Source: an uncultured Bacteroidia bacterium
GTDB taxonomy: Bacteria; Bacteroidota; Bacteroidia; JANWVE01
NCBI GenBank assembly: GCA_938028625.1
Contig: CALIZB010000051.1
Location: 1 to 59,341, forward strand
Direction: 5' to 3'
Length of the DNA: 59,341 nucleotides
Shown here: piece by piece, positions 1-59,341 of the stretch
Position numbering within the stretch: position 1 is the first letter of the stretch
Layout of the letters: every line of letters starts with the position of its first letter
Made by a program: the position numbers and the translations under genes
Notes under the pieces: generated by a model
What the model was told of the DNA's origin: nothing
The model's input: the letters and a program-made list of their open reading frames with translations, nothing else
Databases searched by the model: none

Positions 1-1116
1 CTGTATCGTAAGGGTAAGCTATCCAAAGATAACATGATTATCTGCAACGGGTTCAAAGACGAAACCTATACAAGATATATCAGTGATTTAATCAATGATG
101 GGTTTCATAATACAATACCCATTTTGGATAATTTGGAAGAGTTGCGATTTTATGAAAAAAACATCAAAAAGAACTTTAAGGTAGGTATGCGCATAGCTAC
201 CGAAGAACGTCCTGATTTTCAGTTTTATACTTCTCGCTTAGGTATTCGTGCAGAACGCATCATGGATTTTTATTGGGACAGGATTAAAGAAAATCCCAAA
301 CTTGAATTCAAAGTACTGCACTTTTTTATCAACTCAGGAATTAAAGATGCGCCATACTATTGGGAACAGTTGGAAAAATGTGTGTATCTCTACTGCGAAC
401 TCAAAAAAGAATGTGAAACCTTGCAGTATTTAGATATTGGAGGTGGGTTTCCTTTCAAAAATACCCTTGCTTTTGAGTATGATTATGATTATATTGTCAA
501 TCAGATTGTACATTATATCAAAACTATATGTGAATCAGAAGGGGTTCGCGAACCTGATATTATTACAGAATTTGGGGCTTTTACCGTAGCTGAAAGCTCA
601 GGAGTTTTATTTGAAGTGCTGGGTAAAAAACAACAGAATGACCGAGAAAACTGGTTCATGATTGATGGCAGTCTTATCACAACTCTACCTGATATATGGG
701 CAACAAATCAACGTTTTATTCTCTTACCTATCAATAATTGGGACGCTCCTTATCAAAGAGTGAATATAGGTGGAATGACCTGTGACGGCGAAGATTACTA
801 TAATGCAGAAGTACATTTGCAGGAAATTTATATGCCCAAAACTAAAAAAGTGCAGTATATCGGATTTTTTCACACAGGAGCTTATCAGCAAACACTTGGC
901 GGCGTAGGAGGCGTGCATCATTGTTTAATTCCTACTCCAAAGCAAATAATTATTGACAAAGACGAACAAGGTGAATTTGTGATAAAACTATTTAGCCCTG
1001 AACAAAAACAAGAAGATGTTCTAAAAATACTTGGATATGACGATAAAGACAATTCCGAGAAGCCAATAAAAAAACCTGTCATTAAAAAAAATATCACGCT
1101 CACTCATAAAGAATAA
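1..1116 (+). CDS. speA: Arginine decarboxylase, biosynthetic type (5'-truncated)
   Basis: The frame is open from base 1, so the start lies before the window; 371 residues are visible. It is the C-terminal part of a PLP-dependent fold-type III decarboxylase that makes agmatine from arginine, the first step of a polyamine route. Visible motifs are ICNGFKD, the glycine loop LDIGGG, the strand ITEFGAF, and the conserved GGMTCDGED near the C-terminus; in this family the Cys-Asp pair of that motif contributes to the active site across the dimer interface. The N-terminal PLP-lysine region is outside the window. A weak hairpin overlaps the stop codon. Family assignment is secure; the choice of arginine rather than diaminopimelate rests on the ICNGFKD and CDGED motifs. 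Confidence 0.9.
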   Translation: MYRKGKLSKDNMIICNGFKDETYTRYISDLINDGFHNTIPILDNLEELRFYEKNIKKNFKVGMRIATEERPDFQFYTSRLGIRAERIMDFYWDRIKENPKLEFKVLHFFINSGIKDAPYYWEQLEKCVYLYCELKKECETLQYLDIGGGFPFKNTLAFEYDYDYIVNQIVHYIKTICESEGVREPDIITEFGAFTVAESSGVLFEVLGKKQQNDRENWFMIDGSLITTLPDIWATNQRFILLPINNWDAPYQRVNIGGMTCDGEDYYNAEVHLQEIYMPKTKKVQYIGFFHTGAYQQTLGGVGGVHHCLIPTPKQIIIDKDEQGEFVIKLFSPEQKQEDVLKILGYDDKDNSEKPIKKPVIKKNITLTHKE

Positions 1117-1130
1117 GCGTGAGATATCTT
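1094..1130 (+). terminator. Weak terminator-like hairpin after speA
   Basis: TCACGCT at 1094-1100 pairs with AGCGTGA at 1116-1122 around a 15-base loop containing the speA stop codon. The following bases are AT-rich but hold no long T-run, so termination is only plausible. Confidence 0.35.
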
Positions 1131-1149
1131 ATAATTTATTCAAATGTTT

Positions 1150-2409
1150 TTACTCTACTAGCATTTTTTTGGTGATTATACCTTGTTGGGTATAAAAAAC
1201 CGCCTGATAAATTCCTTTACTTAACAGAGAACAAGTGTGTGTATAGTAATTTAGTCCTATTTGTGCTTGTTGGGGAGACTCTAAAATAGTTTTTCCTGTT
1301 ATATCATATAGTTTGAGTGTGTAAGGTACAGCATCAGAAGTATTAAGATAATATCCTATTTGCTGGTTTTGATAAGTAAGTGCATTTACTTCAAAATAGC
1401 TTAGTCCTTGTGCATCTATACTTTGTACGCGAGAGTAATAATGGTTTCCATCTTTATCTTGAAAGTGGATACGATAGAAATTTGTGCCGTTGCAGGGCTT
1501 TTCATCAATATAGATGAACTTTAAAGCGTCTTGTTGCGATATGCCAAGTTCATAAAAATCTGTACCATTATGAGAACGTTCTAAATAATAAGTTCCTTGA
1601 ATATTCCCCTGATTTTGCCATTGAATAATGTTTTTACCTTGTACGTGGTTTGTCTGAAAATTTGCAAACAGATAGGGTAAACTGCTTGCTACACTCAATT
1701 GTATATCATCTACGGCAAAAGAAGGGTCTGAACCTAAACCGTCTGCGTTGTTATTCCATACAAAACCTATACGAAGAGTAGTAATATTCTCGCATGAAGC
1801 AGGTAAAGCAATAGAGAATGCTGTCCACCTACCTTGACCGAAACAAGTATTAGGTGTTTTAGCAGGGTCTACCAAAGCAACCCAAGTAGTACCGCCATCT
1901 ATACTGTATTGTACTGTGGCATTGTCCGTAGTACCTTGTCCATTTTCAATATAAACAAAAGACAAAGTAATTCCTGTTTGTCCTGTGGTATTGATATTAG
2001 GAGAGAATGCCCGCCTGCTTGTAGCAGGACTACCTCCTGAACAAAGATTAAAACTACAAGCATCATAAGCAGCGCCACAGTCACCGTTTATTCCAGCGCA
2101 TACAAAACAAGTACAAAAAGAAGCAGGGTTTGCACCTACATGCAGAGTAGGGTTAGAGCCACAACTTGCACTACAATTACCTGTACCTGTATTATTTTCA
2201 GCACAACTTACAAACCATTGGTTAGGTGCGGCACCATTTGTACCACCCGCATTATTCACGCCCCATGCGCCATTAGGACCAACATAAGCATTAGCAAAAC
2301 AGCCTTCTGTACAGCCATTACTAAAAGTTTCCGACCAGAATACCGTCTGACTGAAACTGCATAAAGACCAAAAGCAAGGTAAAAACAGAGTGATTATAAG
2401 TTTTTTCAT
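1150..2409 (-). CDS. Secreted cysteine-rich T9SS cargo protein, unknown function
   Basis: 419 residues. A signal peptide (MKKLIITLFLPCFWSLCSFSQ) precedes a domain with many cysteines, in patterns such as CTEGC, CSASC and CTCFVC within roughly residues 30-125. A beta-sandwich stretch ending in FAVDDIQL resembles MAM/jelly-roll domains of secreted Bacteroidota proteins. The last ~80 residues have the T9SS type A layout (VPYTLKLYDITGK, then LLSKGIYQAVF and a basic-hydrophobic end), although the usual YPNP motif is missing. It is therefore predicted to cross the outer membrane and be anchored or released. A TAGTTTTG promoter box lies 30 bases upstream. Ligand and role are unknown; structural disulfides are likely. 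Confidence 0.8.
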   Translation of the reverse strand: MKKLIITLFLPCFWSLCSFSQTVFWSETFSNGCTEGCFANAYVGPNGAWGVNNAGGTNGAAPNQWFVSCAENNTGTGNCSASCGSNPTLHVGANPASFCTCFVCAGINGDCGAAYDACSFNLCSGGSPATSRRAFSPNINTTGQTGITLSFVYIENGQGTTDNATVQYSIDGGTTWVALVDPAKTPNTCFGQGRWTAFSIALPASCENITTLRIGFVWNNNADGLGSDPSFAVDDIQLSVASSLPYLFANFQTNHVQGKNIIQWQNQGNIQGTYYLERSHNGTDFYELGISQQDALKFIYIDEKPCNGTNFYRIHFQDKDGNHYYSRVQSIDAQGLSYFEVNALTYQNQQIGYYLNTSDAVPYTLKLYDITGKTILESPQQAQIGLNYYTHTCSLLSKGIYQAVFYTQQGIITKKMLVE

Positions 2410-2438
2410 AGCAATAATGTTTTAACTTTAATATAACA

Positions 2439-2470
2439 CAAAACTAATAGAAAAAAATCAAAAAAGCAAG
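2439..2470 (-). promoter_or_regulatory. Bacteroidota-type promoter for the T9SS protein at 1150-2409
   Basis: On the minus strand TAGTTTTG (2446 to 2439) matches TAnnTTTG. CTTG (2470-2467) lies 20 bases upstream and matches three of four bases of the -33 TTTG element. Predicted leader is about 26 bases. Confidence 0.6.
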
Positions 2471-2529
2471 AGCGAAAGTAAGAAAAATACAAAAAATAGT
2501 TTATACTTTATGAAGGTTATATTTTCATT

Positions 2530-3099
2530 TCATAATAAACTTACCCAGTTCTGTATCATTTGTATACCATATTCTGTAAGTACCGATTCAGGGTGGAACT
2601 GTACGCTATACACGGGCTTATTTCTATACTGCATAGCCATAATCAAACCGTTTTTTGTTGTTGCGGTAATTTCAATATGTGCGGGGATATATGTATTATC
2701 TACCACTAATGAGTGATATCGCATAACATTTATTTCATTTGGGATATTTTTGAATATGCCTTTTTGCGCATGAATAATTTTACTTGTATAGCCATGTAAA
2801 GGTTCGGGAGCATGAATAATGTTCATCCCATTGGCATATCCAATCCATTGGTGTCCTAGGCAAACCCCCAGAACAGGAATATTGCGTTCTATAGCATAGT
2901 GATAGGCAAATTGTGCTTTGCCATGTTCAGGTCTGCCAGGTCCAGGAGAGATAACAAGACCCTCTAAATAAGGTAAAATACTCTGTAATTTATTTGTTTC
3001 ATAGTGAAAAAGCGTTTTTACTTCATTTTTAGTGCATTGTTTTATGTAATCTGTGAGCATATAGGTAAAACTATCTTCGTTATCTACTACTAAAATCAT
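2530..3099 (-). CDS. pabA/trpG: Anthranilate / aminodeoxychorismate synthase component II (glutamine amidotransferase)
   Basis: 189 residues, the usual length for a free-standing class I glutamine amidotransferase of the TrpG/PabA type. It opens with MILVVDNEDSFTY, then SPGPGRP, the nucleophile elbow GVCLGHQ (catalytic Cys) and the His-Glu pair in VQFHPES. It releases ammonia from glutamine for a partner chorismate-using synthase. No TrpE/PabB gene is visible in this window, so tryptophan and folate use cannot be told apart; many bacteria share one amidotransferase for both. Its ATG follows directly on the stop codon of the SanA-like gene and is preceded by AGGAGGAG, a strong Shine-Dalgarno sequence that is unusual here, suggesting translation late in an operon. 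Confidence 0.9.
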   Translation of the reverse strand: MILVVDNEDSFTYMLTDYIKQCTKNEVKTLFHYETNKLQSILPYLEGLVISPGPGRPEHGKAQFAYHYAIERNIPVLGVCLGHQWIGYANGMNIIHAPEPLHGYTSKIIHAQKGIFKNIPNEINVMRYHSLVVDNTYIPAHIEITATTKNGLIMAMQYRNKPVYSVQFHPESVLTEYGIQMIQNWVSLL

Positions 3100-3795
3100 T
3101 TATGCTCCTCCTTTTTCATGAATTTGAGCAGGTTCAGGAATTGTTACAGGTTTTCCCAAGTATTTAGGTTGTGTATGGAACACATACATAGCAAGTATAG
3201 CCTTCGCACAAGCAAAGTATTCTCTAATATGCGTTTTGTAATCATACTGTAAAGGAACATCTTTTGCCACATAACCTATACAAGACATTTTAGCGTGATT
3301 AGCAATAAACAAAGCTCTGGCTACATGAAAATCTTGTGAAACGATAATACAGTTGTTTTGCCCAAAAACTTTTTTACAGCGAATAACAGAGTCTAATGTA
3401 TGAACACCTGCATAATCCAAAATAATAGCGTTTTTAGGAACGCCTCTTTCTATAAGGGCATGTTGCATATCGCGCGGTTCGTTATAGTGAATACTTCGGT
3501 TATCTCCACTGACTAAAAGATAGCTTACTTTTCCTGAAAAATACAGTTTACAAGCGGCATCTATACGATAATCAAAATAAAGATTATGTTGGTGATGGTT
3601 TACATAACGGCTTGTGCCAAGTATCAGTGCCACTTTATGATAGGGTACATCTTCGGTACGGATATACATCTGCTTTTGGGTGGTATAGCGGATATGCCAT
3701 TTGGAAAAAAGCAGAAACCCTGTTACAAAAAGCATTCCTGCAAGCCCCGCGTATAAAAATCTCCACAAAAGTTTTAGCCACAATACTTTGTACAT
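3100..3795 (-). CDS. SanA/YdcF-like DUF218 membrane-anchored protein
   Basis: 231 residues from the start I chose (MYKVLWLKLLWRF). The open frame extends 52 codons further upstream but would overlap the aminotransferase gene by 110 bases, and the chosen start puts a single membrane anchor (GLAGMLFVTGFLLF) near the N-terminus. The DUF218 body follows, with VALILGTS, LLVSGDN, the DY/YAGVHTLDSV segment and IIVSQDFHVARA. E. coli SanA affects envelope barrier function and vancomycin exclusion at high temperature; DUF218 proteins are thought to act on cell-envelope or lipid-linked substrates, but the reaction is not firmly known. It lies between aspartate aminotransferase and the amidotransferase in a leftward operon. 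Confidence 0.8.
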   Translation of the reverse strand: MYKVLWLKLLWRFLYAGLAGMLFVTGFLLFSKWHIRYTTQKQMYIRTEDVPYHKVALILGTSRYVNHHQHNLYFDYRIDAACKLYFSGKVSYLLVSGDNRSIHYNEPRDMQHALIERGVPKNAIILDYAGVHTLDSVIRCKKVFGQNNCIIVSQDFHVARALFIANHAKMSCIGYVAKDVPLQYDYKTHIREYFACAKAILAMYVFHTQPKYLGKPVTIPEPAQIHEKGGA

Positions 3796-3841
3796 GTATG
3801 CTGTGTGTTTACGTAGGTAAAAGGATAAAAGTTCAGAGAGT

Positions 3842-5047
3842 TTATTTTTTGAGTTTAGAAAGGCTGTATTGTATTCTTTGCATACCTTTTTGGATATTTT
3901 CATCAGAAGTAGCAAAAGAAATACGGAGATATTCTGGTGCGCCAAATGCACCTCCGTCCACTAAGGCTACGTAACTATCCTCTAATATAAAAGTACATAA
4001 ATCATAGCTATTGTGAATAATTTTACCATTAGGGGTAGTTGTACCAAGATAATAGCTAATTTTAGGGAACAAATAAAATGCACCTTCGGGTTCGTTAATT
4101 TCTATATGAGGGATATTTTTAGCAAGAGAAACAATAAGATTTTTTCTCTGTTCAAAGATGCGGTTCATTTCTTGGCAAGAGGTTCTATCTCCTGCTACGG
4201 CGGCTAATGCGGCACGCTGCGCGATACTGCACGCTCCTGACGTAAATTGACCTTGATATTTTTCGCAAGCCTGTGCTATCCAAAGTGGTGCGCCCATATA
4301 GCCAATTCTCCAACCCGTCATAGCAAAACCTTTGGATACTCCATTTATTGTAATCACTTTATCCAATATCTTCGGATTTGAACCAATGCTTTCATGCTTG
4401 CCAATAAAATTAATATACTCATAAATCTCATCACTAATAATGTATAAATTTGGATACTGTACAAAAAGTTCTGCAAAAGTATCTAACTCTTTACGCGTGT
4501 ACACCGTACCCGCAGGATTAGACGGCGATGAGAATATAAAAACTCTACTTTTTTCACTTAAGACGGCTTTTATTTGCTCAGGAGTAACTTTAAAGTCATT
4601 TTTTATATCGCCTTCTATAAATATGCTTTTACCACCTGTCAATTTCACTATTTCAGAGTAACTCACCCAATATGGTGTAGGAATAATCACTTCCTCACCT
4701 GGATTAACTAATACATGCAGTACATTAGCGATACATTGTTTTGCTCCCGTAGAAACTATAATCTGTTCAGGAGTATAAAGGAGATTATTTTCATACCTGA
4801 ATTTTTCACTGATTGCTTTGCGCAGGTCAGGTATGCCTGCCACAGGCGGATAATGCGTAAAGCCCTCACGGATAGCTTCAATAGCGGCATTACGGATATG
4901 TACAGGGGTATCAAAGTCAGGTTCACCAATACTTAAATTGATTACATCTTTACCTTCTGCTTTTAAAGCACGGCTGCGCTTGGTCATAGCAATAGCTTGG
5001 GATTCTTCTAAAATTTGTATTCGGTCTGCGCCTTTATATGTACTCAT
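3842..5047 (-). CDS. aspC: Aspartate aminotransferase, PLP-dependent class I
   Basis: 401 residues. Recognisable features are NLSIGEPDFDTP, the substrate loop SSPSNPAGT, SDEIYEYI (PLP-ring Asp and Tyr), the Schiff-base lysine in VSKGFAMTGWRIGY, and the C-terminal LRISFA arginine that binds the substrate carboxylate. This is the class I-gamma layout found in bacterial enzymes that also take aromatic amino acids or prephenate. The start MSTYKG is preferred to one five codons upstream because a TACTTTTG promoter box lies at 5059-5052, overlapping any longer 5' end. It heads a leftward operon with the SanA-like and pabA/trpG genes. Confidence 0.92.
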   Translation of the reverse strand: MSTYKGADRIQILEESQAIAMTKRSRALKAEGKDVINLSIGEPDFDTPVHIRNAAIEAIREGFTHYPPVAGIPDLRKAISEKFRYENNLLYTPEQIIVSTGAKQCIANVLHVLVNPGEEVIIPTPYWVSYSEIVKLTGGKSIFIEGDIKNDFKVTPEQIKAVLSEKSRVFIFSSPSNPAGTVYTRKELDTFAELFVQYPNLYIISDEIYEYINFIGKHESIGSNPKILDKVITINGVSKGFAMTGWRIGYMGAPLWIAQACEKYQGQFTSGACSIAQRAALAAVAGDRTSCQEMNRIFEQRKNLIVSLAKNIPHIEINEPEGAFYLFPKISYYLGTTTPNGKIIHNSYDLCTFILEDSYVALVDGGAFGAPEYLRISFATSDENIQKGMQRIQYSLSKLKK

Positions 5048-5051
5048 GTAA

Positions 5052-5059
5052 CAAAAGTA
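5052..5059 (-). promoter_or_regulatory. -7 promoter box TACTTTTG for aspC
   Basis: Exact TAnnTTTG on the minus strand, four bases before the aspC ATG. No clear TTTG lies 19-21 bases upstream. The predicted mRNA is nearly leaderless. Confidence 0.5.
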
Positions 5060-5136
5060 CAATTTTTTTGTTTTTATAGAGAAAAAACGTTCTAATAAGC
5101 ATAAACATTGTTTTACATTTTATTTTTACACAAACC

Positions 5137-5167
5137 TTTGAAATACGGTTTTTTATATGTAATTTTG
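5137..5167 (+). promoter_or_regulatory. Consensus Bacteroidota promoter of fusA
   Basis: TTTG at 5137-5140, exactly 19 bases, then TAATTTTG at 5160-5167. Both elements match the Bacteroidota consensus perfectly. Transcription should begin near 5171, giving fusA a leader of about 58 bases, one of the longest in the window. Confidence 0.9.
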
Positions 5168-5228
5168 CACCCGCAAATACAAAATAATTTTTGTAAAAAA
5201 ATTACGATTCTTATACAAATAAACAATT

Positions 5229-7346
5229 ATGGCAAAAATCAAAGACTTGAATTTTCTGCGCAATATCGGTATCATGGCGCATATTGATGCAGGAAAGACA
5301 ACTACCACAGAACGTATTCTGTTTTATACAGGGGTAGTGCATAAGATGGGTGAGGTACATGACGGTGCCGCTACTATGGACTGGATGGAACAGGAAAAAG
5401 AAAGAGGAATTACTATTACTTCTGCTGCCACCACTTGTACATGGAAATACAGAGGTGAAGAGTTCCAGATTAACATTATTGATACTCCTGGACACGTAGA
5501 CTTTACCGTAGAAGTAGAGCGTTCTTTACGCGTATTAGACGGCGCAGTAGCTTTGTTCTGTGCGGTAGGAGGGGTAGAACCTCAATCTGAAACTGTATGG
5601 CGTCAGGCAAACAAATATAAAGTACCCCGCCTATGTTTTGTAAATAAAATGGATAGACCTGGTGCCAACTTCTTCAAAGTAGTAAAAGAAATCCGTGAGA
5701 TGCTTGGGGCAAAAGCAGTGCCTCTGCAAGTACCTATCGGTGATGAAGATACATTCAGAGGTGTGGTAGACCTGGTGCGTAATCAGGCTATTATATGGAA
5801 TGAACATGATCAGGGTATGACTTTTACCGAAGTTCCTACTCCTGACGAACTTAAAGACTTGGTTGAGAAATATAGAAATGAGCTTTTTGAAGCCGTTGCC
5901 GAATTTGATGATACTCTATTAGAAAAATATCTTGGTGGAGAAGAAATTACCGAAGACGAAGTGCGCGCTGCGGTTCGTAAAGCTACTATTTCTATGTCCA
6001 TCTTCCCTGTACTCTGCGGTTCTGCTTTCAAGAACAAAGGAGTTCAAACTATGCTTGACGCAGTAACTTCTTATTTGCCCTCGCCATTAGACCTGCCCCC
6101 CGTAGAAGGTGTAAATCCGAATACAAATGAAAAAGAAATCCGTAAAACTAGTGAAGATGAACCTTTTGCAGGATTGGCTTTCAAAATTATGACTGACCCT
6201 TATGTGGGAAGATTAGCCTTTCTGAGAGTATATTCAGGAAAATTAGATGCAGGTTCTTATGTACTCAACACTCGTACAGGTGAAAAAGAGCGTATTTCTC
6301 GCTTAATTCAAATGCACGCTAACCGTCAGAACCCTATTGATTATGTATCTGCGGGAGACATTGCCGCGGCTGTAGGTTTCAAAAATATCCGTACAGGTGA
6401 TACGCTTTGTTTAGTAGAAAAACCCATTCGCTTGGAGTCTATTGAGTTTGCTAAACCTGTTATTGACATGGCATTAGAACCAAAAACTCAAGCAGATGTA
6501 GAAAAAATGAGTATTGCACTCCAAAAACTTGCAGAAGAAGACCCGACTTTCCGTGTAAAAACAGATGAAGAAACGGGGCAGACTATTATCTCAGGTATGG
6601 GTGAACTTCATCTTGAAATTATTGTAGACCGCTTAAAGCGTGAATTCAAGGTAGAAGCGAATCAGGGACAACCCCAAGTGGCTTACCGTGAAGCGATTAC
6701 GAAAACAGTTTCTAAACGCGTAGTATTCAAAAAACAAACCGGTGGTAAAGGTAAATTTGCAGATGTTGCCGTAGAAATAGGACCTCGTGAAGATAACCAA
6801 TTAGGGTTAGAGTTTATCAATGCTATTGTGGGCGGTGCTATTCCAAAAGAATTTATTCCTTCAGTAGAGAAAGGTATCAAAAATGCTATGCAGAATGGCG
6901 TTTTGGCAGGATACGAAGTAATGGCACTAAAAGTACGCTTGTTTGACGGCAGTTATCACGCAGTAGATAGTGATGCACTTTCTTTTGAAATTGCAGGTAG
7001 AATGGCATACAAACAATGCTGTTTAGAAGCCGCACCTATTATTCTTGAACCTATCATGTCTGTGGAGGTGGTTACACCCGAAGAGTACATGGGTGATATT
7101 ATTGGTGATTTGAACCGCCGTAGAGGTATTATGGAAGGTACAGATACCAAAGGGAACGCGCAGGTAATTAAAGCCAAAGTACCGTTAAGTGAAATGTTTG
7201 GTTATGTAACCACTCTTCGTACTATTACTTCGGGACGTGCCGCTTCAACTATGGTATTCTCTCATTATGCGGAAGCACCTAAAAATATCTCTGAAGAAGT
7301 TATTGCTAAAAACAAAGGTAAAAAAGTTCTTGCAGAAGACGAATAG
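5229..7346 (+). CDS. fusA: Translation elongation factor G
   Basis: 705 residues, normal for EF-G. It is the GTPase that drives tRNA-mRNA translocation and, with RRF, ribosome recycling. GTPase motifs are clear: P-loop [12 protein letters not shown], switch [11 protein letters not shown], and NKMD. They are followed by EF-G domains II-V, including the domain IV segment with GGKGKFADV and the domain V segment [13 protein letters not shown]. It has its own strong promoter and a strong terminator, so it is transcribed alone rather than in a str operon with rpsL, rpsG and tuf. EF-G paralogs exist in many Bacteroidota; this one has all standard motifs and looks like an active housekeeping copy. 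Confidence 0.98.
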
Positions 7347-7368
7347 TTTATCATATACATATACACAT

Positions 7369-7405
7369 ACGGGAGTGTCAGAAATGACAACTCCCGTTTT
7401 ATTTT
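7369..7405 (+). terminator. Rho-independent terminator of fusA
   Basis: ACGGGAGTGTCA (7369-7380), loop GAAA, and TGACAACTCCCGT (7385-7397) form a GC-rich stem with one bulge, closed by a GNRA-type tetraloop and followed by TTTTATTTTA. Confidence 0.9.
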
Positions 7406-7439
7406 ACTTCAAAAATTGAATAAGAGAATTATTGTATGA

Positions 7440-8876
7440 CTAATTAAGTGCTTCCTGCATCATTTGATTGACTAATTTGGGATTTGCCTTGCCACCTGAT
7501 GCTTTCATTACTTGTCCTACTAAAAAGCCGAGAATACCTGTTTTTCCGTTTTTGTATTCCTGTACCTGTGCAGGGAATTTTTGTATAATGTTTTCAATGA
7601 GTGGTTTCAGGTCTTCAGTATTACTTTGTTGGAGGACGCCTTTTTGGGTAGCAATTTCTAGTGCCGATAAACTCGGATTTTTAAGCATCTCTATGAAAAC
7701 AACTTCTTTTGCGGCGGTAGTAGAGATTTTATCTTGTATGATAAGTTCTATAATTTGAGCAATATGTGCAGGTGTAAGCGGAAACTGTTGTATATGTGTT
7801 GCAGTTTCATTAAGATAGGTTTTAATGGGTCCCATTACCCAGTTAGCAGATTGTTTCGGATTTTGAGAGACCTTTACAAGCTCTTCAAAATAATCGCTGA
7901 TTTCTTTTTGTTCAAGGATAGTAGTAGCTTCAAAATCAGAGAGTTTTAGTTCTTTGGTGTATTTTTCATAGCGCTGGGCAGGCAGAGCGGGAAGGCTGTT
8001 TGCCAAGTGCTGAATGTAACTGTCTTCTATCTGTAAAGGGAGCAAGTCAGGTTCAGGAAAATAGCGGTAGTCATGGGCAGTTTCTTTGGTACGCATGGAC
8101 GAAGTTGTGCCTGAAACGGGGTCAAAGTTACGGGTTTCTTGTTCTATTGTGCCTCCCGCTTCATAAATTTGAGTTTGTCGCTGAATTTCATATTCAATGG
8201 CACGTTCTACATTGCGAATAGAATTTAGGTTTTTAATTTCTGTACGGGTTCTGAAATTAGTTTCACCTTTTAATCTTACAGAAACGTTTACATCACAGCG
8301 CAGGCTTCCCTCTTCCATGTTACCGTCACAAATGTCTAAATAACGGACAATTTTACGGATTTCAGTGATATAGGCAGCCGCTTCCTGAGCAGAACGCATA
8401 TCTGGTTTGGATACAATTTCAATTAGGGGTACGCCTGCACGATTGAGGTCAATTAAAGTATCAAATGGGTCTTGGTCATGAATAGATTTACCTGCGTCCT
8501 CTTCTAAATGGATACGCTGAATGCCTATACGTTTGATGTATTCTCCTACTTTTATATCAATATATCCTTCGGTACAGATAGGCGTTTTATCTTGTGTCGT
8601 TTGGTAGCCTTTGGGCAAATCAGGATAAAAATAGTTTTTGCGAGCAAAATAACAATGTTTATCAATTTGACAATGGGTAACAATTCCCATTTTTATAGCC
8701 AGTTCTACTGATTTTTTATTCATTTTGGGTAGGGTACCAGGGTGTCCCAAGGAAATAGCAGATACGTTAGTATTGGGTTCATCACCAAAAGCGGCGTTGT
8801 CTGCACAAAAAGCCTTGCTTTGGGTAAGTAACTGGGCGTGTATTTCCAATCCTATAATGGCTTCATACGTTTTCAT
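7440..8876 (-). CDS. gatB: Asp-tRNA(Asn)/Glu-tRNA(Gln) amidotransferase subunit B
   Basis: 478 residues, normal for GatB. The N-terminal cradle/kinase domain shows IGLEIHAQLLTQSKAFC, KNYFYPDLPKGYQ and RCDVNVSVR; the C-terminal YqeY-like tail domain ends with GFLVGQVMKASGGKANP. GatB phosphorylates the misacylated tRNA carboxylate and accepts ammonia from GatA. The gatA and gatC genes are not in this window, so gatB stands alone, which is common in Bacteroidota. The start MKTYEAIIG is fixed by a TATTTTTG box eight bases upstream. Confidence 0.97.
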   Translation of the reverse strand: MKTYEAIIGLEIHAQLLTQSKAFCADNAAFGDEPNTNVSAISLGHPGTLPKMNKKSVELAIKMGIVTHCQIDKHCYFARKNYFYPDLPKGYQTTQDKTPICTEGYIDIKVGEYIKRIGIQRIHLEEDAGKSIHDQDPFDTLIDLNRAGVPLIEIVSKPDMRSAQEAAAYITEIRKIVRYLDICDGNMEEGSLRCDVNVSVRLKGETNFRTRTEIKNLNSIRNVERAIEYEIQRQTQIYEAGGTIEQETRNFDPVSGTTSSMRTKETAHDYRYFPEPDLLPLQIEDSYIQHLANSLPALPAQRYEKYTKELKLSDFEATTILEQKEISDYFEELVKVSQNPKQSANWVMGPIKTYLNETATHIQQFPLTPAHIAQIIELIIQDKISTTAAKEVVFIEMLKNPSLSALEIATQKGVLQQSNTEDLKPLIENIIQKFPAQVQEYKNGKTGILGFLVGQVMKASGGKANPKLVNQMMQEALN

Positions 8877-8883
8877 GAGGGTA

Positions 8884-8891
8884 CAAAAATA
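8884..8891 (-). promoter_or_regulatory. -7 promoter box TATTTTTG for gatB
   Basis: Exact TAnnTTTG on the minus strand with seven bases between the box and the ATG; predicted leader about four bases. No TTTG is seen at the usual -33 spacing. Confidence 0.5.
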
Positions 8892-8903
8892 CAGTTTTTC
8901 CCA

Positions 8904-9488
8904 TTATTGATTGAACATTTCTTTGATTTGTTGGTTTAGAGCTTCGTTAATCTCGGGTTGCAACGGAATATTCATTCGGGGTTTGTCTATTTTAAGACTG
9001 ATTAGCTCCTCGAAAGCCTTTTGCATGTAATAAGGTACAGTGATTCGGATACTTTCATGAAAATCATACATAAATACATACACTAATATCGGATAATGAT
9101 GATGCACATAATAATCCTTGATGTTGTGCCAGAGAACGCAGTTTCTTGGCGACTCGTAAATACTAGTAACTATTCCTTTGTTTGTAACCAATATCATAGC
9201 TCCGTAAGTAAGTGCATGATAAGTGAGTATTGCACCTATAAAAGTAAATACAGAAAAAAACATCAGACTGGAATTAGAGTAGGTAATGGCATACAGGCAG
9301 ACTAATACACAGCCTGCTATAATTACAGCTAGGGCAATGGCATAAAATACTACGCGCGGGCGTTTCCACTGAAAAATTACATCTCTGTGCCGTAAACGGA
9401 ACAAAAATGCTATTAAAAACCATAAAGGAGCTACGAGTACAGAATATACCATCAAGCTATATTGAAGTACTTCTACATAAGAAAGCAT
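8904..9488 (-). CDS. Integral membrane protein with PH-like cytoplasmic region, unknown
   Basis: 194 residues from MLSYVEVLQ. Three hydrophobic segments occupy about residues 10-32, 46-67 and 72-97. The remaining ~95 residues are soluble and begin ILVTNKGIVTSIYESPRNCVLWHNIKDYYV, a pattern like the bacterial PH-like domains of small membrane proteins (a strand, then LWxxIxxYxV); this resemblance is only an inference. The start is set by a TATATTTG box at 9514-9507; the longer frame beginning at 9509 would start inside that box. I recognise no specific family. Confidence 0.65.
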   Translation of the reverse strand: MLSYVEVLQYSLMVYSVLVAPLWFLIAFLFRLRHRDVIFQWKRPRVVFYAIALAVIIAGCVLVCLYAITYSNSSLMFFSVFTFIGAILTYHALTYGAMILVTNKGIVTSIYESPRNCVLWHNIKDYYVHHHYPILVYVFMYDFHESIRITVPYYMQKAFEELISLKIDKPRMNIPLQPEINEALNQQIKEMFNQ

Positions 9489-9506
9489 AATTACAGTCTG
9501 ACACAA

Positions 9507-9514
9507 CAAATATA
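9507..9514 (-). promoter_or_regulatory. -7 promoter box TATATTTG for the membrane protein at 8904-9488
   Basis: Exact TAnnTTTG on the minus strand. It predicts a 15-base leader and excludes the upstream ATG as start. Confidence 0.5.
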
Positions 9515-9560
9515 CAAAAAATTTATTAGCGAAAGTTCTGTAAAAAATTATTTTTTATGG

Positions 9561-10325
9561 TCAGAGTTCGGGGGGAATAACAGGAGTATAGTCCTGTACA
9601 AAAAAGCCTCTCCACGTATCGCTGGAATATCCGGGGTTAAGCTGAGTAAAATGTTTGTCCTGCTTGGTAGCCGTAAGCACGCATTCTACTTCGGGATAGT
9701 TGTTGTCATAGAGTAAAAGGGAAAGCCTTTCGGTTTCGGGTTCATACGCGTATCCATACACAACTACCTGATGGTTTTTTGAACCAATATCTAATAAATT
9801 ATGGGCATTTACCAAGCCAAGGGGCAAAGGTCTTCCCTGATGTATAGCTTCCTGAATAACAGGAAATTGCTCATGCCATGTCCAGTATTTTACTCCTTTG
9901 AAGAGCATATTGGGTTCATCATCATACAATGTCCAGGACACAAAACGAAAGGCACTTTCTTTTAGAAAACTGTCAAAGAGGCGTTTGTGAATATACTTGG
10001 CAAGCGGGTGGTCATCATAAGGGACACCCTCTTCTGTAAGTTCGCTTTTAGAACAGCGGGGAATAATTTTATTGCTGTAAAAATAATCTAATGAAGCAAA
10101 AGCCATTCCGCCGCATCTTCCTTTGGCATGCACTTGCAGATAGTCTTTTTTGTCGCTTTTGGTAACAATTTCTGCTCCTTGTTTTTTTATCCAGTTTAGG
10201 ACAGGGGCTGGGGTTGCTCTTGGAATACGCATGTCTATTACGGTATTTAAAAATCCGTTTCCGAAGTGAAAGCCATGCTCCACAGGGTTAAAGTTGGTTC
10301 GGATATACTCTGTAGTCTGGGACAT
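9561..10325 (-). CDS. Probable papain-like (C39-like) cysteine peptidase domain protein
   Basis: 254 residues from MSQTTEYIR, with no signal peptide or membrane segment. The GRCGGMAFASLDYFY segment (Cys71) looks like the nucleophile helix of papain-fold peptidases, KNHQVVVYGY (His185) like the catalytic His strand, and LLYDNNYP (Asp207/Asn208) like the third catalytic residue that follows it. The order Cys-His-Asp/Asn and the spacings fit C39-like peptidases or transglutaminase-fold proteins. Substrate is unknown. It is not followed by a transporter, so it is not a lantibiotic-type processing peptidase. A 4 x 21-bp repeat array lies just upstream. Function is inferred from motif order only. 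Confidence 0.6.
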   Translation of the reverse strand: MSQTTEYIRTNFNPVEHGFHFGNGFLNTVIDMRIPRATPAPVLNWIKKQGAEIVTKSDKKDYLQVHAKGRCGGMAFASLDYFYSNKIIPRCSKSELTEEGVPYDDHPLAKYIHKRLFDSFLKESAFRFVSWTLYDDEPNMLFKGVKYWTWHEQFPVIQEAIHQGRPLPLGLVNAHNLLDIGSKNHQVVVYGYAYEPETERLSLLLYDNNYPEVECVLTATKQDKHFTQLNPGYSSDTWRGFFVQDYTPVIPPEL

Positions 10326-10395
10326 AATGTTCAATTTTGAGTGCAAGGTACATGTTTTTCAGAAAAGGTATTCAAAAGATTTTGAGCAGTTAAAA

Positions 10396-10479
10396 TTCAT
10401 GCAGGTTTTCTGACCGTTCATGCAGAATTTCTCACCATTCATGTACAAATTTCAACCGTTCATGCAGGGTTTTGAAAAT
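10396..10479. repeat. Four tandem 21-bp repeats upstream of the cysteine peptidase
   Basis: TTCATG recurs at 10396, 10417, 10438 and 10459, exactly 21 bases apart. Units resemble TTCATGCAGnntTTCtnACCG with a few substitutions; the last loses its 3' part. 21 bp is two helical turns, so all four cores face the same side of the DNA. The rest of the 307-base gap between genes holds two weak hairpins. Confidence 0.85.
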
Positions 10480-10601
10480 ACCTGCGGAGTGTGCAGTATT
10501 TTTGTATTGGTAACATCATTTAAGATGTAGCTAAATTGAGCAGGCGTAAGGTTGATTCCCCAGTGGGTTGAGTCCCTTGCGTTTTTTTATTTTAAGGCAA
10601 C

Positions 10602-10622
10602 CAGGAGCGTTTTATGCTCCTG
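10602..10622 (-). terminator. Hairpin after the M20 dipeptidase gene
   Basis: CAGGAGC (10602-10608) pairs with GCTCCTG (10616-10622) around a 7-base loop, 11 bases beyond the stop codon. No T-run follows on the minus strand, so it may act as an mRNA 3' end stabiliser rather than a true terminator. Confidence 0.4.
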
Positions 10623-10632
10623 TTATGGTAAA

Positions 10633-12000
10633 TTATGCAAGTTCGGCAAAATATTGATGAAACAGCGGTATGGTTTCTATGCCTTTGAAGTAGTTAAATA
10701 CGCCATAATGTTCGTTTGGACTATGAATAGCATCGGATTCTAAACCAAATCCCATAAGCACGGATTTAATGCCGAGTTCTCTTTCAAACAGGGCAACAAT
10801 AGGAATAGAACCTCCTCCGCGTGTAGGAATGGGTTTTTTGCCAAAAGTAGCTTCCATAGCTTTGTTTGCCGCTTGAAAACCTGCACTATCTATGGGAGTA
10901 ACGGCAGGATAACCACCATGATGATAGCTTACCTTTACTTTTACTGTTTTTGGGGCTATGCTGATGAAGTGTTTTTCAAACAGTTCGCTGATTTCCTGTG
11001 GGTCTTGATTGGGCACTAAACGCATAGAGATTTTAGCGTACGCTTTTGAAGGTAGAACGGTTTTAGCACCTTCACCGGTGTATCCGCCCCATATTCCATT
11101 TACATCAAGGGTGGGGCGTATGGAAGTTTGTTCTAATACAGTGTATCCTTTTTCACCGTTAGTATCAGCAATTTCTAATGCTTTACAATATTCTTGATGG
11201 TTGAAAGGTGCTTGATTGATAAAAGCACGCTCTTGGGTAGATAACTCAACTACTTTGTCATAAAATCCAGGAATAGTGATGCGATTGTTTTCGTCTTTGA
11301 GTGAAGCAATCATTTTGCAGAGTACATTTATAGGATTATCTACTGCACCACCGAATAAACCTGAGTGTAAATCTTTGTTAGGTCCTGTGAGTTCGACTTC
11401 CATGTAAGATAAACCTCTTAATCCGTATTCAATAGATGGAATATCATTAGCTATCATGTGTGTGTCTGAAATAAGAACTACATCAGCTTTGAGTTTTTGT
11501 GCATTAGTTTTTACAAAGGTATAGAGATTATCAGAACCTACTTCTTCTTCTCCTTCAATAAGAAATTTAATGTTGCAAGGTATTCCTGTGGTGTTTTTCA
11601 TAGTTTCAAAGGCTTTAATATGCATATAAAACTGTCCTTTATCGTCAGCAGAACCACGTGCATAAATTTTTCCATCTTTAATAACAGGTTCAAATGGGGG
11701 CGAAGTCCATAAATCCAATGGATCTGGAGGTTGTACGTCATAATGTCCGTAGCATAATACCGTAGGCACATCATTACTTACAATGTGTTCGGCATATACA
11801 ATAGGATGTCCGTTTGTGGGACAAATCTCTACATGACTTACACCTGCTTTGCGCAACGCCTCTGCCACCCATTCTGCGGTACGTTTAACTTCATCTTTGT
11901 ATTTAGGGTCTGCGCTTACACTCGGAATGCGTAGGAGTTCTAATAATTCATCAAGCATTCTTTGCCTGTTGGCTTCTATGTATGAAATATGTGTATTCAT
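10633..12000 (-). CDS. M20/M28-clan dipeptidase (CNDP-like zinc metallopeptidase)
   Basis: 455 residues. Metal and catalytic motifs of peptidase family M20 are visible: LCYGHYDVQP (zinc His and the following Asp), ARGSADDKGQ (bridging Asp), LIEGEEEVGS (general-base Glu plus metal Glu), LISDTHMI (metal Asp), and a late ESDAIHSPNEHYG (metal His). The IPSVSADPKYKDE opening and overall layout match the cytosolic dipeptidase group that includes carnosinase-like CNDP2 and bacterial PepV-like enzymes. It has no signal peptide, so it probably hydrolyses imported dipeptides. It is a single-gene unit: hairpin on one side, long intergenic region on the other. Confidence 0.92.
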   Translation of the reverse strand: MNTHISYIEANRQRMLDELLELLRIPSVSADPKYKDEVKRTAEWVAEALRKAGVSHVEICPTNGHPIVYAEHIVSNDVPTVLCYGHYDVQPPDPLDLWTSPPFEPVIKDGKIYARGSADDKGQFYMHIKAFETMKNTTGIPCNIKFLIEGEEEVGSDNLYTFVKTNAQKLKADVVLISDTHMIANDIPSIEYGLRGLSYMEVELTGPNKDLHSGLFGGAVDNPINVLCKMIASLKDENNRITIPGFYDKVVELSTQERAFINQAPFNHQEYCKALEIADTNGEKGYTVLEQTSIRPTLDVNGIWGGYTGEGAKTVLPSKAYAKISMRLVPNQDPQEISELFEKHFISIAPKTVKVKVSYHHGGYPAVTPIDSAGFQAANKAMEATFGKKPIPTRGGGSIPIVALFERELGIKSVLMGFGLESDAIHSPNEHYGVFNYFKGIETIPLFHQYFAELA

Positions 12001-12134
12001 GAGCTAAAAATAGAAAAAATATATCTGCTGACAAAAACATAGTGTAAAATATGAACCTTTTCACAAGATTTAAGGCAGTTTTTCAGACGTTTTTTACTTT
12101 TTTCGTAACTATTTAGATTGCTGGGGTACATTCA

Positions 12135-12221
12135 GCATCCTTGCTGGATGCGTTTAGCTAAGAATCTCAACACACACGGTGCAACCCGCATAGCAGATAC
12201 ACCGTATCATAGCCTGATACG
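12135..12221. repeat. Cluster of dyad-symmetric elements in the M20/C25 intergenic region
   Basis: The 521-base gap 12001-12521 between divergent genes holds three inverted repeats: GCATCC/GGATGC (12135-12140 with 12146-12151), ACGGTG/CACCGT (12176-12181 with 12200-12205) and CGTATCA/TGATACG (12203-12209 with 12215-12221). The last two overlap and are mutually exclusive. The first resembles a hairpin at 43049-43069. No open frame of note lies here. Confidence 0.6.
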
Positions 12222-12302
12222 TTCCTGTTCATGTATAAATACAAACGAAAGTACCTAAACAATTACCTTTTTTCTAGATAAGTCTTTATACATTGAGGTT
12301 TT

Positions 12303-12368
12303 GGTCATTGAGTAGTGATAGCATGGTCATTGAGTAGCGATAGCGTACCGAATTGTACCGAAGTGACC
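12303..12368. repeat. Direct and inverted repeat around GGTCATTGAGTAGYGATAGC
   Basis: GGTCATTGAGTAGYGATAGC occurs at 12303-12322 and 12325-12344 (22-base period). It is followed by two GTACCGAA copies and AAGTGACC, which can pair back with GGTCATT. Degenerate copies of the same core sit in the repeat at 45387-45517 and at 48008-48028. Confidence 0.65.
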
Positions 12369-12467
12369 GTTTCTTATACCATCGTTTTACATAACATCAG
12401 ATTATTAGTACTTTCTATAAATTTTCTTATGATGTTTTTACGCAAAAAACTATACAAAAAACTTGAC

Positions 12468-12499
12468 TTTGTGCTGTGTATGCTGTAGCTTTACAGTTC
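12468..12499 (+). promoter_or_regulatory. Possible promoter of the gingipain-like gene
   Basis: TTTG at 12468-12471 and TACAGTTC at 12492-12499, 20 bases apart. The -33 element is perfect but the -7 box matches TAnnTTTG in only four of six fixed positions. Confidence 0.4.
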
Positions 12500-12521
12500 C
12501 GTTATTTAATGATTTACGTTT

Positions 12522-15500
12522 ATGAAAAAATATCTTATTACACTTGCCGTTTTTGTCTGTTATGGGTATAGTGTAGCACAGAACCGTATAGAACTTGTTT
12601 CTTCCACAATCAATGAAACGGTTATTAAACTATATAATTCAGATTTTATTCAAAAACCTGTAACTACCTCCAAAGGAAGTGCTGTGGTTATACAGGCAAA
12701 ACAAGCTACCTCTCTTTTAAGGCAAGGTGCTCCAGATTTGCCCAAATACACGGCTTCGGTTATTGTTCCTGACCAGGCAGAGATGCAGGTTGAGGTTATA
12801 AATTCTCAATACATAGATTATACAGGTATAGATGTTGCGCCCTCCAAAGGTAATTTTACTCGTGATATAAATCCGAATAGTGTTCCGTACATATATAGCG
12901 AAGTCTACAATAAAAATGCTTTTTATCCGAATAAATTAGCTGACTTGCGTTATCCGCATATTGTGCGAGATTATAGAGGACAAACCGTAGTATTGTATCC
13001 TTTTCAGTACAATCCTGTTACGCGCGTGTTGCGTGTATACACACAAATGACGGTTAAAATTAGTGTAAAATCTGGTATTGGAGGAGATAATCCGCTTGTT
13101 AATAAACCTAATCACCCATTAGATAGAAACTTTGAACTTACTTATCAGCGCCATTTTCTTAACTATGACGTGTTAAGTTCAGGTAAAACCGCTTATACTC
13201 CTGTAAATGACTACGGTAAAATGCTTATTATTTGTCATGATGCTTTTGCAAGTGCTGTTCAACCTTTGGTAAAATGGAAGAATCAAAAGGGTATTCCCAC
13301 AGAATTAGTTTTGGCATCTACCGTAGGTACGACCCCAACAGCCATCAAAAACTACATTCAGAACTACTATAATCTCAATGGATTGACTTTTGTTATTCTT
13401 GTAGGCGACCATGCCCAAATACCTGCTTATCCTGCCGTAGCGGGAGCATCAGACAATACCTATACTTTTGTAGTAGGTACAGACCATTATCCTGACTTAT
13501 TCATTGGCAGACTATCCGCAGATAACCTTACAGACGTTCAAACTCAAGTAAATAAAATCATTACCTATGAAAAAACCCCTATGACGGGAGCAACATGGTA
13601 TAAAAATGCCGTAGGTATTGCTTCTGATGAAGGTCCTGGTGATGACGGGGAATATGACTATCAACATTCAAGAAATATTCGCACTAAATTGATGGCATTT
13701 ACTTATAGTAATGTAGCCGAACTTTATGACGGTTCGCAAGGTGGCGCAGATGCTCCAGGTGACCCCGTTGCTTCAGATTTAGCTACCTTAGTCAATTCAG
13801 GATTAAGTTTAATCAATTATACAGGACACGGCAGTTCTGTATCTTTTGGTACTACGGGATATTCTAATACTGATGTTAATGCAAGTACTAATGGAAATAA
13901 GTTACCTATTATATTCTCTGTAGCTTGTGTAAATGGAGATTTTACCACAGGAACTTGCTTTGCAGAAGCATGGCTACGTAAATCTAATGGCGGTGCAGTA
14001 GCAACATTGATGTCTACCATCAATCAAAGTTGGAATCCTCCTATGGAAGGACAAGACGAAATGAATGATATTCTCTCACAACAATATGCTATGAACAAAA
14101 AATTTACTTATGGCGGTGTAGCTATGAATGGTTGTATGAAAATGAATGATACTTATGGTGCCGCAGGTGAAGAAATGACAGATACATGGACAATATTCGG
14201 CGACCCTTCTTTAAGCTATTATACAGATAGTCCCTCTCCGCTTACAGCTACACACGTGGCTACTGTTCCCGTAGGTACAACAAGTTTAACCGTAAATTGC
14301 CCCGTTAATGGCGCATTAGTCGGCTTGACTTATCAAAATAACTTTTTATCTGCTGGGTTTGTAAGCAGTGGCGTAGCAAACTTAACTTTTCCCACAGTTA
14401 GCATGCCTGATACTATTTTCGTAACCGTTACAGCATTTAATAAAACACCTTATTTTGGCATTGTAATCGTACAACCTGCTTCCGGTCCTTATGTAACGCG
14501 TTTAACTTCATCTGTCAATGATGCAATCACAGGCAACAACAACGGAAATGCGGATTTTGCAGAAAACATACAACTCAATATGACACTTAAAAATGTAGGT
14601 ATTGCTATGGCAAGTAATGTAAATACAGTACTTTCTACTTCCAGCTCTTATGCAACAGTTACCTCAGTCAACCAAAACTTTGGAGATATAAGCGCAGGAG
14701 CTACCGCTACGCAAAATGGAGTATATGGCATTACCATAGCCAATAATGTTCCTGACCAAACGCCTATTAACTTTAATCTGCAAATTACAGATGCCGCAAG
14801 TAATGTATGGAACTCGCCTTTTGTTATTCTTGCTAATGCCCCTAAATTCAATGCACACAATACTGTTACAGTCAATGATATTACAGGCAACAATAACCAC
14901 AGGTTAGATGCAGGAGAAAATAATGTTCAGTTGATTATTCCTTCCTATAACATAGGACATGCAACAAGTACTACGGCTACAGGCACACTGACTACTTCCA
15001 GTCCTTACCTTACCATTATTACGGGTAGTTCTGTGTTAGGTATTATGAATACCACAGGTACTTACAATGGTACTTTTGTAGTGAATGTATCACCTACAAC
15101 ACCTAAAAATACATTAGCTACTTTGAATTATACTATCACCGCAGGCGCGTACACCTTTACCAAAACCTATACACTTCGTATGAATATAGAAGTAGATGAC
15201 TTTGAAACGAATACTTTAACTTCATATCCTTGGGTAACTTCTGGTGCGGCAAATTGGTTTGTAACTAATCAAGACCCGTATGAAGGAAATTATTGTACAG
15301 AATCAGGAGATATTAACGATAACGAAACGTCTGTATTAGAGATTTTTGCGAATGTACAAACCCCTGATACATTATCTTTTTACTATAAAGTATCTTCTGA
15401 ACAATACTTTGACTTTTTAGAATTTTACATGGACGGAGTGAAAAAAGATGAATGGTCCGGTTTAGTTTCATGGTCAAGAAAAGCGTATTATGTACCCACA

Positions 15501-15893
15501 GCGGGCATTCACAATTTCAAATGGGTGTATATGAAAGATTATATTATTTCTGCTTATGAAGACTGTGCTTGGATAGATGAAGTAATATTCCCTCCATTGA
15601 GTAGTCCTACAAATGTTCAAGAAAACGCTTCTCATATTGACTTTGCTTTATATCCTAATCCTATGCAGGAAACGAGTTTTATACGCTATACACTCAATCA
15701 AAACACAAATGTATCTGTTCAAGTGCTGGATATGCAGGGTAGAACAGTGCTTGTTCTCAAACAAAATGAGTCTCAGCAAAAAGGAGAATACACTATTGGT
15801 CTGCACAAGAGTATGCTTCCTGCGGGTATGTATGTAATACAATTGCGGTTAGGAAATGAAATAAAAACACATAAAATGGTTATAGCACAGTAG
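12522..15893 (+). CDS. Gingipain-family (C25) cysteine protease with T9SS sorting domain
   Basis: 1123 residues. Order: signal peptide (MKKYLITLAVFVCYGYSVAQ); gingipain propeptide-like region to about residue 220; C25 caspase-fold domain about 230-570 with catalytic His436 in NYTGHGS and nucleophile Cys469 in SVACVNGDF; an Ig-like region; two repeats opening NDAITGNNNGNADFAEN / NDITGNNNHRLDAGEN; a MAM-like beta-sandwich about 890-1025; and a T9SS type A domain beginning LYPNPMQ. It should be secreted through the outer membrane and activated by prodomain removal. P1 specificity (Arg or Lys) cannot be read from these motifs. A strong terminator follows. Gingipain homologs outside Porphyromonas are common in Bacteroidota and usually lack known substrates. 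Confidence 0.92.
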   Translation: MKKYLITLAVFVCYGYSVAQNRIELVSSTINETVIKLYNSDFIQKPVTTSKGSAVVIQAKQATSLLRQGAPDLPKYTASVIVPDQAEMQVEVINSQYIDYTGIDVAPSKGNFTRDINPNSVPYIYSEVYNKNAFYPNKLADLRYPHIVRDYRGQTVVLYPFQYNPVTRVLRVYTQMTVKISVKSGIGGDNPLVNKPNHPLDRNFELTYQRHFLNYDVLSSGKTAYTPVNDYGKMLIICHDAFASAVQPLVKWKNQKGIPTELVLASTVGTTPTAIKNYIQNYYNLNGLTFVILVGDHAQIPAYPAVAGASDNTYTFVVGTDHYPDLFIGRLSADNLTDVQTQVNKIITYEKTPMTGATWYKNAVGIASDEGPGDDGEYDYQHSRNIRTKLMAFTYSNVAELYDGSQGGADAPGDPVASDLATLVNSGLSLINYTGHGSSVSFGTTGYSNTDVNASTNGNKLPIIFSVACVNGDFTTGTCFAEAWLRKSNGGAVATLMSTINQSWNPPMEGQDEMNDILSQQYAMNKKFTYGGVAMNGCMKMNDTYGAAGEEMTDTWTIFGDPSLSYYTDSPSPLTATHVATVPVGTTSLTVNCPVNGALVGLTYQNNFLSAGFVSSGVANLTFPTVSMPDTIFVTVTAFNKTPYFGIVIVQPASGPYVTRLTSSVNDAITGNNNGNADFAENIQLNMTLKNVGIAMASNVNTVLSTSSSYATVTSVNQNFGDISAGATATQNGVYGITIANNVPDQTPINFNLQITDAASNVWNSPFVILANAPKFNAHNTVTVNDITGNNNHRLDAGENNVQLIIPSYNIGHATSTTATGTLTTSSPYLTIITGSSVLGIMNTTGTYNGTFVVNVSPTTPKNTLATLNYTITAGAYTFTKTYTLRMNIEVDDFETNTLTSYPWVTSGAANWFVTNQDPYEGNYCTESGDINDNETSVLEIFANVQTPDTLSFYYKVSSEQYFDFLEFYMDGVKKDEWSGLVSWSRKAYYVPTAGIHNFKWVYMKDYIISAYEDCAWIDEVIFPPLSSPTNVQENASHIDFALYPNPMQETSFIRYTLNQNTNVSVQVLDMQGRTVLVLKQNESQQKGEYTIGLHKSMLPAGMYVIQLRLGNEIKTHKMVIAQ

Positions 15894-15917
15894 AATTTTT
15901 TGTTTTGATTTTTATTC

Positions 15918-15953
15918 ATGGCATTCATATTTTTGAATGCCATTTTTTATTTT
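15918..15953 (+). terminator. Rho-independent terminator after the C25 protease gene
   Basis: GGCATTCA (15920-15927), a 6-base loop, and TGAATGCC (15934-15941) form a perfect 8-bp stem followed by ATTTTTTATTTTT. Confidence 0.9.
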
Positions 15954-15969
15954 TCTCCCAACAAAAAAC

Positions 15970-16719
15970 CTAGATATCTAATTTTTCAAGTATTCTTTCT
16001 ATATCTGCGGGAGTATCTACCCCAAAGGCGTCATGGGGGGTGTAAAAACCATAAATCTGATAGCCATTTTCTAGCCATCGTAATTGTTCCAAAGATTCAG
16101 ACTGTTCTAATGGAGAGGGGGGAATATTCGCTATTTCAAGCAGTACCTGTCTTCTGAAACCATATATACCCAGATGCTTTTTATATTCATATTTAGATAG
16201 CCATAATTCGTTATCTTTTATGTTCCTTTGATATGGAATTACACTACGACTAAAATAGAGTATTTTACCTTGTTTGTCTGTAACGATTTTAGCTTCGGAT
16301 ACAGAGAACAGTGTTTCTGTATCTTCAAAATGCGTATATGCTGTGGCAATTTCACATTTTGGATTTTTGAGGGTTTGTATGAGTTGGTTAATGGTTTCAG
16401 GGTGAATTAAAGGTTCATCACCTTGGATATTGAGAATAAAGTCAAATTCGGGATATTGAAAAGCAACTTCTGCACATCTATCTGTACCACTGGGGTGTTC
16501 AGGGTTGGTCATAGTTGCATTTCCATTCCAAGATTGTACATGTTCAAAAATGCGTGTATCATCAGTAGCAACAATAATTTTGTCTATATGAGATTTTTGT
16601 ACTTGTTCATACACACGTTGAATCATAGATTTACCTGCAATATCTGCTAAGGGTTTGCCTTCAAACCGTGTAGAACCATACCGTGCAGGAATAACTGCAA
16701 GAATTTTATCAGAAATCAT
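15970..16719 (-). CDS. kdsB: 3-deoxy-manno-octulosonate cytidylyltransferase (CMP-Kdo synthetase)
   Basis: 249 residues, the normal length. Hallmarks are the nucleotide-binding AVIPARYGSTRFEGKPLADI, GKSMIQRVYEQ, IVATDD, SGTDRCAE, NIQGDEPLI, and the late FGVDTPADIERI. It activates Kdo with CTP for transfer to lipid A, complementing waaA at 40491. Its 5' end overlaps the 3' end of the CAP-domain gene by 11 bases, so the two are probably cotranscribed and translationally coupled. Confidence 0.97.
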   Translation of the reverse strand: MISDKILAVIPARYGSTRFEGKPLADIAGKSMIQRVYEQVQKSHIDKIIVATDDTRIFEHVQSWNGNATMTNPEHPSGTDRCAEVAFQYPEFDFILNIQGDEPLIHPETINQLIQTLKNPKCEIATAYTHFEDTETLFSVSEAKIVTDKQGKILYFSRSVIPYQRNIKDNELWLSKYEYKKHLGIYGFRRQVLLEIANIPPSPLEQSESLEQLRWLENGYQIYGFYTPHDAFGVDTPADIERILEKLDI

Positions 16720-17278
16720 GTTTGGCTATAATGACGCAAATATAAGTGGAATAAGCACTTTTTCCACTACCTCTCTCTACATATCCAATTCCAATGTCAT
16801 AACAGTTTGCATAGAAATCATCTATGGCTAATAAATGTTTTCGGTGTCCTAATGAAGGCGTGTCTGAGTCTACGATTAGATAGTCAATAATAGCAGGACC
16901 GCCTTCAACTCCTGCGGCAAGGGACTCAAAAAAATTACTTTTTTTATTTTTTACCCAACTTTGAGGAAGTTTGTATCCTGCTTTGTGAATTTTTATGTTG
17001 ATTCCATTACCGTCAGGGTCTACGTGTCCGAAGTAATTTCGTTTTGCCATATCCATAGCTTTGGTTTCAGCTACTTTGGCAAGCGTATCATTCCATTTGA
17101 GTGCATGTCTGGGTTTTACATTGTTTAAATCAATTTTTAATCTTGCACTATGTGCGGCAGGGTTAGAACGTATGTTATTAAGATGTTCAAAGGCTTTTTT
17201 AGCTTCTTCTCTATTAAGATTTTGTGCATTAAGATAAGTATTGAGTAGAATGCACAGTAAAAAAATAATTTTTCTCAT
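16709..17278 (-). CDS. Secreted CAP-domain (SCP/PR-1-like) protein
   Basis: 189 residues from MRKIIFLLCILLNTYLNAQ, which gives a clean signal peptide. The longer frame (start 17311) begins inside a terminator hairpin and is rejected. The CAP fold is shown by LNNIRSNPAAHS, the helix LAKVAETKAMDMA with YFGHVDPDG (first CAP His), the ES in FFESLA, SDTPSLGHRKHLL (second His) and the GIGY strand. CAP proteins bind small lipophilic or peptidic ligands; bacterial roles are mostly unknown. It has no T9SS tail and no lipobox, so it is probably periplasmic. It heads a two-gene unit with kdsB. Confidence 0.85.
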   Translation of the reverse strand: MRKIIFLLCILLNTYLNAQNLNREEAKKAFEHLNNIRSNPAAHSARLKIDLNNVKPRHALKWNDTLAKVAETKAMDMAKRNYFGHVDPDGNGINIKIHKAGYKLPQSWVKNKKSNFFESLAAGVEGGPAIIDYLIVDSDTPSLGHRKHLLAIDDFYANCYDIGIGYVERGSGKSAYSTYICVIIAKHDF

Positions 17279-17299
17279 ATTGAAAGCCTTATACGTAAT

Positions 17300-17336
17300 A
17301 AAAAAACGCAAGGTTAAGTTATTCCCTGCGTTTTTT
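17300..17336 (-). terminator. Bidirectional-looking terminator after the T9SS protein gene
   Basis: AAAAAACGCAAGG (17301-17313) pairs with CCCTGCGTTTTTT (17324-17336). Read on the minus strand it is a GC stem followed by seven T, 20 bases past the stop of the gene at 17356. Confidence 0.9.
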
Positions 17337-17355
17337 AGATTTTCAAATGACTTAT

Positions 17356-19059
17356 TTATTGGTCTATTTTTGTAATTTTATGAGATAATATATTTCCTTT
17401 GGCATCGGTGAATACCCAGTTATACACACCTTTACTTAATGTAGCAGTGTTAAGATTTACAGTGTGGCTACCTGCTTTGAATATGTAATTTTCATTCATA
17501 ATCACCTGACCAAGTGCATTATATACAGAAAGTTTAATGTTATTATCTTCACTGAGGTTAAATACTACTTGTGCTTGGTTAGCTACGGGATTAGGATAGA
17601 TTTCTATACCCCAAGATAGATTACCATCAAGTAAAATAGCTTCTGCAATATTAGAATATAGAACACCACCGTCTTTGTTCACTCCACGTACGCGGTAGAA
17701 GTAAGTTTGATTTTTAATTACTCCATTATCGTTATGATTGTAGTGACGAATAGTAGAAGAGTTACCTGGACTATTTTGGTAAGTTATTTCGTTGAAAGTG
17801 TTTCCATTGTCATCTGAACGTTGGAGATAAAAGCCTTTCATATTAGCTTCTACATTAGTAGTCCAGTCCAATGCGATATAGTTTTCTTTACCTTGTGCTA
17901 CAAGTTTGAGTTCAGTTACAGGGAAGGTACAAGCAGGTGTTCCATCAAAAATAGGTACAGTGTTCCACCAACCCGCAAGGGAAAAGTTTTCTGTATTATA
18001 ATTACCAGTGTAAGCATTATCTTGTGTAAAAGAGAGTAAAGGTGAGGCGTTTACAGTAGTAGAGATAGTAGGAGTTTGATTTTGCCAAATATTGCTTAAA
18101 TCAAAATTAGCGATAGTTACATGATTGGGGTCGCATACGTTGTCTGCGGTAAAGTCATGGTGAATACGCATGGTAGTGTTATCCATCATAGGATATAAAG
18201 TATGATTGATAATATGATAGTAAGCACGGTTAATAGAGAACAATTCTTCACCTGGGTCTGTGTCTAATGTAGAACCTAACACTGTGGGGTCACTATTTTC
18301 CATACGTACAAGGTAACCTTTATTAGCAACAGCGGCAGGGGTAATCATTTCTACGGGTCTAAAACGAGCTGTACCTGTTAAAGAACCTACAGGGAAGAGG
18401 TATGTACCAGGGAGAGATGTAATGCGTCCTAATCTGCCCGTACCAGCGCTGATAACCATACCTTCATTAGTAGCATTACTATATGGGGCAGTGACTGCAC
18501 CTGTGCGTGTGATAGCAGTAGTGGCAGGATTAACTACCGAAGCAATGAAGGTTTGAGTATTTAGAATTTCATTGTTTAACGCAAGAACACCTGTAAATAT
18601 AGTAGGGGGGGTCATGAGGTTAGTCGCATCAGAATTAGCACCTATGAAGATGTTTTGGGTGAGAATTTTTTGCGTTACAAGAGGGTCATCTACGGTGGCG
18701 CCTACACTGCTACCTGCTACGGTGCTACTCATAAGAGTAAGGTTAAAGAAGGTTGTAGGGAATGTACCACCGATATTTTGGTTGATATTTGCACCTACTG
18801 TTACAGTTCCTGTACCTGAGAGTAGCCCTGGTCCTGCGTTGTTTGTCCAATTACCGCCACCTGTGTTGGCTTCTAGATAAATGTTACCGTTATTTGTGAT
18901 TTGGCTTGCCGCACCAGTGGCATTTAGTCCACCAAATATCCAAAGATTTGCTCCGTTCTGAACGGTAACATTTGCTCCATTAACAAAGAACAAGTCCTGT
19001 GCTTTGCTGTTAAGACTTATAAGCAAGAACAAGCACCCAAGTAAATATATTTTATTCAT
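17356..19059 (-). CDS. Secreted T9SS cargo, large beta-rich surface protein
   Basis: 567 residues from MNKIYLLGCLFLLISLNSKAQ (signal peptide). The first ~250 residues are Gly/Thr/Asn-rich and beta-repetitive (NNGNIYLEANTGGGNW, GTGTVTVGANINQNIGG), like haemagglutinin-type surface proteins of Bacteroidota. A fibronectin-III-like segment follows (LKLVAQGKENYIALDWTT, FYLQRSDDNGNTF, YFYRVRGVNKDG). The T9SS type A domain starts EIYPNPVANQAQ. No catalytic motif is visible. It probably forms surface or extracellular material. Its promoter lies 31 bases upstream and a strong terminator follows. Confidence 0.85.
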   Translation of the reverse strand: MNKIYLLGCLFLLISLNSKAQDLFFVNGANVTVQNGANLWIFGGLNATGAASQITNNGNIYLEANTGGGNWTNNAGPGLLSGTGTVTVGANINQNIGGTFPTTFFNLTLMSSTVAGSSVGATVDDPLVTQKILTQNIFIGANSDATNLMTPPTIFTGVLALNNEILNTQTFIASVVNPATTAITRTGAVTAPYSNATNEGMVISAGTGRLGRITSLPGTYLFPVGSLTGTARFRPVEMITPAAVANKGYLVRMENSDPTVLGSTLDTDPGEELFSINRAYYHIINHTLYPMMDNTTMRIHHDFTADNVCDPNHVTIANFDLSNIWQNQTPTISTTVNASPLLSFTQDNAYTGNYNTENFSLAGWWNTVPIFDGTPACTFPVTELKLVAQGKENYIALDWTTNVEANMKGFYLQRSDDNGNTFNEITYQNSPGNSSTIRHYNHNDNGVIKNQTYFYRVRGVNKDGGVLYSNIAEAILLDGNLSWGIEIYPNPVANQAQVVFNLSEDNNIKLSVYNALGQVIMNENYIFKAGSHTVNLNTATLSKGVYNWVFTDAKGNILSHKITKIDQ

Positions 19060-19089
19060 GTTCATAATACAAATGAGATTTTAGAAATT

Positions 19090-19121
19090 CAAAAATATAA
19101 ATTCTTTTGCAAATATGCAAG
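19090..19121 (-). promoter_or_regulatory. Promoter of the T9SS protein at 17356-19059
   Basis: On the minus strand TATTTTTG (19097-19090), with CTTG (19121-19118) 20 bases upstream matching three of four -33 bases. Predicted leader about 27 bases. Confidence 0.55.
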
Positions 19122-19192
19122 AAAAATAAAAAATATTTTTTTTGAAGTAGACCAAATCAAAGAAAAAAGCGATAAATTTACTTCATTTAATA

Positions 19193-20017
19193 ATGAGTAT
19201 GAAATACGGTTTGTTTATTTTATCATTGCTTTTGTTCTTATTTGCTAATGTTTCATCTGTTATACAGCTTTCTGCTTTTTCATCTGGGGCACCGTCAGGT
19301 AGGGCAGGGGCGCCTGCGGAAAGTGGGGCTACTTGTACAAGTTGTCATTCTGGTACAAATACTACTTTACCAGGGCTAATTACTTCGGATATTCCTGTAG
19401 GAGGATTTACACCAGGTCAAAATTATACGATTACAGGTACAATTAGCAGACCTTCTATAACTAAATATGGGTTCTCTATTTCGCCCCAAGATAATTCAGG
19501 AAATTTAATGGGGACTATGACAGTAACAAGTTCTGAAACACAGTTAATAGGGTTAAACAAATATATTACTCATACATCGTCAGGAACGAACGCGCCTTCA
19601 GGTACTAAATCCTGGTCTTTTACATGGACAGCACCCACCGCAGATAGTGTGGTGTTCTATGGTGCTTTTCTTGCCGCCAACGGAAACAGTGGTACAAGCG
19701 GGGATAATACATTTACTAGTCAACTCAAAGTTTATAGTCAGGCATTTTTATCTGTAAAACATCAGGAATGGTTAGAAAAAAGTGTAAGCGTTTACCCTAA
19801 TCCTGTGGCAGAAAATCAGATTTACATTAAAACAGACATAAGCAAAATAGAAATGGTAAGAATAATAGACAACTCAGGAAAAGTGATTAAAATCATATCT
19901 CCTATAAACGAAAATGCTATTACTGTAAATCTTGAAACTTTGAACTATGGGATATATTTTGCAGATATTGTTCTACAAAGCCAAGTCAGAACAGTGAAAA
20001 AGATAATCAAGTTTTAA
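19193..20017 (+). CDS. Choice-of-anchor V / Reeler-like secreted protein with CxxCH motif and T9SS tail
   Basis: 274 residues. A signal peptide is followed by SGAPSGRAGAPAESGATCTSCHSG, the opening typical of the choice-of-anchor V group; a Reeler-like beta-sandwich (PGQNYTITGTI, KYGFSISPQDNSGNLMGTM, WSFTWTAPTADSVVFYGAFLAANGN) then runs to about residue 185. The T9SS type A domain begins VYPNPVAENQ. The CTSCH looks like a c-type haem site, but the family is not established as a cytochrome. Ser/Thr-rich segments and the tail point to surface location. MSMKYG may begin at either Met; no promoter consensus decides it. Confidence 0.8.
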   Translation: MSMKYGLFILSLLLFLFANVSSVIQLSAFSSGAPSGRAGAPAESGATCTSCHSGTNTTLPGLITSDIPVGGFTPGQNYTITGTISRPSITKYGFSISPQDNSGNLMGTMTVTSSETQLIGLNKYITHTSSGTNAPSGTKSWSFTWTAPTADSVVFYGAFLAANGNSGTSGDNTFTSQLKVYSQAFLSVKHQEWLEKSVSVYPNPVAENQIYIKTDISKIEMVRIIDNSGKVIKIISPINENAITVNLETLNYGIYFADIVLQSQVRTVKKIIKF

Positions 20018-20046
20018 GTCAGAGTGAGGTTTTGAATAAGTTAATT

Positions 20047-20156
20047 GCGTGAGGCATGCGAAGGGTGTGCGTCAGCATAGTGCGAAACGAAGTGAAGCAC
20101 CGTAGCGATAGCGAAGCCCAAAGCACGCCGACCTGAACGCAGTGAAGGACACGCCC
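20047..20156. repeat. Interspersed GC-rich repeat, copy 1
   Basis: Begins GCGTGAGGCATGCGAAGGG and ends AGGACACGCCC. It lies between the convergent ends of the T9SS gene (20017) and the B12-binding gene (20192). Nearly collinear with the copy at 34537-34639 and, inverted, with 28991-29110. Confidence 0.9.
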
Positions 20157-20191
20157 AAAAAAATAATACAAAAGTGATATTGTATCTTGTT

Positions 20192-20608
20192 TTAGAAGTT
20201 TTTTCTGTTTTTGCTTACCCATTCTTTAATATAATCTGCACATTCTTTGGTGGAAGTACCTGGGGTAAAAAGTCTGCCTACACCTATACTTTGTAAATGC
20301 TCAATATCCTCTTCGGGAATGACCCCTCCTCCAAAAAGGAGTACGTCATCTAACTGTTTTTCTTTCATAATTTGAAGGGTTTTGGCAAATACGGTGTTGT
20401 GCGCACCTGAAAGTATGCTTATGCCTATGGCATCTACGTCTTCTTGTAATGCGGTTTGCACTACGGTTTCGGGGGTTTGGCGAAGTCCTGTATAAATAAC
20501 TTCCATGCCTTCGTCTCTCAGTGCCGCGGCAATAACTTTTGCGCCTCGGTCATGCCCGTCCAAGCCTACTTTGGCAATAAGCACGCGAATAGGTCTTTTC
20601 AAATCCAT
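20192..20608 (-). CDS. Stand-alone cobalamin (B12)-binding domain protein, methylmalonyl-CoA mutase C-terminal type
   Basis: 138 residues, one Rossmann-like B12 domain. The base-off/His-on motif is intact: DGHDRG with Asp17, His19 (lower cobalt ligand) and Gly22, followed by [10 protein letters not shown] (the SxL motif) and [13 protein letters not shown] (the GG motif). These match the mutase C-terminal family (McmB/MutB C-domain). Alone it cannot catalyse; it must pair with a separate catalytic subunit, not in this window. The upstream 66-residue gene is eight bases away, giving a two-gene operon. In several Bacteroidota such free domains accompany split acyl-CoA mutases; that link is inference here. 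Confidence 0.92.
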
Positions 20609-20616
20609 GATGCAAA

Positions 20617-20817
20617 TTAAGATAATTTTTGCTGGAGTTCCATATATTTTGGATGTTCCAGTAATTTTTTATCTTGTACATTATGGTTAAGAAAGGCATT
20701 GAGTTCATCAATGCTTAAGGTATGGTTGACTTCTCCAAATTCATTGATTTGGATATCAAAACTTTGAAGTTCTTTATGTATACGTGCTTTGGTGATATTT
20801 TTTAGTTTTTTTGGCAT
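20617..20817 (-). CDS. Small cytosolic protein of unknown function, cotranscribed with B12-binding gene
   Basis: 66 residues: [18 protein letters not shown] opening, a central [12 protein letters not shown] and a lysine-rich end. It has no signal peptide or membrane segment and its composition looks like a real helical protein. Its stop is eight bases before the B12-domain start, and both point the same way. I do not recognise a family. Confidence 0.6.
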
Positions 20818-21000
20818 AATAAGAAATTTTATGTTTTGATAAACACTAATAATCCTTTAAGAGTTTCTTATGTATTGATTATAATTTTTTTAACTTGCTT
20901 TACTACCTGTTTTACTTGTTTTTTAATTACTTACACTGTTTAAGTTGGAATATTATTGAGAGTAACTTGTATACTGCTAAACATAACTTAAATACGATAT

Positions 21001-22293
21001 ATGAAGAAATACAGCATAAAATACGGCATATTACTCTTTTCTTTGTTAAACAGCATATTTTCGGTATGTCAGAATAGATATAGTGTGCTTTTTGGCACTG
21101 AAGAATTTACAGGTTTACAATGTAAGGACTTGTCTTGGGATAGACCAGATGCTTTAACTGTATCACCTAAGGGCGAGATTTATGTTTCAGGAACAAATTC
21201 TTATAGTACGGGTAATCCCAAACCTAATAGCATAGGTGTATGGGTAATGAAATTTACAAATGAAGGTAAACTAGTGTGGTTTAAGTGTTCGTCAGATAAT
21301 AATCATATAAGTTGTAATCCCAAAGTTACAGCGTCTACTTCTGATAATGGATTAGTTATGGCAGGTAGTGAGTCTTATGGTTCAGGAAAGCTAAATGTGT
21401 TTTATTATAACAGTGTAGGAACATTGAAAAAAGTAACTTTACTTCCCAATAGCATCAAGATTAAGTTTAATAATCAGATGTATGAATGTGAAAAAGTACA
21501 TTTTCCTATACATATTTTTCAGGAAACTGAGCGAAATAATATAGGTATAGTTGTAAATGTTCAGATTAGAGTAGAAACTAAGCAGGGTAATGTTACTAGG
21601 TCAGAACCTGTGCAAAAAGTGGGTTTAGTTTATATTAATCAAAATTTAGAATTTGTATCTGCCGTAGTTTTGGATTTTCCGCCTTTGCTATACACTTTAG
21701 ATGAAAATTCTTATTATTTTTATTTTAGAGCGGAAAGTTATACTAATGGGAATTTTGCCTTAGTCTTAAAGGATAAAGCCACTAGACAAAATATTATTAT
21801 ATCTAACTTTGATAAAAACGGCACTAAACTATGGTCTGTGCAAAAAAAGTATAACGAACCTATTTATAATGATGCAATAGCCTATTCTAACACAGGCGAG
21901 GTTGTTTATGTGGTTTGTAAAGATACGAATGAGGAGTACTCTATTTTTAATAACATGGGTAGCGAAACTAAGTTTACAGTCAAGAATGAAGGCGCTATAT
22001 CAAAAATTAGCTTCATAGAGAATGACGTTATAGTTTTGTATCAGTTAGGTGGTGTTGGAGAGGGCACAGTAGTATTAAAAAGACTTAACGCAAAAGGAGA
22101 GGTAGTATGGAAAAAAACGTTTGGACAGAAATCCAGTTATGGGATAGATTTAAGTGTATTACAGGATAAGACAATTGCGGTGCTTGCTTATACCAAAGAA
22201 TTTGGAGCTTGTTATTTAGACGGCGTGCTTATACGAACAGATAAAGACGGTAATATGGAAGCTATTCCTAAAAAATACATTAAGACAAACTAA
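21001..22293 (+). CDS. Secreted protein with beta-propeller-like repeats, unknown
   Basis: 430 residues with a signal peptide (MKKYSIKYGILLFSLLNSIFSVCQ). Segments such as DALTVSPKGEIYVSGTNS, GVWVMKFTNEGKLVWFK, NFDKNGTKLWSVQKKY and LKRLNAKGEVVWKKTFG recur at irregular intervals and resemble blades of delta-60/SBBP-type propellers, the same style as the neighbour at 26015 but more diverged. No T9SS tail is evident: the C-terminus is IRTDKDGNMEAIPKKYIKTN. It is probably periplasmic. Low-GC codon use matches its surroundings. Confidence 0.65.
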   Translation: MKKYSIKYGILLFSLLNSIFSVCQNRYSVLFGTEEFTGLQCKDLSWDRPDALTVSPKGEIYVSGTNSYSTGNPKPNSIGVWVMKFTNEGKLVWFKCSSDNNHISCNPKVTASTSDNGLVMAGSESYGSGKLNVFYYNSVGTLKKVTLLPNSIKIKFNNQMYECEKVHFPIHIFQETERNNIGIVVNVQIRVETKQGNVTRSEPVQKVGLVYINQNLEFVSAVVLDFPPLLYTLDENSYYFYFRAESYTNGNFALVLKDKATRQNIIISNFDKNGTKLWSVQKKYNEPIYNDAIAYSNTGEVVYVVCKDTNEEYSIFNNMGSETKFTVKNEGAISKISFIENDVIVLYQLGGVGEGTVVLKRLNAKGEVVWKKTFGQKSSYGIDLSVLQDKTIAVLAYTKEFGACYLDGVLIRTDKDGNMEAIPKKYIKTN

Positions 22294-22388
22294 ACACTCT
22301 TTTACAGAACACAAAATCTCTTTGTGTGTAATATTTACCGTAACTTTTTTGTTATTTTGTTGTTGTATATTCAAAAATAACACAAGAT

Positions 22389-23492
22389 ATGATAACCAAA
22401 GAACAAGTTATACAAGCACTTAGCCATGTTCAAGAACCTGATTTAGGTAAAGACCTCATTACTCTGAACATGGTCAGAGATATCATTATTGATGGAAACA
22501 AAGTAGAATTTACAGTAATCCTTACTACACCTGCCTGTCCTTTGAAGGAAGCCATTGAACAAGCCTGTATAAATGCCATTAAAATTATGGTAGATGCAAA
22601 TGCAGTAGTCAAAGTAAACATGACAGCAAATGTAACTACACGCAGAGAAGAAGGCAGAAGTGTATTACCTGATGTGAAAAACATTATTGCCGTAGTTTCT
22701 GGCAAAGGGGGTGTAGGAAAGTCTACGATTGCTACAAATTTAGCTATTTCCTTAGCACAAATGGGTGCAAAAGTAGGTATCATTGATGCCGATATTTATG
22801 GACCAAGCATGCCGCTCATGTTTGGATTAGAAGGACAAAAACCGGGAGTTACACAAATTAACGGCAAAAATTACCTTGTTCCCATAGAAAAATATGGAGT
22901 AAAAGTGCTTTCTATTGGTTTTTTAGTTGATCCTAAACAAGCAACCGTATGGAGAGGTCCTATTGCATCTTCTGCACTACGTCAGTTTGTCAATGATGCA
23001 GACTGGGGAGAATTAGATTATCTTGTGATAGATATGCCTCCAGGTACAGGAGATATACACTTAACATTGGTACAGACCGTACCTGTAACTGGTGCCGTAG
23101 TCGTTACTACACCACAGCCCGTAGCACTCGCAGATGCCCGTAAAGCCGTGAGTATGTTTCAAACCCCACAAATTAACGTACCTATATTGGGTATTGTAGA
23201 GAATATGGCATACTTTACCCCTATGGAACTCCCTGACAATAAATATTACATTTTCGGAAAAGATGGTGGAAAAAATTTAGCCCAGGAACTTAATGTACCT
23301 TTATTAGGTCATATTCCTATTGTACAAAGTATTCGTGAGGGTGGAGACTCAGGTATTCCTGCGGCAATAAATGAAAATGATTATATCACTCAAAAAGCAT
23401 TTTTAACTCTCGGCGAGCAGGTAGCAAGGCAAGTAGCTATTCGCAATGCTTCTGTAGCACCGACACAAAAAGTAGAAATTACCATTCAATAA
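22389..23492 (+). CDS. mrp: Mrp/NBP35-family iron-sulfur carrier ATPase
   Basis: 367 residues. An N-terminal MIP18/DUF59 domain (residues ~1-90: VIQALSHVQEPDLGKDL, LTTPACPL) is fused to a SIMIBI-class ATPase with the deviant P-loop VVSGKGGVGKST (~residue 102), DADIYGPSMP, MPPGTGDIHLT and VENMAYF. Mrp/ApbC proteins bind and transfer [4Fe-4S] clusters. The CxxC pair seen in many homologs is absent near MAYFTPMEL, which occurs in some bacterial Mrp proteins and leaves the cluster ligands uncertain. A weak ACACAAA/TTTGTGT hairpin at 22309-22328 separates it from the upstream gene. Confidence 0.93.
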   Translation: MITKEQVIQALSHVQEPDLGKDLITLNMVRDIIIDGNKVEFTVILTTPACPLKEAIEQACINAIKIMVDANAVVKVNMTANVTTRREEGRSVLPDVKNIIAVVSGKGGVGKSTIATNLAISLAQMGAKVGIIDADIYGPSMPLMFGLEGQKPGVTQINGKNYLVPIEKYGVKVLSIGFLVDPKQATVWRGPIASSALRQFVNDADWGELDYLVIDMPPGTGDIHLTLVQTVPVTGAVVVTTPQPVALADARKAVSMFQTPQINVPILGIVENMAYFTPMELPDNKYYIFGKDGGKNLAQELNVPLLGHIPIVQSIREGGDSGIPAAINENDYITQKAFLTLGEQVARQVAIRNASVAPTQKVEITIQ

Positions 23493-23554
23493 AAAATATT
23501 TCTCATTATTATGTAACCCTAATTGAACCTTCTCCGTTACAGCCTAAAAATAAA

Positions 23555-23586
23555 TTTGTATAATCCAAAAAACAACTTTAACTTTG
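23555..23586 (+). promoter_or_regulatory. Consensus promoter of the 106-residue membrane protein
   Basis: TTTG at 23555-23558, 20 bases, TAACTTTG at 23579-23586. Both elements are perfect. Predicted leader about 18 bases. Confidence 0.85.
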
Positions 23587-23607
23587 TAATCAAGTCCTAT
23601 AAATGAT

Positions 23608-23928
23608 ATGAAAGCGTTATTACTATCTCTTATTACTGTATTCTGTTCTTTAACTATGGTTGTAGCCGCTAATGCAAATACTACAGTCCATACAATCAAT
23701 CAAAAAAGTATCGCCTTGTCCCAGCATTCACCTATTCCCGGTCTTAAAATGTTCATTGCTCAAAAAGCATTTGAAAAAATGACCAAAAAAGTCAATGACC
23801 TTAATAAAAAACGTAAGTGTAAAAGAGGACCCGGTGCTATGTATTTTGTTTGGTTGGGCTTAATAATACTTGTTGCCTTAGCAGGAATTGCCGCATTTGT
23901 TTATGTGTTTAGTAACATGAAAGTATAA
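23608..23928 (+). CDS. Small envelope protein with signal peptide and one C-terminal membrane segment
   Basis: 106 residues. Signal peptide MKALLLSLITVFCSLTMVVAANA, a ~55-residue basic linker with IAQKAFEKMTKKVNDLNKKRKCKRG (positive charge next to the membrane), then one hydrophobic helix YFVWLGLIILVALAGIAAFVYVF at the end. It resembles small Bacteroidota inner-membrane proteins of unknown role. It is a well-isolated transcription unit with a perfect promoter and a perfect 12-bp-stem terminator, which suggests substantial expression. Confidence 0.7.
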   Translation: MKALLLSLITVFCSLTMVVAANANTTVHTINQKSIALSQHSPIPGLKMFIAQKAFEKMTKKVNDLNKKRKCKRGPGAMYFVWLGLIILVALAGIAAFVYVFSNMKV

Positions 23929-23952
23929 AACATAAATAAGTGTTGATTTTCA

Positions 23953-23992
23953 AAGTCCTGCTTACAAATAAATAAGCAGGACTTAATTTTTT
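23953..23992 (+). terminator. Strong rho-independent terminator
   Basis: AAGTCCTGCTTA (23953-23964) and TAAGCAGGACTT (23973-23984) form a perfect 12-bp stem with an 8-base loop, followed by AATTTTTT. Confidence 0.95.
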
Positions 23993-24028
23993 AACTCAAC
24001 TTTAATGTTATAATTTCAATTTTTTTCT

Positions 24029-24036
24029 TATATTTG
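24029..24036 (+). promoter_or_regulatory. -7 promoter box TATATTTG
   Basis: Exact TAnnTTTG two bases upstream of the ATG at 24039. If used, transcription begins at or within the first codons, so translation may start at 24039 (leaderless) or at the next ATG, 24048. Confidence 0.5.
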
Positions 24037-24038
24037 TC

Positions 24039-24395
24039 ATGAAAACAATGAATAAACGTATTAGTATTACCACAGCAAAAAAAATACTTTCTAAGGCCAT
24101 AGGTATAACTTTCAATAAAAAGCTTTTATGGAATGTAGAAAACTGTCCTTTTCCTGTACTTAATGTACCTGCGTTAAACTTACTCATAAAAGAAAAAGCG
24201 AACGCACTTGACGAGGAAGGCACCATTTTAGATATTATTGAAAGATACTACGGCACAGAAGTCAAAGAAGCTTATCTTAAAATTTTGCCTAATATCCAAG
24301 TATTGCATGAACAAGAAGGCGAAATGACTAATGACTATTGGCATTATGACCCTATTTGGGAAAACTTCAAACAAGAAGACGAGAGCAGAGGATAA
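24039..24395 (+). CDS. Cytosolic protein of unknown function
   Basis: 118 residues (115 if the second Met is used), no signal or membrane segment. Readable stretches are MNKRISITTAKKILSKAIG, LDEEGTILDIIERYYGTEVKEAYLKILPN and a tryptophan-containing, acidic C-terminus (NDYWHYDPIWENFKQEDE). It seems mainly helical. I recognise no family. A palindromic hairpin follows at 24402. Confidence 0.6.
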   Translation: MKTMNKRISITTAKKILSKAIGITFNKKLLWNVENCPFPVLNVPALNLLIKEKANALDEEGTILDIIERYYGTEVKEAYLKILPNIQVLHEQEGEMTNDYWHYDPIWENFKQEDESRG

Positions 24396-24401
24396 AAGAA
24401 A

Positions 24402-24421
24402 GCAGTGCAAAATTGCACTGC
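24402..24421 (+). terminator. Terminator-like hairpin
   Basis: GCAGTGCA (24402-24409) pairs with TGCACTGC (24414-24421) around a 4-base loop; a weak T-containing tail (CTTTATCTT) follows. Confidence 0.55.
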
Positions 24422-24476
24422 CTTTATCTTGATATACAGAATGTAGAAAAAACCTATTTTTATTTTTTAATTATTT

Positions 24477-24507
24477 TTTGTTTTTTTGATAATACGTTCT
24501 ATTTTTG
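24477..24507 (+). promoter_or_regulatory. Consensus promoter of the MaoC/PhaJ-like gene
   Basis: TTTG at 24477-24480, 19 bases, TATTTTTG at 24500-24507. Both perfect. Predicted leader about 33 bases. Confidence 0.85.
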
Positions 24508-24543
24508 TGGCAACAAATTTGCATTAACTATTGTTAAAAAAGC

Positions 24544-25134
24544 ATGAAACGTTTTTCAATTGGTCAAAAAGCAAACTATACCAAAACTTTTACACCTGAT
24601 GATGTAAAGCAGTTCGCAGAAGTAAGCGGTGACAATAATCCTATTCATTTAGACCCTGAATATGCCGCAACTACCCCCTTCAAAAGAAACATTGTACATG
24701 GTGCTTTGACTTCATCGTTGTTCTCTACCATATTGGGTACAATATTCCCGGGTGAAGGCACAGTTTATCTTAATCAATGTACAAAGTTTGTAAAACCTGT
24801 GTACGTAGGAGATACCATCACTGCCGAAGTAGAAGTAACCAAAATTGAGGGCAGTAAAAAAATTCTTGTGCTTGCAACAAGATGCTATAACCAAAACAAT
24901 GAACTGGTTGCCGAAGGTGAAGCCAAAGTAAAACTCCCTCTCGCCGAAGCTATTCCTGATGCAGAACCTGTAAAAACAAACAAAAATGTGTCTCAATGGT
25001 CAGGTATAGAAAATATCATGAAATTTAACAAAATGAGCATGGACGTATTCAATGCATGGAATAATATGGCATGGAACAATATGTCCAGCAACATGAAAAA
25101 TTTCTATCAATCTTGGATAACTACAAAAAACTAA
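24544..25134 (+). CDS. MaoC-like (R)-specific enoyl-CoA hydratase (PhaJ type) with C-terminal amphipathic tail
   Basis: 196 residues. Residues ~1-140 are a single hot-dog-fold MaoC domain with the hydratase-2 motif GDNNPIHLDPEYA (catalytic Asp/His), VHGALTSSLFSTILGTIFPG and YLNQCTKFVKPVYVGDTI. Such proteins hydrate trans-2-enoyl-CoA to (R)-3-hydroxyacyl-CoA and can feed polyhydroxyalkanoate synthesis. PhaJ is usually ~135-160 residues; here ~50 more follow, rich in Met, Asn, Trp and Lys (FNAWNNMAWNNMSSNMKNFY), likely an amphipathic helix resembling phasin-like or PHA synthase subunit helices. No PHA synthase gene is in the window, so the metabolic role is open. Confidence 0.85.
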   Translation: MKRFSIGQKANYTKTFTPDDVKQFAEVSGDNNPIHLDPEYAATTPFKRNIVHGALTSSLFSTILGTIFPGEGTVYLNQCTKFVKPVYVGDTITAEVEVTKIEGSKKILVLATRCYNQNNELVAEGEAKVKLPLAEAIPDAEPVKTNKNVSQWSGIENIMKFNKMSMDVFNAWNNMAWNNMSSNMKNFYQSWITTKN

Positions 25135-25161
25135 TATAATACACACCGTATTTAATATTTC

Positions 25162-25198
25162 ACAGTAACTGATTTTTTCTATCAGTTGCTGTTTTTTT
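25162..25198 (+). terminator. Rho-independent terminator after the MaoC-like gene
   Basis: ACAGTAACTGAT (25162-25173) pairs with ATCAGTTGCTGT (25181-25192, one G-U pair), followed by seven T. Confidence 0.9.
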
Positions 25199-25564
25199 AC
25201 CCTCCCGAATATCCTCCTCCGCCAAAGCCGCCGCGAGTACTGCTATTGTTGCCATAGTGCTTGTTATTTCCGTAGTTACTGCTGAACATAAAATTATTAC
25301 TTCGCCTGTACATATAAAAATAGCTGGAACGTCTGGATAAACGATTATTATGATACCCTCTGTGCTCATACAGTCTATTTACAGCATTATAAGTGCTATA
25401 TGGATAAAAGAAAAAATAACTGTGTCTGGGCATATAACTTTCTGTGTAAGTACCCGTGCGCTATCTGTTCTTAAATATACTTTACGACCTTTTTCCTGCG
25501 CACTTTGACAGCCAACAAACAACCCTGCTACCAGAACTAATTTTATAAACTTACTTTTTTTCAT
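25197..25564 (-). pseudogene. Lipoprotein gene with an apparent frameshift
   Basis: The N-terminal part (25564 leftward) reads MKKSKFIKLVLVAGLFVGCQSAQ, a lipoprotein signal with lipobox LFVGC, then KVYLRTDSA. Near 25450 the sensible reading moves to another frame, which continues GTYTESYMPRHSYFFFYPYS and ends in a Ser/Asn/Arg-rich, RGGFGGGGYSGG tail typical of short Bacteroidota lipoproteins. One -1 (or +2) shift joins the two into a ~120-residue protein. Either the gene is decaying or the assembly has an indel. The start follows closely on another broken lipoprotein gene at 25572-25895. Confidence 0.55.
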
Positions 25565-25571
25565 AAACCCT

Positions 25572-25895
25572 TTATTGTACGGTTACAAAAACATCATAAT
25601 CTTTCTGCACAGATTTTATTTTACTATCATTTTCGTCTTGCACCTGCGCTCTGCCCAAAGCAGGTATTGTATCAAAACTAGAACTCTCCTTAATCAGTTT
25701 ATTTTATAAGTATACTCTCCTTGTCGTTCGGATAACATCATATTTTTCATTAAGATGTTTTGTGCTAACTACAATCTCTACAGAATTTTCTTTGGATAAA
25801 TTTTGAGTCGTTCCACTTTCTTTCTGTTCGCAGGCTACAAATGCAAGTGTTAAAATTGTGTAAAAACATATAAAAATAACATTTCTTAAATTCAT
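25572..25895 (-). pseudogene. Lipoprotein gene interrupted by an in-frame TAA
   Basis: Starting at MNLRNVIFICFYTILTLAF with lipobox FVAC, the frame reads to RTTRRVYL and meets TAA at 25706-25704. The same frame then stays open for 43 codons (NKLIKESSSFDTIPALGRAQ ... DYDVFVTVQ) with protein-like composition, ending at 25572, eight bases before the next lipoprotein start. The simplest reading is a single nonsense codon in a ~106-residue lipoprotein. TAA is an ordinary stop elsewhere in the window. A sequencing error cannot be excluded. Confidence 0.55.
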
Positions 25896-25986
25896 ACATA
25901 CAAATATACACATTTTGAATAAATACAAAAATTTTGTAAAACCTGAAATAGTGTATAAATTGCAAGCTGATTTTATTGTTTGGTAT

Positions 25987-25994
25987 TATCTTTG
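25987..25994 (+). promoter_or_regulatory. -7 promoter box TATCTTTG
   Basis: Exact TAnnTTTG, 20 bases before the ATG at 26015; predicted leader about 17 bases. No well-spaced TTTG is seen upstream. Confidence 0.5.
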
Positions 25995-26014
25995 TCAAAA
26001 ATTCATAAAAATAT

Positions 26015-27379
26015 ATGAAAAATTTTATTAGAACCGCTCTACTGGCAACCTTTTTAGGTCTTATTCCATACATTTCTTTTTCACAGTCTATTGAATGGGA
26101 AACTACATTAGGAGGAAACAAGGCAGAATTTGCTAATGAAGTAGTTTCTACCAAAGACGGAGGGTGTATTGTTATCGGTTATACACAAAGTTCTGCTAAT
26201 GGAGATGTTTCCAAAGAAAACAAAGGATTTTATACAAAAAATGACGGAATTATCACCGCAGATTACTGGGTCGTCAAAATCGACGGAAAAGGCAACAAAG
26301 AATGGGACAGAAACTACGGCGGTACAGACGATGACTACGCATTTTCTTTAACTCCTATCAAAGAAGGTGGATACTACATTGCAGGATATACCCGCAGTAC
26401 CCGCTCTAAAAACTCTGATGTTCAGCATGAAAACAAAGGCGATTTTGATTACTGGATATTAAAAACAGATGCTAATGGTAAAATTGTATGGGAAAATAAC
26501 TTTGGTGGTAAAGACAATGACTACCTTAATGCAATGATACAACTTAAAGACGGAGGATTATTGTGTGTAGGACGCTCTACCAGTTCTGCTTCTGGTGATG
26601 TTTCTGCTAAAAATGAAGGGGGATACGACTACTGGATACTTAAAGTAGACTCACAGGGTAATAAACTTTGGGAAAAAAGTATTCCAGGCACAGATTGGGA
26701 CGGTTATGCAAACGTTTCTGTTGCTTCTACCAAAGATGGGGGGTTCATTATTGCGGACCATGCTAACCGTAAAGACGGAAAACGCACCGAAGCCGAAAAA
26801 ACTGACCATGATATTCTTGTTATAAAATGTGATAAAGATGGTAATATTGAATGGCAAAAAACTTATGGTGGTTCAGGGGAAGAAACGGCTTCGGCTATAC
26901 TTACAACAAGTAAAGGTTATATTGTGGTAGGTACTACTACCAGTTCCAAAAATGGAGACATCTCTGCACAGGGTAACGGTGAAGAAGATTGGTGGATATT
27001 TGCCATAGATAATAAAGGCAACAAACAATGGGATAAAGTCTATGGCGGACAGAAAAAGGACTTCGCCACAGCTGCTGCGCTTAGTGATGATAGTAAAAAC
27101 ATTTATGTAGGTGGTTGGACGACCAGTTCTCTTTCTATCCCTGATGTGTCGGGAAAAAATGAAGGCGGTGCAGATTACTTAGTTATGAAGTTTGACATCA
27201 CAGGTAATAAACAATGGGAACGCATGCTCGGCGGTTCTGATGAAGATAAAATTTGCGGTATTACTGCCACAGAAGATAAGGGCTGTATTGTAGTAGGAAA
27301 TACATATAGTAGCGAAAGTGGAACTGTCAAAAGTAAAAATAAAGGTTCACAAGATATTTGGGTAGTCAAGTTGAAGTAA
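26015..27379 (+). CDS. Secreted protein predicted to form a seven-bladed beta-propeller
   Basis: 454 residues. Signal peptide MKNFIRTALLATFLGLIPYISFSQ, then seven repeats of about 55-65 residues, each with an aromatic start and GG turn (IEWETTLGG, KEWDRNYGG, IVWENNFGG, KLWEKSIPG, IEWQKTYGG, KQWDKVYGG, KQWERMLGG), a GGYxIxGxTxSS strand and a DYWIxKxDxxGN strand. Asp/Gly-rich turns (GNGEEDWW, DANGK) could bind calcium. Such proteins are frequent in Bacteroidota; role unknown. There is no T9SS tail: the protein ends with the closing strand IWVVKLK, supporting Velcro-type closure by the N-terminal IEW strand. Confidence 0.8.
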   Translation: MKNFIRTALLATFLGLIPYISFSQSIEWETTLGGNKAEFANEVVSTKDGGCIVIGYTQSSANGDVSKENKGFYTKNDGIITADYWVVKIDGKGNKEWDRNYGGTDDDYAFSLTPIKEGGYYIAGYTRSTRSKNSDVQHENKGDFDYWILKTDANGKIVWENNFGGKDNDYLNAMIQLKDGGLLCVGRSTSSASGDVSAKNEGGYDYWILKVDSQGNKLWEKSIPGTDWDGYANVSVASTKDGGFIIADHANRKDGKRTEAEKTDHDILVIKCDKDGNIEWQKTYGGSGEETASAILTTSKGYIVVGTTTSSKNGDISAQGNGEEDWWIFAIDNKGNKQWDKVYGGQKKDFATAAALSDDSKNIYVGGWTTSSLSIPDVSGKNEGGADYLVMKFDITGNKQWERMLGGSDEDKICGITATEDKGCIVVGNTYSSESGTVKSKNKGSQDIWVVKLK

Positions 27380-27416
27380 GGTAAGTTATTCAAAATGTAA
27401 CTAATAACTTTTTTGC

Positions 27417-28679
27417 ATGAATGAAACTGAACTTAAACAAAAAAGATTAAAAAAACTTAAACGTATAGCAAGCACCATGTTCTTCGCTATGGTGGTTTTG
27501 TTTATTCTTGCTCGTTGGCTTTCTTATCATTACCTCAAAGAATTATGGCAAGCTGTAGCCGCTTTTGCAGAAGCAGGTATGGTAGGTGCATTAGCGGACT
27601 GGTATGCTGTAACTGCACTCTTTAAGCATCCGATGGGTATTAAAATACCGCATACTAATCTTATAGCTGTCAAAAAAGATAAGTTTGCCATTAAGATGGG
27701 TGATTTTATTCAACAGCATTTTCTAAAAAAAGAAGTTATCGCCCAAAAAATATCCGATTTTCATGTTAGCCAAAAACTTGGTGTGTGGCTTAAAAATGAA
27801 AAAAATCAAGAGAACATTATTGCGCATATAGAGAACTTCATTCCGCAGTATATTGCACAACTCAATGAACAAGAACTCAACCAAAAACTTCAAAACTATC
27901 TTATTGATTTTATTCAAAAACCTGAAACAGAAACTTATTTTTATCTCCTTTTAGAAAAATTAATCGAAGAAAAACACCACCAGAAAATACTGGAAATGGC
28001 ATTGGAAGCCGTTATTGCTCAGATAGATGATGCCGAAAACCGTAAAAAAATTCATACCAAAGTAAAAGAAGAAAGTCCTTCACTACTCCCTAAATTCATA
28101 GGGAGAATTTATACAGATAAATTTTTGGAAGCCATAAAAGACCTTGCCCAAGATGTAAAAAATAATCCTGAACATGAAATCCGTGCAAAATTTGACAGCG
28201 GCATTCAGCAATGGATAGAAAAATCCAAAACAGAACCTGAATACCAGCAGAAAATTCAGGAATTTAAGCAAAAAATTATACAAAGTGAAATATTTCAGCA
28301 AAATACAAATCAGTTATGGATAAAGTTTAGAGCAATACTTTTACAAGAACTCAATACATCAGTTGTGCAGTCTGCTTTGCGTAAAGAAATTGACAAACTT
28401 TCCCAAAAACTCCTCCAAGACCTTACTTTTACCCAAAAAGTAGATACATGGATACAAAACCAGATTATTGAAATGATACAAAATAATCAAGATACAGTAA
28501 AACAATACATTACCGATACTATTAAAAAATGGGATTCTGCTTTTTTGGCAAATCAATTAGAATTGGAAGTAGGCAAAGATTTGCAGTACATACGCATTAA
28601 CGGTACGCTTGTTGGCGGACTTATTGGCTTATTCCTGTATCTTATTACAGAATTTATCCCGCAATCGCTGCATCGATAA
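27417..28679 (+). CDS. DUF445 family membrane protein
   Basis: 420 residues. One N-terminal membrane segment (STMFFAMVVLFILARWLSYHY) and one near the end (LVGGLIGLFLYLITEFIP) flank a long helical, charged region with coiled-coil-like stretches. The conserved DUF445 block AAFAEAGMVGALADWYAVTALFKHPMGIKIPHTNLI is at residues ~40-75. Family members are envelope proteins of unknown function. The C-terminal 26 bases overlap the 3' end of the convergent DUF350 gene. Confidence 0.88.
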   Translation: MNETELKQKRLKKLKRIASTMFFAMVVLFILARWLSYHYLKELWQAVAAFAEAGMVGALADWYAVTALFKHPMGIKIPHTNLIAVKKDKFAIKMGDFIQQHFLKKEVIAQKISDFHVSQKLGVWLKNEKNQENIIAHIENFIPQYIAQLNEQELNQKLQNYLIDFIQKPETETYFYLLLEKLIEEKHHQKILEMALEAVIAQIDDAENRKKIHTKVKEESPSLLPKFIGRIYTDKFLEAIKDLAQDVKNNPEHEIRAKFDSGIQQWIEKSKTEPEYQQKIQEFKQKIIQSEIFQQNTNQLWIKFRAILLQELNTSVVQSALRKEIDKLSQKLLQDLTFTQKVDTWIQNQIIEMIQNNQDTVKQYITDTIKKWDSAFLANQLELEVGKDLQYIRINGTLVGGLIGLFLYLITEFIPQSLHR

Positions 28680-28884
28680 TAATGCAAATACCTAGCATTA
28701 AAGCACCCACCACGATGCCCAGTGCCGTATTCCCTTCCTCTGATATTTTTTTGGATAGTCGCCCTGGTGTAATCCAGTCTATAATCTGATAGGATAATAA
28801 AGCCAATAAAATTCCAATTACAGCATAAATTATAGTGATGGGTATAGCTTCAAAACCTGCTTCCATTATGTTTAACAGTTTCAT
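28654..28884 (-). CDS. Short DUF350 family membrane protein
   Basis: 76 residues with two membrane helices: ITIIYAVIGILLALLSYQIIDWI and ALGIVVGALMLGICIIIDAAIAG, joined by the conserved TPGRLSKKISEEGN loop. This half-length DUF350 form is typical in Bacteroidota; the function is unknown. Its 3' end overlaps the DUF445 coding sequence tail-to-tail by 26 bases. No consensus promoter box is seen close upstream. Confidence 0.85.
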   Translation of the reverse strand: MKLLNIMEAGFEAIPITIIYAVIGILLALLSYQIIDWITPGRLSKKISEEGNTALGIVVGALMLGICIIIDAAIAG

Positions 28885-28990
28885 ATACTTCTATTTTATG
28901 CAATAATAGAAAATTAACACGGTAAATAAAATTCATCTTAAAAATTTTAACTTGTTCTGTTATCGCAAGTTTTTACAGTCTTAATTTTTT

Positions 28991-29110
28991 GGGCGTGTCC
29001 CTGCACACGTCTCACTGACGTTCAGGTGTGCAGGGTCGGCGTACTGCGGGCTACGCTAACGCTTCGGTGCTACGCACTATGCTAACGCATACCCTTCGTA
29101 TGCCTCACGC
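28991..29110. repeat. Interspersed GC-rich repeat, copy 2 (inverted)
   Basis: Reverse orientation relative to copies 1 and 3: starts GGGCGTGTCCCTGCACAC and ends GTATGCCTCACGC. It carries an extra inverted repeat CCTGCACAC/GTGTGCAGG not present in the other copies. It occupies most of the 313-base gap 28885-29197, which holds no gene. Confidence 0.9.
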
Positions 29111-29197
29111 ACTTTGTACTGTGCATTATATGTAGTGTTTCATCTCAGTTAAACAAAATATTCGGTGTACAATCAAATTTTTTTCATACATAATTCT

Positions 29198-29590
29198 TTA
29201 CACATTTTTCAAAACAAGTATTATCCACCCTGCCAAAAAACATAAGCCACCAATAGGGGTAATAGCACCCAGTACCTTTATCCCTGTAACAGATAACGCA
29301 TATAAAGAACCTGAAAATACTATTATTCCTGCAAGAAAGCATATTCCTGCCCATTGATAGTTTTTTTCGCTGTATGTATACATAAGGTAGCTCACTATCA
29401 TTAATGCAACCGTATGAAACATCTGATATTTAACCCCTGTATTAAAAATATCTATGTAATGATTTTTATCTAATTGTGCTGCAAGCGCATTTTTAATCAA
29501 TTTTTCTTTTAACCCATGCGCCCCGAATGCTCCTATTGCTACAGAAAAAAAACCCGATACCGCACTGATGATTAACCACGTTTTGTTCAT
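29198..29590 (-). CDS. DUF423 family small membrane protein
   Basis: 130 residues with four membrane segments (LIISAVSGFFSVAIGAFGAHG, TVALMIVSYLMYT, WAGICFLAGIIVFSGSLYAL, GLCFLAGWIILVL). The GAFGAHGLK opening, KYQMFHTVAL centre and SLYALSVTG are family signatures (E. coli YgdD group). Function unknown. It lies alone, divergent from the XRE-S24 regulator. Confidence 0.9.
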   Translation of the reverse strand: MNKTWLIISAVSGFFSVAIGAFGAHGLKEKLIKNALAAQLDKNHYIDIFNTGVKYQMFHTVALMIVSYLMYTYSEKNYQWAGICFLAGIIVFSGSLYALSVTGIKVLGAITPIGGLCFLAGWIILVLKNV

Positions 29591-29707
29591 ATCGCAAAGT
29601 AACGCAAAAAATTAGAGATAACAAACAACAAAGCATAGTTTTTTCTATGAAAAAACTACATTTGAGATTAAATTATTAACTTGTAACAAAAAAAAGTCAG
29701 CATAAAT

Positions 29708-29739
29708 ATTGTTTTTTTTTAGATTGCCATTTATATTTG
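29708..29739 (+). promoter_or_regulatory. Promoter of the XRE-S24 regulator
   Basis: ATTG at 29708-29711 (three of four -33 bases), 20 bases, TATATTTG at 29732-29739. It lies across an in-frame upstream ATG (29737), so translation must begin later, at 29770. Confidence 0.7.
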
Positions 29740-29769
29740 CATAAACTTTTCATAAAAGCTAAAAATCAT

Positions 29770-30540
29770 ATGAGTACAGAAGCAAAAGACAAGCCCTTTC
29801 ATTATAATCTCAGACAGCTTCGCAAGCGAGCAGGTCTGACACAAGGGGCACTAGCAGAAAAACTGAATCTGAAACGTGCCGTAATCGGGGCTTATGAAGA
29901 AGGGCGTGCAGAGCCCAAAATTGAAAACCTCATTAAAATTGCAAGTTTTTTTAACAAAACTGTTGATGAGCTGGTAGGTAGTATTATTGATTTGGATAAC
30001 CCCAATCAGAAAAAAGACCGTTTGCGTATCTTGGCAATCACTGTTAGTGACCAGGATAGAGAGAACATAGAAGTAGTGGGCGCTAAAGCACAAGCAGGAT
30101 ATCTTGCAGGATACAGTGACCCTGAATACATTACCAGTTTGCCCAAAATGAGTGTTCCCTATCTTAAAGGAGGCACTTACAGAGCCTTTGAAATAGAAGG
30201 CGACAGCATGCACCCTACGCTTGAAGCGGGGGATATGGTTATCTGTAAGTTCGTTGAAAATTATACCTGGATACAAGACCATGCCATGTATGTAGTAGTT
30301 TCTGATGAAGGAATTGTGGTAAAAAGAATAAAAACACACAAAAGTCAAAATACATTAGAACTTATTTCAGATAACAAATACTATCCCCCTTACAAAGTTC
30401 ATCTCAATACTGTTCGTGAAATATGGCAGGTACAAAGTCGTATGACTACCCACATTGGCTCCCCTGACGACTTGCATAAAAGATTAAATAAATTAGAAGA
30501 GTTAGTATGGTCATTACAAGAAAAATTAAAGAAAAAGTAA
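29770..30540 (+). CDS. LexA-like transcriptional regulator: XRE helix-turn-helix plus S24 autocleavage domain
   Basis: 256 residues from MSTEAKDKPF. Residues ~12-70 are an XRE-type HTH (LRQLRKRAGLTQGALAEKLN). Residues ~100-225 form a LexA/UmuD-type S24 domain with a candidate Ala109-Gly110 scissile bond (KAQAGYLAG), nucleophile Ser146 in EGDSMHPTLEAGD and general-base Lys185 in IVVKRI. All parts needed for RecA-stimulated self-cleavage are present. A short coiled coil (RLNKLEELVWSLQEKLKKK) ends the protein. Canonical LexA has a winged helix, so this is the phage-cI-like architecture common in Bacteroidota. No phage genes adjoin it. Target operators are unknown; a long AT-rich promoter region upstream may hold its own site. 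Confidence 0.9.
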   Translation: MSTEAKDKPFHYNLRQLRKRAGLTQGALAEKLNLKRAVIGAYEEGRAEPKIENLIKIASFFNKTVDELVGSIIDLDNPNQKKDRLRILAITVSDQDRENIEVVGAKAQAGYLAGYSDPEYITSLPKMSVPYLKGGTYRAFEIEGDSMHPTLEAGDMVICKFVENYTWIQDHAMYVVVSDEGIVVKRIKTHKSQNTLELISDNKYYPPYKVHLNTVREIWQVQSRMTTHIGSPDDLHKRLNKLEELVWSLQEKLKKK

Positions 30541-30564
30541 TGAAGTAAATTCTACAACGCGTTT

Positions 30565-30601
30565 ATGGGTGAAAGTCATTCTATCACCCATAATTTTTTT
30601 A
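30565..30601 (+). terminator. Rho-independent terminator of the XRE-S24 gene
   Basis: ATGGGTGA (30565-30572) and TCACCCAT (30584-30591) form a perfect 8-bp stem, followed by AATTTTTTT. Confidence 0.9.
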
Positions 30602-30645
30602 TAACCTTATTCAAGGCAAAAACAAACATGTTAAAACTATTTTTG

Positions 30646-30653
30646 TAGTTTTG
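30646..30653 (+). promoter_or_regulatory. -7 promoter box TAGTTTTG
   Basis: Exact TAnnTTTG, 21 bases before ATG 30675. It rules out the longer frame that would begin with TTG inside the box. Confidence 0.55.
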
Positions 30654-30674
30654 CACCGCATTAAGTCTTTAATT

Positions 30675-31526
30675 ATGAAAAAAATCATCTTATTTATCAA
30701 CTTGCTATGGTTTGCTTGTCTACTATCTGCACAGCAAACAAACACATGGGCAGAGATATCTCAAAAAAAATCAGGTACACTTACTGTACACTATTTGGAA
30801 CAACACCCCTTTTGTTACAAAGACAAATCCGGTAAACTGACAGGAATAGAAATTGATATCATGAATGAATTTGTAAAATGGCTCAAAGATAAAAAAGATG
30901 TAAGTGTAAAGATAGAATATAAAAGCTACAATAAATTTAATGATGTGTATCAGGGAATAAAAACGGAAAAAAATGCGGCAAGTTTTGGCTTGGCTACCGT
31001 AACCATTACTCCCGAAAGAAGTCAGGAAATAGATTTTTCTGCTCCATATCTCAAAAACAAATCTTTGTTAGTCAGCTCTGGTGTTGTTCCTACCTTGCTT
31101 ACAGTAGATGAAATTCCTCAAAAATTTACTAATCTTACCGCTGTTACTGTAAAAAACTCTGTTCATGAACATGATATTCAGGTAATTAAAGAAAAATACC
31201 TACCTAATCTAAACATTGAATATGTAGATGCCCCAACACAGATATTACAAAAATTAGCTTCTGATAAAAAATACTTCGGATATGTAGACATTATCACTTA
31301 TTGGGATTTTGTAAAAAATAATCCCAAAGGGTATGTAAAAATGCAGAGAGCTTCTATTATCAACAATGAAAATTTTGGTTTTATTATGCCCAAAAACAAT
31401 GATTGGACGGCTGTTGTTAATGAGTTTTTTGAAGCAGGTTTTGGTTTTACAGCTACAAAAATGTACAGAAGCATTCTGGAAGCACATCTTGGCTTTGAGG
31501 TTATCAATACCGTAGAATTGTACTAA
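30675..31526 (+). CDS. Periplasmic substrate-binding protein, SBP_bac_3 type
   Basis: 283 residues from MKKIILFINLLWFACLLSAQ (signal peptide). Family 3 solute-binding features: LTVHYLEQHPFCYKDKSGKLTGIEIDIMNEFVKWL, then ASFGLATVTITPERSQEIDFSAPYLKNKSLLV (arginine of TPER contacts the ligand carboxylate), then VKNSVHEHDIQVIKEKYLP and GYVDIITYWDF. It would bind an amino acid or small acid. No permease or ATPase gene follows; PBP2 comes 36 bases later. It could therefore act as a sensor or orphan binding protein rather than part of an ABC importer. Confidence 0.85.
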   Translation: MKKIILFINLLWFACLLSAQQTNTWAEISQKKSGTLTVHYLEQHPFCYKDKSGKLTGIEIDIMNEFVKWLKDKKDVSVKIEYKSYNKFNDVYQGIKTEKNAASFGLATVTITPERSQEIDFSAPYLKNKSLLVSSGVVPTLLTVDEIPQKFTNLTAVTVKNSVHEHDIQVIKEKYLPNLNIEYVDAPTQILQKLASDKKYFGYVDIITYWDFVKNNPKGYVKMQRASIINNENFGFIMPKNNDWTAVVNEFFEAGFGFTATKMYRSILEAHLGFEVINTVELY

Positions 31527-31561
31527 TTTTCGCTCACTTGCTTGATAATACATAAAGTATT

Positions 31562-33493
31562 ATGCGTGCAGATTACTATAAAGATAGAAAATGGACAGTT
31601 TTTGTGATAATTACAGCTATCCTGATAATTTTTAGTATCAGGGTAGCTTTTATGGTTTCTGACAATACATATAAATATCAAGCAGATAAAAATATTTTGC
31701 GCAAAGTAACTACTTATCCCGCGCGGGGCATGGTCTATGACAGAAAAATGAACCTTCTTGTGCAAAACCAGCCCAGCTATGACCTTTATATTACCCCGCA
31801 GTATCTTAAAATTGTAGATACTGCCTTGTTTATACAAACTTTGGGTATCAGTAAACATGAATTAGAAAGACGCATACAAGAAGCTATTAAGTATTCTAAA
31901 ACACGGCATTCCTTATTCGCAAAACAGATTGACCATGAGACTTTTACCAAAATTCAGGAACGCTTATGGCTGAATGAAGGTTTTGAAGTAGAAATTAAAA
32001 CTGTCCGCAGATACGAAAAACCTATTGGTGCAGGAATATTAGGCTATATTTCAGAAGTAGATACGGCTACCCTCAACAAAGACAAGTACTATAAAACAGG
32101 AGACTATGTAGGTAAGTCAGGATTAGAAAAAAAATACGAAAAATACTTACGAGGACAAAAGGGAGTACGCTACGTAGTAGTTGACGTACATGGCAGAGAG
32201 TATGGCGGCGTTGCTGATGGTAAATACGATACTGTTGCCGTAGCAGGTGATGACCTTATTACAGGTATTGATACTCAATTACAAGAACTAGCCGAACAAC
32301 TCTTACAACACAAAATAGGTTCTATTGTAGCTATTGAACCTGCCACAGGAGAAATTCTTTGTATGGCAAGCAGTCCTAGCTACGATCCAAACCTGCTTAT
32401 TGGTTCTGAATTTACCAAAAATTTTGTGGTACTGAACAGCGACAAAACTAAACCTTTGTACAACAGACCTATTCAGGCATCTATGTATCCGCCGGGGTCT
32501 ACATACAAACTGGTATTAGGTTTAATCTGTCAGCAGGAAGGAATTATTACTCCTTCATATTCTCTCGGTTGTGGCGGCGGATATAATATTGGAACACATA
32601 CCGTAGGTTGCCATAGGCATAGTAGTCCCTTAAACCTTGAAGGTGCAGTTACCAGTTCTTGCAATACCTATTTTTGTTCTATATTCAATGATTTTGTAAT
32701 GCACAAAAAGTGGAAATCTGCCGAAAATGGATTTAATGCATGGAGAGAGTATATGCTTGCCTTTGGATTAGGTAGAAAACTCGGTGTGGATATTCCTTAC
32801 GAATCCAAAGGAAACCTCCCAACCGCAGAACTTTACAATAAACGCTACCGTAAAAAGTGGGGCGCAAAAAGTATTATTAGTTTGGGTATTGGACAGGGCG
32901 AAATGGGCATGACTCCTCTTCAAATGGCGAATATAGCGGCTATCATTGCTAACAGAGGTTTTTATTATACCCCTCACTTTGTACGAGAAAGACGCACTAA
33001 AAATGGACTTATTATCAGAGATACTACTTACACAAAAAACTATGTCCCCGTTGATGCAAAACATTTTGAACCTATTATCAATGGTATGGAGCAAGTAGTT
33101 AAAGCAGGTACAGGTAAAAAAGCACAGATTGAAGGTATTCGTATATGTGCCAAAACAGGTACTGCACAAAACCCTTTCGGCGAAGACCACTCTGTATTTG
33201 TAGCTTTTGCTCCCCGCGATAATCCTAAAATTGCCCTTGCGGTATTTGTAGAAAATGCAGGTTTTGGAGGAGAAGTTGCCGCACCTATGGCAAAAGTGCT
33301 GATAGAACACTACCTCAAAGGTCAGGTAATCAGTACAGAGCTCAAACAGGAATTAGAAAACATGGATTTTATGGACCCTACCCCCAAAGACAAAAAGAAA
33401 AAAACAATAGTTCAGCCCCAAAAACCTGAAAAGGTAGCTATAAATATCCCGGATAATCCTGCTGTACTACCCCGAAAAGAAGAGGAAAGATAA
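31562..33493 (+). CDS. mrdA: Penicillin-binding protein 2 (elongasome transpeptidase)
   Basis: 643 residues. N-terminal membrane anchor (TVFVIITAILIIFSIRVAFMV), pedestal domain with YPARGMVYDRKMNLLVQNQPSYDL, and a transpeptidase domain with SxxK at Ser313 (PPGSTYKL), SxN (TSSCNTYF) and KTG (ICAKTGTAQNP). This is the class B PBP that cross-links peptidoglycan with RodA during cell elongation. rodA and mreBCD are not in the window. A lysine/proline-rich C-terminal tail follows. The start used is the first ATG; no promoter is apparent between it and the upstream gene. Confidence 0.95.
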   Translation: MRADYYKDRKWTVFVIITAILIIFSIRVAFMVSDNTYKYQADKNILRKVTTYPARGMVYDRKMNLLVQNQPSYDLYITPQYLKIVDTALFIQTLGISKHELERRIQEAIKYSKTRHSLFAKQIDHETFTKIQERLWLNEGFEVEIKTVRRYEKPIGAGILGYISEVDTATLNKDKYYKTGDYVGKSGLEKKYEKYLRGQKGVRYVVVDVHGREYGGVADGKYDTVAVAGDDLITGIDTQLQELAEQLLQHKIGSIVAIEPATGEILCMASSPSYDPNLLIGSEFTKNFVVLNSDKTKPLYNRPIQASMYPPGSTYKLVLGLICQQEGIITPSYSLGCGGGYNIGTHTVGCHRHSSPLNLEGAVTSSCNTYFCSIFNDFVMHKKWKSAENGFNAWREYMLAFGLGRKLGVDIPYESKGNLPTAELYNKRYRKKWGAKSIISLGIGQGEMGMTPLQMANIAAIIANRGFYYTPHFVRERRTKNGLIIRDTTYTKNYVPVDAKHFEPIINGMEQVVKAGTGKKAQIEGIRICAKTGTAQNPFGEDHSVFVAFAPRDNPKIALAVFVENAGFGGEVAAPMAKVLIEHYLKGQVISTELKQELENMDFMDPTPKDKKKKTIVQPQKPEKVAINIPDNPAVLPRKEEER

Positions 33494-33524
33494 CTTACTT
33501 ACGCAAACTGTTACAAAAACTTTT

Positions 33525-33532
33525 TATCTTTG
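33525..33532 (+). promoter_or_regulatory. -7 promoter box TATCTTTG
   Basis: Exact TAnnTTTG seven bases before ATG 33540; the predicted leader is about four bases. Confidence 0.5.
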
Positions 33533-33539
33533 AGATACT

Positions 33540-34517
33540 ATGAAAACCTTATTTACCTTACTTTACATAACTATATCGTTTAATATGCTCATTTCACAGA
33601 CAGCACCTGTTATTGTTATTCATGGCGGGGCAGGTGAAGGCATTAAGAAAGGAAATTTCACTGAAAGTGAAGAGAAAGCCTATACAGAAGCTTTGCAAAA
33701 AGCGCTCAAAATTGGATATGAAGTATTAGAAAATGGTGGAAACTCTTTGGAAGCTGTAGAAAAAACAATTATTTTCCTGGAAGATTGCCCGCTTTTTAAT
33801 GCAGGTAAAGGTTCGGTACTCAATAGTGAAGGTAGACCTGAATTAGATGCTTCTATTATGGAAGGTAAAACGCTTAAAGCAGGAGCAGTAGCGGGAGTTA
33901 CTACTATTAAAAATCCTATATCTGCGGCAAAATGCGTAATGGAAAAGTCTCCCCATGTAATGCTGATAGGCAAAGGTGCAGAGAAGTTTGCCAAGATGAA
34001 CAATCTCACCATGGTTAAACCTCAGTACTTTATTACAGAAAAGGTAATGAATGAATGGAAAAAATCTCATGTAGAAAAAAAGAAATCCTATGTAGAACCC
34101 CCTTCAAAATATGGCACAGTAGGTTGTATAGCATTAGATAAATACGGAAATCTTGCCGCAGGAACTTCTACGGGAGGTATGATGAATAAACGTTATGGCA
34201 GAGTAGGCGATTCTCCTATCATAGGTGCAGGTACGTATGCAGACAACAACACCTGTGCGGTTTCTGCCACAGGACACGGCGAATATTACATTCGTTCTAA
34301 TGCCGCGTTTAGAATCAGTGCGTTAATGCAAATGAAAGGACTTACTTTACAAGATGCTACCCAACAAACTATGGATTTTATAGGTCAGTTAGGTGGTACA
34401 GGCGGTTTGATTGCCTTAGATAAAAACGGTAATATTTACATGACTTTTAATACCGAAGGTATGTTCAGAGGTTACATTAATGCAGACAAAAAAATAGAAG
34501 TCAGTATGTATAAATAA
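33540..34517 (+). CDS. Secreted isoaspartyl peptidase / plant-type L-asparaginase
   Basis: 325 residues. Signal peptide (MKTLFTLLYITISFNMLISQ) and VIVIHGGAGEG open the alpha subunit; FNAGKGSVLNSEGRPELDASIM is a family signature. The autoproteolysis site is GTVGCIALD with nucleophile Thr193; downstream GTSTGGMMNKRYGRVGDSPIIGAG and ATGHGEYYIR complete the active site. Ntn-hydrolase members self-cleave into alpha and beta chains and remove isoaspartyl or asparagine residues. The signal peptide implies periplasmic breakdown of damaged or nutrient peptides. Confidence 0.95.
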   Translation: MKTLFTLLYITISFNMLISQTAPVIVIHGGAGEGIKKGNFTESEEKAYTEALQKALKIGYEVLENGGNSLEAVEKTIIFLEDCPLFNAGKGSVLNSEGRPELDASIMEGKTLKAGAVAGVTTIKNPISAAKCVMEKSPHVMLIGKGAEKFAKMNNLTMVKPQYFITEKVMNEWKKSHVEKKKSYVEPPSKYGTVGCIALDKYGNLAAGTSTGGMMNKRYGRVGDSPIIGAGTYADNNTCAVSATGHGEYYIRSNAAFRISALMQMKGLTLQDATQQTMDFIGQLGGTGGLIALDKNGNIYMTFNTEGMFRGYINADKKIEVSMYK

Positions 34518-34536
34518 CAATTCAAACTTCGGATTT

Positions 34537-34639
34537 GCGTGAGGCATGCGAAGGGCAAGCCGTAAGGCTTGGTGCGTAGCACCGCAGCGCTAGCGTAGCC
34601 CGTTAGCACGCCGACCTGAACGCAGTGAAGGGCACGCCC
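34537..34639. repeat. Interspersed GC-rich repeat, copy 3
   Basis: Begins GCGTGAGGCATGCGAAGGGC and ends AGGGCACGCCC; it contains CAAGCCGTAAGGCTTGG, an inner hairpin. Located between convergent gene ends (34517 and 34701). Confidence 0.9.
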
Positions 34640-34700
34640 ATAAATTTAACAATTAGAAAAACCTGTCATAATGCTGTCTGACAAAATAATTTTTAGTTCA

Positions 34701-36041
34701 TCATGGTGCTGTTATCTCTACCTTCTTTTTCTGACGAGGCACATAAAACAGAGCTATCAGAATACCATAAAAGGGCAGAATAGGAATTTTATACCGTACT
34801 AGCGCTCCAAGATTAGGCGTAGAAAAACCTACCATGTATCCAAAAAGCAGAATAAAAATGAGTGCAGGAAGCAGAAATGTATCTTCCCCAAACCGCTTAA
34901 TTATGTAAGAGAACTTATTTCGCCGCAGTACAATAATAAGCAGGTATAAAAGCAAAGAGTTTTCTATTGACGCAATACCAATAAAAGGATTTCGGGCATC
35001 AAAAGGCAGAGGTCTGAACAAGCCGTTTACTAAGGCAAGATACGCATTGGTTTTAATGGCTGTACCTGTATAAGAACCTTTACCACTTAAATCCTGCTGA
35101 GTAGCCTTCGCTGTTTGTATAACGTTCTCTACTGCAAATTTACCCATTTTTTTACTGAATGTTACCACAGCATAGCCACCTACTGCTAACCCTCCCATAA
35201 TAAGCACAGGAGTAGATAGTCGTTTCAAAGTTGGGTTTTTTATTAGTTTCTGTAAATCCAGCATGAACCATAAAGCTAATGGTAGCATCACCGCTAATAA
35301 AATATATACCTTGATGTCTAATATTACTTTTACTCCAACTAATAACCACAAAATATAAGCTAATTTAAACCTTCTCATAATAAATAAATTGTAAAATCCT
35401 GCTACTACAAAACCTAATCCCCCAATGGTAATGCTATCCTTTAAGATACCTGAACCCCAAAAACATAAACTCGGAATAGCAAAAAAAGCATAAAATAAAA
35501 ACTTCTTTTTGTCTGGATAACGCTCTAAAACTACTTGATAAAATAACCATAACCCGATAAAAGAAAAAAAACTTATTACACAAGCCGTAGCCATATAGCT
35601 TTTATGCGTGAGTAGTTTTACATAGAAAACATATTTACTCGTTAAAAAAGCAGATTCCTTTGGTTCATTAGGTAAATACAACGCAGGCCAGGCTAATCCT
35701 TTTTTGTGTTGGTACGTATACCTGTCCATGTCATACCATTCACTTGGGTAACCCGATAAAATCTCTTGCCCTATATCCGGATAATCTAAAAAAATATCAT
35801 ATAGGTCGTTTGTTGTAGCATGATACATATACGTATCACCCCCTCCATAAAAATACTGGTATATTAAACCTACACTTATTCCTGACAACAACTTAATCGT
35901 CAGTGCCCTGAAAAAATACTCCCGCTCAAAAGTATTATAATATCTGTACTTGAACCAATCCCCAATCACATAGATAACAAACACTGTAATAGCTGTGTAT
36001 ATCCAGTCATGAGGTTTTAGAAACTGTACGTATAAAAGCAT
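34701..36041 (-). CDS. Polytopic membrane protein of unknown function
   Basis: 446 residues with about ten hydrophobic segments. Notable soluble stretches are YFYGGGDTYMYHATT after the second helix, SLCFWGSGILKDSITIGG, and a C-terminal NLGALVRYKIPILPFYGIL. This layout resembles EpsG/Wzy-like or ArnT-like sugar-polymer membrane enzymes, where conserved charged loops face the periplasm; I cannot place it more precisely. It is divergent from ispH, and a TATTTTTG box gives a 20-base leader. Confidence 0.75.
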   Translation of the reverse strand: MLLYVQFLKPHDWIYTAITVFVIYVIGDWFKYRYYNTFEREYFFRALTIKLLSGISVGLIYQYFYGGGDTYMYHATTNDLYDIFLDYPDIGQEILSGYPSEWYDMDRYTYQHKKGLAWPALYLPNEPKESAFLTSKYVFYVKLLTHKSYMATACVISFFSFIGLWLFYQVVLERYPDKKKFLFYAFFAIPSLCFWGSGILKDSITIGGLGFVVAGFYNLFIMRRFKLAYILWLLVGVKVILDIKVYILLAVMLPLALWFMLDLQKLIKNPTLKRLSTPVLIMGGLAVGGYAVVTFSKKMGKFAVENVIQTAKATQQDLSGKGSYTGTAIKTNAYLALVNGLFRPLPFDARNPFIGIASIENSLLLYLLIIVLRRNKFSYIIKRFGEDTFLLPALIFILLFGYMVGFSTPNLGALVRYKIPILPFYGILIALFYVPRQKKKVEITAP

Positions 36042-36065
36042 GATAGCAAGTACAAGAGTATTTCA

Positions 36066-36073
36066 CAAAAATA
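36066..36073 (-). promoter_or_regulatory. -7 promoter box TATTTTTG for the membrane protein at 34701-36041
   Basis: Exact TAnnTTTG on the minus strand; predicted leader about 20 bases. No clear -33 element. Confidence 0.5.
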
Positions 36074-36124
36074 ATAAGTTTTAAGAATTCTTGAACCTCT
36101 TTTATTCTTTTTATGTTTTTACCT

Positions 36125-36132
36125 TATATTTG
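36125..36132 (+). promoter_or_regulatory. -7 promoter box TATATTTG for ispH
   Basis: Exact TAnnTTTG 12 bases before ATG 36145; it excludes the longer open frame that would start at 36091. Confidence 0.55.
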
Positions 36133-36144
36133 TATGTAAATATA

Positions 36145-37002
36145 ATGCAAGTTACGATTGACCAAAATTCAGGATTTTGTTTTGGGGTACTCTATGCTAT
36201 TCAGATGGCAGAAGATGAACTACAAGAAAATGGACATCTTTACTGCTTGGGAGATATTGTTCATAACAACAAGGAAATAGAAAGACTTACTGCCAAGGGA
36301 TTAAAAATTATCAACCATGAAGACCTAAAACATCTCAAAAATACTACCGTACTTATTCGCGCACACGGAGAGCCCCCTGAAACTTACAAAATTGCCATAG
36401 AAAACAACCTTACTCTCATAGACGCATCTTGTCCCGTAGTTCTAAAACTACAACATAGAGTAAAAACAGCCTTTGATTTAGGTACTCAAATTCTTATTTA
36501 TGGAGAACCTGGACATGCAGAAGTCAATGGTTTACTCGGACAAACTAAAAATCAGGCTATTGTTATTAAAAACATACAAGACTTGGATAAAGTAGACTTT
36601 TCTCGCCCAGTTACTTTATTCAGCCAAACTACAAAAAGTACCAAAGAATTCTACGAAATCGCAGAAGAAATACAAAAACGACAAGCACAGTTCAAAGCTA
36701 ACGATACAATATGCAGACAAGTTTCTAATAGAGATATTCAACTTCGTGAATTTGCAAAAAAATATGATGTGATTATTTTTGTTTCAGGGAAAAAAAGTTC
36801 TAATGGTAAAGTCTTACACAAGGTTTGTGAAAGTGTAAACCCTCGCAGTTATTTTATATCAGAAGTAGAAGAGCTTAATCCTCAATGGTTTGAGAACTGT
36901 ACAACCGTAGGCGTATGCGGTGCTACTTCTACTCCCATGTGGCTGATGGAACAGGTGGCTGATGCTATACGTAACGAAAATTTTATACCTGTACAAATAT
37001 AG
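36145..37002 (+). CDS. ispH: 4-hydroxy-3-methylbut-2-enyl diphosphate reductase
   Basis: 285 residues, last enzyme of the MEP isoprenoid pathway. The three cluster cysteines sit in SGFCFGV, ASCPVV and TICRQVSNRD; other signatures are DIVHNN, IRAHGE, GEPGHAEVNG, VSGKKSSN and the C-terminal VGVCGATSTPMWLMEQV. That last motif is the Bacteroidota variant of the usual GxTAGASTP. The start MQVTIDQNSG is chosen because it follows the promoter box and matches the family N-terminus. Confidence 0.96.
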   Translation: MQVTIDQNSGFCFGVLYAIQMAEDELQENGHLYCLGDIVHNNKEIERLTAKGLKIINHEDLKHLKNTTVLIRAHGEPPETYKIAIENNLTLIDASCPVVLKLQHRVKTAFDLGTQILIYGEPGHAEVNGLLGQTKNQAIVIKNIQDLDKVDFSRPVTLFSQTTKSTKEFYEIAEEIQKRQAQFKANDTICRQVSNRDIQLREFAKKYDVIIFVSGKKSSNGKVLHKVCESVNPRSYFISEVEELNPQWFENCTTVGVCGATSTPMWLMEQVADAIRNENFIPVQI

Positions 37003-37052
37003 TAGTTGCACCACTCGCTAAAAAGTGGCTTATATTTTGCAACATTACCCGC

Positions 37053-37925
37053 ATGAGAAAACAGTTGTTTTTTATTTTTTGTCTGTTTGCCTGTACAAGG
37101 ACAGGTACAGCTCAAAACCCTGATAATGTACTCAAAAATGACAACAATGGTATTCCCCTTGTAGATTTATCCGAAGTAGTAGTTACTTCTGACAAAGTAC
37201 AGCCCCTGCGCTATCTTGAATATGACGCCTTTGGCTATGGCGAACGTTTGACGTATAAAGTAAAATACGGCATTATGAGTGCAGGCAGAGTAATTATGGA
37301 AATTATGCCCAAACCTGTGGAAGTATCAGGTAGAAACTGTTATCACATTGTAGCCACCATGACCACTAAAGGCGCAGTAGACGCTATGTATCCCGTAACT
37401 GACCGTTACGAAACCTATTTAGATGTAGATGGTGTTTTTCCATGGTACTTTAAAAAAGATTTAAGTGAAGGCAAATTCAAAACTTCTGAATACTGCTTAT
37501 TTGACCAAAGAAATCAGAAGGCATATATCAGTAGTAACACTTATACTGTGCCTCGTTTCAGTCAAGATATGGTTTCTTTTTTTTACTTTTTAAGAAGTAA
37601 AAACGCAATGGACGTACCTATGGGTTCTACTTTTCAGACGGAAGCCTTTATAGACCGTAAGGTTTCCACAATTAAAGTACTGTATGAAAAAGACGAGGTC
37701 ATAAAAACTACTTTTGGTAAAATCAATTGTATGAAACTCAAACCTCTACTTAAAGAAAGCGGATTTGATCAGTTCAAAGGGGATATGTATTTTTGGCTAA
37801 CCAAAGATGCTAACCACATTCTAGTTGCAGGAGAAGGAACTTTACCTATTGGAAGTGTAAAATTTATTATAGATGACGCACAAGGCTTAAAACACGAAAT
37901 CAGTTATTACAAAAAGAAAAAGTAA
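37053..37925 (+). CDS. DUF3108 family secreted protein
   Basis: 290 residues with signal peptide MRKQLFFIFCLFACTRTGTAQ. The DUF3108 body begins FGYGERLTYKVKYGIMSAGRVIMEI and continues TDRYETYLD, FPWYFKKDLSEGKF, and VSTIKVLYEKDEVIKTTFGKINCMKLKPLL. Members are beta-rich periplasmic or outer-membrane-associated proteins (likely lipocalin/LolA-like folds) with no assigned biochemical role. A TATATTTTG box 14 bases upstream of the ATG suggests its own promoter. Confidence 0.88.
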   Translation: MRKQLFFIFCLFACTRTGTAQNPDNVLKNDNNGIPLVDLSEVVVTSDKVQPLRYLEYDAFGYGERLTYKVKYGIMSAGRVIMEIMPKPVEVSGRNCYHIVATMTTKGAVDAMYPVTDRYETYLDVDGVFPWYFKKDLSEGKFKTSEYCLFDQRNQKAYISSNTYTVPRFSQDMVSFFYFLRSKNAMDVPMGSTFQTEAFIDRKVSTIKVLYEKDEVIKTTFGKINCMKLKPLLKESGFDQFKGDMYFWLTKDANHILVAGEGTLPIGSVKFIIDDAQGLKHEISYYKKKK

Positions 37926-37958
37926 TACAAAAAACACTGATTTTTTCTGAAAATGTAT

Positions 37959-37966
37959 TATTTTTG
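37959..37966 (+). promoter_or_regulatory. -7 promoter box TATTTTTG
   Basis: Exact TAnnTTTG with only three bases before ATG 37970. Transcription is predicted to start at or within one base of the ATG. Confidence 0.5.
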
Positions 37967-37969
37967 AGT

Positions 37970-38281
37970 ATGAAAACAGGCGATATAACAGCACAAGAAC
38001 TCAAACAAAGATTAGACGCAGGCGAACAAATTATATTAGTTGATGTGCGTGAAACGTATGAGTATGAGGAGTTTACTTTGGGCGGATTACAGATACCTAT
38101 GAGTGAATTTTCAGATAAGTTTCCTTTGTTAGAACCTTACAAGAATAATGAAATTATATTATACTGCAGAGTAGGACCAAGAAGTGCATCTATGGTAGCT
38201 CTCTTAAAAAGTAAAGGCTACATTAACCCCCGAAATCTCAAAGGTGGACTTGAGGCCTGGCAAAAAGAGTTTGGAAAGTAA
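37970..38281 (+). CDS. Single-domain rhodanese-like sulfurtransferase
   Basis: 103 residues. Motifs: LVDVRETYEYEEFTLGG, then IPMSEF, and the active-site loop YCRVGPRSASMV with a catalytic Cys followed by RVGPRS (usual form CRSGxRS). The end NLKGGLEAWQKEFG is typical. Cytosolic sulfur-transfer protein of GlpE/PspE size; substrate unknown. The frame could also begin with TTG at 37964, but that lies within the promoter box. Confidence 0.92.
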   Translation: MKTGDITAQELKQRLDAGEQIILVDVRETYEYEEFTLGGLQIPMSEFSDKFPLLEPYKNNEIILYCRVGPRSASMVALLKSKGYINPRNLKGGLEAWQKEFGK

Positions 38282-38298
38282 GTGTTTTTTCGCATTTC

Positions 38299-38826
38299 TT
38301 ACCGTTTTTTGTTGAGCAGGTACTGTTCGTATCCTTGCTTTTCCAATGTTTCGGCAATTTCTTCTACCTGTTTCTGTATTTCCTGTTTGTATTGTATCAT
38401 AGCCTGTAAAAGTTCAGGATTACCCGCAGACAAAATCTGTACTGCCAGTAAACCTGCATTTTTAGCCGCATTGATAGCTACAGTTGCCACAGGAACGCCA
38501 TTCGGCATCTGTACTATGGAATACAAAGAGTCTAATCCGTTAAGGGTTTGAGTTTTAATAGGTACACCAATGACAGGCAAGGGTGTAAAAGACGCTACCA
38601 TACCTGGTAAATGTGCCGCACCTCCTGCACCTGCAATAATTACTCTTAAACCTCTTTCATGTGCAGTTTGTGCATACTCTACCATTCTTTGGGGGGTCCT
38701 ATGTGCAGAAACCACAGTCAGCTCATATTTTATACCAAAATTTTCCAGCACCTTTGCCGCATCTTGCATCACGGGCAAATCCGAATCTGAACCCATTATG
38801 ATGCCTACTTCTATATTTTTGTTCAT
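38299..38826 (-). CDS. purE: N5-carboxyaminoimidazole ribonucleotide mutase
   Basis: 175 residues. Class I PurE with [12 protein letters not shown] (conserved Ser/Asp), VVSAHRTP (catalytic His), [15 protein letters not shown] and GVPIKT. It converts N5-CAIR to CAIR in purine synthesis. purK is not adjacent. The start codon lies four bases from a TAGTTTTG box, predicting a leaderless transcript. Confidence 0.96.
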
Positions 38827-38830
38827 GGTA

Positions 38831-38838
38831 CAAAACTA
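38831..38838 (-). promoter_or_regulatory. -7 promoter box TAGTTTTG for purE
   Basis: Exact TAnnTTTG on the minus strand with four bases before the ATG; essentially leaderless. Confidence 0.5.
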
Positions 38839-38949
38839 TAAAATACACCCATACATCTTTATACTTTCAATTTTTTTTGAAAAAAGAACAGCTAAAATTT
38901 GACTTTATCAATAAATCATTCTATTTTTACATGCAAAATTTATACTGCT

Positions 38950-39396
38950 ATGATACCGCAAGAATATTTAGATTTACCTTGGTCTGTTCGCAAAAAAAGA
39001 GGCATTCTCAAAGATGGCGAAAAGCCCCCAATGTACCCTTCCACAGGAGGTGGAGATAACACAAGTAAAGAGGTTAGCACAGAAAAAGCAGAAGTAAAGG
39101 AAACTGTTACGGAAACCGCCGTAGCGGAAGAAGTTCCTGCAACAGGCAATTTTGCTGGTGTAGCCGCAGACCCAAAGCTCCTTAAAGAAATAAATAATCG
39201 TTTGCAGGCATTAGAAACAGCTATTCTTAATCAATACTCTGATGAAAAATATATTCCCGAAGGCGTTCATCTCTATGACGATTCTGGTATAAGAGAACGA
39301 CATGGTACTGTTCCACCTTGGGTATGGGCAGGCTATTTTGCTATTACATTGATAGGTGCATGGTATTTAATCTATCATCTTTTAATTAAAAATTAA
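38950..39396 (+). CDS. Single-pass membrane protein with coiled coil, unknown
   Basis: 148 residues from MIPQEYLDLPWSVRKKRG. A basic N-terminus is followed by an acidic, low-complexity stretch (KEVSTEKAEVKETVTETAVAEE), a predicted coiled coil LLKEINNRLQALETAIL, and one C-terminal helix PPWVWAGYFAITLIGAWYLIYHLL. The PPWVWAGYFAI pattern recalls the N-terminal anchor of cbb3 oxidase subunit CcoP, but no haem motif is present. N-out/C-in or the reverse cannot be decided. A near-match TATTTTTA lies 21 bases upstream. Confidence 0.65.
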   Translation: MIPQEYLDLPWSVRKKRGILKDGEKPPMYPSTGGGDNTSKEVSTEKAEVKETVTETAVAEEVPATGNFAGVAADPKLLKEINNRLQALETAILNQYSDEKYIPEGVHLYDDSGIRERHGTVPPWVWAGYFAITLIGAWYLIYHLLIKN

Positions 39397-39419
39397 CCTC
39401 TTTGCCTACAAGCATATTT

Positions 39420-40487
39420 ATGTCAAGCGAGCATAAGCACTTTATGCGCGCTTGTTTTTCGTTAGCCGCAAAAGGATATAATAAAGTAAAAAGCAACCCT
39501 TTAGTGGGCTGTGTTATTGTATATAATAACCATATTATTGCCTCAGGTTGGCACCAAGAATACGGCAAGGCACATGCCGAAGTCAATGCACTTGCCCAAG
39601 TTGCAGATACAGAAATTCTTAAAAAAAGCACTCTATATGTCAATTTAGAACCTTGCGCACACTACGGTAAAACACCCCCTTGTGCTGATGCTATTGTACA
39701 GTATAAAATTCCCCAAGTAGTTATTGCTAATACAGACCCTTTTGAGAAGGTTGCAGGTAACGGTATTGCAAAATTAGAACAGGCAGGAATTAAGGTAATT
39801 CAAAATGTATTATCAGAACAAGGTAACTACGTAAACAGAGCTTTTTTTACATATATCCAACAAAAACGCCCTTATATTACACTCAAATGGGCAGAGAGTA
39901 TTGACGGCTTTATCGCGCCTATTTATCCTCGTAAATTTTTAATCAGTGGTACAGAAACGCATACACATACGCAAAAATTACGTGCTTATTCTGATGCTGT
40001 TCTTATTGGTAAAAATACGCTTTGGGCAGATAACCCTAAACTTACCGTAAGAGAAATTCCTGAAGCAAAGAATCCTATACGTGTAGTAGTTAGTTCTAAT
40101 GTATCTATTCCCCAAAGTGCTTTCCTATGGGATAAAAAAGCGCTTACATGGTATCTATATCCTTCTGCACATGGCAATTTTATACCAATCAGTAACGATT
40201 TTCAGTATATTCCATTATCTAATACTCAAATTTCTACCATTCTTGATTTCTTGTATCAAAAAGGAATAAAAAGCATACTTGTTGAAGGCGGTACAGAATT
40301 ACTTAAACAGTTTATTGCACAAAATTTATATGACGAGGTATGGATATACAAAAGTAAAAATATCATACTAAAACAAGGTATTCCTGCTCCAATGCTACAG
40401 AAAACGCTTAACCTATATCAAGAAACAGAAAAAAACTATATACTACATTATTCTAAAATTCCTTTGTATGAAGAGTTTTGGCAATAA
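39420..40487 (+). CDS. ribD: Bifunctional riboflavin biosynthesis deaminase/reductase
   Basis: 355 residues from MSSEHKHFMRACFSLA. The N-terminal deaminase has the zinc motif HAEVNAL and PCAHYGKTPPCADAI; the C-terminal reductase begins TLKWAESIDGFIA and ends with LVEGGTELLKQF. It performs the second and third steps from GTP to riboflavin. The longer frame starts with TTG and adds only six residues. No other rib genes are nearby. Confidence 0.96.
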   Translation: MSSEHKHFMRACFSLAAKGYNKVKSNPLVGCVIVYNNHIIASGWHQEYGKAHAEVNALAQVADTEILKKSTLYVNLEPCAHYGKTPPCADAIVQYKIPQVVIANTDPFEKVAGNGIAKLEQAGIKVIQNVLSEQGNYVNRAFFTYIQQKRPYITLKWAESIDGFIAPIYPRKFLISGTETHTHTQKLRAYSDAVLIGKNTLWADNPKLTVREIPEAKNPIRVVVSSNVSIPQSAFLWDKKALTWYLYPSAHGNFIPISNDFQYIPLSNTQISTILDFLYQKGIKSILVEGGTELLKQFIAQNLYDEVWIYKSKNIILKQGIPAPMLQKTLNLYQETEKNYILHYSKIPLYEEFWQ

Positions 40488-40490
40488 GTT

Positions 40491-41747
40491 CTAAATATAG
40501 CCATTTTGTTCAATGTATCTTAAAATATACTGCACTGCACCTGATTTCTGTTCATAATGAGTTTTCAATTTCTCTTTTATTACCTCTCTTTTTTGCGGAT
40601 TGGTGTATATCTCGTTAAGGTAATCTATAATCTCTTGTGCGTTATGTACCTCTTTTGCTAATCCTTTCGCTATATGTTCTCGGGCTTCTATGGCTTTATG
40701 ATGTTTAGGTCCGAATATGGTAGCAATTCCATATACAGACGCTTCTAATAAATTATGAATATGATTACCAAAACCATCACCAATATAGGCTACTTCACCA
40801 TAATAATACAAAGTAGAAAGTAAACCAAAACTATCTATTAAAATAACTTTGGCGTCAGGTTTTGTATGGTATTGGGAATAACGTATAACATCAGGAGCAA
40901 ATTTTTTTTCTATACTTTGTAAATGAGCTTCATCAATTTCATGCGGCGCAATAATCATTCGCAAAGGAATTTTAATGTTATGATATACTTCACTTAAAAT
41001 TTCTTCATCTTTTTGCCAGGTACTTCCTGCTACCAAAGTAAGTCCTTCAAAAGATGTAATAGGCAAATTTTTGGGCTGTGTTGCAATTTCTAACACACGG
41101 TCATAACGCGTATCCCCCGCAAGGGTAATTTGATACTCAGGATAATACTGTTTTAACCTTGAAAAAGAACCCTCGTCCTGTACAAAAATATGCATAAAAC
41201 AAGATAAAACTCTATTTCTGTAAAACTGCCTGAATAATTTTTTCTCAAATACAGAATTTGCCCTAAATACCGCTGATATAAGCAAAACAGGTATATTTTT
41301 ACTTTTAAGTACAGCAAGAAAATAGTACCAAAAATCATATTTTACCCAAATTACTACATCGGGTTGAATGAGCTGTGTAAAATATTCTGCATTTCCTCGG
41401 GTATCCGCAGGAATATAGGTTACAATATCTGCCAAATCATAGTTTTTACGGACTTCATACCCTGACGGAGAAAAAAATGTGAGAATAACACAGCAATGAG
41501 GGTATTTTTTGCGAATCGCTTCCAGTACAGGTCTACCTTGTTCAAACTCACCTAAGGAAGACACGTGTATCCATACTTTTTTGCGATTTTGGTAATCAGG
41601 AATGGCATTTATCTTGTTTTTTAGGGTTTTTTTCCAGTTTTTCCGCCCCTGTATCCAAAGTTTAGCCTTTGGATTAAATATACTCGCTAAACGGATAAAA
41701 AGAAAATACAACTGTGTACTTATGCTGTAAAAGAGCATATAAAACAA
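40491..41747 (-). CDS. waaA: 3-deoxy-D-manno-octulosonic acid transferase
   Basis: 418 residues (415 if MLFYSISTQ is used). GT-B glycosyltransferase of family 30 with N-terminal membrane anchor, WIHVSSLGEFEQGRPV (catalytic Glu), LTFFSPSGYEVR, LAGDTRYDRV, VAGSTWQKDEE, APHEIDE and FGNHIHNLLEASVYG. It adds Kdo to lipid IVA, using CMP-Kdo from kdsB at 15970. Its start is 25 bases beyond the stop of nuoJ, so both probably share a transcript. Confidence 0.95.
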   Translation of the reverse strand: MFYMLFYSISTQLYFLFIRLASIFNPKAKLWIQGRKNWKKTLKNKINAIPDYQNRKKVWIHVSSLGEFEQGRPVLEAIRKKYPHCCVILTFFSPSGYEVRKNYDLADIVTYIPADTRGNAEYFTQLIQPDVVIWVKYDFWYYFLAVLKSKNIPVLLISAVFRANSVFEKKLFRQFYRNRVLSCFMHIFVQDEGSFSRLKQYYPEYQITLAGDTRYDRVLEIATQPKNLPITSFEGLTLVAGSTWQKDEEILSEVYHNIKIPLRMIIAPHEIDEAHLQSIEKKFAPDVIRYSQYHTKPDAKVILIDSFGLLSTLYYYGEVAYIGDGFGNHIHNLLEASVYGIATIFGPKHHKAIEAREHIAKGLAKEVHNAQEIIDYLNEIYTNPQKREVIKEKLKTHYEQKSGAVQYILRYIEQNGYI

Positions 41748-41772
41748 GTTTCTGAATGCAGAGAATAGAGAA

Positions 41773-42276
41773 TTAGTGGGCTTTATATTTTTTGGCTATC
41801 AAAATAGCCCCTACTAATGAAGCCAAAAGAATAACCGAAATAATTTCAAACGGAAATACATAGTCCTTGAGCAACCATTCTCCGATTTTTTCCACTTTAC
41901 CGTTCATTAAGACACTTTGTTTTTTATTGGGTTCTAACTGAATCATAAAAATACGCGTCATCATAAGAACAAAACCTCCGCCTGCTATTATGGCAAGCCC
42001 CATTTGCAGTTTAGACGCAATAGCATCTTTACTGTCCGAACCTAAATTTAAAAGCATAATCACAAATAGAAACAGTACCATAATTGCTCCTGCATATACT
42101 ATAACCTGAATAACCGCAATAAACTCTGCCTGCAAAGTAAGATAAAGTCCTGCCAAAGCAAAGAAATTCAGTACCAAAGACAATGCGCTGAACACGGGAT
42201 TACGTGCCGTAATAGTACCTATCGCTGCGGCGATAGCGATAACAGATAAAAACCAGAATAAGAACGTGCTTAACAT
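41773..42276 (-). CDS. nuoJ: NADH-quinone oxidoreductase subunit J
   Basis: 167 residues with five membrane helices. The subunit J signature NPVFSALSLVLNFFALAGLYLTLQAEFIAVIQVIVYAGAIMVLFLFVIMLLNL is plain. It is a proton-path membrane subunit of complex I. No other nuo gene lies within the window; the neighbour is waaA. TATCATTG at 42291-42284 is a near-match promoter box. Confidence 0.95.
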   Translation of the reverse strand: MLSTFLFWFLSVIAIAAAIGTITARNPVFSALSLVLNFFALAGLYLTLQAEFIAVIQVIVYAGAIMVLFLFVIMLLNLGSDSKDAIASKLQMGLAIIAGGGFVLMMTRIFMIQLEPNKKQSVLMNGKVEKIGEWLLKDYVFPFEIISVILLASLVGAILIAKKYKAH

Positions 42277-42300
42277 GACTCTGCAATGATAGCTATTTTT

Positions 42301-42308
42301 TAACTTTG
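42301..42308 (+). promoter_or_regulatory. -7 promoter box TAACTTTG for the DUF1573 gene
   Basis: Exact TAnnTTTG, ten bases before ATG 42319; predicted leader about seven bases. Confidence 0.5.
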
Positions 42309-42318
42309 TGCCAAAAAT

Positions 42319-43041
42319 ATGAAAAAACTTTATTGCTTCCTGTTATTTTATTCTGTTATGTATGTATTCGGTCAAGTGCAGGTGGGAGGCATTTTTTTTG
42401 AAAAAATGTACTTTTATCAGGACACTTTGCATGAAAATAGCATAAAAAAGTTTGATGTTCATATATCGGCTAAAACTGAAAATATACGTTTTACAAGGTA
42501 TGAAGCCCCTGATTATATTCGTATAGACTTGCCTGCGGACTATCTTCAAAAAGAAAAAAAATATTCTGTTCCTTTGTATGTATCCGCACAACGAATAAAA
42601 AAATTAGGACATTTTCAGACACTAGTAAAACTTTATACTAATGAAGAAAAAGACAACGAAAAAATACTCTATGTTTCAGGTATAGTACGCCCTGTACCTA
42701 AAAAATATACTCCTCAAGAGTTAGCTACATTACCGCAAATACAAGTTAAGCCTATAGAGAACAACATCGGAAAGGTAAAAAAAGGTATGGTAGTTCCTGT
42801 ATCCTTTGTAATTGAAAATACGGGCAATGCACCGCTGTCTATTCTCAATGTAAAAACAGAATGTGGCTGTACACAATGGCAAACAGATACTACGGCTATT
42901 CTACCCCAAAAAACACGAAAACTTACTTTTCTAGTAGATACACATGATATAAACCTCATTCACAGCGAAATATGGCTATGGACAAACGCCGCTAATGCCC
43001 CTGAACTTAAACTACTGATTACAGGACAGATAAAAGAATAG
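42319..43041 (+). CDS. DUF1573 domain secreted protein
   Basis: 240 residues with signal peptide MKKLYCFLLFYSVMYVFG. Two Ig-like (ASPM/SPD-2/Hydin-type) halves; the second has the DUF1573 hallmark VIENTGNAPLSILNVKTECGCTQW with the CGC pair and LTFLVDTHD. Such proteins are abundant in Bacteroidota periplasm and outer surface, with no established role. Its stop overlaps a hairpin (GAGTGT 43041-43046 with ACACTC 43074-43079) that could end transcription. Confidence 0.88.
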   Translation: MKKLYCFLLFYSVMYVFGQVQVGGIFFEKMYFYQDTLHENSIKKFDVHISAKTENIRFTRYEAPDYIRIDLPADYLQKEKKYSVPLYVSAQRIKKLGHFQTLVKLYTNEEKDNEKILYVSGIVRPVPKKYTPQELATLPQIQVKPIENNIGKVKKGMVVPVSFVIENTGNAPLSILNVKTECGCTQWQTDTTAILPQKTRKLTFLVDTHDINLIHSEIWLWTNAANAPELKLLITGQIKE

Positions 43042-43095
43042 AGTGTAAATTCAGCATCTTTGCTAAATGTTAAACACTCCCGAAAAGCATGCTTT
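43041..43095 (+). repeat. Hairpin and palindrome related to 12131-12151
   Basis: ATTCAGCATCTTTGCTAAATG (43049-43069) matches the element ATTCAGCATCCTTGCTGGATG at 12130-12150 in 18 of 21 bases. The flanks GAGTGT/ACACTC pair outside it. A perfect palindrome AAAGCATGCTTT follows at 43084-43095. Confidence 0.6.
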
Positions 43096-43172
43096 GCTAT
43101 ATGTTTGGTCAAATATAATACGGTTTTCACAAAAGAAAAGAAAATACCTGATAAGTATAAATCGTTTTTATG

Positions 43173-43180
43173 TATATTTG
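43173..43180 (+). promoter_or_regulatory. -7 promoter box TATATTTG for the TPM gene
   Basis: Exact TAnnTTTG five bases before ATG 43186. The predicted leader is about two bases; the box excludes the longer open frame starting at 43060. Confidence 0.6.
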
Positions 43181-43185
43181 TTTTC

Positions 43186-43821
43186 ATGAATAAAAACACA
43201 AAACTCTTTCATTTACAACAACAAATTGTACATTGTGTAGAAAAAGCAGAGAGTATTGCCCATACAGAGTGGGTGGTAGCTATTGTACCACAGTCTGAAA
43301 AATACTATCAAGCGCATATTCTGTCAGGATTGACCTTGTTTGGTATAGCTTTAATTACACTTTTATTTATCCCCGTAGAACTTCATGAGGAATATATTCT
43401 TTTAATAAGTGTGTTATGCTTTGGTATAGGTTTTTTGGCAAGTAAAGTCTTTAAAGTAATTACAAGATTATGGATAGGCAAAAAGAATATGGAAAAAATT
43501 GTAGAAATGCATGCATTAGCTTCTTTTCAAAAATCAAATTTGCATCATACTACACATAGAAATGCCGTTTTATTTTATTTTTCATTTTTAGAAAAACAAG
43601 CCGTTGTTGTGGCGGATAAAGGTATTACAGATAAATTTTCTACTCAAGCGTGGCAAGAATTAGAATACAAAGCCGATGCCGTATTTGATACCTCTTACGA
43701 AAAAACTATCAAAAATATCATTGAATTTCTCAAACAAGAAATGTACGTTTTTGCGCAGTATCTACCTAATCAACAAGAATACAGAATAAATGAAATTCCT
43801 AATCAAGTAACTATAATATAA
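43186..43821 (+). CDS. TPM-domain membrane protein
   Basis: 211 residues from MNKNTKLFHL. N-terminal AESIAHTEWVVAIVPQSEKYYQ, two membrane helices (~45-90), then the TPM-domain strands HHTTHRNAVLFYFSFLEKQAVVVADKGITDKF. TPM (DUF477/Psb32-like) domains are envelope modules with reported phosphatase activity in plants and roles in membrane-protein assembly. Only six bases separate it from the Tim44-like gene, so they form an operon. Usual LemA partner is absent. Confidence 0.8.
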   Translation: MNKNTKLFHLQQQIVHCVEKAESIAHTEWVVAIVPQSEKYYQAHILSGLTLFGIALITLLFIPVELHEEYILLISVLCFGIGFLASKVFKVITRLWIGKKNMEKIVEMHALASFQKSNLHHTTHRNAVLFYFSFLEKQAVVVADKGITDKFSTQAWQELEYKADAVFDTSYEKTIKNIIEFLKQEMYVFAQYLPNQQEYRINEIPNQVTII

Positions 43822-43827
43822 ACATCT

Positions 43828-45351
43828 ATGGAAAAGACATTTTTATTTCGTTGGAACTGGAAACAGTGGTTAATCCTAGCTTCTGTTGTATGTATTCTTT
43901 GTATTACCGTAGTAGACGCTTTTGGCAGAGGGGGTGGGGGTAGCCGCAGTCGCAGCCGTGGCGGAAGTTCATGGTCTAAAGGTGGCGGAAGTTCTTGGGG
44001 CGGCGGAGGCTCACGTGGTGGTGGAAGTTCTTATTCAGGTGGTGGAGGTTCCTACTTGGGAAAAAATTCTCCTATTATTGTGGCGGCTTTTCTTGTTTTC
44101 ATTGTGCTTTTATATGTAACGGGAAAAATGATGGAAAAAAGAGAGCAAAAACTAAAATCTACTCACAAAACTGCTTCTTCAAATAAAAATCCTATCAAAT
44201 ACAAAAATTTAGACCCTAATTTCTCTAAAACAGTATTTTTAGATTGGGTACATCTGCTCTATAATCAGGTATGGACAAGTATCGGCAAGAATGAGTTCAA
44301 AAACTTATCTCCGTTTGTTTACAATAGTGAAAATTTTTCTATACGTTCTTATGATGATGAACATGTTACTCAACAAAACCGTAAAGGAAATACCACAGAA
44401 ATTGTTATTGCGAAGTTAGCTATTAAACAGGTATATCAAGATGAACAAACTGATAACATTATAGTAGAAATTTTTGCTAACCATACCTACCAAGAACCAG
44501 GTAAAAAAGCAGAGCGCGTATTAACCGAAGAGCTATGGACGTTCAGCCGTAAAAAAGGAATTTTATCTAAAGAACCAAAAGAAATGCAGGAACTTTCCTG
44601 TCCTAACTGTGGTGCGGCACACAGTCTTAATGACGCAGGGGCTTGTAATTATTGTAATACAATAGTTGCCCCAGGTAATCAGCAATGGCAACTTGTAAGT
44701 GCTTACATAGATTATCAAGAATCTGAACCTGATAAACCTTTTGGTGAATATGCAGAAGAAGTAGGCACAGATTATCCCACAGTATTCAGTCCAAGTTTAG
44801 AACAAGAAATTCAGCAACTCAATAGTATTGACCCAAATGCTACACAAGTTGTGCCTGTTATTTTCACTACTTTACAACAAGCATGGACAAATAACGACCT
44901 TAAACAACTTCGTATGATAACTACGGATAATCTCTACAAATCTTACGAATACTGGATAAACAACTACAAAAAACACGGGGTAAGAAATGTTCTAGAACAG
45001 ATTAAAATTACCAAAGAAGAACTTGTAAAGGTAGAAGTAGATAAATTTTACACAGCATTTACATCTCGCATACACGCAAGTATGATAGATTATACAGTGG
45101 ACAAAACAGGAAAAGTGTTAGGTGGCAGTAAAACTAAACCTCGCCCTTTTACAGAATATTGGACATTTATCCGTGCTAATAGTGCTTCCAAAACAGCATC
45201 ACAATACTCTGTTACGGCTTGCCCTAACTGCGGCGCAAAATTACAGGTAGCCGCATCAGGAGTATGCGAGTATTGTCATACCAAAATTTCTAATGGTTCG
45301 CACAACTGGATACTAGCGAACATTACACAAGATGAGGTATATACAGGATAG
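43828..45351 (+). CDS. Membrane protein with duplicated Tim44-like domain plus zinc ribbon module
   Basis: 507 residues. A first hydrophobic segment (residues ~12-30) is followed by a Gly/Ser/Arg low-complexity stretch (~31-73, GRGGGGSRSRSRGGSS) and a second membrane segment (~77-97). Then come two copies of one module, each a Tim44-like alpha/beta domain followed by a zinc ribbon: CPNCGAAHSLNDAGACNYC (first Cys 258) and CPNCGAKLQVAASGVCEYC (first Cys 465). Each module has a tryptophan-bearing lead-in (LLYNQVWTS / TLQQAWTNN) and an EELWTF / EYWTF strand. Bacterial Tim44-like proteins occur with zinc ribbons, but tandem duplication is unusual. It is cotranscribed with the TPM protein and probably forms a membrane complex with it. 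Confidence 0.85.
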   Translation: MEKTFLFRWNWKQWLILASVVCILCITVVDAFGRGGGGSRSRSRGGSSWSKGGGSSWGGGGSRGGGSSYSGGGGSYLGKNSPIIVAAFLVFIVLLYVTGKMMEKREQKLKSTHKTASSNKNPIKYKNLDPNFSKTVFLDWVHLLYNQVWTSIGKNEFKNLSPFVYNSENFSIRSYDDEHVTQQNRKGNTTEIVIAKLAIKQVYQDEQTDNIIVEIFANHTYQEPGKKAERVLTEELWTFSRKKGILSKEPKEMQELSCPNCGAAHSLNDAGACNYCNTIVAPGNQQWQLVSAYIDYQESEPDKPFGEYAEEVGTDYPTVFSPSLEQEIQQLNSIDPNATQVVPVIFTTLQQAWTNNDLKQLRMITTDNLYKSYEYWINNYKKHGVRNVLEQIKITKEELVKVEVDKFYTAFTSRIHASMIDYTVDKTGKVLGGSKTKPRPFTEYWTFIRANSASKTASQYSVTACPNCGAKLQVAASGVCEYCHTKISNGSHNWILANITQDEVYTG

Positions 45352-45386
45352 TAGACAGAATTATGATTTATCAGAATTTGGGATTT

Positions 45387-45517
45387 GCGTGAGGGAGGTA
45401 TGCGGAGGGTATGCGTGATTTCGGTACGCTAGTGCTACTACTCAATGACCATACAGCGAAGCCCGTAGCACACCGACCCTGAACCTTGAGCTTGCCGAAG
45501 GGTGAAGAACACGGTCA
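45387..45517. repeat. Interspersed GC-rich repeat, copy 4 (diverged)
   Basis: Shares the GGATTTGCGTGAGG start with copy 3, but the centre carries CTACTCAATGACCAT (reverse complement of the element at 12325) and CCTTGAGCTTGCCGAAGG, a palindromic unit. It lies between convergent gene ends (45351 and 45543). Confidence 0.8.
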
Positions 45518-45542
45518 GAAGCTAAAAATCCTAATATATCGT

Positions 45543-47711
45543 TTATTTTTTCTCTGCTTTATATTGTGCTAATCCTGCTTTAAGGAAGGCAGAAAACTCT
45601 TGTATTGTAGTTAAGCCACCCGTGGGTGCAACCAAATCCTTGCGATTATGGTCAATAATGGCATACAAAGGTTGAGTATTTTGTTTGTAAACTGTGGTTT
45701 CGTACACACTCCATTTTTTACCAATAGTGGTAATACCATCTTTTTGCTCTTCTTTTGGCAATTTAGTTTTGTCATCTACATAAAGCGACACTAATACCAT
45801 TTGGTTATTGAGAATATCTTTAATTTCAGGATTTGTCCATACATTTTCTTCATTTCTACGGCAATTAGCACAACCATGTCCTGTAAAATCAATAATCACG
45901 GGTTTATCTTCTTTTTTAGCTACTTCTATCGCTTCGTCAAGGTCAAAGTATACATCAAAACCTGCGGGAGCATGAAGAATTTTACCATACTTACGTAATT
46001 CGGGGCTCAGCCTACCTGTTGGAGTGGTTATCCCCGTGCTATGAGAATTCTCTGCCTGATTGGCAATAAAATCTTGCGTATGTAAAGGAGGTAAGATACC
46101 AGAGAGTGGTTTAAGCGGTGCGCCCCAAAGTCCAGGTACAAGATAAGCTACGAAACTGAACGTAAGAATAGCAAGAATTAAACGAGAAACAGGAATTTTC
46201 TTGCTGTCATCATCATGAGGAAGCTGAATATATTTGAGCAAATATAACCCCATGAGTAAAAATATACCTATCCAGAGAGATAAAAATACGTCACGGTTAA
46301 GTAAGCCCCAGTGCGCAGGTAAATCTGCTTGGGATAAAAATTTTAATCCGAGTGCAAGTTCCAAAAATCCTAATACTACCTTCACGGAATTCAGCCAGCC
46401 CCCGCTTTTGGGAAGGGAATTTAACCACTGTGGAAACATGGCAAATAAAGTAAAAGGTAGAGCAAATGCCGCAGAAAATGCCGCCATACCGAGAATAGGT
46501 CTTAAAAAACTACCTTGTGTGGCTTCTACTAATAACGTTCCTACCAAAGGTCCTGTACAAGAAAAAGAAACTACGGTCAAGGTAAATGCCATAAAAAAGA
46601 TGCCCACTAACCCTGATTTTTCACTTTTTTTATCTAAAAAGTTTGTAAAGCGCGCAGGTAGTGTAATTTCAAATGCACCAAAAAACGAAATAGCAAATAT
46701 TACACACATTAAAAAGAATATCACATTTACCGTAGCACTCGTGGAAAAGGCATTTAACGCATCTGAACTTTTAAATAATACAGCTGTAATTACACCAAGT
46801 AATACATAAATCAAAATAATGGAAATACCATAAATAACCGCATCTTTTCGTCCTTTTTTCTTGGCAACTTTGGCTTTTTCTTGGTAGTTTTGTTCTGCGG
46901 CTTTTAAGGTTGCTTCGTCTACTTCTCCTTTTTCAAACTGTTTTTTAAGTTTATTTAAGGTAGCTAATGCCTTGCCTGCACCACCACTTTTAGTAAAATA
47001 ACTTACTGTCATAGGTATCATTGGAAATACACAGGGAGTAACTAACGCCGCTAATCCCGCTATAAATGCCATAAGCATAAAATATAATAAACCCGCATCT
47101 TTACCTTGTTTTTTTCTCAAAGTATCCTCTGGGGTATTTACAGGGATTACATTAGCCTCAACGGTGTCTTTTTTAGAAGTATTTACAGCAGTTGTGTCTT
47201 TTTTTTCTGTTTTTTGAGCTACTGTATCTGTTTTGCTTTCTTTGCTCGTATTGTTTGCTTCACTGCCTAAGGTAAAGGCAAAATTTTGTGTAACGGGAGC
47301 AATACACTGTTTTTCATCGCACTGTTGGTATTCTATTTCACCTTTAATAATCGCTTTGTCTTGTAGTAATTTAACTTTTTGCTTGAACGTTACTTTATCT
47401 ACGAAGTATAAGAGTGTGGCTTTTATTGTTTCATCTTTTTCTTCTATCGGTTTAGGTTCTTCTACGCTGCCAATAAGTTCAAAAGTATTGTTTTTTTGAA
47501 AAGTAAAGGTAGTAGGCACAGAAAAACTCTCTTTTTGGGAGAAAATATGCCAGTGCTTATCCATTTGTGCAGTGAATAGTAAAGTAACAATATCACCTTT
47601 TTTAGCAGTTTTAGCATCAGGCTGCGTACTGAATGACCAACGGGTATGATTTCCTTGTCCATAAACAGTATAAACAGATAAAGACAACAAAAACAGCAAA
47701 AAGTATCTCAT
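45543..47711 (-). CDS. dsbD: Thiol:disulfide interchange protein DsbD
   Basis: 722 residues from MRYFLLFLLSLSVYTVYGQ (signal peptide). The start is fixed by a TACCTTTG box ending five bases upstream; the longer frame would start upstream of this box. Domain order is N-terminal DsbD-alpha (QQCDEKQCIAP cysteine pair), an acidic linker, an eight-helix electron-transfer domain with Cys in LVTPCVFPMIP and SFSCTGPLVG, and a C-terminal thioredoxin-like domain with DFTGHGCANCRRNEENVW. It passes electrons from cytosolic thioredoxin to periplasmic DsbC/DsbE-type partners and cytochrome c biogenesis. A lysine-rich loop (AEQNYQEKAKVAKKKGRK) is inserted after the first helix. Confidence 0.95.
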   Translation of the reverse strand: MRYFLLFLLSLSVYTVYGQGNHTRWSFSTQPDAKTAKKGDIVTLLFTAQMDKHWHIFSQKESFSVPTTFTFQKNNTFELIGSVEEPKPIEEKDETIKATLLYFVDKVTFKQKVKLLQDKAIIKGEIEYQQCDEKQCIAPVTQNFAFTLGSEANNTSKESKTDTVAQKTEKKDTTAVNTSKKDTVEANVIPVNTPEDTLRKKQGKDAGLLYFMLMAFIAGLAALVTPCVFPMIPMTVSYFTKSGGAGKALATLNKLKKQFEKGEVDEATLKAAEQNYQEKAKVAKKKGRKDAVIYGISIILIYVLLGVITAVLFKSSDALNAFSTSATVNVIFFLMCVIFAISFFGAFEITLPARFTNFLDKKSEKSGLVGIFFMAFTLTVVSFSCTGPLVGTLLVEATQGSFLRPILGMAAFSAAFALPFTLFAMFPQWLNSLPKSGGWLNSVKVVLGFLELALGLKFLSQADLPAHWGLLNRDVFLSLWIGIFLLMGLYLLKYIQLPHDDDSKKIPVSRLILAILTFSFVAYLVPGLWGAPLKPLSGILPPLHTQDFIANQAENSHSTGITTPTGRLSPELRKYGKILHAPAGFDVYFDLDEAIEVAKKEDKPVIIDFTGHGCANCRRNEENVWTNPEIKDILNNQMVLVSLYVDDKTKLPKEEQKDGITTIGKKWSVYETTVYKQNTQPLYAIIDHNRKDLVAPTGGLTTIQEFSAFLKAGLAQYKAEKK

Positions 47712-47715
47712 ACAG

Positions 47716-47723
47716 CAAAGGTA
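47716..47723 (-). promoter_or_regulatory. -7 promoter box TACCTTTG for dsbD
   Basis: Exact TAnnTTTG on the minus strand, four bases before the ATG at 47711; TTTG lies 25 bases further upstream (47752-47749). Confidence 0.55.
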
Positions 47724-48343
47724 AGGTTTATTTAAGTTCATAGTATATCAAAAATGAAGTAAAACTGAGTGAAAAAAAATTTTATACAAAACTACATAAA
47801 AATATGAGAACAAGTTCATAACGCTATATTACTATGTTACAAACATTACATAAAAAATAAGCAGTGGAAAGCATGCTCGGGTTTTTGGTTATAGATAATT
47901 GAATGTTATGCAAGATTATCGTTACAATACCATTTTACATTGTTTTTTGAGTTTATATTCCTTTTTTGCCGTATTTTTTACTGCACTCTATGGGCTACAC
48001 AACACAGTGATTGAGTAGTTGCGAAGCAATATGCCAAAGTCACACATAGCCTCCACATATTTTATGCGAGTCCCAAATAAGTATTCCGAAATTTTAATTT
48101 CATAACATTGGTAAATGATTTTATTTAAAATTCTTAAAGAGTTTAGAGTATATAGTATAATAATTCTATCATTTTCAATACTTTTATCTTTTTATACAAA
48201 AAATATTGTAACAAAAATTTTGTGATGTCAACATTTTTTTTTTTGCAGTCGCTTTGCGCAAGGCGGCAATACTGTGGCATAAAGACAGTACGGAATATTC
48301 ACTGCCGAGAAAAGAGTGAACAAACCTCAAATTTATCTTTAAT
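47724..48343. other. AT-rich intergenic region without recognised gene
   Basis: 620 bases with no convincing open frame on either strand. A degenerate GTGATTGAGTAGTTGCGAAGC element lies at 48008-48028, and a short GC-rich patch (GTCGCTTTGCGCAAGGCGGC) at 48250-48269. It may hold regulatory sites or a non-coding RNA, but nothing specific is visible. Confidence 0.6.
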
Positions 48344-48604
48344 ATGAGAACATTCTTAAAATCAATTATGTTTGTAGTAGCCATGCTACTGAGTGTGAGT
48401 GCGTGGGCAAGTGAGCCTAACGAGAAAGAAAAGAAAATGGATTTTACATATCCGCAAGACACAGAACAGGTAAAATGCAAAATTACCGCTAAAATCTGTG
48501 GTAAAGAGCATTCATGGACAATTAGTACAACTACACAAGATGACTGTGACCAAATCCAAGGTGCTGTATTTTTGGCGAGCTTGTTCTCACAAAATTGTGA
48601 TTAA
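48344..48604 (+). CDS. Small secreted four-cysteine protein, copy A
   Basis: 86 residues. Signal peptide MRTFLKSIMFVVAMLLSVSAWA, then a ~64-residue mature part with exactly four cysteines: EQVKCKITAKIC, TQDDC and SQNCD. It aligns over the whole mature part with the gene 42 bases downstream (EQVKCKxTxKxC, DC, SQxCD, same C-terminus and length). The TATCTTTA box just before the ATG is one base off the promoter consensus. The cysteines probably form two disulfides in the periplasm. I recognise no family. Confidence 0.7.
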   Translation: MRTFLKSIMFVVAMLLSVSAWASEPNEKEKKMDFTYPQDTEQVKCKITAKICGKEHSWTISTTTQDDCDQIQGAVFLASLFSQNCD

Positions 48605-48646
48605 TTTAATGTTCAACTATTCAAATTATAGAAAATTATCAAAAAA

Positions 48647-48907
48647 ATGATGTTTCTTATTTTCGCTTTGGCAGGATTAAGTACCTTATCTTTGGCAAAA
48701 TCCAGCCCTGAAACAAACTCTGAACTTAATCAGGTTGTAGTTATGACAAACAATGCCCCTGAACAAGTAAAATGTAAACTTACCTTCAAAAGATGTTCAG
48801 GAAGTATTGATATTACCATAATCCTATCCAGTGATAGTGATTGTAAGGGTGCACAAATGGTAGTCTTTTATTTTAATGCTATTTATCTATCGCAGGCATG
48901 TGATTAA
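48647..48907 (+). CDS. Small secreted four-cysteine protein, copy B
   Basis: 86 residues, paralog of copy A. Signal peptide MMFLIFALAGLSTLSLAKS, then EQVKCKLTFKRC, DSDC and SQACD at matching spacings, ending with CD like copy A. Sequence divergence outside the cysteines shows that the duplication is not recent. It is followed directly, after its stop, by the frame of a TonB-dependent receptor remnant. Confidence 0.7.
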   Translation: MMFLIFALAGLSTLSLAKSSPETNSELNQVVVMTNNAPEQVKCKLTFKRCSGSIDITIILSSDSDCKGAQMVVFYFNAIYLSQACD

Positions 48908-49131
48908 ATTACAATAACCATTTTACAGATTCTTTTTTTCTGCCCTGGCTGACCATATCATCTGCTTATTTTGCCACCAAAAGAAACTATAACTTTACTC
49001 TTAAATGTGAGAATGTTTTTAATCAGAAAAAATGGCTAACCAATACCCTTACACCATTTGCCAATGAGCAGAGTTTTATTTCTTTGAAAGGCAGAGTATT
49101 TGTGCTTAATTTTACTTACAACTTGCAATAA
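48904..49131 (+). pseudogene. C-terminal remnant of a TonB-dependent receptor-like barrel
   Basis: An open frame without a start codon near its beginning reads FFLPWLTISSAYFATKRNYN, then LKCENVFNQKKWLTNTL, then FISLKGRVFVLNFTYNLQ and TAA at 49129-49131. This order, with a NxFNxKxW strand, then a GRxFxLxxTYxL closing strand ending in an aromatic/hydrophobic C-terminus, is that of the last barrel strands of TonB-dependent receptors. The rest of the gene (normally 600+ codons) is gone, replaced by the four-cysteine genes. Confidence 0.7.
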
Positions 49132-49286
49132 TGGCGAAGTTATCATGCAGTTTGTGTTGTTCGTAGTAAAGTGGGCATCTCTGCTCAATGCAATGCGAGT
49201 AAATTCATATAGCCCTTGCTGATTCTGTATTAAGTACAGATTTTATGTACAATATGCATTTTTATTTGCAAAATTTTGCTATATTT

Positions 49287-49316
49287 TTTGTGTTATACAT
49301 TTTTTTTGTATTTTTG
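49287..49316 (+). promoter_or_regulatory. Promoter of the ERF gene
   Basis: TTTG at 49287-49290, 18 bases, TATTTTTG at 49309-49316. The spacing is one base shorter than usual. Predicted leader about 19 bases. Confidence 0.65.
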
Positions 49317-49338
49317 TGTTATATTTTAGTAATTAGCT

Positions 49339-49950
49339 ATGGAAGATGCAAACATGGAAAAAATCACAGAAAAGCCATTGATTTATGGCAAGTTGGCTGA
49401 GATTATGCGTAATCTCAATGCTATCAAAAAGGAAAAAAGTGGGCCTGGATACAAATTCAGAGGTATTGATGATATATACAATGCTCTACATGCTCATTTT
49501 GCTACGGCGGGAGTGATTATTACTTCGGAAGTGCTGGATAACCAAAGAGAAGAACGCAGTACTAAATCCGGTAGTCTAATGCTTTATGTGGTGCTTACCG
49601 TTAAATTCACTTATTGGGCCGAAGATGGCAGTTTTATGAGTTGTGTGGTGGTTGGTGAAGCTATGGATATGAGCGACAAAGCTACCCAAAAAGCTATGAG
49701 CAACGCCCTTAAATATGCACTTATGCAGACCTTCCTTATCCCAACTGATGATGCTAAAAACAGTACAGCAGAGGTAGAACTCAAACAAGTTAAAAGCACT
49801 GCTGTTCCACAGGAAATATTGCAAAAAATACAGTCCTTAAAAAGTGTGGAAGAGTTACAGAAACTATATCACTCTTACCCTCAGTATAAAGAAAATAAAG
49901 TTTTTTTGGAAGCCCTCAAAATACAGAAAAGTGTACTGTTGCAGGCTTAG
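49339..49950 (+). CDS. ERF-family single-strand annealing recombinase
   Basis: 203 residues (198 from the second Met at 49354). The ERF signature is strong: IYGKLAEIMRNLNAIKKEKSGPGYKFRGIDDIYNALH, then SGSLMLYVVLTVKFTYWAEDGSFM, and VVGEAMDMSDKATQKAMSNALKYALMQTFLIPTDDAKNS. These phage-type proteins anneal complementary ssDNA in homologous recombination. The C-terminal 50 residues are Lys/Gln-rich. It has its own promoter and no exonuclease, SSB, integrase or structural phage gene nearby. Either it is a domesticated host protein or the leftover of a prophage. Confidence 0.9.
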   Translation: MEDANMEKITEKPLIYGKLAEIMRNLNAIKKEKSGPGYKFRGIDDIYNALHAHFATAGVIITSEVLDNQREERSTKSGSLMLYVVLTVKFTYWAEDGSFMSCVVVGEAMDMSDKATQKAMSNALKYALMQTFLIPTDDAKNSTAEVELKQVKSTAVPQEILQKIQSLKSVEELQKLYHSYPQYKENKVFLEALKIQKSVLLQA

Positions 49951-50057
49951 GGATAGTATTTATCTATCATCAATTATGAATGTAACCTAAGTTACTCTGC
50001 AATATTAAAATGGTGCTGTAATTTTAAGGTACAATAACTTTTTATCCCTTTAGCAGT

Positions 50058-50270
50058 ATGAAAAAAAATATGGGAACAACAGACAAAATTATCCGAGTGA
50101 TAATAGTTGTTATAGTAGTCGCACTGTACTTTACAAAAACTATTTCAGGAACATTAGGTATAGTACTTATGATATTGGCAGGTATATTTGTACTCACCAG
50201 TTTGATTAGTTTCTGCCCTTTGTACACCCTTGTGGGAATAAATACCTGCAAAACCGCAAAGAAAAATTAA
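50058..50270 (+). CDS. DUF2892 (YgaP-like) membrane protein
   Basis: 70 residues. The family opening KKNMGTTDKIIRVIIVVIVVALYF is followed by SGTLGIVLMILAGIFVLTSLISFCPLYTLVGINTC, two helices with the conserved CPLYxLxGxxTC motif. This domain is often fused to rhodanese; here it is alone. It is inner-membrane, possibly linked to sulfur or thiol metabolism; inference only. Confidence 0.88.
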   Translation: MKKNMGTTDKIIRVIIVVIVVALYFTKTISGTLGIVLMILAGIFVLTSLISFCPLYTLVGINTCKTAKKN

Positions 50271-50290
50271 GGTTTTTGAGGAATATGCCA

Positions 50291-50322
50291 TTTGTTATTT
50301 TATAGCCTGTTAGCTATTTTTG
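50291..50322 (+). promoter_or_regulatory. Promoter of the Cys/Met-metabolism enzyme gene
   Basis: TTTG at 50291-50294, 20 bases, TATTTTTG at 50315-50322; both perfect. A second box, TAAATTTG (50337-50344), lies nearer the ATG, so two start points about 22 bases apart are possible. Confidence 0.75.
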
Positions 50323-50357
50323 TGGCAAGCGGCATATAAATTTGCCTGCATTATAGT

Positions 50358-51611
50358 ATGAGTAAAAAAATGAAACCCGAAAGTTTAATGATGAGCTATG
50401 GTTATAAGCCAGAGCTCTCCGAAGGGGCAGTAAAATGTCCTATTTTTCAAACCTCTACTTTTGTTTTCAAGAGTGCAGAAGACGGAAAAGCATTCTTTGA
50501 GGTTGCGTATGGGTTAAGGTCTCAACAAGAAGGTGAGGAACTCGGTTTAATTTACAGCCGTATCAATAATCCTGATTTAGAAATTTTAGAAAATCGTTTA
50601 ACTTTGTGGGACGAAGCCGAAGATTGTGCTGTATTTGAAAGTGGTATGGCGGCTATTACTACGGTTTTGTTAGAATTTCTTAAACCTGGGGACTTGTTAC
50701 TTATCAGTAATCCTTTGTATGGGGGAAGCGACCATTTTATTAAAAAAGTATTGCCTAAATTCGGAGTACACGTAGCACAATTTAGAGTAGGGCAAACAAA
50801 AGATGAGATTATTCAAATTGTCAATAAAACAGGAAAAGCAGATAAACTCGCTTTAATTTACATTGAAACTCCCGCTAATCCTACCAATGATTTGATTGAT
50901 ATTGAGGTAAGCAAAGAAATTGCAAAGCATTTTTCTACCACTGACAAAGAGGTTTACCTTGCCGTAGATAATACTTATATGGGTCCTGTATGGCAACACC
51001 CCTTAAAACATGGTGCAGATTTAGTTCTCTATTCCGCAACAAAATACATAGGCGGACATAGTGATGTGATAGCTGGGGCTTGTTTAGGTTCAAAATCGCT
51101 TATGAGTAGAGTAAAAGCATTAAGAACATTTCTGGGTAACATGGCAAGCCCACATACAGGGTGGTTATTGCTCCGTAGTTTAGAAACGCTCAAAGTAAGA
51201 ATGGACGCACAAGCCATGAACGCTCAAAAAGTAGCAGAATTTCTTAATCAGCACCCAAAAGTAGAAAAAGTGTACTATCTCGGTAACTTGACTGAAGAAA
51301 ACAACCCTGCACAATTTAACATTAAACAAAAACAATGTTTGACTAATGGTGGCATGATTTCTTTTGATGTAAAAGGAGGCGAAAAAGAAGCCTTTGCATT
51401 TCTTAATTCTCTTAAACTAATAAAATTAGCCGTAAGTCTGGGAAGTACAGAAAGCCTTGCAGAACACCCTGCTACTATGACGCACGTAGATGTAGATACT
51501 GCATTGAAAAAAGAATTATCTATTACCGAAAAAATGATTAGACTTTCTATCGGCGTGGAATACTACGAAGATATTATACAAGATATAGCACATGCACTAG
51601 AAAAAATATAA
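50358..51611 (+). CDS. Cys/Met metabolism PLP-dependent enzyme (methionine gamma-lyase / cystathionine gamma-synthase group)
   Basis: 417 residues. FQTSTFVFKSAEDG, GLIYSRINNPDLEILENRL, FESGMAAITTVLLEFLKPGDLLL, DNTYMGP (PLP Asp) and LVLYSATKYIGGHSDVIAGA with Schiff-base Lys229 place it in fold type I, gamma family. The end SLGSTESLAEHPATMTH and IRLSIGVEYYEDI are typical. The insert between TFVFKS and GLIYSR is longer than in cystathionine gamma-synthase and fits the methionine-gamma-lyase-like group, but gamma-elimination versus gamma-replacement cannot be settled from motifs. Its stop is one base from the end of the convergent glycosyltransferase-like gene. Confidence 0.9.
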   Translation: MSKKMKPESLMMSYGYKPELSEGAVKCPIFQTSTFVFKSAEDGKAFFEVAYGLRSQQEGEELGLIYSRINNPDLEILENRLTLWDEAEDCAVFESGMAAITTVLLEFLKPGDLLLISNPLYGGSDHFIKKVLPKFGVHVAQFRVGQTKDEIIQIVNKTGKADKLALIYIETPANPTNDLIDIEVSKEIAKHFSTTDKEVYLAVDNTYMGPVWQHPLKHGADLVLYSATKYIGGHSDVIAGACLGSKSLMSRVKALRTFLGNMASPHTGWLLLRSLETLKVRMDAQAMNAQKVAEFLNQHPKVEKVYYLGNLTEENNPAQFNIKQKQCLTNGGMISFDVKGGEKEAFAFLNSLKLIKLAVSLGSTESLAEHPATMTHVDVDTALKKELSITEKMIRLSIGVEYYEDIIQDIAHALEKI

Positions 51612-51612
51612 A

Positions 51613-52974
51613 CTACTCTCCTAGACCTTTTAATGCACTATCATAATTAGGTGGTGTAAGCAAACTATCTCTACCTTGAATAGGTTTGTACTTGAAGAAT
51701 TGTTTCCAATATAAAGTTTTATTCATGCTGTCTGAATGTATAGCTGATGAATTATATTGAAATGTCTGAAAAATGCTGTGAAAGAGTAAAAATGCACCTA
51801 TAAAAAGTCCGCTATATCGTAAAACTGTTTTTTTGCTTTGTACTACCTGCTCAACTACACAAGCCATAGGTATAACACAGAAAAAGTAAGTATCTACCAT
51901 AACTCTACTGCCATAACAGCCTCCATACCACCAGCACCACCACGAAAAAACAACGTAAATAAATATACTCATAAAAATAACGATGCCTAAACCAAGATTT
52001 TGTAATTTTTTGTGAGTAAAAAGAAAATACATGCCTATTACACTTATCCACATTGTAGGAGTATACACAAACCAACCTTTTCTATAACTAAACAATCCTT
52101 TAATAATCTGGGGATTCTTGAAGAAAAAACGTTCCTTGCCATACGAGTAAAAAAACCATTCTCCAGTTGTATAATGCCAATATATCATTTGTGGTAACCA
52201 TATTAGCAAAGTAAAAACTATCATAACTAGTATTTTATGCCATTGTTCTAACAAAAAAACTATTCTTGATTTAAGCAATTTCCATGAATTAACTTGCCAT
52301 AAGATAAAAAATATAACAATAATGGTATTTGTAGGGCGTGTCAAAGATATTATTCCCGTAAGCAAACCAAGAAATACAGTGTATTTCCACAAAGGACGTT
52401 CTAACCATTTCTCCAAAATGTATATCCATAAAATAAACAAGGTAAAATTATAGGTATGACTTAATCCTGTATATTCTCCTGCATAATACCATAAATTTGT
52501 ACCAATAGTAATAAGTAATAAACTTACAGCTACTGTTATATCAGAAAAGTATCGTTTTAACCACTTTCGTAAATATACTAACCCTATGATAAAATAAGTT
52601 AATGCACATATATTGATGGCTAAATGATAAATTTGACTATATCCGTCAGGGGCATAACCTAAATAAGGTGCAAGAATATGCGCGGCAAAGAAAAAAGGTA
52701 AGTAAAGCATTGCCATGCCCATAGACATTTTTGCAGGAACAACTTTACAATCTTCGGTATGCCAAATAGCATAAGGTTCAGAAAAATCTTTTGTAAAACA
52801 ATAGGAATAATCTTTATAGATAAAAGTAGCAGGTAGATAAACATAATATATGCTCACGTCCCATACAATAACTTCTTTTTTTAGCCACCGCTTAGAAAAC
52901 AACTGATACCAAAAAGTAGCCATAATAATTAAAAATAATAGAATACCTGAAAATAGTCCCTGTCTGCTTTTCAT
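51613..52974 (-). CDS. Polytopic membrane protein, glycosyltransferase-like (ArnT/PMT-type)
   Basis: 453 residues from MKSRQGLFSG. About ten membrane helices. A first luminal loop SKRWLKKEVIVWDVSIYYVYLPATFIY contains an acidic residue in the position used by GT-C enzymes, and YLPFFFAAHILAPYLGYAPDGYSQIYHL follows. Helices include TNLWYYAGEYTGLSHTYNFTLFI and SWWCWWYGGCYGSRVMVDTYFF. The last motif, aromatic residues plus GSR, is common in family-39-like membrane proteins of Bacteroidota. Function is inferred; the polyprenyl-linked sugar donor is unknown. A TAGATTTG box at 53002-52995 gives a 17-base leader and supports this start. Confidence 0.75.
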   Translation of the reverse strand: MKSRQGLFSGILLFLIIMATFWYQLFSKRWLKKEVIVWDVSIYYVYLPATFIYKDYSYCFTKDFSEPYAIWHTEDCKVVPAKMSMGMAMLYLPFFFAAHILAPYLGYAPDGYSQIYHLAINICALTYFIIGLVYLRKWLKRYFSDITVAVSLLLITIGTNLWYYAGEYTGLSHTYNFTLFILWIYILEKWLERPLWKYTVFLGLLTGIISLTRPTNTIIVIFFILWQVNSWKLLKSRIVFLLEQWHKILVMIVFTLLIWLPQMIYWHYTTGEWFFYSYGKERFFFKNPQIIKGLFSYRKGWFVYTPTMWISVIGMYFLFTHKKLQNLGLGIVIFMSIFIYVVFSWWCWWYGGCYGSRVMVDTYFFCVIPMACVVEQVVQSKKTVLRYSGLFIGAFLLFHSIFQTFQYNSSAIHSDSMNKTLYWKQFFKYKPIQGRDSLLTPPNYDSALKGLGE

Positions 52975-52994
52975 ATATTTTGAATACAAATTGA

Positions 52995-53002
52995 CAAATC
53001 TA
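52995..53002 (-). promoter_or_regulatory. -7 promoter box TAGATTTG for the membrane protein at 51613-52974
   Basis: Exact TAnnTTTG on the minus strand; no clear -33 element. Confidence 0.45.
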
Positions 53003-53081
53003 CAATAAATTTATGTGTAATTGTGTGGTATTTTGTTTTAAAGTAAGTTTCCCTAAAAAAAACAACTTTGCAAAACTTTTC

Positions 53082-53089
53082 TAATTTTG
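53082..53089 (+). promoter_or_regulatory. -7 promoter box TAATTTTG for the transaldolase gene
   Basis: Exact TAnnTTTG five bases before ATG 53095. It excludes the longer TTG-initiated frame and predicts a two-base leader. Confidence 0.55.
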
Positions 53090-53094
53090 TGGTC

Positions 53095-53748
53095 ATGAAA
53101 TTCTTTATTGATACTGCAAACCTAAAACATATAGAAGAAGCCGCACAAATGGGCATATTAGATGGTGTAACTACCAATCCTTCTCTTATGGCAAAAGAAG
53201 GCATAAAAGATTATACCGCACACTATAAAACAATTTGTAACGTATTAAAAGGCTTACCTGTCAGCGCGGAGGTTATTGCTACAGATTATGAAGGTATGAT
53301 AAAAGAAGGTTCAGAACTTGCCCGTATTGCAGATAATATAGTAGTTAAAATTCCTTTAACTAAAAATGGGATAAAAGCTATCAAGTATTTTTCTCAAAAC
53401 AAGATAAAAACCAATTGCACGCTTTGTTTTAGTGCTACTCAAGCCTTAATTGCCGCCAAAGCAGGTGCAACATATATCAGTCCATTTATCGGCAGATTAG
53501 ACGATATTAGCTCAGATGGCATGCAATTGATAGAACAAATTCGCACTATTTATGATAACTATGGTTTTAGTACAGAGATTCTTGCGGCAAGCATTCGCCA
53601 TCCTATTCATGTATTAGAATCCGCATTAGTGGGTGCAGATGTAGCTACTATGCCATTCTCGGTAATAGAACAACTTTTTGCACATCCGCTTACTGATATT
53701 GGTTTAGAAAAATTTCTCGCTGACCATAAAAAAAATACACAACAATAA
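53095..53748 (+). CDS. Transaldolase / fructose-6-phosphate aldolase (small type)
   Basis: 217 residues, the length of the TalC/FSA group. [42 protein letters not shown] (Schiff-base Lys), [32 protein letters not shown] and [12 protein letters not shown] match it. It belongs to the pentose-phosphate pathway. FSA has a Gln-to-Glu type change near the active site in some members; transaldolase activity is the common one in Bacteroidota. The gene ends two bases from the convergent outer-membrane protein gene. Confidence 0.93.
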
Positions 53749-53750
53749 TT

Positions 53751-54437
53751 TTACAAGTTCATATACAAACCAGTTTTAATACCCAAAGACCATAATCTTG
53801 TTACAAAACTTTCATTTTGTAGACTTATCCAGCCGTACTGAAAATTAGGCTCTAACAATAATCTATATTTGACTTTGAGTGAATATTCTACTCCTGCGCT
53901 CAATTCCGTAAAGACATTAAAAAAGCGATTGGGAAAACTGCCGTTGCGCACTCTGTCTGTATTATCACTGAAATAATAAATATGTGTCATAGTCTCCCTG
54001 AACATAAATGCAGGTATGGCAGATAGCGCAACAAAACCTTTTATGCTTTCTTTTTCAATCGCATAATAACGTGCCTGTAAGGATACATCAACATAATGAA
54101 AATGATAACGATAGCGTTGTGAGCGGGCTATTTTAGGTTCATTAAGTATATTTTGTATATCTATTTTTTTACTTTGATACCCTCTATTTGCATAGATTAA
54201 CCCTGTATTAGCAATCCACTTTTCTCCTTTAAGCCGAAAAAGAAAATTAAATCCTGCCTTATAACCAAATTTAGCACTTTCGTTTTCATGCACTCTAATA
54301 GGTAAATCTTCGTATTTTGTATAATGATGACTAAAATCAGGAGATATACTGATTCCTATTTGTCTGTTCTGAGCGGTGCTAATCAAACAGCATACCATAC
54401 AGAATATATTAAACCATAGAAAAGATAAGTATCTCAT
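53751..54437 (-). CDS. Outer-membrane beta-barrel protein (PorT/OmpA-like)
   Basis: 228 residues. Signal peptide MRYLSFLWFNIFCMVCCLISTAQ, then RQIGISISPDFSHHYT and alternating beta strands such as KAGFNFLFRLKGEKWIANTGLIYANRGYQ, YRYHFHYVDVSLQARYYA, GFVALSAIPAFMFRET and YRLLLEPNFQYGWISL, ending in the short aromatic strand GIKTGLYMNL. The first strands and length fit the small Bacteroidota barrel family. Five bases separate it from the amine oxidase gene, so they are cotranscribed. Confidence 0.8.
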   Translation of the reverse strand: MRYLSFLWFNIFCMVCCLISTAQNRQIGISISPDFSHHYTKYEDLPIRVHENESAKFGYKAGFNFLFRLKGEKWIANTGLIYANRGYQSKKIDIQNILNEPKIARSQRYRYHFHYVDVSLQARYYAIEKESIKGFVALSAIPAFMFRETMTHIYYFSDNTDRVRNGSFPNRFFNVFTELSAGVEYSLKVKYRLLLEPNFQYGWISLQNESFVTRLWSLGIKTGLYMNL

Positions 54438-54442
54438 ACATT

Positions 54443-55792
54443 TTATTGATTAAGGTTAATAATTTTTGTGGCTTCACGAATTCCTGAAAGATATGCACCA
54501 TGTACTGTGCCTCTGTATGCTTTTGAAGTATGTTCTCCCGCAAAAAATACTCTTTTATCTATATCTTGGGCAAGTACGTCAAAAGCAGACGTATCACTGC
54601 CTGCTGTGGCAAAAGAATACGAACCCAAAGTATGCGGATTACTGGACCATTTTGTTCTTAGCAAATGCACAGGATTAGGAGTGCTATTACCATAAATAAC
54701 TTTGAGATGTCCCATAATTTCTTGTATAATCTCTGTATCGGATAGAGTTTCTGTCAATTTTCCATAATTTCCAAAAGCAAAGGTCATTAAGGCATTACCA
54801 GATAAAAATTTATTTACATTGACAAAATAGTTGAATTTTCCTTTTACAGAAGGGGTATAACCGATATACTGTATATCTTTATCCCAAAAACAAGTATTAA
54901 AAACAAGCAAAAATTTATTTACTGCGCTCATTTTGATTTGATTGATTGCGTTTTGTTTATGTGTAGGTAAAACGGGGTCAAAATTTATATGTCCTGCTTT
55001 TAATACTCCCAAAGGAACAGTAACTATCACATAGTCCGCATCATAATTAGCCATAGCTGTTTCTACACGTATGCCTGATGCGTATTTTATAGCTGTAGCT
55101 TTTTCATTCAGTTGTATGCGAAGTCCTTTGGCAAGATAATTAGCCACAGTATCGTATCCGTTGGTAATAATTACATCTTTACCTTTGAATACCTCATCGT
55201 CATCAATTTGGTGAGAAGATAGTTCAGATATATCTGAACCTGTATCAAATTCTAAATAAGCAGAGAGCATGTATAGCCATAAAGGGTCATTAGCTTTATC
55301 TGGATATAGGCTATTAAACACCTCCTGAAAAGATTTGTTGATACTACCTGAACTTTGAACTTTTTCCAAAGCATTTTCATAGTTTTTATATTCTTTTTCA
55401 GCGTATTTATCCTCATAAGGTTTTCCATTTTGGTCATAGATAATCAAACTTTCATCATCTGTAAGATAATTTGAAGCCCCCGCATTATAGGCAAGATTAG
55501 TGATTGGGTTATGTTTAGGTCCGTGAATCCAACTTGCGCCTTCATCAAAAGGTACTCCCAGACTTCTATCTCTTCGTAATCTTCCGCCTACTTTTTCCTG
55601 TGATTCTATTACTGTTACTTCATAATTAGCCTGTTTTAGGGTTTTTGCCGCCGCAAGTCCTGCAATTCCTGCACCTATAACAATAACTTTTTTACCCTTT
55701 CCATCAGGTTTTTTGCACCCCAAAAGAATATTGCCCAAACTAAATGCAGTACCTGCAAGTAAGGTTTTTTCTATAAAATCCCTTCTTTTCAT
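54443..55792 (-). CDS. Flavin-containing amine oxidase, Tat-exported lipoprotein
   Basis: 449 residues from MKRRDFIEKTLLAGTAFSLGNILLGC, with a twin-arginine start and lipobox LLGC, so it is probably Tat-exported and lipid-anchored. The FAD domain shows KVIVIGAGIAGLAAAKTLKQANYEVTVIE, GGRLR, then FDEGASWIHG, the substrate region DSDISELSSHQI and C-terminal RVFFAGEHTSKAYRGTVHGAYLSG. It resembles monoamine/polyamine oxidases. Polyamine oxidation would fit with speA activity but the genes are 53 kb apart. A TATATTTG box ends four bases upstream of the start, giving a nearly leaderless mRNA. Confidence 0.9.
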   Translation of the reverse strand: MKRRDFIEKTLLAGTAFSLGNILLGCKKPDGKGKKVIVIGAGIAGLAAAKTLKQANYEVTVIESQEKVGGRLRRDRSLGVPFDEGASWIHGPKHNPITNLAYNAGASNYLTDDESLIIYDQNGKPYEDKYAEKEYKNYENALEKVQSSGSINKSFQEVFNSLYPDKANDPLWLYMLSAYLEFDTGSDISELSSHQIDDDEVFKGKDVIITNGYDTVANYLAKGLRIQLNEKATAIKYASGIRVETAMANYDADYVIVTVPLGVLKAGHINFDPVLPTHKQNAINQIKMSAVNKFLLVFNTCFWDKDIQYIGYTPSVKGKFNYFVNVNKFLSGNALMTFAFGNYGKLTETLSDTEIIQEIMGHLKVIYGNSTPNPVHLLRTKWSSNPHTLGSYSFATAGSDTSAFDVLAQDIDKRVFFAGEHTSKAYRGTVHGAYLSGIREATKIINLNQ

Positions 55793-55796
55793 TATA

Positions 55797-55829
55797 CAAA
55801 TATAAAATAGCCGAGTATAGTTACACAAT
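55797..55829 (-). promoter_or_regulatory. Promoter of the amine oxidase operon
   Basis: TATATTTG (55804-55797) on the minus strand, with ATTG (55829-55826) 21 bases upstream matching three of four -33 bases. The predicted leader is one base. Confidence 0.6.
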
Positions 55830-55898
55830 TAAGTAGATAGAAGCACTCATAAAACAGATAAAATACTTTCAAGAAAAAAGTACTTTAAAGGCTACTTC

Positions 55899-57026
55899 TT
55901 ATGCTTTTGCATATTTTTTCAAGGTTTGATATATTTTTTCTGCGGAGGTATCCCAATTAAATAAAGAAAGTTGTTGCGGGGCATGTTCTAAAAGTTCTTC
56001 TTTTTTACCTGTTTGTAAAGCTACTTTTTGCATCATGCGTACAATATTCTGTACATCAAGCGGGTCAACGAGTAAACCTGCTTTACCCACTACTTCGGGC
56101 ATAGAGGATACATTAGACGTAATTACAGGACAGCCACAGCTTAATGCTTCAATAATAGGAATGCCAAAACCTTCAAAATAAGAAACATACAGCAATGCCG
56201 CCGCCGCACCATACAACAGCCTTAATTCTTCTATTTGTAAATGTCCTGTAAAAATAACTTCTCCTTTATAGTCCATTTGTTCATAGGTTTGTAAAGCATC
56301 TTTGTAATCCCATGCTTTTCTACCTACAATGACTAGTTTATGGTCTGTATGATATTGTTTTTTGAATTCATCAAAACTTTTTAAGAGATTAACAATGTTT
56401 TTGCGCGGGTGAATAGCACCTACAAACAAGAAATAAGGTTTTCCTTGTGTATATTTTTGTTTTGTATTATTTTGTTCTGTTTCATTACTGGGAGTAAAAA
56501 TTTTATTTACTGCGTTATAGGCAACGGTAATTTTATTGATAGGAATGTCATATTGTTCAACAATATCCCGTTTAGTGTACTCTGAAACTGTAATAATGTG
56601 TGCTGCTATTTTTGCATATTTTGGAAAGTGTCCCCTGTAAAATTTAAGTACTTTTTTAGGTACGTCATTAGGATAGTGTTCAAAAGCTAAATCATGAATG
56701 ACAGGCACACAAGGTATAGTTGTTTTCAAAGGCAGATAGCCATCAGGAGAGAAATATACATCAGGTTTTATCTTGTCTAATTGGCGTTTTACAGACCAGT
56801 CACACCATATTTTCCATAAAATTGGATGTCGTGCAGGGGGAGGTACTACCAAAGGAATAACATTACTTCCAAAAATAAAGTCTGGGTGATAAGGACGGTC
56901 AAAAATAAAGTAAAATGTGTCTTCGGGGTGTTTTTGAACCATTCTTTGCGTAATTTCTAAAGTAAACCTGCCTATGCCTTCCAATTTGTCTTTGAGTAAA
57001 AACCTTGTATTGACAGCTATTTTCAT
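55899..57026 (-). CDS. Family 4 glycosyltransferase
   Basis: 375 residues, GT-B fold. N-terminal AVNTRFLLKDKLEGIGRFTLEI, VPVIHDLAFEHYP and ITVSEYTKRDI; C-terminal donor site YFLFVGAIHPRKNIVNLLKSF, VIVGRKAWDY, LYVSYFEGFGIPIIEALSCGCPVITSNVSSMPEVVGKAGLLVDPLD (the EX7E region). It looks like mannosyl- or rhamnosyl-type enzymes for envelope polysaccharide. TACTTTTG at 57043-57036 is its -7 box, ten bases from the ATG. No other glycan genes adjoin it. Confidence 0.9.
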   Translation of the reverse strand: MKIAVNTRFLLKDKLEGIGRFTLEITQRMVQKHPEDTFYFIFDRPYHPDFIFGSNVIPLVVPPPARHPILWKIWCDWSVKRQLDKIKPDVYFSPDGYLPLKTTIPCVPVIHDLAFEHYPNDVPKKVLKFYRGHFPKYAKIAAHIITVSEYTKRDIVEQYDIPINKITVAYNAVNKIFTPSNETEQNNTKQKYTQGKPYFLFVGAIHPRKNIVNLLKSFDEFKKQYHTDHKLVIVGRKAWDYKDALQTYEQMDYKGEVIFTGHLQIEELRLLYGAAAALLYVSYFEGFGIPIIEALSCGCPVITSNVSSMPEVVGKAGLLVDPLDVQNIVRMMQKVALQTGKKEELLEHAPQQLSLFNWDTSAEKIYQTLKKYAKA

Positions 57027-57035
57027 ATTGTTTTA

Positions 57036-57043
57036 CAAAAGTA
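57036..57043 (-). promoter_or_regulatory. -7 promoter box TACTTTTG for the glycosyltransferase
   Basis: Exact TAnnTTTG on the minus strand; predicted leader about five bases. Confidence 0.5.
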
Positions 57044-57091
57044 ATGAATTTTATGACGCAAGTATGTAATTTACAGCAAGATTTACATGTT

Positions 57092-59341
57092 TTATTTAAC
57101 CCAAAAATCAATCAAAGCAAGGTGTTGATTAGCTTTTTCGGCAGAAAAATCAGATAATTTACTTTCTCCCTGCGAAATTTGTGTAGCAGAGGACGTTTTT
57201 AGTCCCATAGCTTTGATTTCTCTGCGTTCCATAGGGCTGTATTGCTGTATGGCTTTTCTGAATAAAGGTAACAAGGTTTTGAAATGCTCTTCGGATAAAG
57301 TATCTATCCAGTCGGAGAGGGTTTTCCAAAGTTCAGGAATATACAGCAATCTACCTGGTGTACCTTGTAATAAACCTTGTAACCACTGTATCATAAAAGA
57401 TACATCATTAGCTTGGGATAATGCTCTTTGTACCTCATCAATGTATTTTTCAGGGATATTAGGGTTAAATTCATTAAAACTGCCCCAGTCTATAAATTGC
57501 CGTAGCAAGCTACCTTGAATAATTGCCGAAGTGTTATTTTGATGCAAAATATACCATAAAGTTTGTTTCCATTTTTCAAAATAAGGTTGCCAATCAGGGA
57601 GTTTTTCTTGCAAAATAGAGAGATTATTAGTAACTTTTTGAACAAGTTTTTGTATGGCTTCTGCGGCGTCAGGGGCAAGGTTTATACATTGTAAAGGTAA
57701 ACGTATAATTCCTCTTTCCAAAGTAATTTTGAGTGTTTTTTCTAAATTTTTAATAGGTTTGTAAGCTGTAAAAATATCCGCATTTGTATATTTGAAGATG
57801 ATATCATCATTATTGAATAAAGCGAATAAATCCTGAATATCTACGGGTTGAGTACATAAGGTATCTATTTGGGAGATAAGTTGAGTTAAAACTTTTGTGA
57901 TACTCATTTCAATGGCTTGATTGAGTAAATCAGCAAGTTCGCCTACATGGGTTGACGCTTTTATTTTCTGATACAGGCTATGCGTACACGCCTGCAATAC
58001 TGTACTGCCGAGATATGCTTTTTGCTTAATGGTAATCTCACATTCCACAGACCATTCTAAATGCCATATTCTTTTATGAATGCTGTTTTCATTCTTATAA
58101 TCTTGCTGTGCAAAAGGAATATCTAAAAATTCCATTTGTGAGAGGAATGTATGCCTTTGTAGGTCATTTTCCTCTCTTAAATCCAGAGTGAGTTCTGCTG
58201 TATTGTTTTGTAAAGCCTCTAATGTTTTATATTTTCTGCCAAATAGTTTTTGAAATTGGGCTTTAAAGTCTTGTTCTAAAGCACTTACGGGATATTCTTC
58301 GGGAACTTTGCCTGTTTTGTCCCCAATAAAAATTTCTTTACCGTATTGGGTGAGCAAAGTATTATCACCCATTAGCCAAATAGTTTCAATTGCGTCTTCT
58401 ATATCTTGGACAGATGGAGTTGCTCTGTTTCTGAATTTGCATAGATGATTGGCAAGGTAAGTTGCTTCTATAACAGAAGCAGGCGGAATATCTATATCCT
58501 TTTTGCGTAGTACCTGAGAAGCATGGGCAAGAAAATCTGCGGCTACATGTTCTAATTGTTTTTTTTGAATAGCATTCCATATTTTTTCATACAATACAGG
58601 GGATTGAATACCTGCACCATAGCCCGAAAACATAGTTAATCTTTCGTTACTCCAAGGTATCCACTGACCTTTTACCTCAGATTTTGCTTTTCCAAGACTT
58701 TTAATGCGTTCTTCATCTTGTTTTTTTAGTGTTTTTTCTTCTTTTTCATTTTCAAGTTTTCTTAAAGCAGGTACATGCCATGCACCACATACTACTACAA
58801 TTTTTGCATCAGGGTTTTGCTTTTGTACGTTACGTATGTGCATACGCATAATTGCTTCACGATAAGCATCAAAGTCATTGGTTTCGCTACGCATGTATGT
58901 AATGGCTTGCTCAAATAATTCTGTTACATCTTCAAAATGGCTTTCTGTGTGATGGTTTAAAAATTCATCAAAAGAACTGGCATTAGCATAGTACAGCCAT
59001 GCAGGTAAATCATCTTCTTCGGTTTCCTGTTTGTATACCTGTGCTATGTGTGCTTCTATTTCTTCGGGGCTTTTACCTTGTAATTGGAGCGCTTCTATTA
59101 GTTGTTGTATTTCTGCATATTTTTCTTGGTGCTTTTGTTGCTGAATGTGTTCGTATTGCCATTGTAGAGCTACACTCATATCCATACAATGGATTTTTTT
59201 ACCTTTTTCTGATGCCCAAAACATAGCTTGCCATTCGGGAGAGTATTCTGCAAACGGGTAAAGAACACTTTTCTCTGAACCTTCCTGATAGAACAGTATG
59301 CTTACAGGGGTCTGCAGTTTTTGTATCCATAGTAAAAGTTC
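57092..59341 (-). CDS. DUF5682 family protein (5' end beyond the window)
   Basis: 749 residues are visible and the frame stays open to the window edge, reading PFAEYSPEWQAMFWAS before the first internal Met; the true start is outside. Family features: IHCMDM, KIVVVCGAWHVPAL, GQWIPWSNERLTMFSGYGAGIQSP, VIEATYLANHLCKFRNRATPSVQDIEDAIETIWL and a long helical C-terminal half. DUF5682 genes are known from clusters with MoxR-type AAA ATPases, VWA-domain proteins and zinc-finger SWIM proteins. Those would lie in the missing upstream part or beyond. It is not enzymatic by any motif I see. Confidence 0.85.
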   Translation of the reverse strand, partial: ELLLWIQKLQTPVSILFYQEGSEKSVLYPFAEYSPEWQAMFWASEKGKKIHCMDMSVALQWQYEHIQQQKHQEKYAEIQQLIEALQLQGKSPEEIEAHIAQVYKQETEEDDLPAWLYYANASSFDEFLNHHTESHFEDVTELFEQAITYMRSETNDFDAYREAIMRMHIRNVQKQNPDAKIVVVCGAWHVPALRKLENEKEEKTLKKQDEERIKSLGKAKSEVKGQWIPWSNERLTMFSGYGAGIQSPVLYEKIWNAIQKKQLEHVAADFLAHASQVLRKKDIDIPPASVIEATYLANHLCKFRNRATPSVQDIEDAIETIWLMGDNTLLTQYGKEIFIGDKTGKVPEEYPVSALEQDFKAQFQKLFGRKYKTLEALQNNTAELTLDLREENDLQRHTFLSQMEFLDIPFAQQDYKNENSIHKRIWHLEWSVECEITIKQKAYLGSTVLQACTHSLYQKIKASTHVGELADLLNQAIEMSITKVLTQLISQIDTLCTQPVDIQDLFALFNNDDIIFKYTNADIFTAYKPIKNLEKTLKITLERGIIRLPLQCINLAPDAAEAIQKLVQKVTNNLSILQEKLPDWQPYFEKWKQTLWYILHQNNTSAIIQGSLLRQFIDWGSFNEFNPNIPEKYIDEVQRALSQANDVSFMIQWLQGLLQGTPGRLLYIPELWKTLSDWIDTLSEEHFKTLLPLFRKAIQQYSPMERREIKAMGLKTSSATQISQGESKLSDFSAEKANQHLALIDFWVK

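What the first reader, a model, noticed from the sequence alone, without database searches (positions are those of the whole stretch)
20047..20156. A GC-rich interspersed repeat of 100-130 bp occurs four times, mostly between convergent gene ends
Copies at 20047-20156, 28991-29110 (inverted), 34537-34639 and 45387-45517 share a GCGTGAGGCATGCGAAGGG start and, except the last, an ACGCCGACC... CACGCCC end. The surroundings are AT-rich. Three of the four lie exactly between convergent genes and the fourth in a 3'/5' gap. Inner bases change in matched pairs (for example the CAAGCC/GGCTTG hairpin in copy 3 and the CCTGCACAC/GTGTGCAGG stem in copy 2), suggesting selection on structure. Candidates: a REP/BIME-like family, a non-autonomous mobile element, or a bidirectional terminator or RNA-stability element.
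Basis: partly seen in the sequence, partly recalled or inferred. Interest (0 to 1): 0.6.

Follow-up and report, generated by a model that had tools for sequence, protein, structure and literature searches.

The report
Multi-hairpin mobile repeat between bacterial genes
The four repeats are copies of a roughly 110-base DNA element that folds into five hairpins, has multiplied to dozens or more than a thousand copies in some bacterial genomes, occurs in at least four phyla, and has no identified enzyme that moves it.

Summary
The repeat is real. The four window copies belong to a family of 57 in this 2.9 Mb Bacteroidia draft genome. Two same-genus genomes carry far more: 140 matches in 263 kb and 148 in 715 kb, many as head-to-head pairs.

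The strand reading GCGTGAGG...CACGCCC forms one conserved fold. A terminal stem closes a three-way junction; one arm carries three hairpins above a GNA/GNA internal loop, the other is a single variable hairpin. Compensatory changes support it strongly: 16/34 pairs in this genome, 27/34 across lineages, 26/32 in Spirochaetota/Fibrobacterota sequences not used in the model (0/500 shuffles each).

Hairpin loops are mostly C(GNA)G or C(GNNA)G with a pyrimidine third base, which fits stable DNA loops better than RNA GNRA loops. In this genome 28 of 32 copies between co-directional genes are antisense to them, so read-through mRNA carries the other strand.

Best reading: a non-autonomous element acting as single-stranded DNA, REPIN-like in organisation. 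The REP partner (Y1 transposase, PF01797) was not found in the richest carriers and shows no association across 296 Spirochaetota genomes. The mover is unknown; mobility and ssDNA were not shown directly. Convergent bias is weak genome-wide; a terminator is not supported.

The parts
20047..20156 (+). copy 1 of the element
   Evidence: 96.6 bits
28991..29110 (-). copy 2; P7 is the long CCCTGCACAC...GTGTGCAGGG stem; P2 has the compensated GGCATAC/GTACGCC change
   Evidence: 113.5 bits
34537..34639 (+). copy 3, the most compact copy
   Evidence: 98.4 bits
45387..45517 (+). copy 4, degenerate; the P4-P6 region is replaced by a second repeat hairpin
   Evidence: (52.6 bits)
45414..45450 (-). nested second repeat GGTCATTGAGTAG...ACCGAAATCACG inside copy 4
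34537..34541 (+). copy 3: P1 5' arm GCGTG, pairs with 34633-34637 CACGC; closes the three-way junction
   Evidence: 4 of 5 pairs with double changes across lineages
34633..34637 (+). copy 3: P1 3' arm CACGC
34543..34549 (+). copy 3: P2 5' arm GGCATGC, pairs with 34606-34612 GCACGCC; position 4 is a conserved non-Watson-Crick pair
34606..34612 (+). copy 3: P2 3' arm GCACGCC
34550..34552 (+). copy 3: 5' side (GAA) of the internal loop between P2 and P3; the 3' side here is the 4-nt GTTA at 34602-34605, usually a 3-nt GNA
   Evidence: GNA/GNA in 38 of 44 and 11 of 14 three-by-three loops
34553..34555 (+). copy 3: P3 5' arm GGG, pairs with 34599-34601 CCC
34556..34571 (+). copy 3: P4 hairpin CAAGCC-GTAA-GGCTTG
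34572..34582 (+). copy 3: P5 hairpin GTGC-GTA-GCAC
34587..34594 (+). copy 3: P6 hairpin GC-GCTA-GC
34615..34631 (+). copy 3: P7 hairpin CCT-GA-AC-GCA-GT-GA-AGG with tandem G.A mismatches; module swapped for longer hairpins in other copies

Best explanation
The copies are non-autonomous extragenic mobile elements whose functional form is the folded single strand of DNA that reads GCGTGAGG...CACGCCC. Shown: the fold (three-way junction of P1, P2-P3 carrying P4/P5/P6, and P7); its compensatory evolution; the strand preference of the loops; the copy numbers; the extragenic location; head-to-head pairing with fixed spacers in two relatives; and distribution over Bacteroidota, Fibrobacterota, Spirochaetota and Gammaproteobacteria. 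Inferred: a trans-acting enzyme recognises the folded strand when it is exposed, for example during replication, cuts at the T|GCGTG and CACGCCC|A ends, and pastes copies into AT-rich intergenic DNA without target-site duplication. The enzyme is not identified. It does not appear to be a Y1/RAYT transposase or a reverse transcriptase in the genomes tested. In the window's species, copies sit just after stop codons, probably because the AT-rich stretch there is the preferred or the tolerated insertion site.
For: Copy number and family. Fold and covariation: 16 pairs with double changes versus 5.6 shuffled; 27 of 34 across lineages; 26 of 32 in Spirochaetota/Fibrobacterota copies not used to build the model. 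Strand and DNA character: 4-nt loops G..A in 74%, 87% and 81% of cases in three genomes, third base mostly pyrimidine, also across phyla; + strand loops fall in the most stable class while the same loops read on the - strand do not. GTGC-GAA-GCAC contains GCGAAGC; that d(GCGAAGC) is the classic very stable DNA mini-hairpin is from my own knowledge (PMC10527192, describes the class of extraordinarily stable mini-hairpins). Antisense to flanking genes 28:4 in G000, so the favoured strand is not the read-through mRNA. Amplification: nearest-neighbour identity 88% in G000 but 95-96% in G001/G002, where copy numbers are far higher; head-to-head pairs with spacers sharply at 336-346 or 109 bp. Empty orthologous site: own C35:631-729 versus a 6-bp gap in G002. 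No target-site duplication. Conserved flanking T (90%) and A (83%).
Against: No mobilising enzyme identified. No transposition event observed; only one clean empty site was found and deletion there is not excluded. Loop chemistry is suggestive, not proof of DNA: the nearest-neighbour energy tables used do not separate GNNA by the third base, and no paper on DNA GNNA loops was retrieved. The + strand is also the better fold under RNA parameters, so an antisense RNA cannot be excluded. The antisense orientation bias is seen only in G000: Fibrobacter 11:10, G002 singles 13:11.
Confidence: 0.55

Rival explanations
1. RNA-level element: a transcription terminator, 3'-UTR stabiliser or small RNA made from the repeat.
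For: In G000 copies lie close behind stop codons and are modestly enriched at convergent ends. REP sequences in other bacteria do affect mRNA stability and termination (PMC6006769).
Against: No U-run follows the fold on either strand. The strand with the favoured loops and G.A motifs is antisense to the genes in 28 of 32 tandem cases. Third loop bases are pyrimidine, unlike GNRA. No Rfam match at gathering threshold. In relatives copies occupy divergent and tandem gaps as well.
Confidence: 0.2
2. Classical REP/REPIN moved by a Y1 (RAYT/TnpA-REP) transposase.
For: Same style: extragenic, high copy, hairpin, head-to-head doublets, no target duplication. Bacteroidetes RAYT subclass 2.6 is reported with atypical flanking structures (PMC6006769).
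Against: PF01797 not found in G000, G001, G002, G049, nor in G062 (116 matches), G238, G264, G348, G075, G185. No association across 296 Spirochaetota genomes: 24/55 carriers versus 94/241 others, p = 0.54. None of 26 Y1-gene loci had a confident element nearby (one weak hit, E 0.04). The unit is 100-130 nt with five hairpins and no GT[AG]G foot.
Confidence: 0.07
3. MITE of a DDE transposon: the head-to-head pairs of G001/G002 would be elements with long terminal inverted repeats (GGGCGTG...CACGCCC) and an AT-rich core, and the singletons of G000 would be relics.
For: Pairs have fixed inner lengths and outward GGG/CCC ends.
Against: No target-site duplication. Single arms are dominant and conserved in G000 and distant lineages. 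Strand-specific loop conservation is not expected for duplex-recognised ends.
Confidence: 0.1
4. A host-maintained site, such as a binding site for a nucleoid protein or gyrase, kept by selection on the chromosome (BIME-like role), whatever its origin.
For: Folds stay intact in diverged copies. Density in G001 is high and about half of the sampled junctions carry a unit.
Against: 57 matches versus several hundred to over a thousand estimated in congeners argues against an essential chromosomal function. Patchy distribution.
Confidence: 0.08

Closest known systems
REP / REPIN / BIME repeats with RAYT (TnpA-REP) transposases
   Same: Extragenic, high copy, palindromic, often inverted doublets, ssDNA hairpins as the presumed functional form
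   Different: Unit 100-130 nt with a three-way junction and five hairpins; head GCGTGAGG instead of a GT[AG]G foot; no Y1 transposase in the richest carriers; conserved across phyla, whereas REPs are described as species-specific in sequence (PMC6006769)
CGTC-tagged REPs (PMC3733652)
   Same: Reported from Bacteroidetes, Spirochaetes and other phyla and without a dedicated transposase
   Different: Described as short palindromes tagged CGTC; the present element is several times longer and its ends are GCGTG/CACGC. The published sequences could not be compared here (supplements not available)
ERIC / RU, BOX and RUP intergenic repeats (PMC2759123 and PMC3049150, seen as abstracts)
   Same: About 100-130 bp, multi-hairpin or modular, intergenic, non-autonomous
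   Different: No sequence relation was tested; those are known from Enterobacteria or pneumococcus
Integron attC sites
   Same: Single-stranded, strand-specific folded recombination site of similar size, including GTT/AAC near the ends in some spirochaete copies
   Different: The end motifs have the opposite polarity, copies are not arrayed in one orientation behind cassettes, and P1 freely covaries (GCGTG, GCGTT, GCGCC, GGCTT). Based on my own knowledge of attC, not on a test here

Membership tests
REP/REPIN-RAYT system | cognate Y1 (PF01797) transposase in the genome, flanked by the repeat | tested here: not met
REP/REPIN-RAYT system | short (21-65 nt) hairpin with 5' GT[AG]G foot | tested here: not met
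   100-130 nt, head GCGTGAGG, multi-hairpin; definition from PMC6006769
REP/REPIN-RAYT system | extragenic, many copies, inverted doublets | tested here: met
MITE of a DDE transposon | target-site duplication | tested here: not met
MITE of a DDE transposon | autonomous partner with the same ends | tested here: inconclusive
   One wide head-to-head interval in G000 read in full holds ordinary genes; neighbours elsewhere are housekeeping genes; whole genomes were not annotated
Intrinsic terminator | GC-rich hairpin followed by a T-run in the transcribed direction | tested here: not met
Retroelement (retron, group II intron, DGR) | reverse transcriptase (PF00078) in carriers | tested here: not met
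   absent in 8 of 9 carriers including G000-G002 and G062
Known Rfam RNA family | match at gathering threshold | tested here: not met
   no match in the window; only chance-level matches in five element loci at E up to 5
CGTC REP | short palindrome tagged CGTC at one end | tested here: inconclusive
Integron attC site | arrayed behind gene cassettes and recombined by an integron integrase | not tested
   No integrase search was made; scattered positions in both orientations speak against it

The most novel reading that the evidence does not exclude
A previously undescribed class of mobile repeat spanning at least four phyla, recognised as a large folded single strand of DNA (three-way junction, GNA/GNA internal loop, cGNNAg hairpins) and moved by an enzyme not yet linked to any known REP, IS200/IS605 or retroelement system.
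Probability: 0.35. Interest if true: 0.8.

Novelty: new variant of a known kind. Interest (0 to 1): 0.62.

Why it matters
If right, an ordinary-looking intergenic repeat is one member of a cross-phylum family that reaches an estimated thousand or more copies in a 2.9 Mb genome. Its fold is strongly constrained while its sequence is not, and it has no known mover. That points to an unrecognised single-strand DNA recombination or transposition activity that can be searched for, and gives a covariance model to annotate such copies, some of which now break assemblies: many sampled contigs of the relatives start or end inside an element.

Tried and rejected
Y1 transposase: not in the richest carriers, no association elsewhere, not flanking.
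Reverse transcriptase.
Recurrent neighbouring gene family: none, neighbours are housekeeping genes.
Target-site duplications: none.
Autonomous version between widely spaced head-to-head copies: the C101 interval in G000 holds ordinary genes.
Orthologous empty/filled sites in bulk: only one empty and one shared site recovered, because held stretches are partial and gene order is not kept at the copies.
Named phages and plasmids with the own element: none. With a spirochaete copy as query: Thiothrix and Methylomagnum plasmids.
Papers holding the sequence: none; other sequence-string searches returned unrelated papers.
Energy tables cannot tell DNA from RNA by the third loop base.
One archaeal hit of the 19-mer (Bathyarchaeota MAG, L128) showed no element.

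Full report
1. Observation. The four window copies are present as described. The 19-base head occurs three times within three mismatches where shuffles give none. Copy 3 as a BLAST query finds 40 places in the window's own draft genome (2,898,206 bases, 170 contigs; the window is contig C51). A covariance model (R1) built from 31 copies finds 57. Full copies run from GCGTGAGG to CACGCCC and are usually 100-130 bases long. All four window copies lie between convergent ORFs. Genome-wide the figures are 19 convergent, 32 tandem and 3 divergent, against 24/66/22 background junctions (one-sided p = 0.045, simple ORF-based gene calls of my own). The convergent bias of the window is therefore mostly local luck on top of a modest preference for gene 3' ends.

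2. Anatomy. On the strand GCGTGAGG...CACGCCC, P1 (GCGTG/CACGC) closes a three-way junction. One arm is P2 (GGCATGC/GCACGCC, with a conserved non-Watson-Crick fourth pair), a three-by-three internal loop, and P3 (GGG/CCC), which holds hairpins P4, P5 and P6. The other arm is P7. Minimum-energy folds of several copies give P1, P2, P3 and P7; in P4-P6 the predicted fold often differs, and there the model rests on covariation. In this genome 16 of 34 pairs have changes on both sides (shuffled mean 5.6, 0 of 500) and sliding the partner destroys pairing. P4 alone occurs as TATGC/GCATA, TGTGC/GCACA, CAAGCC/GGCTTG and CATGC/GCATG. P2 is compensated as GGTGTGT/ACACACC (L008) and GGCATAC/GTACGCC (copy 2). 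P7 exists as a short hairpin with tandem G.A mismatches (CCT-GA-AC-GNA-GT-GA-AGG) and as longer exchangeable hairpins, in many combinations with the P4 types, so copies are mosaics of hairpin modules. About eight copies, including window copy 4, carry another repeat of this genome (GGTCATTGAGTAG...TACCGAAATGACC), inverted, in place of P4-P6.

3. Relatives. Same-genus genomes G001 and G002 are much richer: 140 matches in 263 kb of G001, plus 313 in 501 kb of selected loci, and 74 + 74 matches in 315 + 400 kb of G002. This extrapolates to roughly 1,500 and 600 per genome; part of the stretches was chosen because they hold copies, so these are rough. G001 is SKYG108 (JANWVE01) by matching contig lengths. 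Many copies there form head-to-head pairs with inner lengths sharply at 336-346 or 109 bp, in G002 with two different arm types. After CACGCCC an A4-6 run is nearly invariant in pairs. Nearest copies are 95-96% identical in G001/G002 and 88% in G000, as expected if amplification is more recent in the rich genomes.

4. Breadth. The exact head plus the same architecture occurs in Fibrobacter intestinalis, Fibrobacter MAGs and a Spirochaetes MAG. A Fibrobacter MAG has 116 matches among 150 scored candidates. A cross-lineage model (R2) finds matches at E <= 1e-4 in 31 of 395 Bacteroidia, 55 of 296 Spirochaetota and 11 of 101 Fibrobacterota genomes. These are lower bounds because few candidates per genome were scored. 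Copies lie on Gammaproteobacterial plasmids of Thiothrix and Methylomagnum. Covariation holds in the cross-lineage set (27 of 34 pairs) and in 14 Spirochaetota/Fibrobacterota copies not used in the model (26 of 32); both alignments are fitted to the model, which leans towards it. P1 itself covaries (GCGTG, GCGTT, GCGCC, GGCTT with their complements).

5. Which strand and which nucleic acid. Among four-base loops with stems of four or more pairs, G..A loops make up 74%, 87% and 81% in G000, G001 and G002, mostly GTTA and GTCA. Across phyla the third base of GNNA is pyrimidine in 17 of 20 (P4) and 17 of 23 (P6) in the cross-lineage set, and 6 of 7 (P6) in the independent set. Triloops are mostly GNA, interchangeable with GNNA. 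The internal loop is GNA/GNA in 38 of 44 and 11 of 14, and the junction between P2 and P7 is GA in 42 of 46 and 14 of 14. RNA GNRA loops require a purine at the third place. d(cGNNAg) and d(cGNAg) are known stable DNA loops (my own knowledge of the biophysical literature; not retrieved from the paper library). Read on the opposite strand these loops lose their favourable class. In G000, in tandem junctions, 28 of 32 copies lie antisense to the genes, close behind the stop codon and a T-rich stretch (p = 2e-5), so read-through mRNA would carry the unfavoured strand. This bias is absent in Fibrobacter (11:10) and in G002 singles (13:11); I read it as an insertion-site or tolerance effect of that genome, not as the general rule.

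6. Mechanism. The best-supported reading is a non-autonomous element acting as folded single-stranded DNA, copied into AT-rich intergenic DNA without target-site duplication, with T before the head in 90% and A after CACGCCC in 83%. One orthologous empty site supports gain or loss: own C35:631-729 against a 6-bp gap in G002. At another site both genomes carry a copy. Not shown: a transposition event, the cutting positions, the enzyme, and the single-stranded state in cells.

7. Comparison with known kinds. It works like a REPIN/BIME population but fails the REP membership tests: no PF01797 gene found in the richest carriers, no association in Spirochaetota (24 of 55 versus 94 of 241, p = 0.54), no confident element beside 26 Y1 genes, no GT[AG]G foot, and several times the REP length (definition in PMC6006769). 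PMC6006769 notes atypical structures next to Bacteroidetes RAYT subclass 2.6, and PMC3733652 notes CGTC repeats without a dedicated transposase in Bacteroidetes and Spirochaetes. Neither set of sequences could be compared here, so either could be a partial earlier sighting. It is absent from Rfam at gathering threshold. Reverse transcriptases are missing from nearly all carriers tested.

8. Verdict. The terminator idea is not supported, the convergent bias is weak, and the mobile-element idea is the most likely.

Noticed in passing
window 12303-12376 and 45414-45450; loci L030:2689, L043:1315, L205:1038, L215:1917: A second small repeat family, GGTCATTGAGTAG-(often GATA-loop hairpin)-GTACCGAAATGACC, occurs alone and nested in inverted orientation inside about eight copies of the main element.
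   Followed up: partly
G001 (SKYG108) loci L222-L241: The AT-rich core of about 340 bp between paired arms contains repeated ACCTTGTTT...ACAAGGT motifs; its role is unknown.
   Followed up: no
L366 (IMGVR_UViG_3300028735_000371): A 9.2 kb contig classed as viral carries five copies, four of them in two head-to-head pairs with spacers of about 25-30 bp. It may be a misclassified chromosomal contig.
   Followed up: no
L333 (Fibrobacter MAG G062, C95:78500-88119): At least four copies in the same orientation spaced about 0.8-2.1 kb, most followed by CGTAAG or similar, suggesting a longer repeated unit there.
   Followed up: no
conserved gene junctions of G001 versus G002: All 39 junctions with conserved gene order between the two genomes lacked the element, although it sits in about half of the sampled G001 junctions: copies lie where gene order is not kept.
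   Followed up: partly
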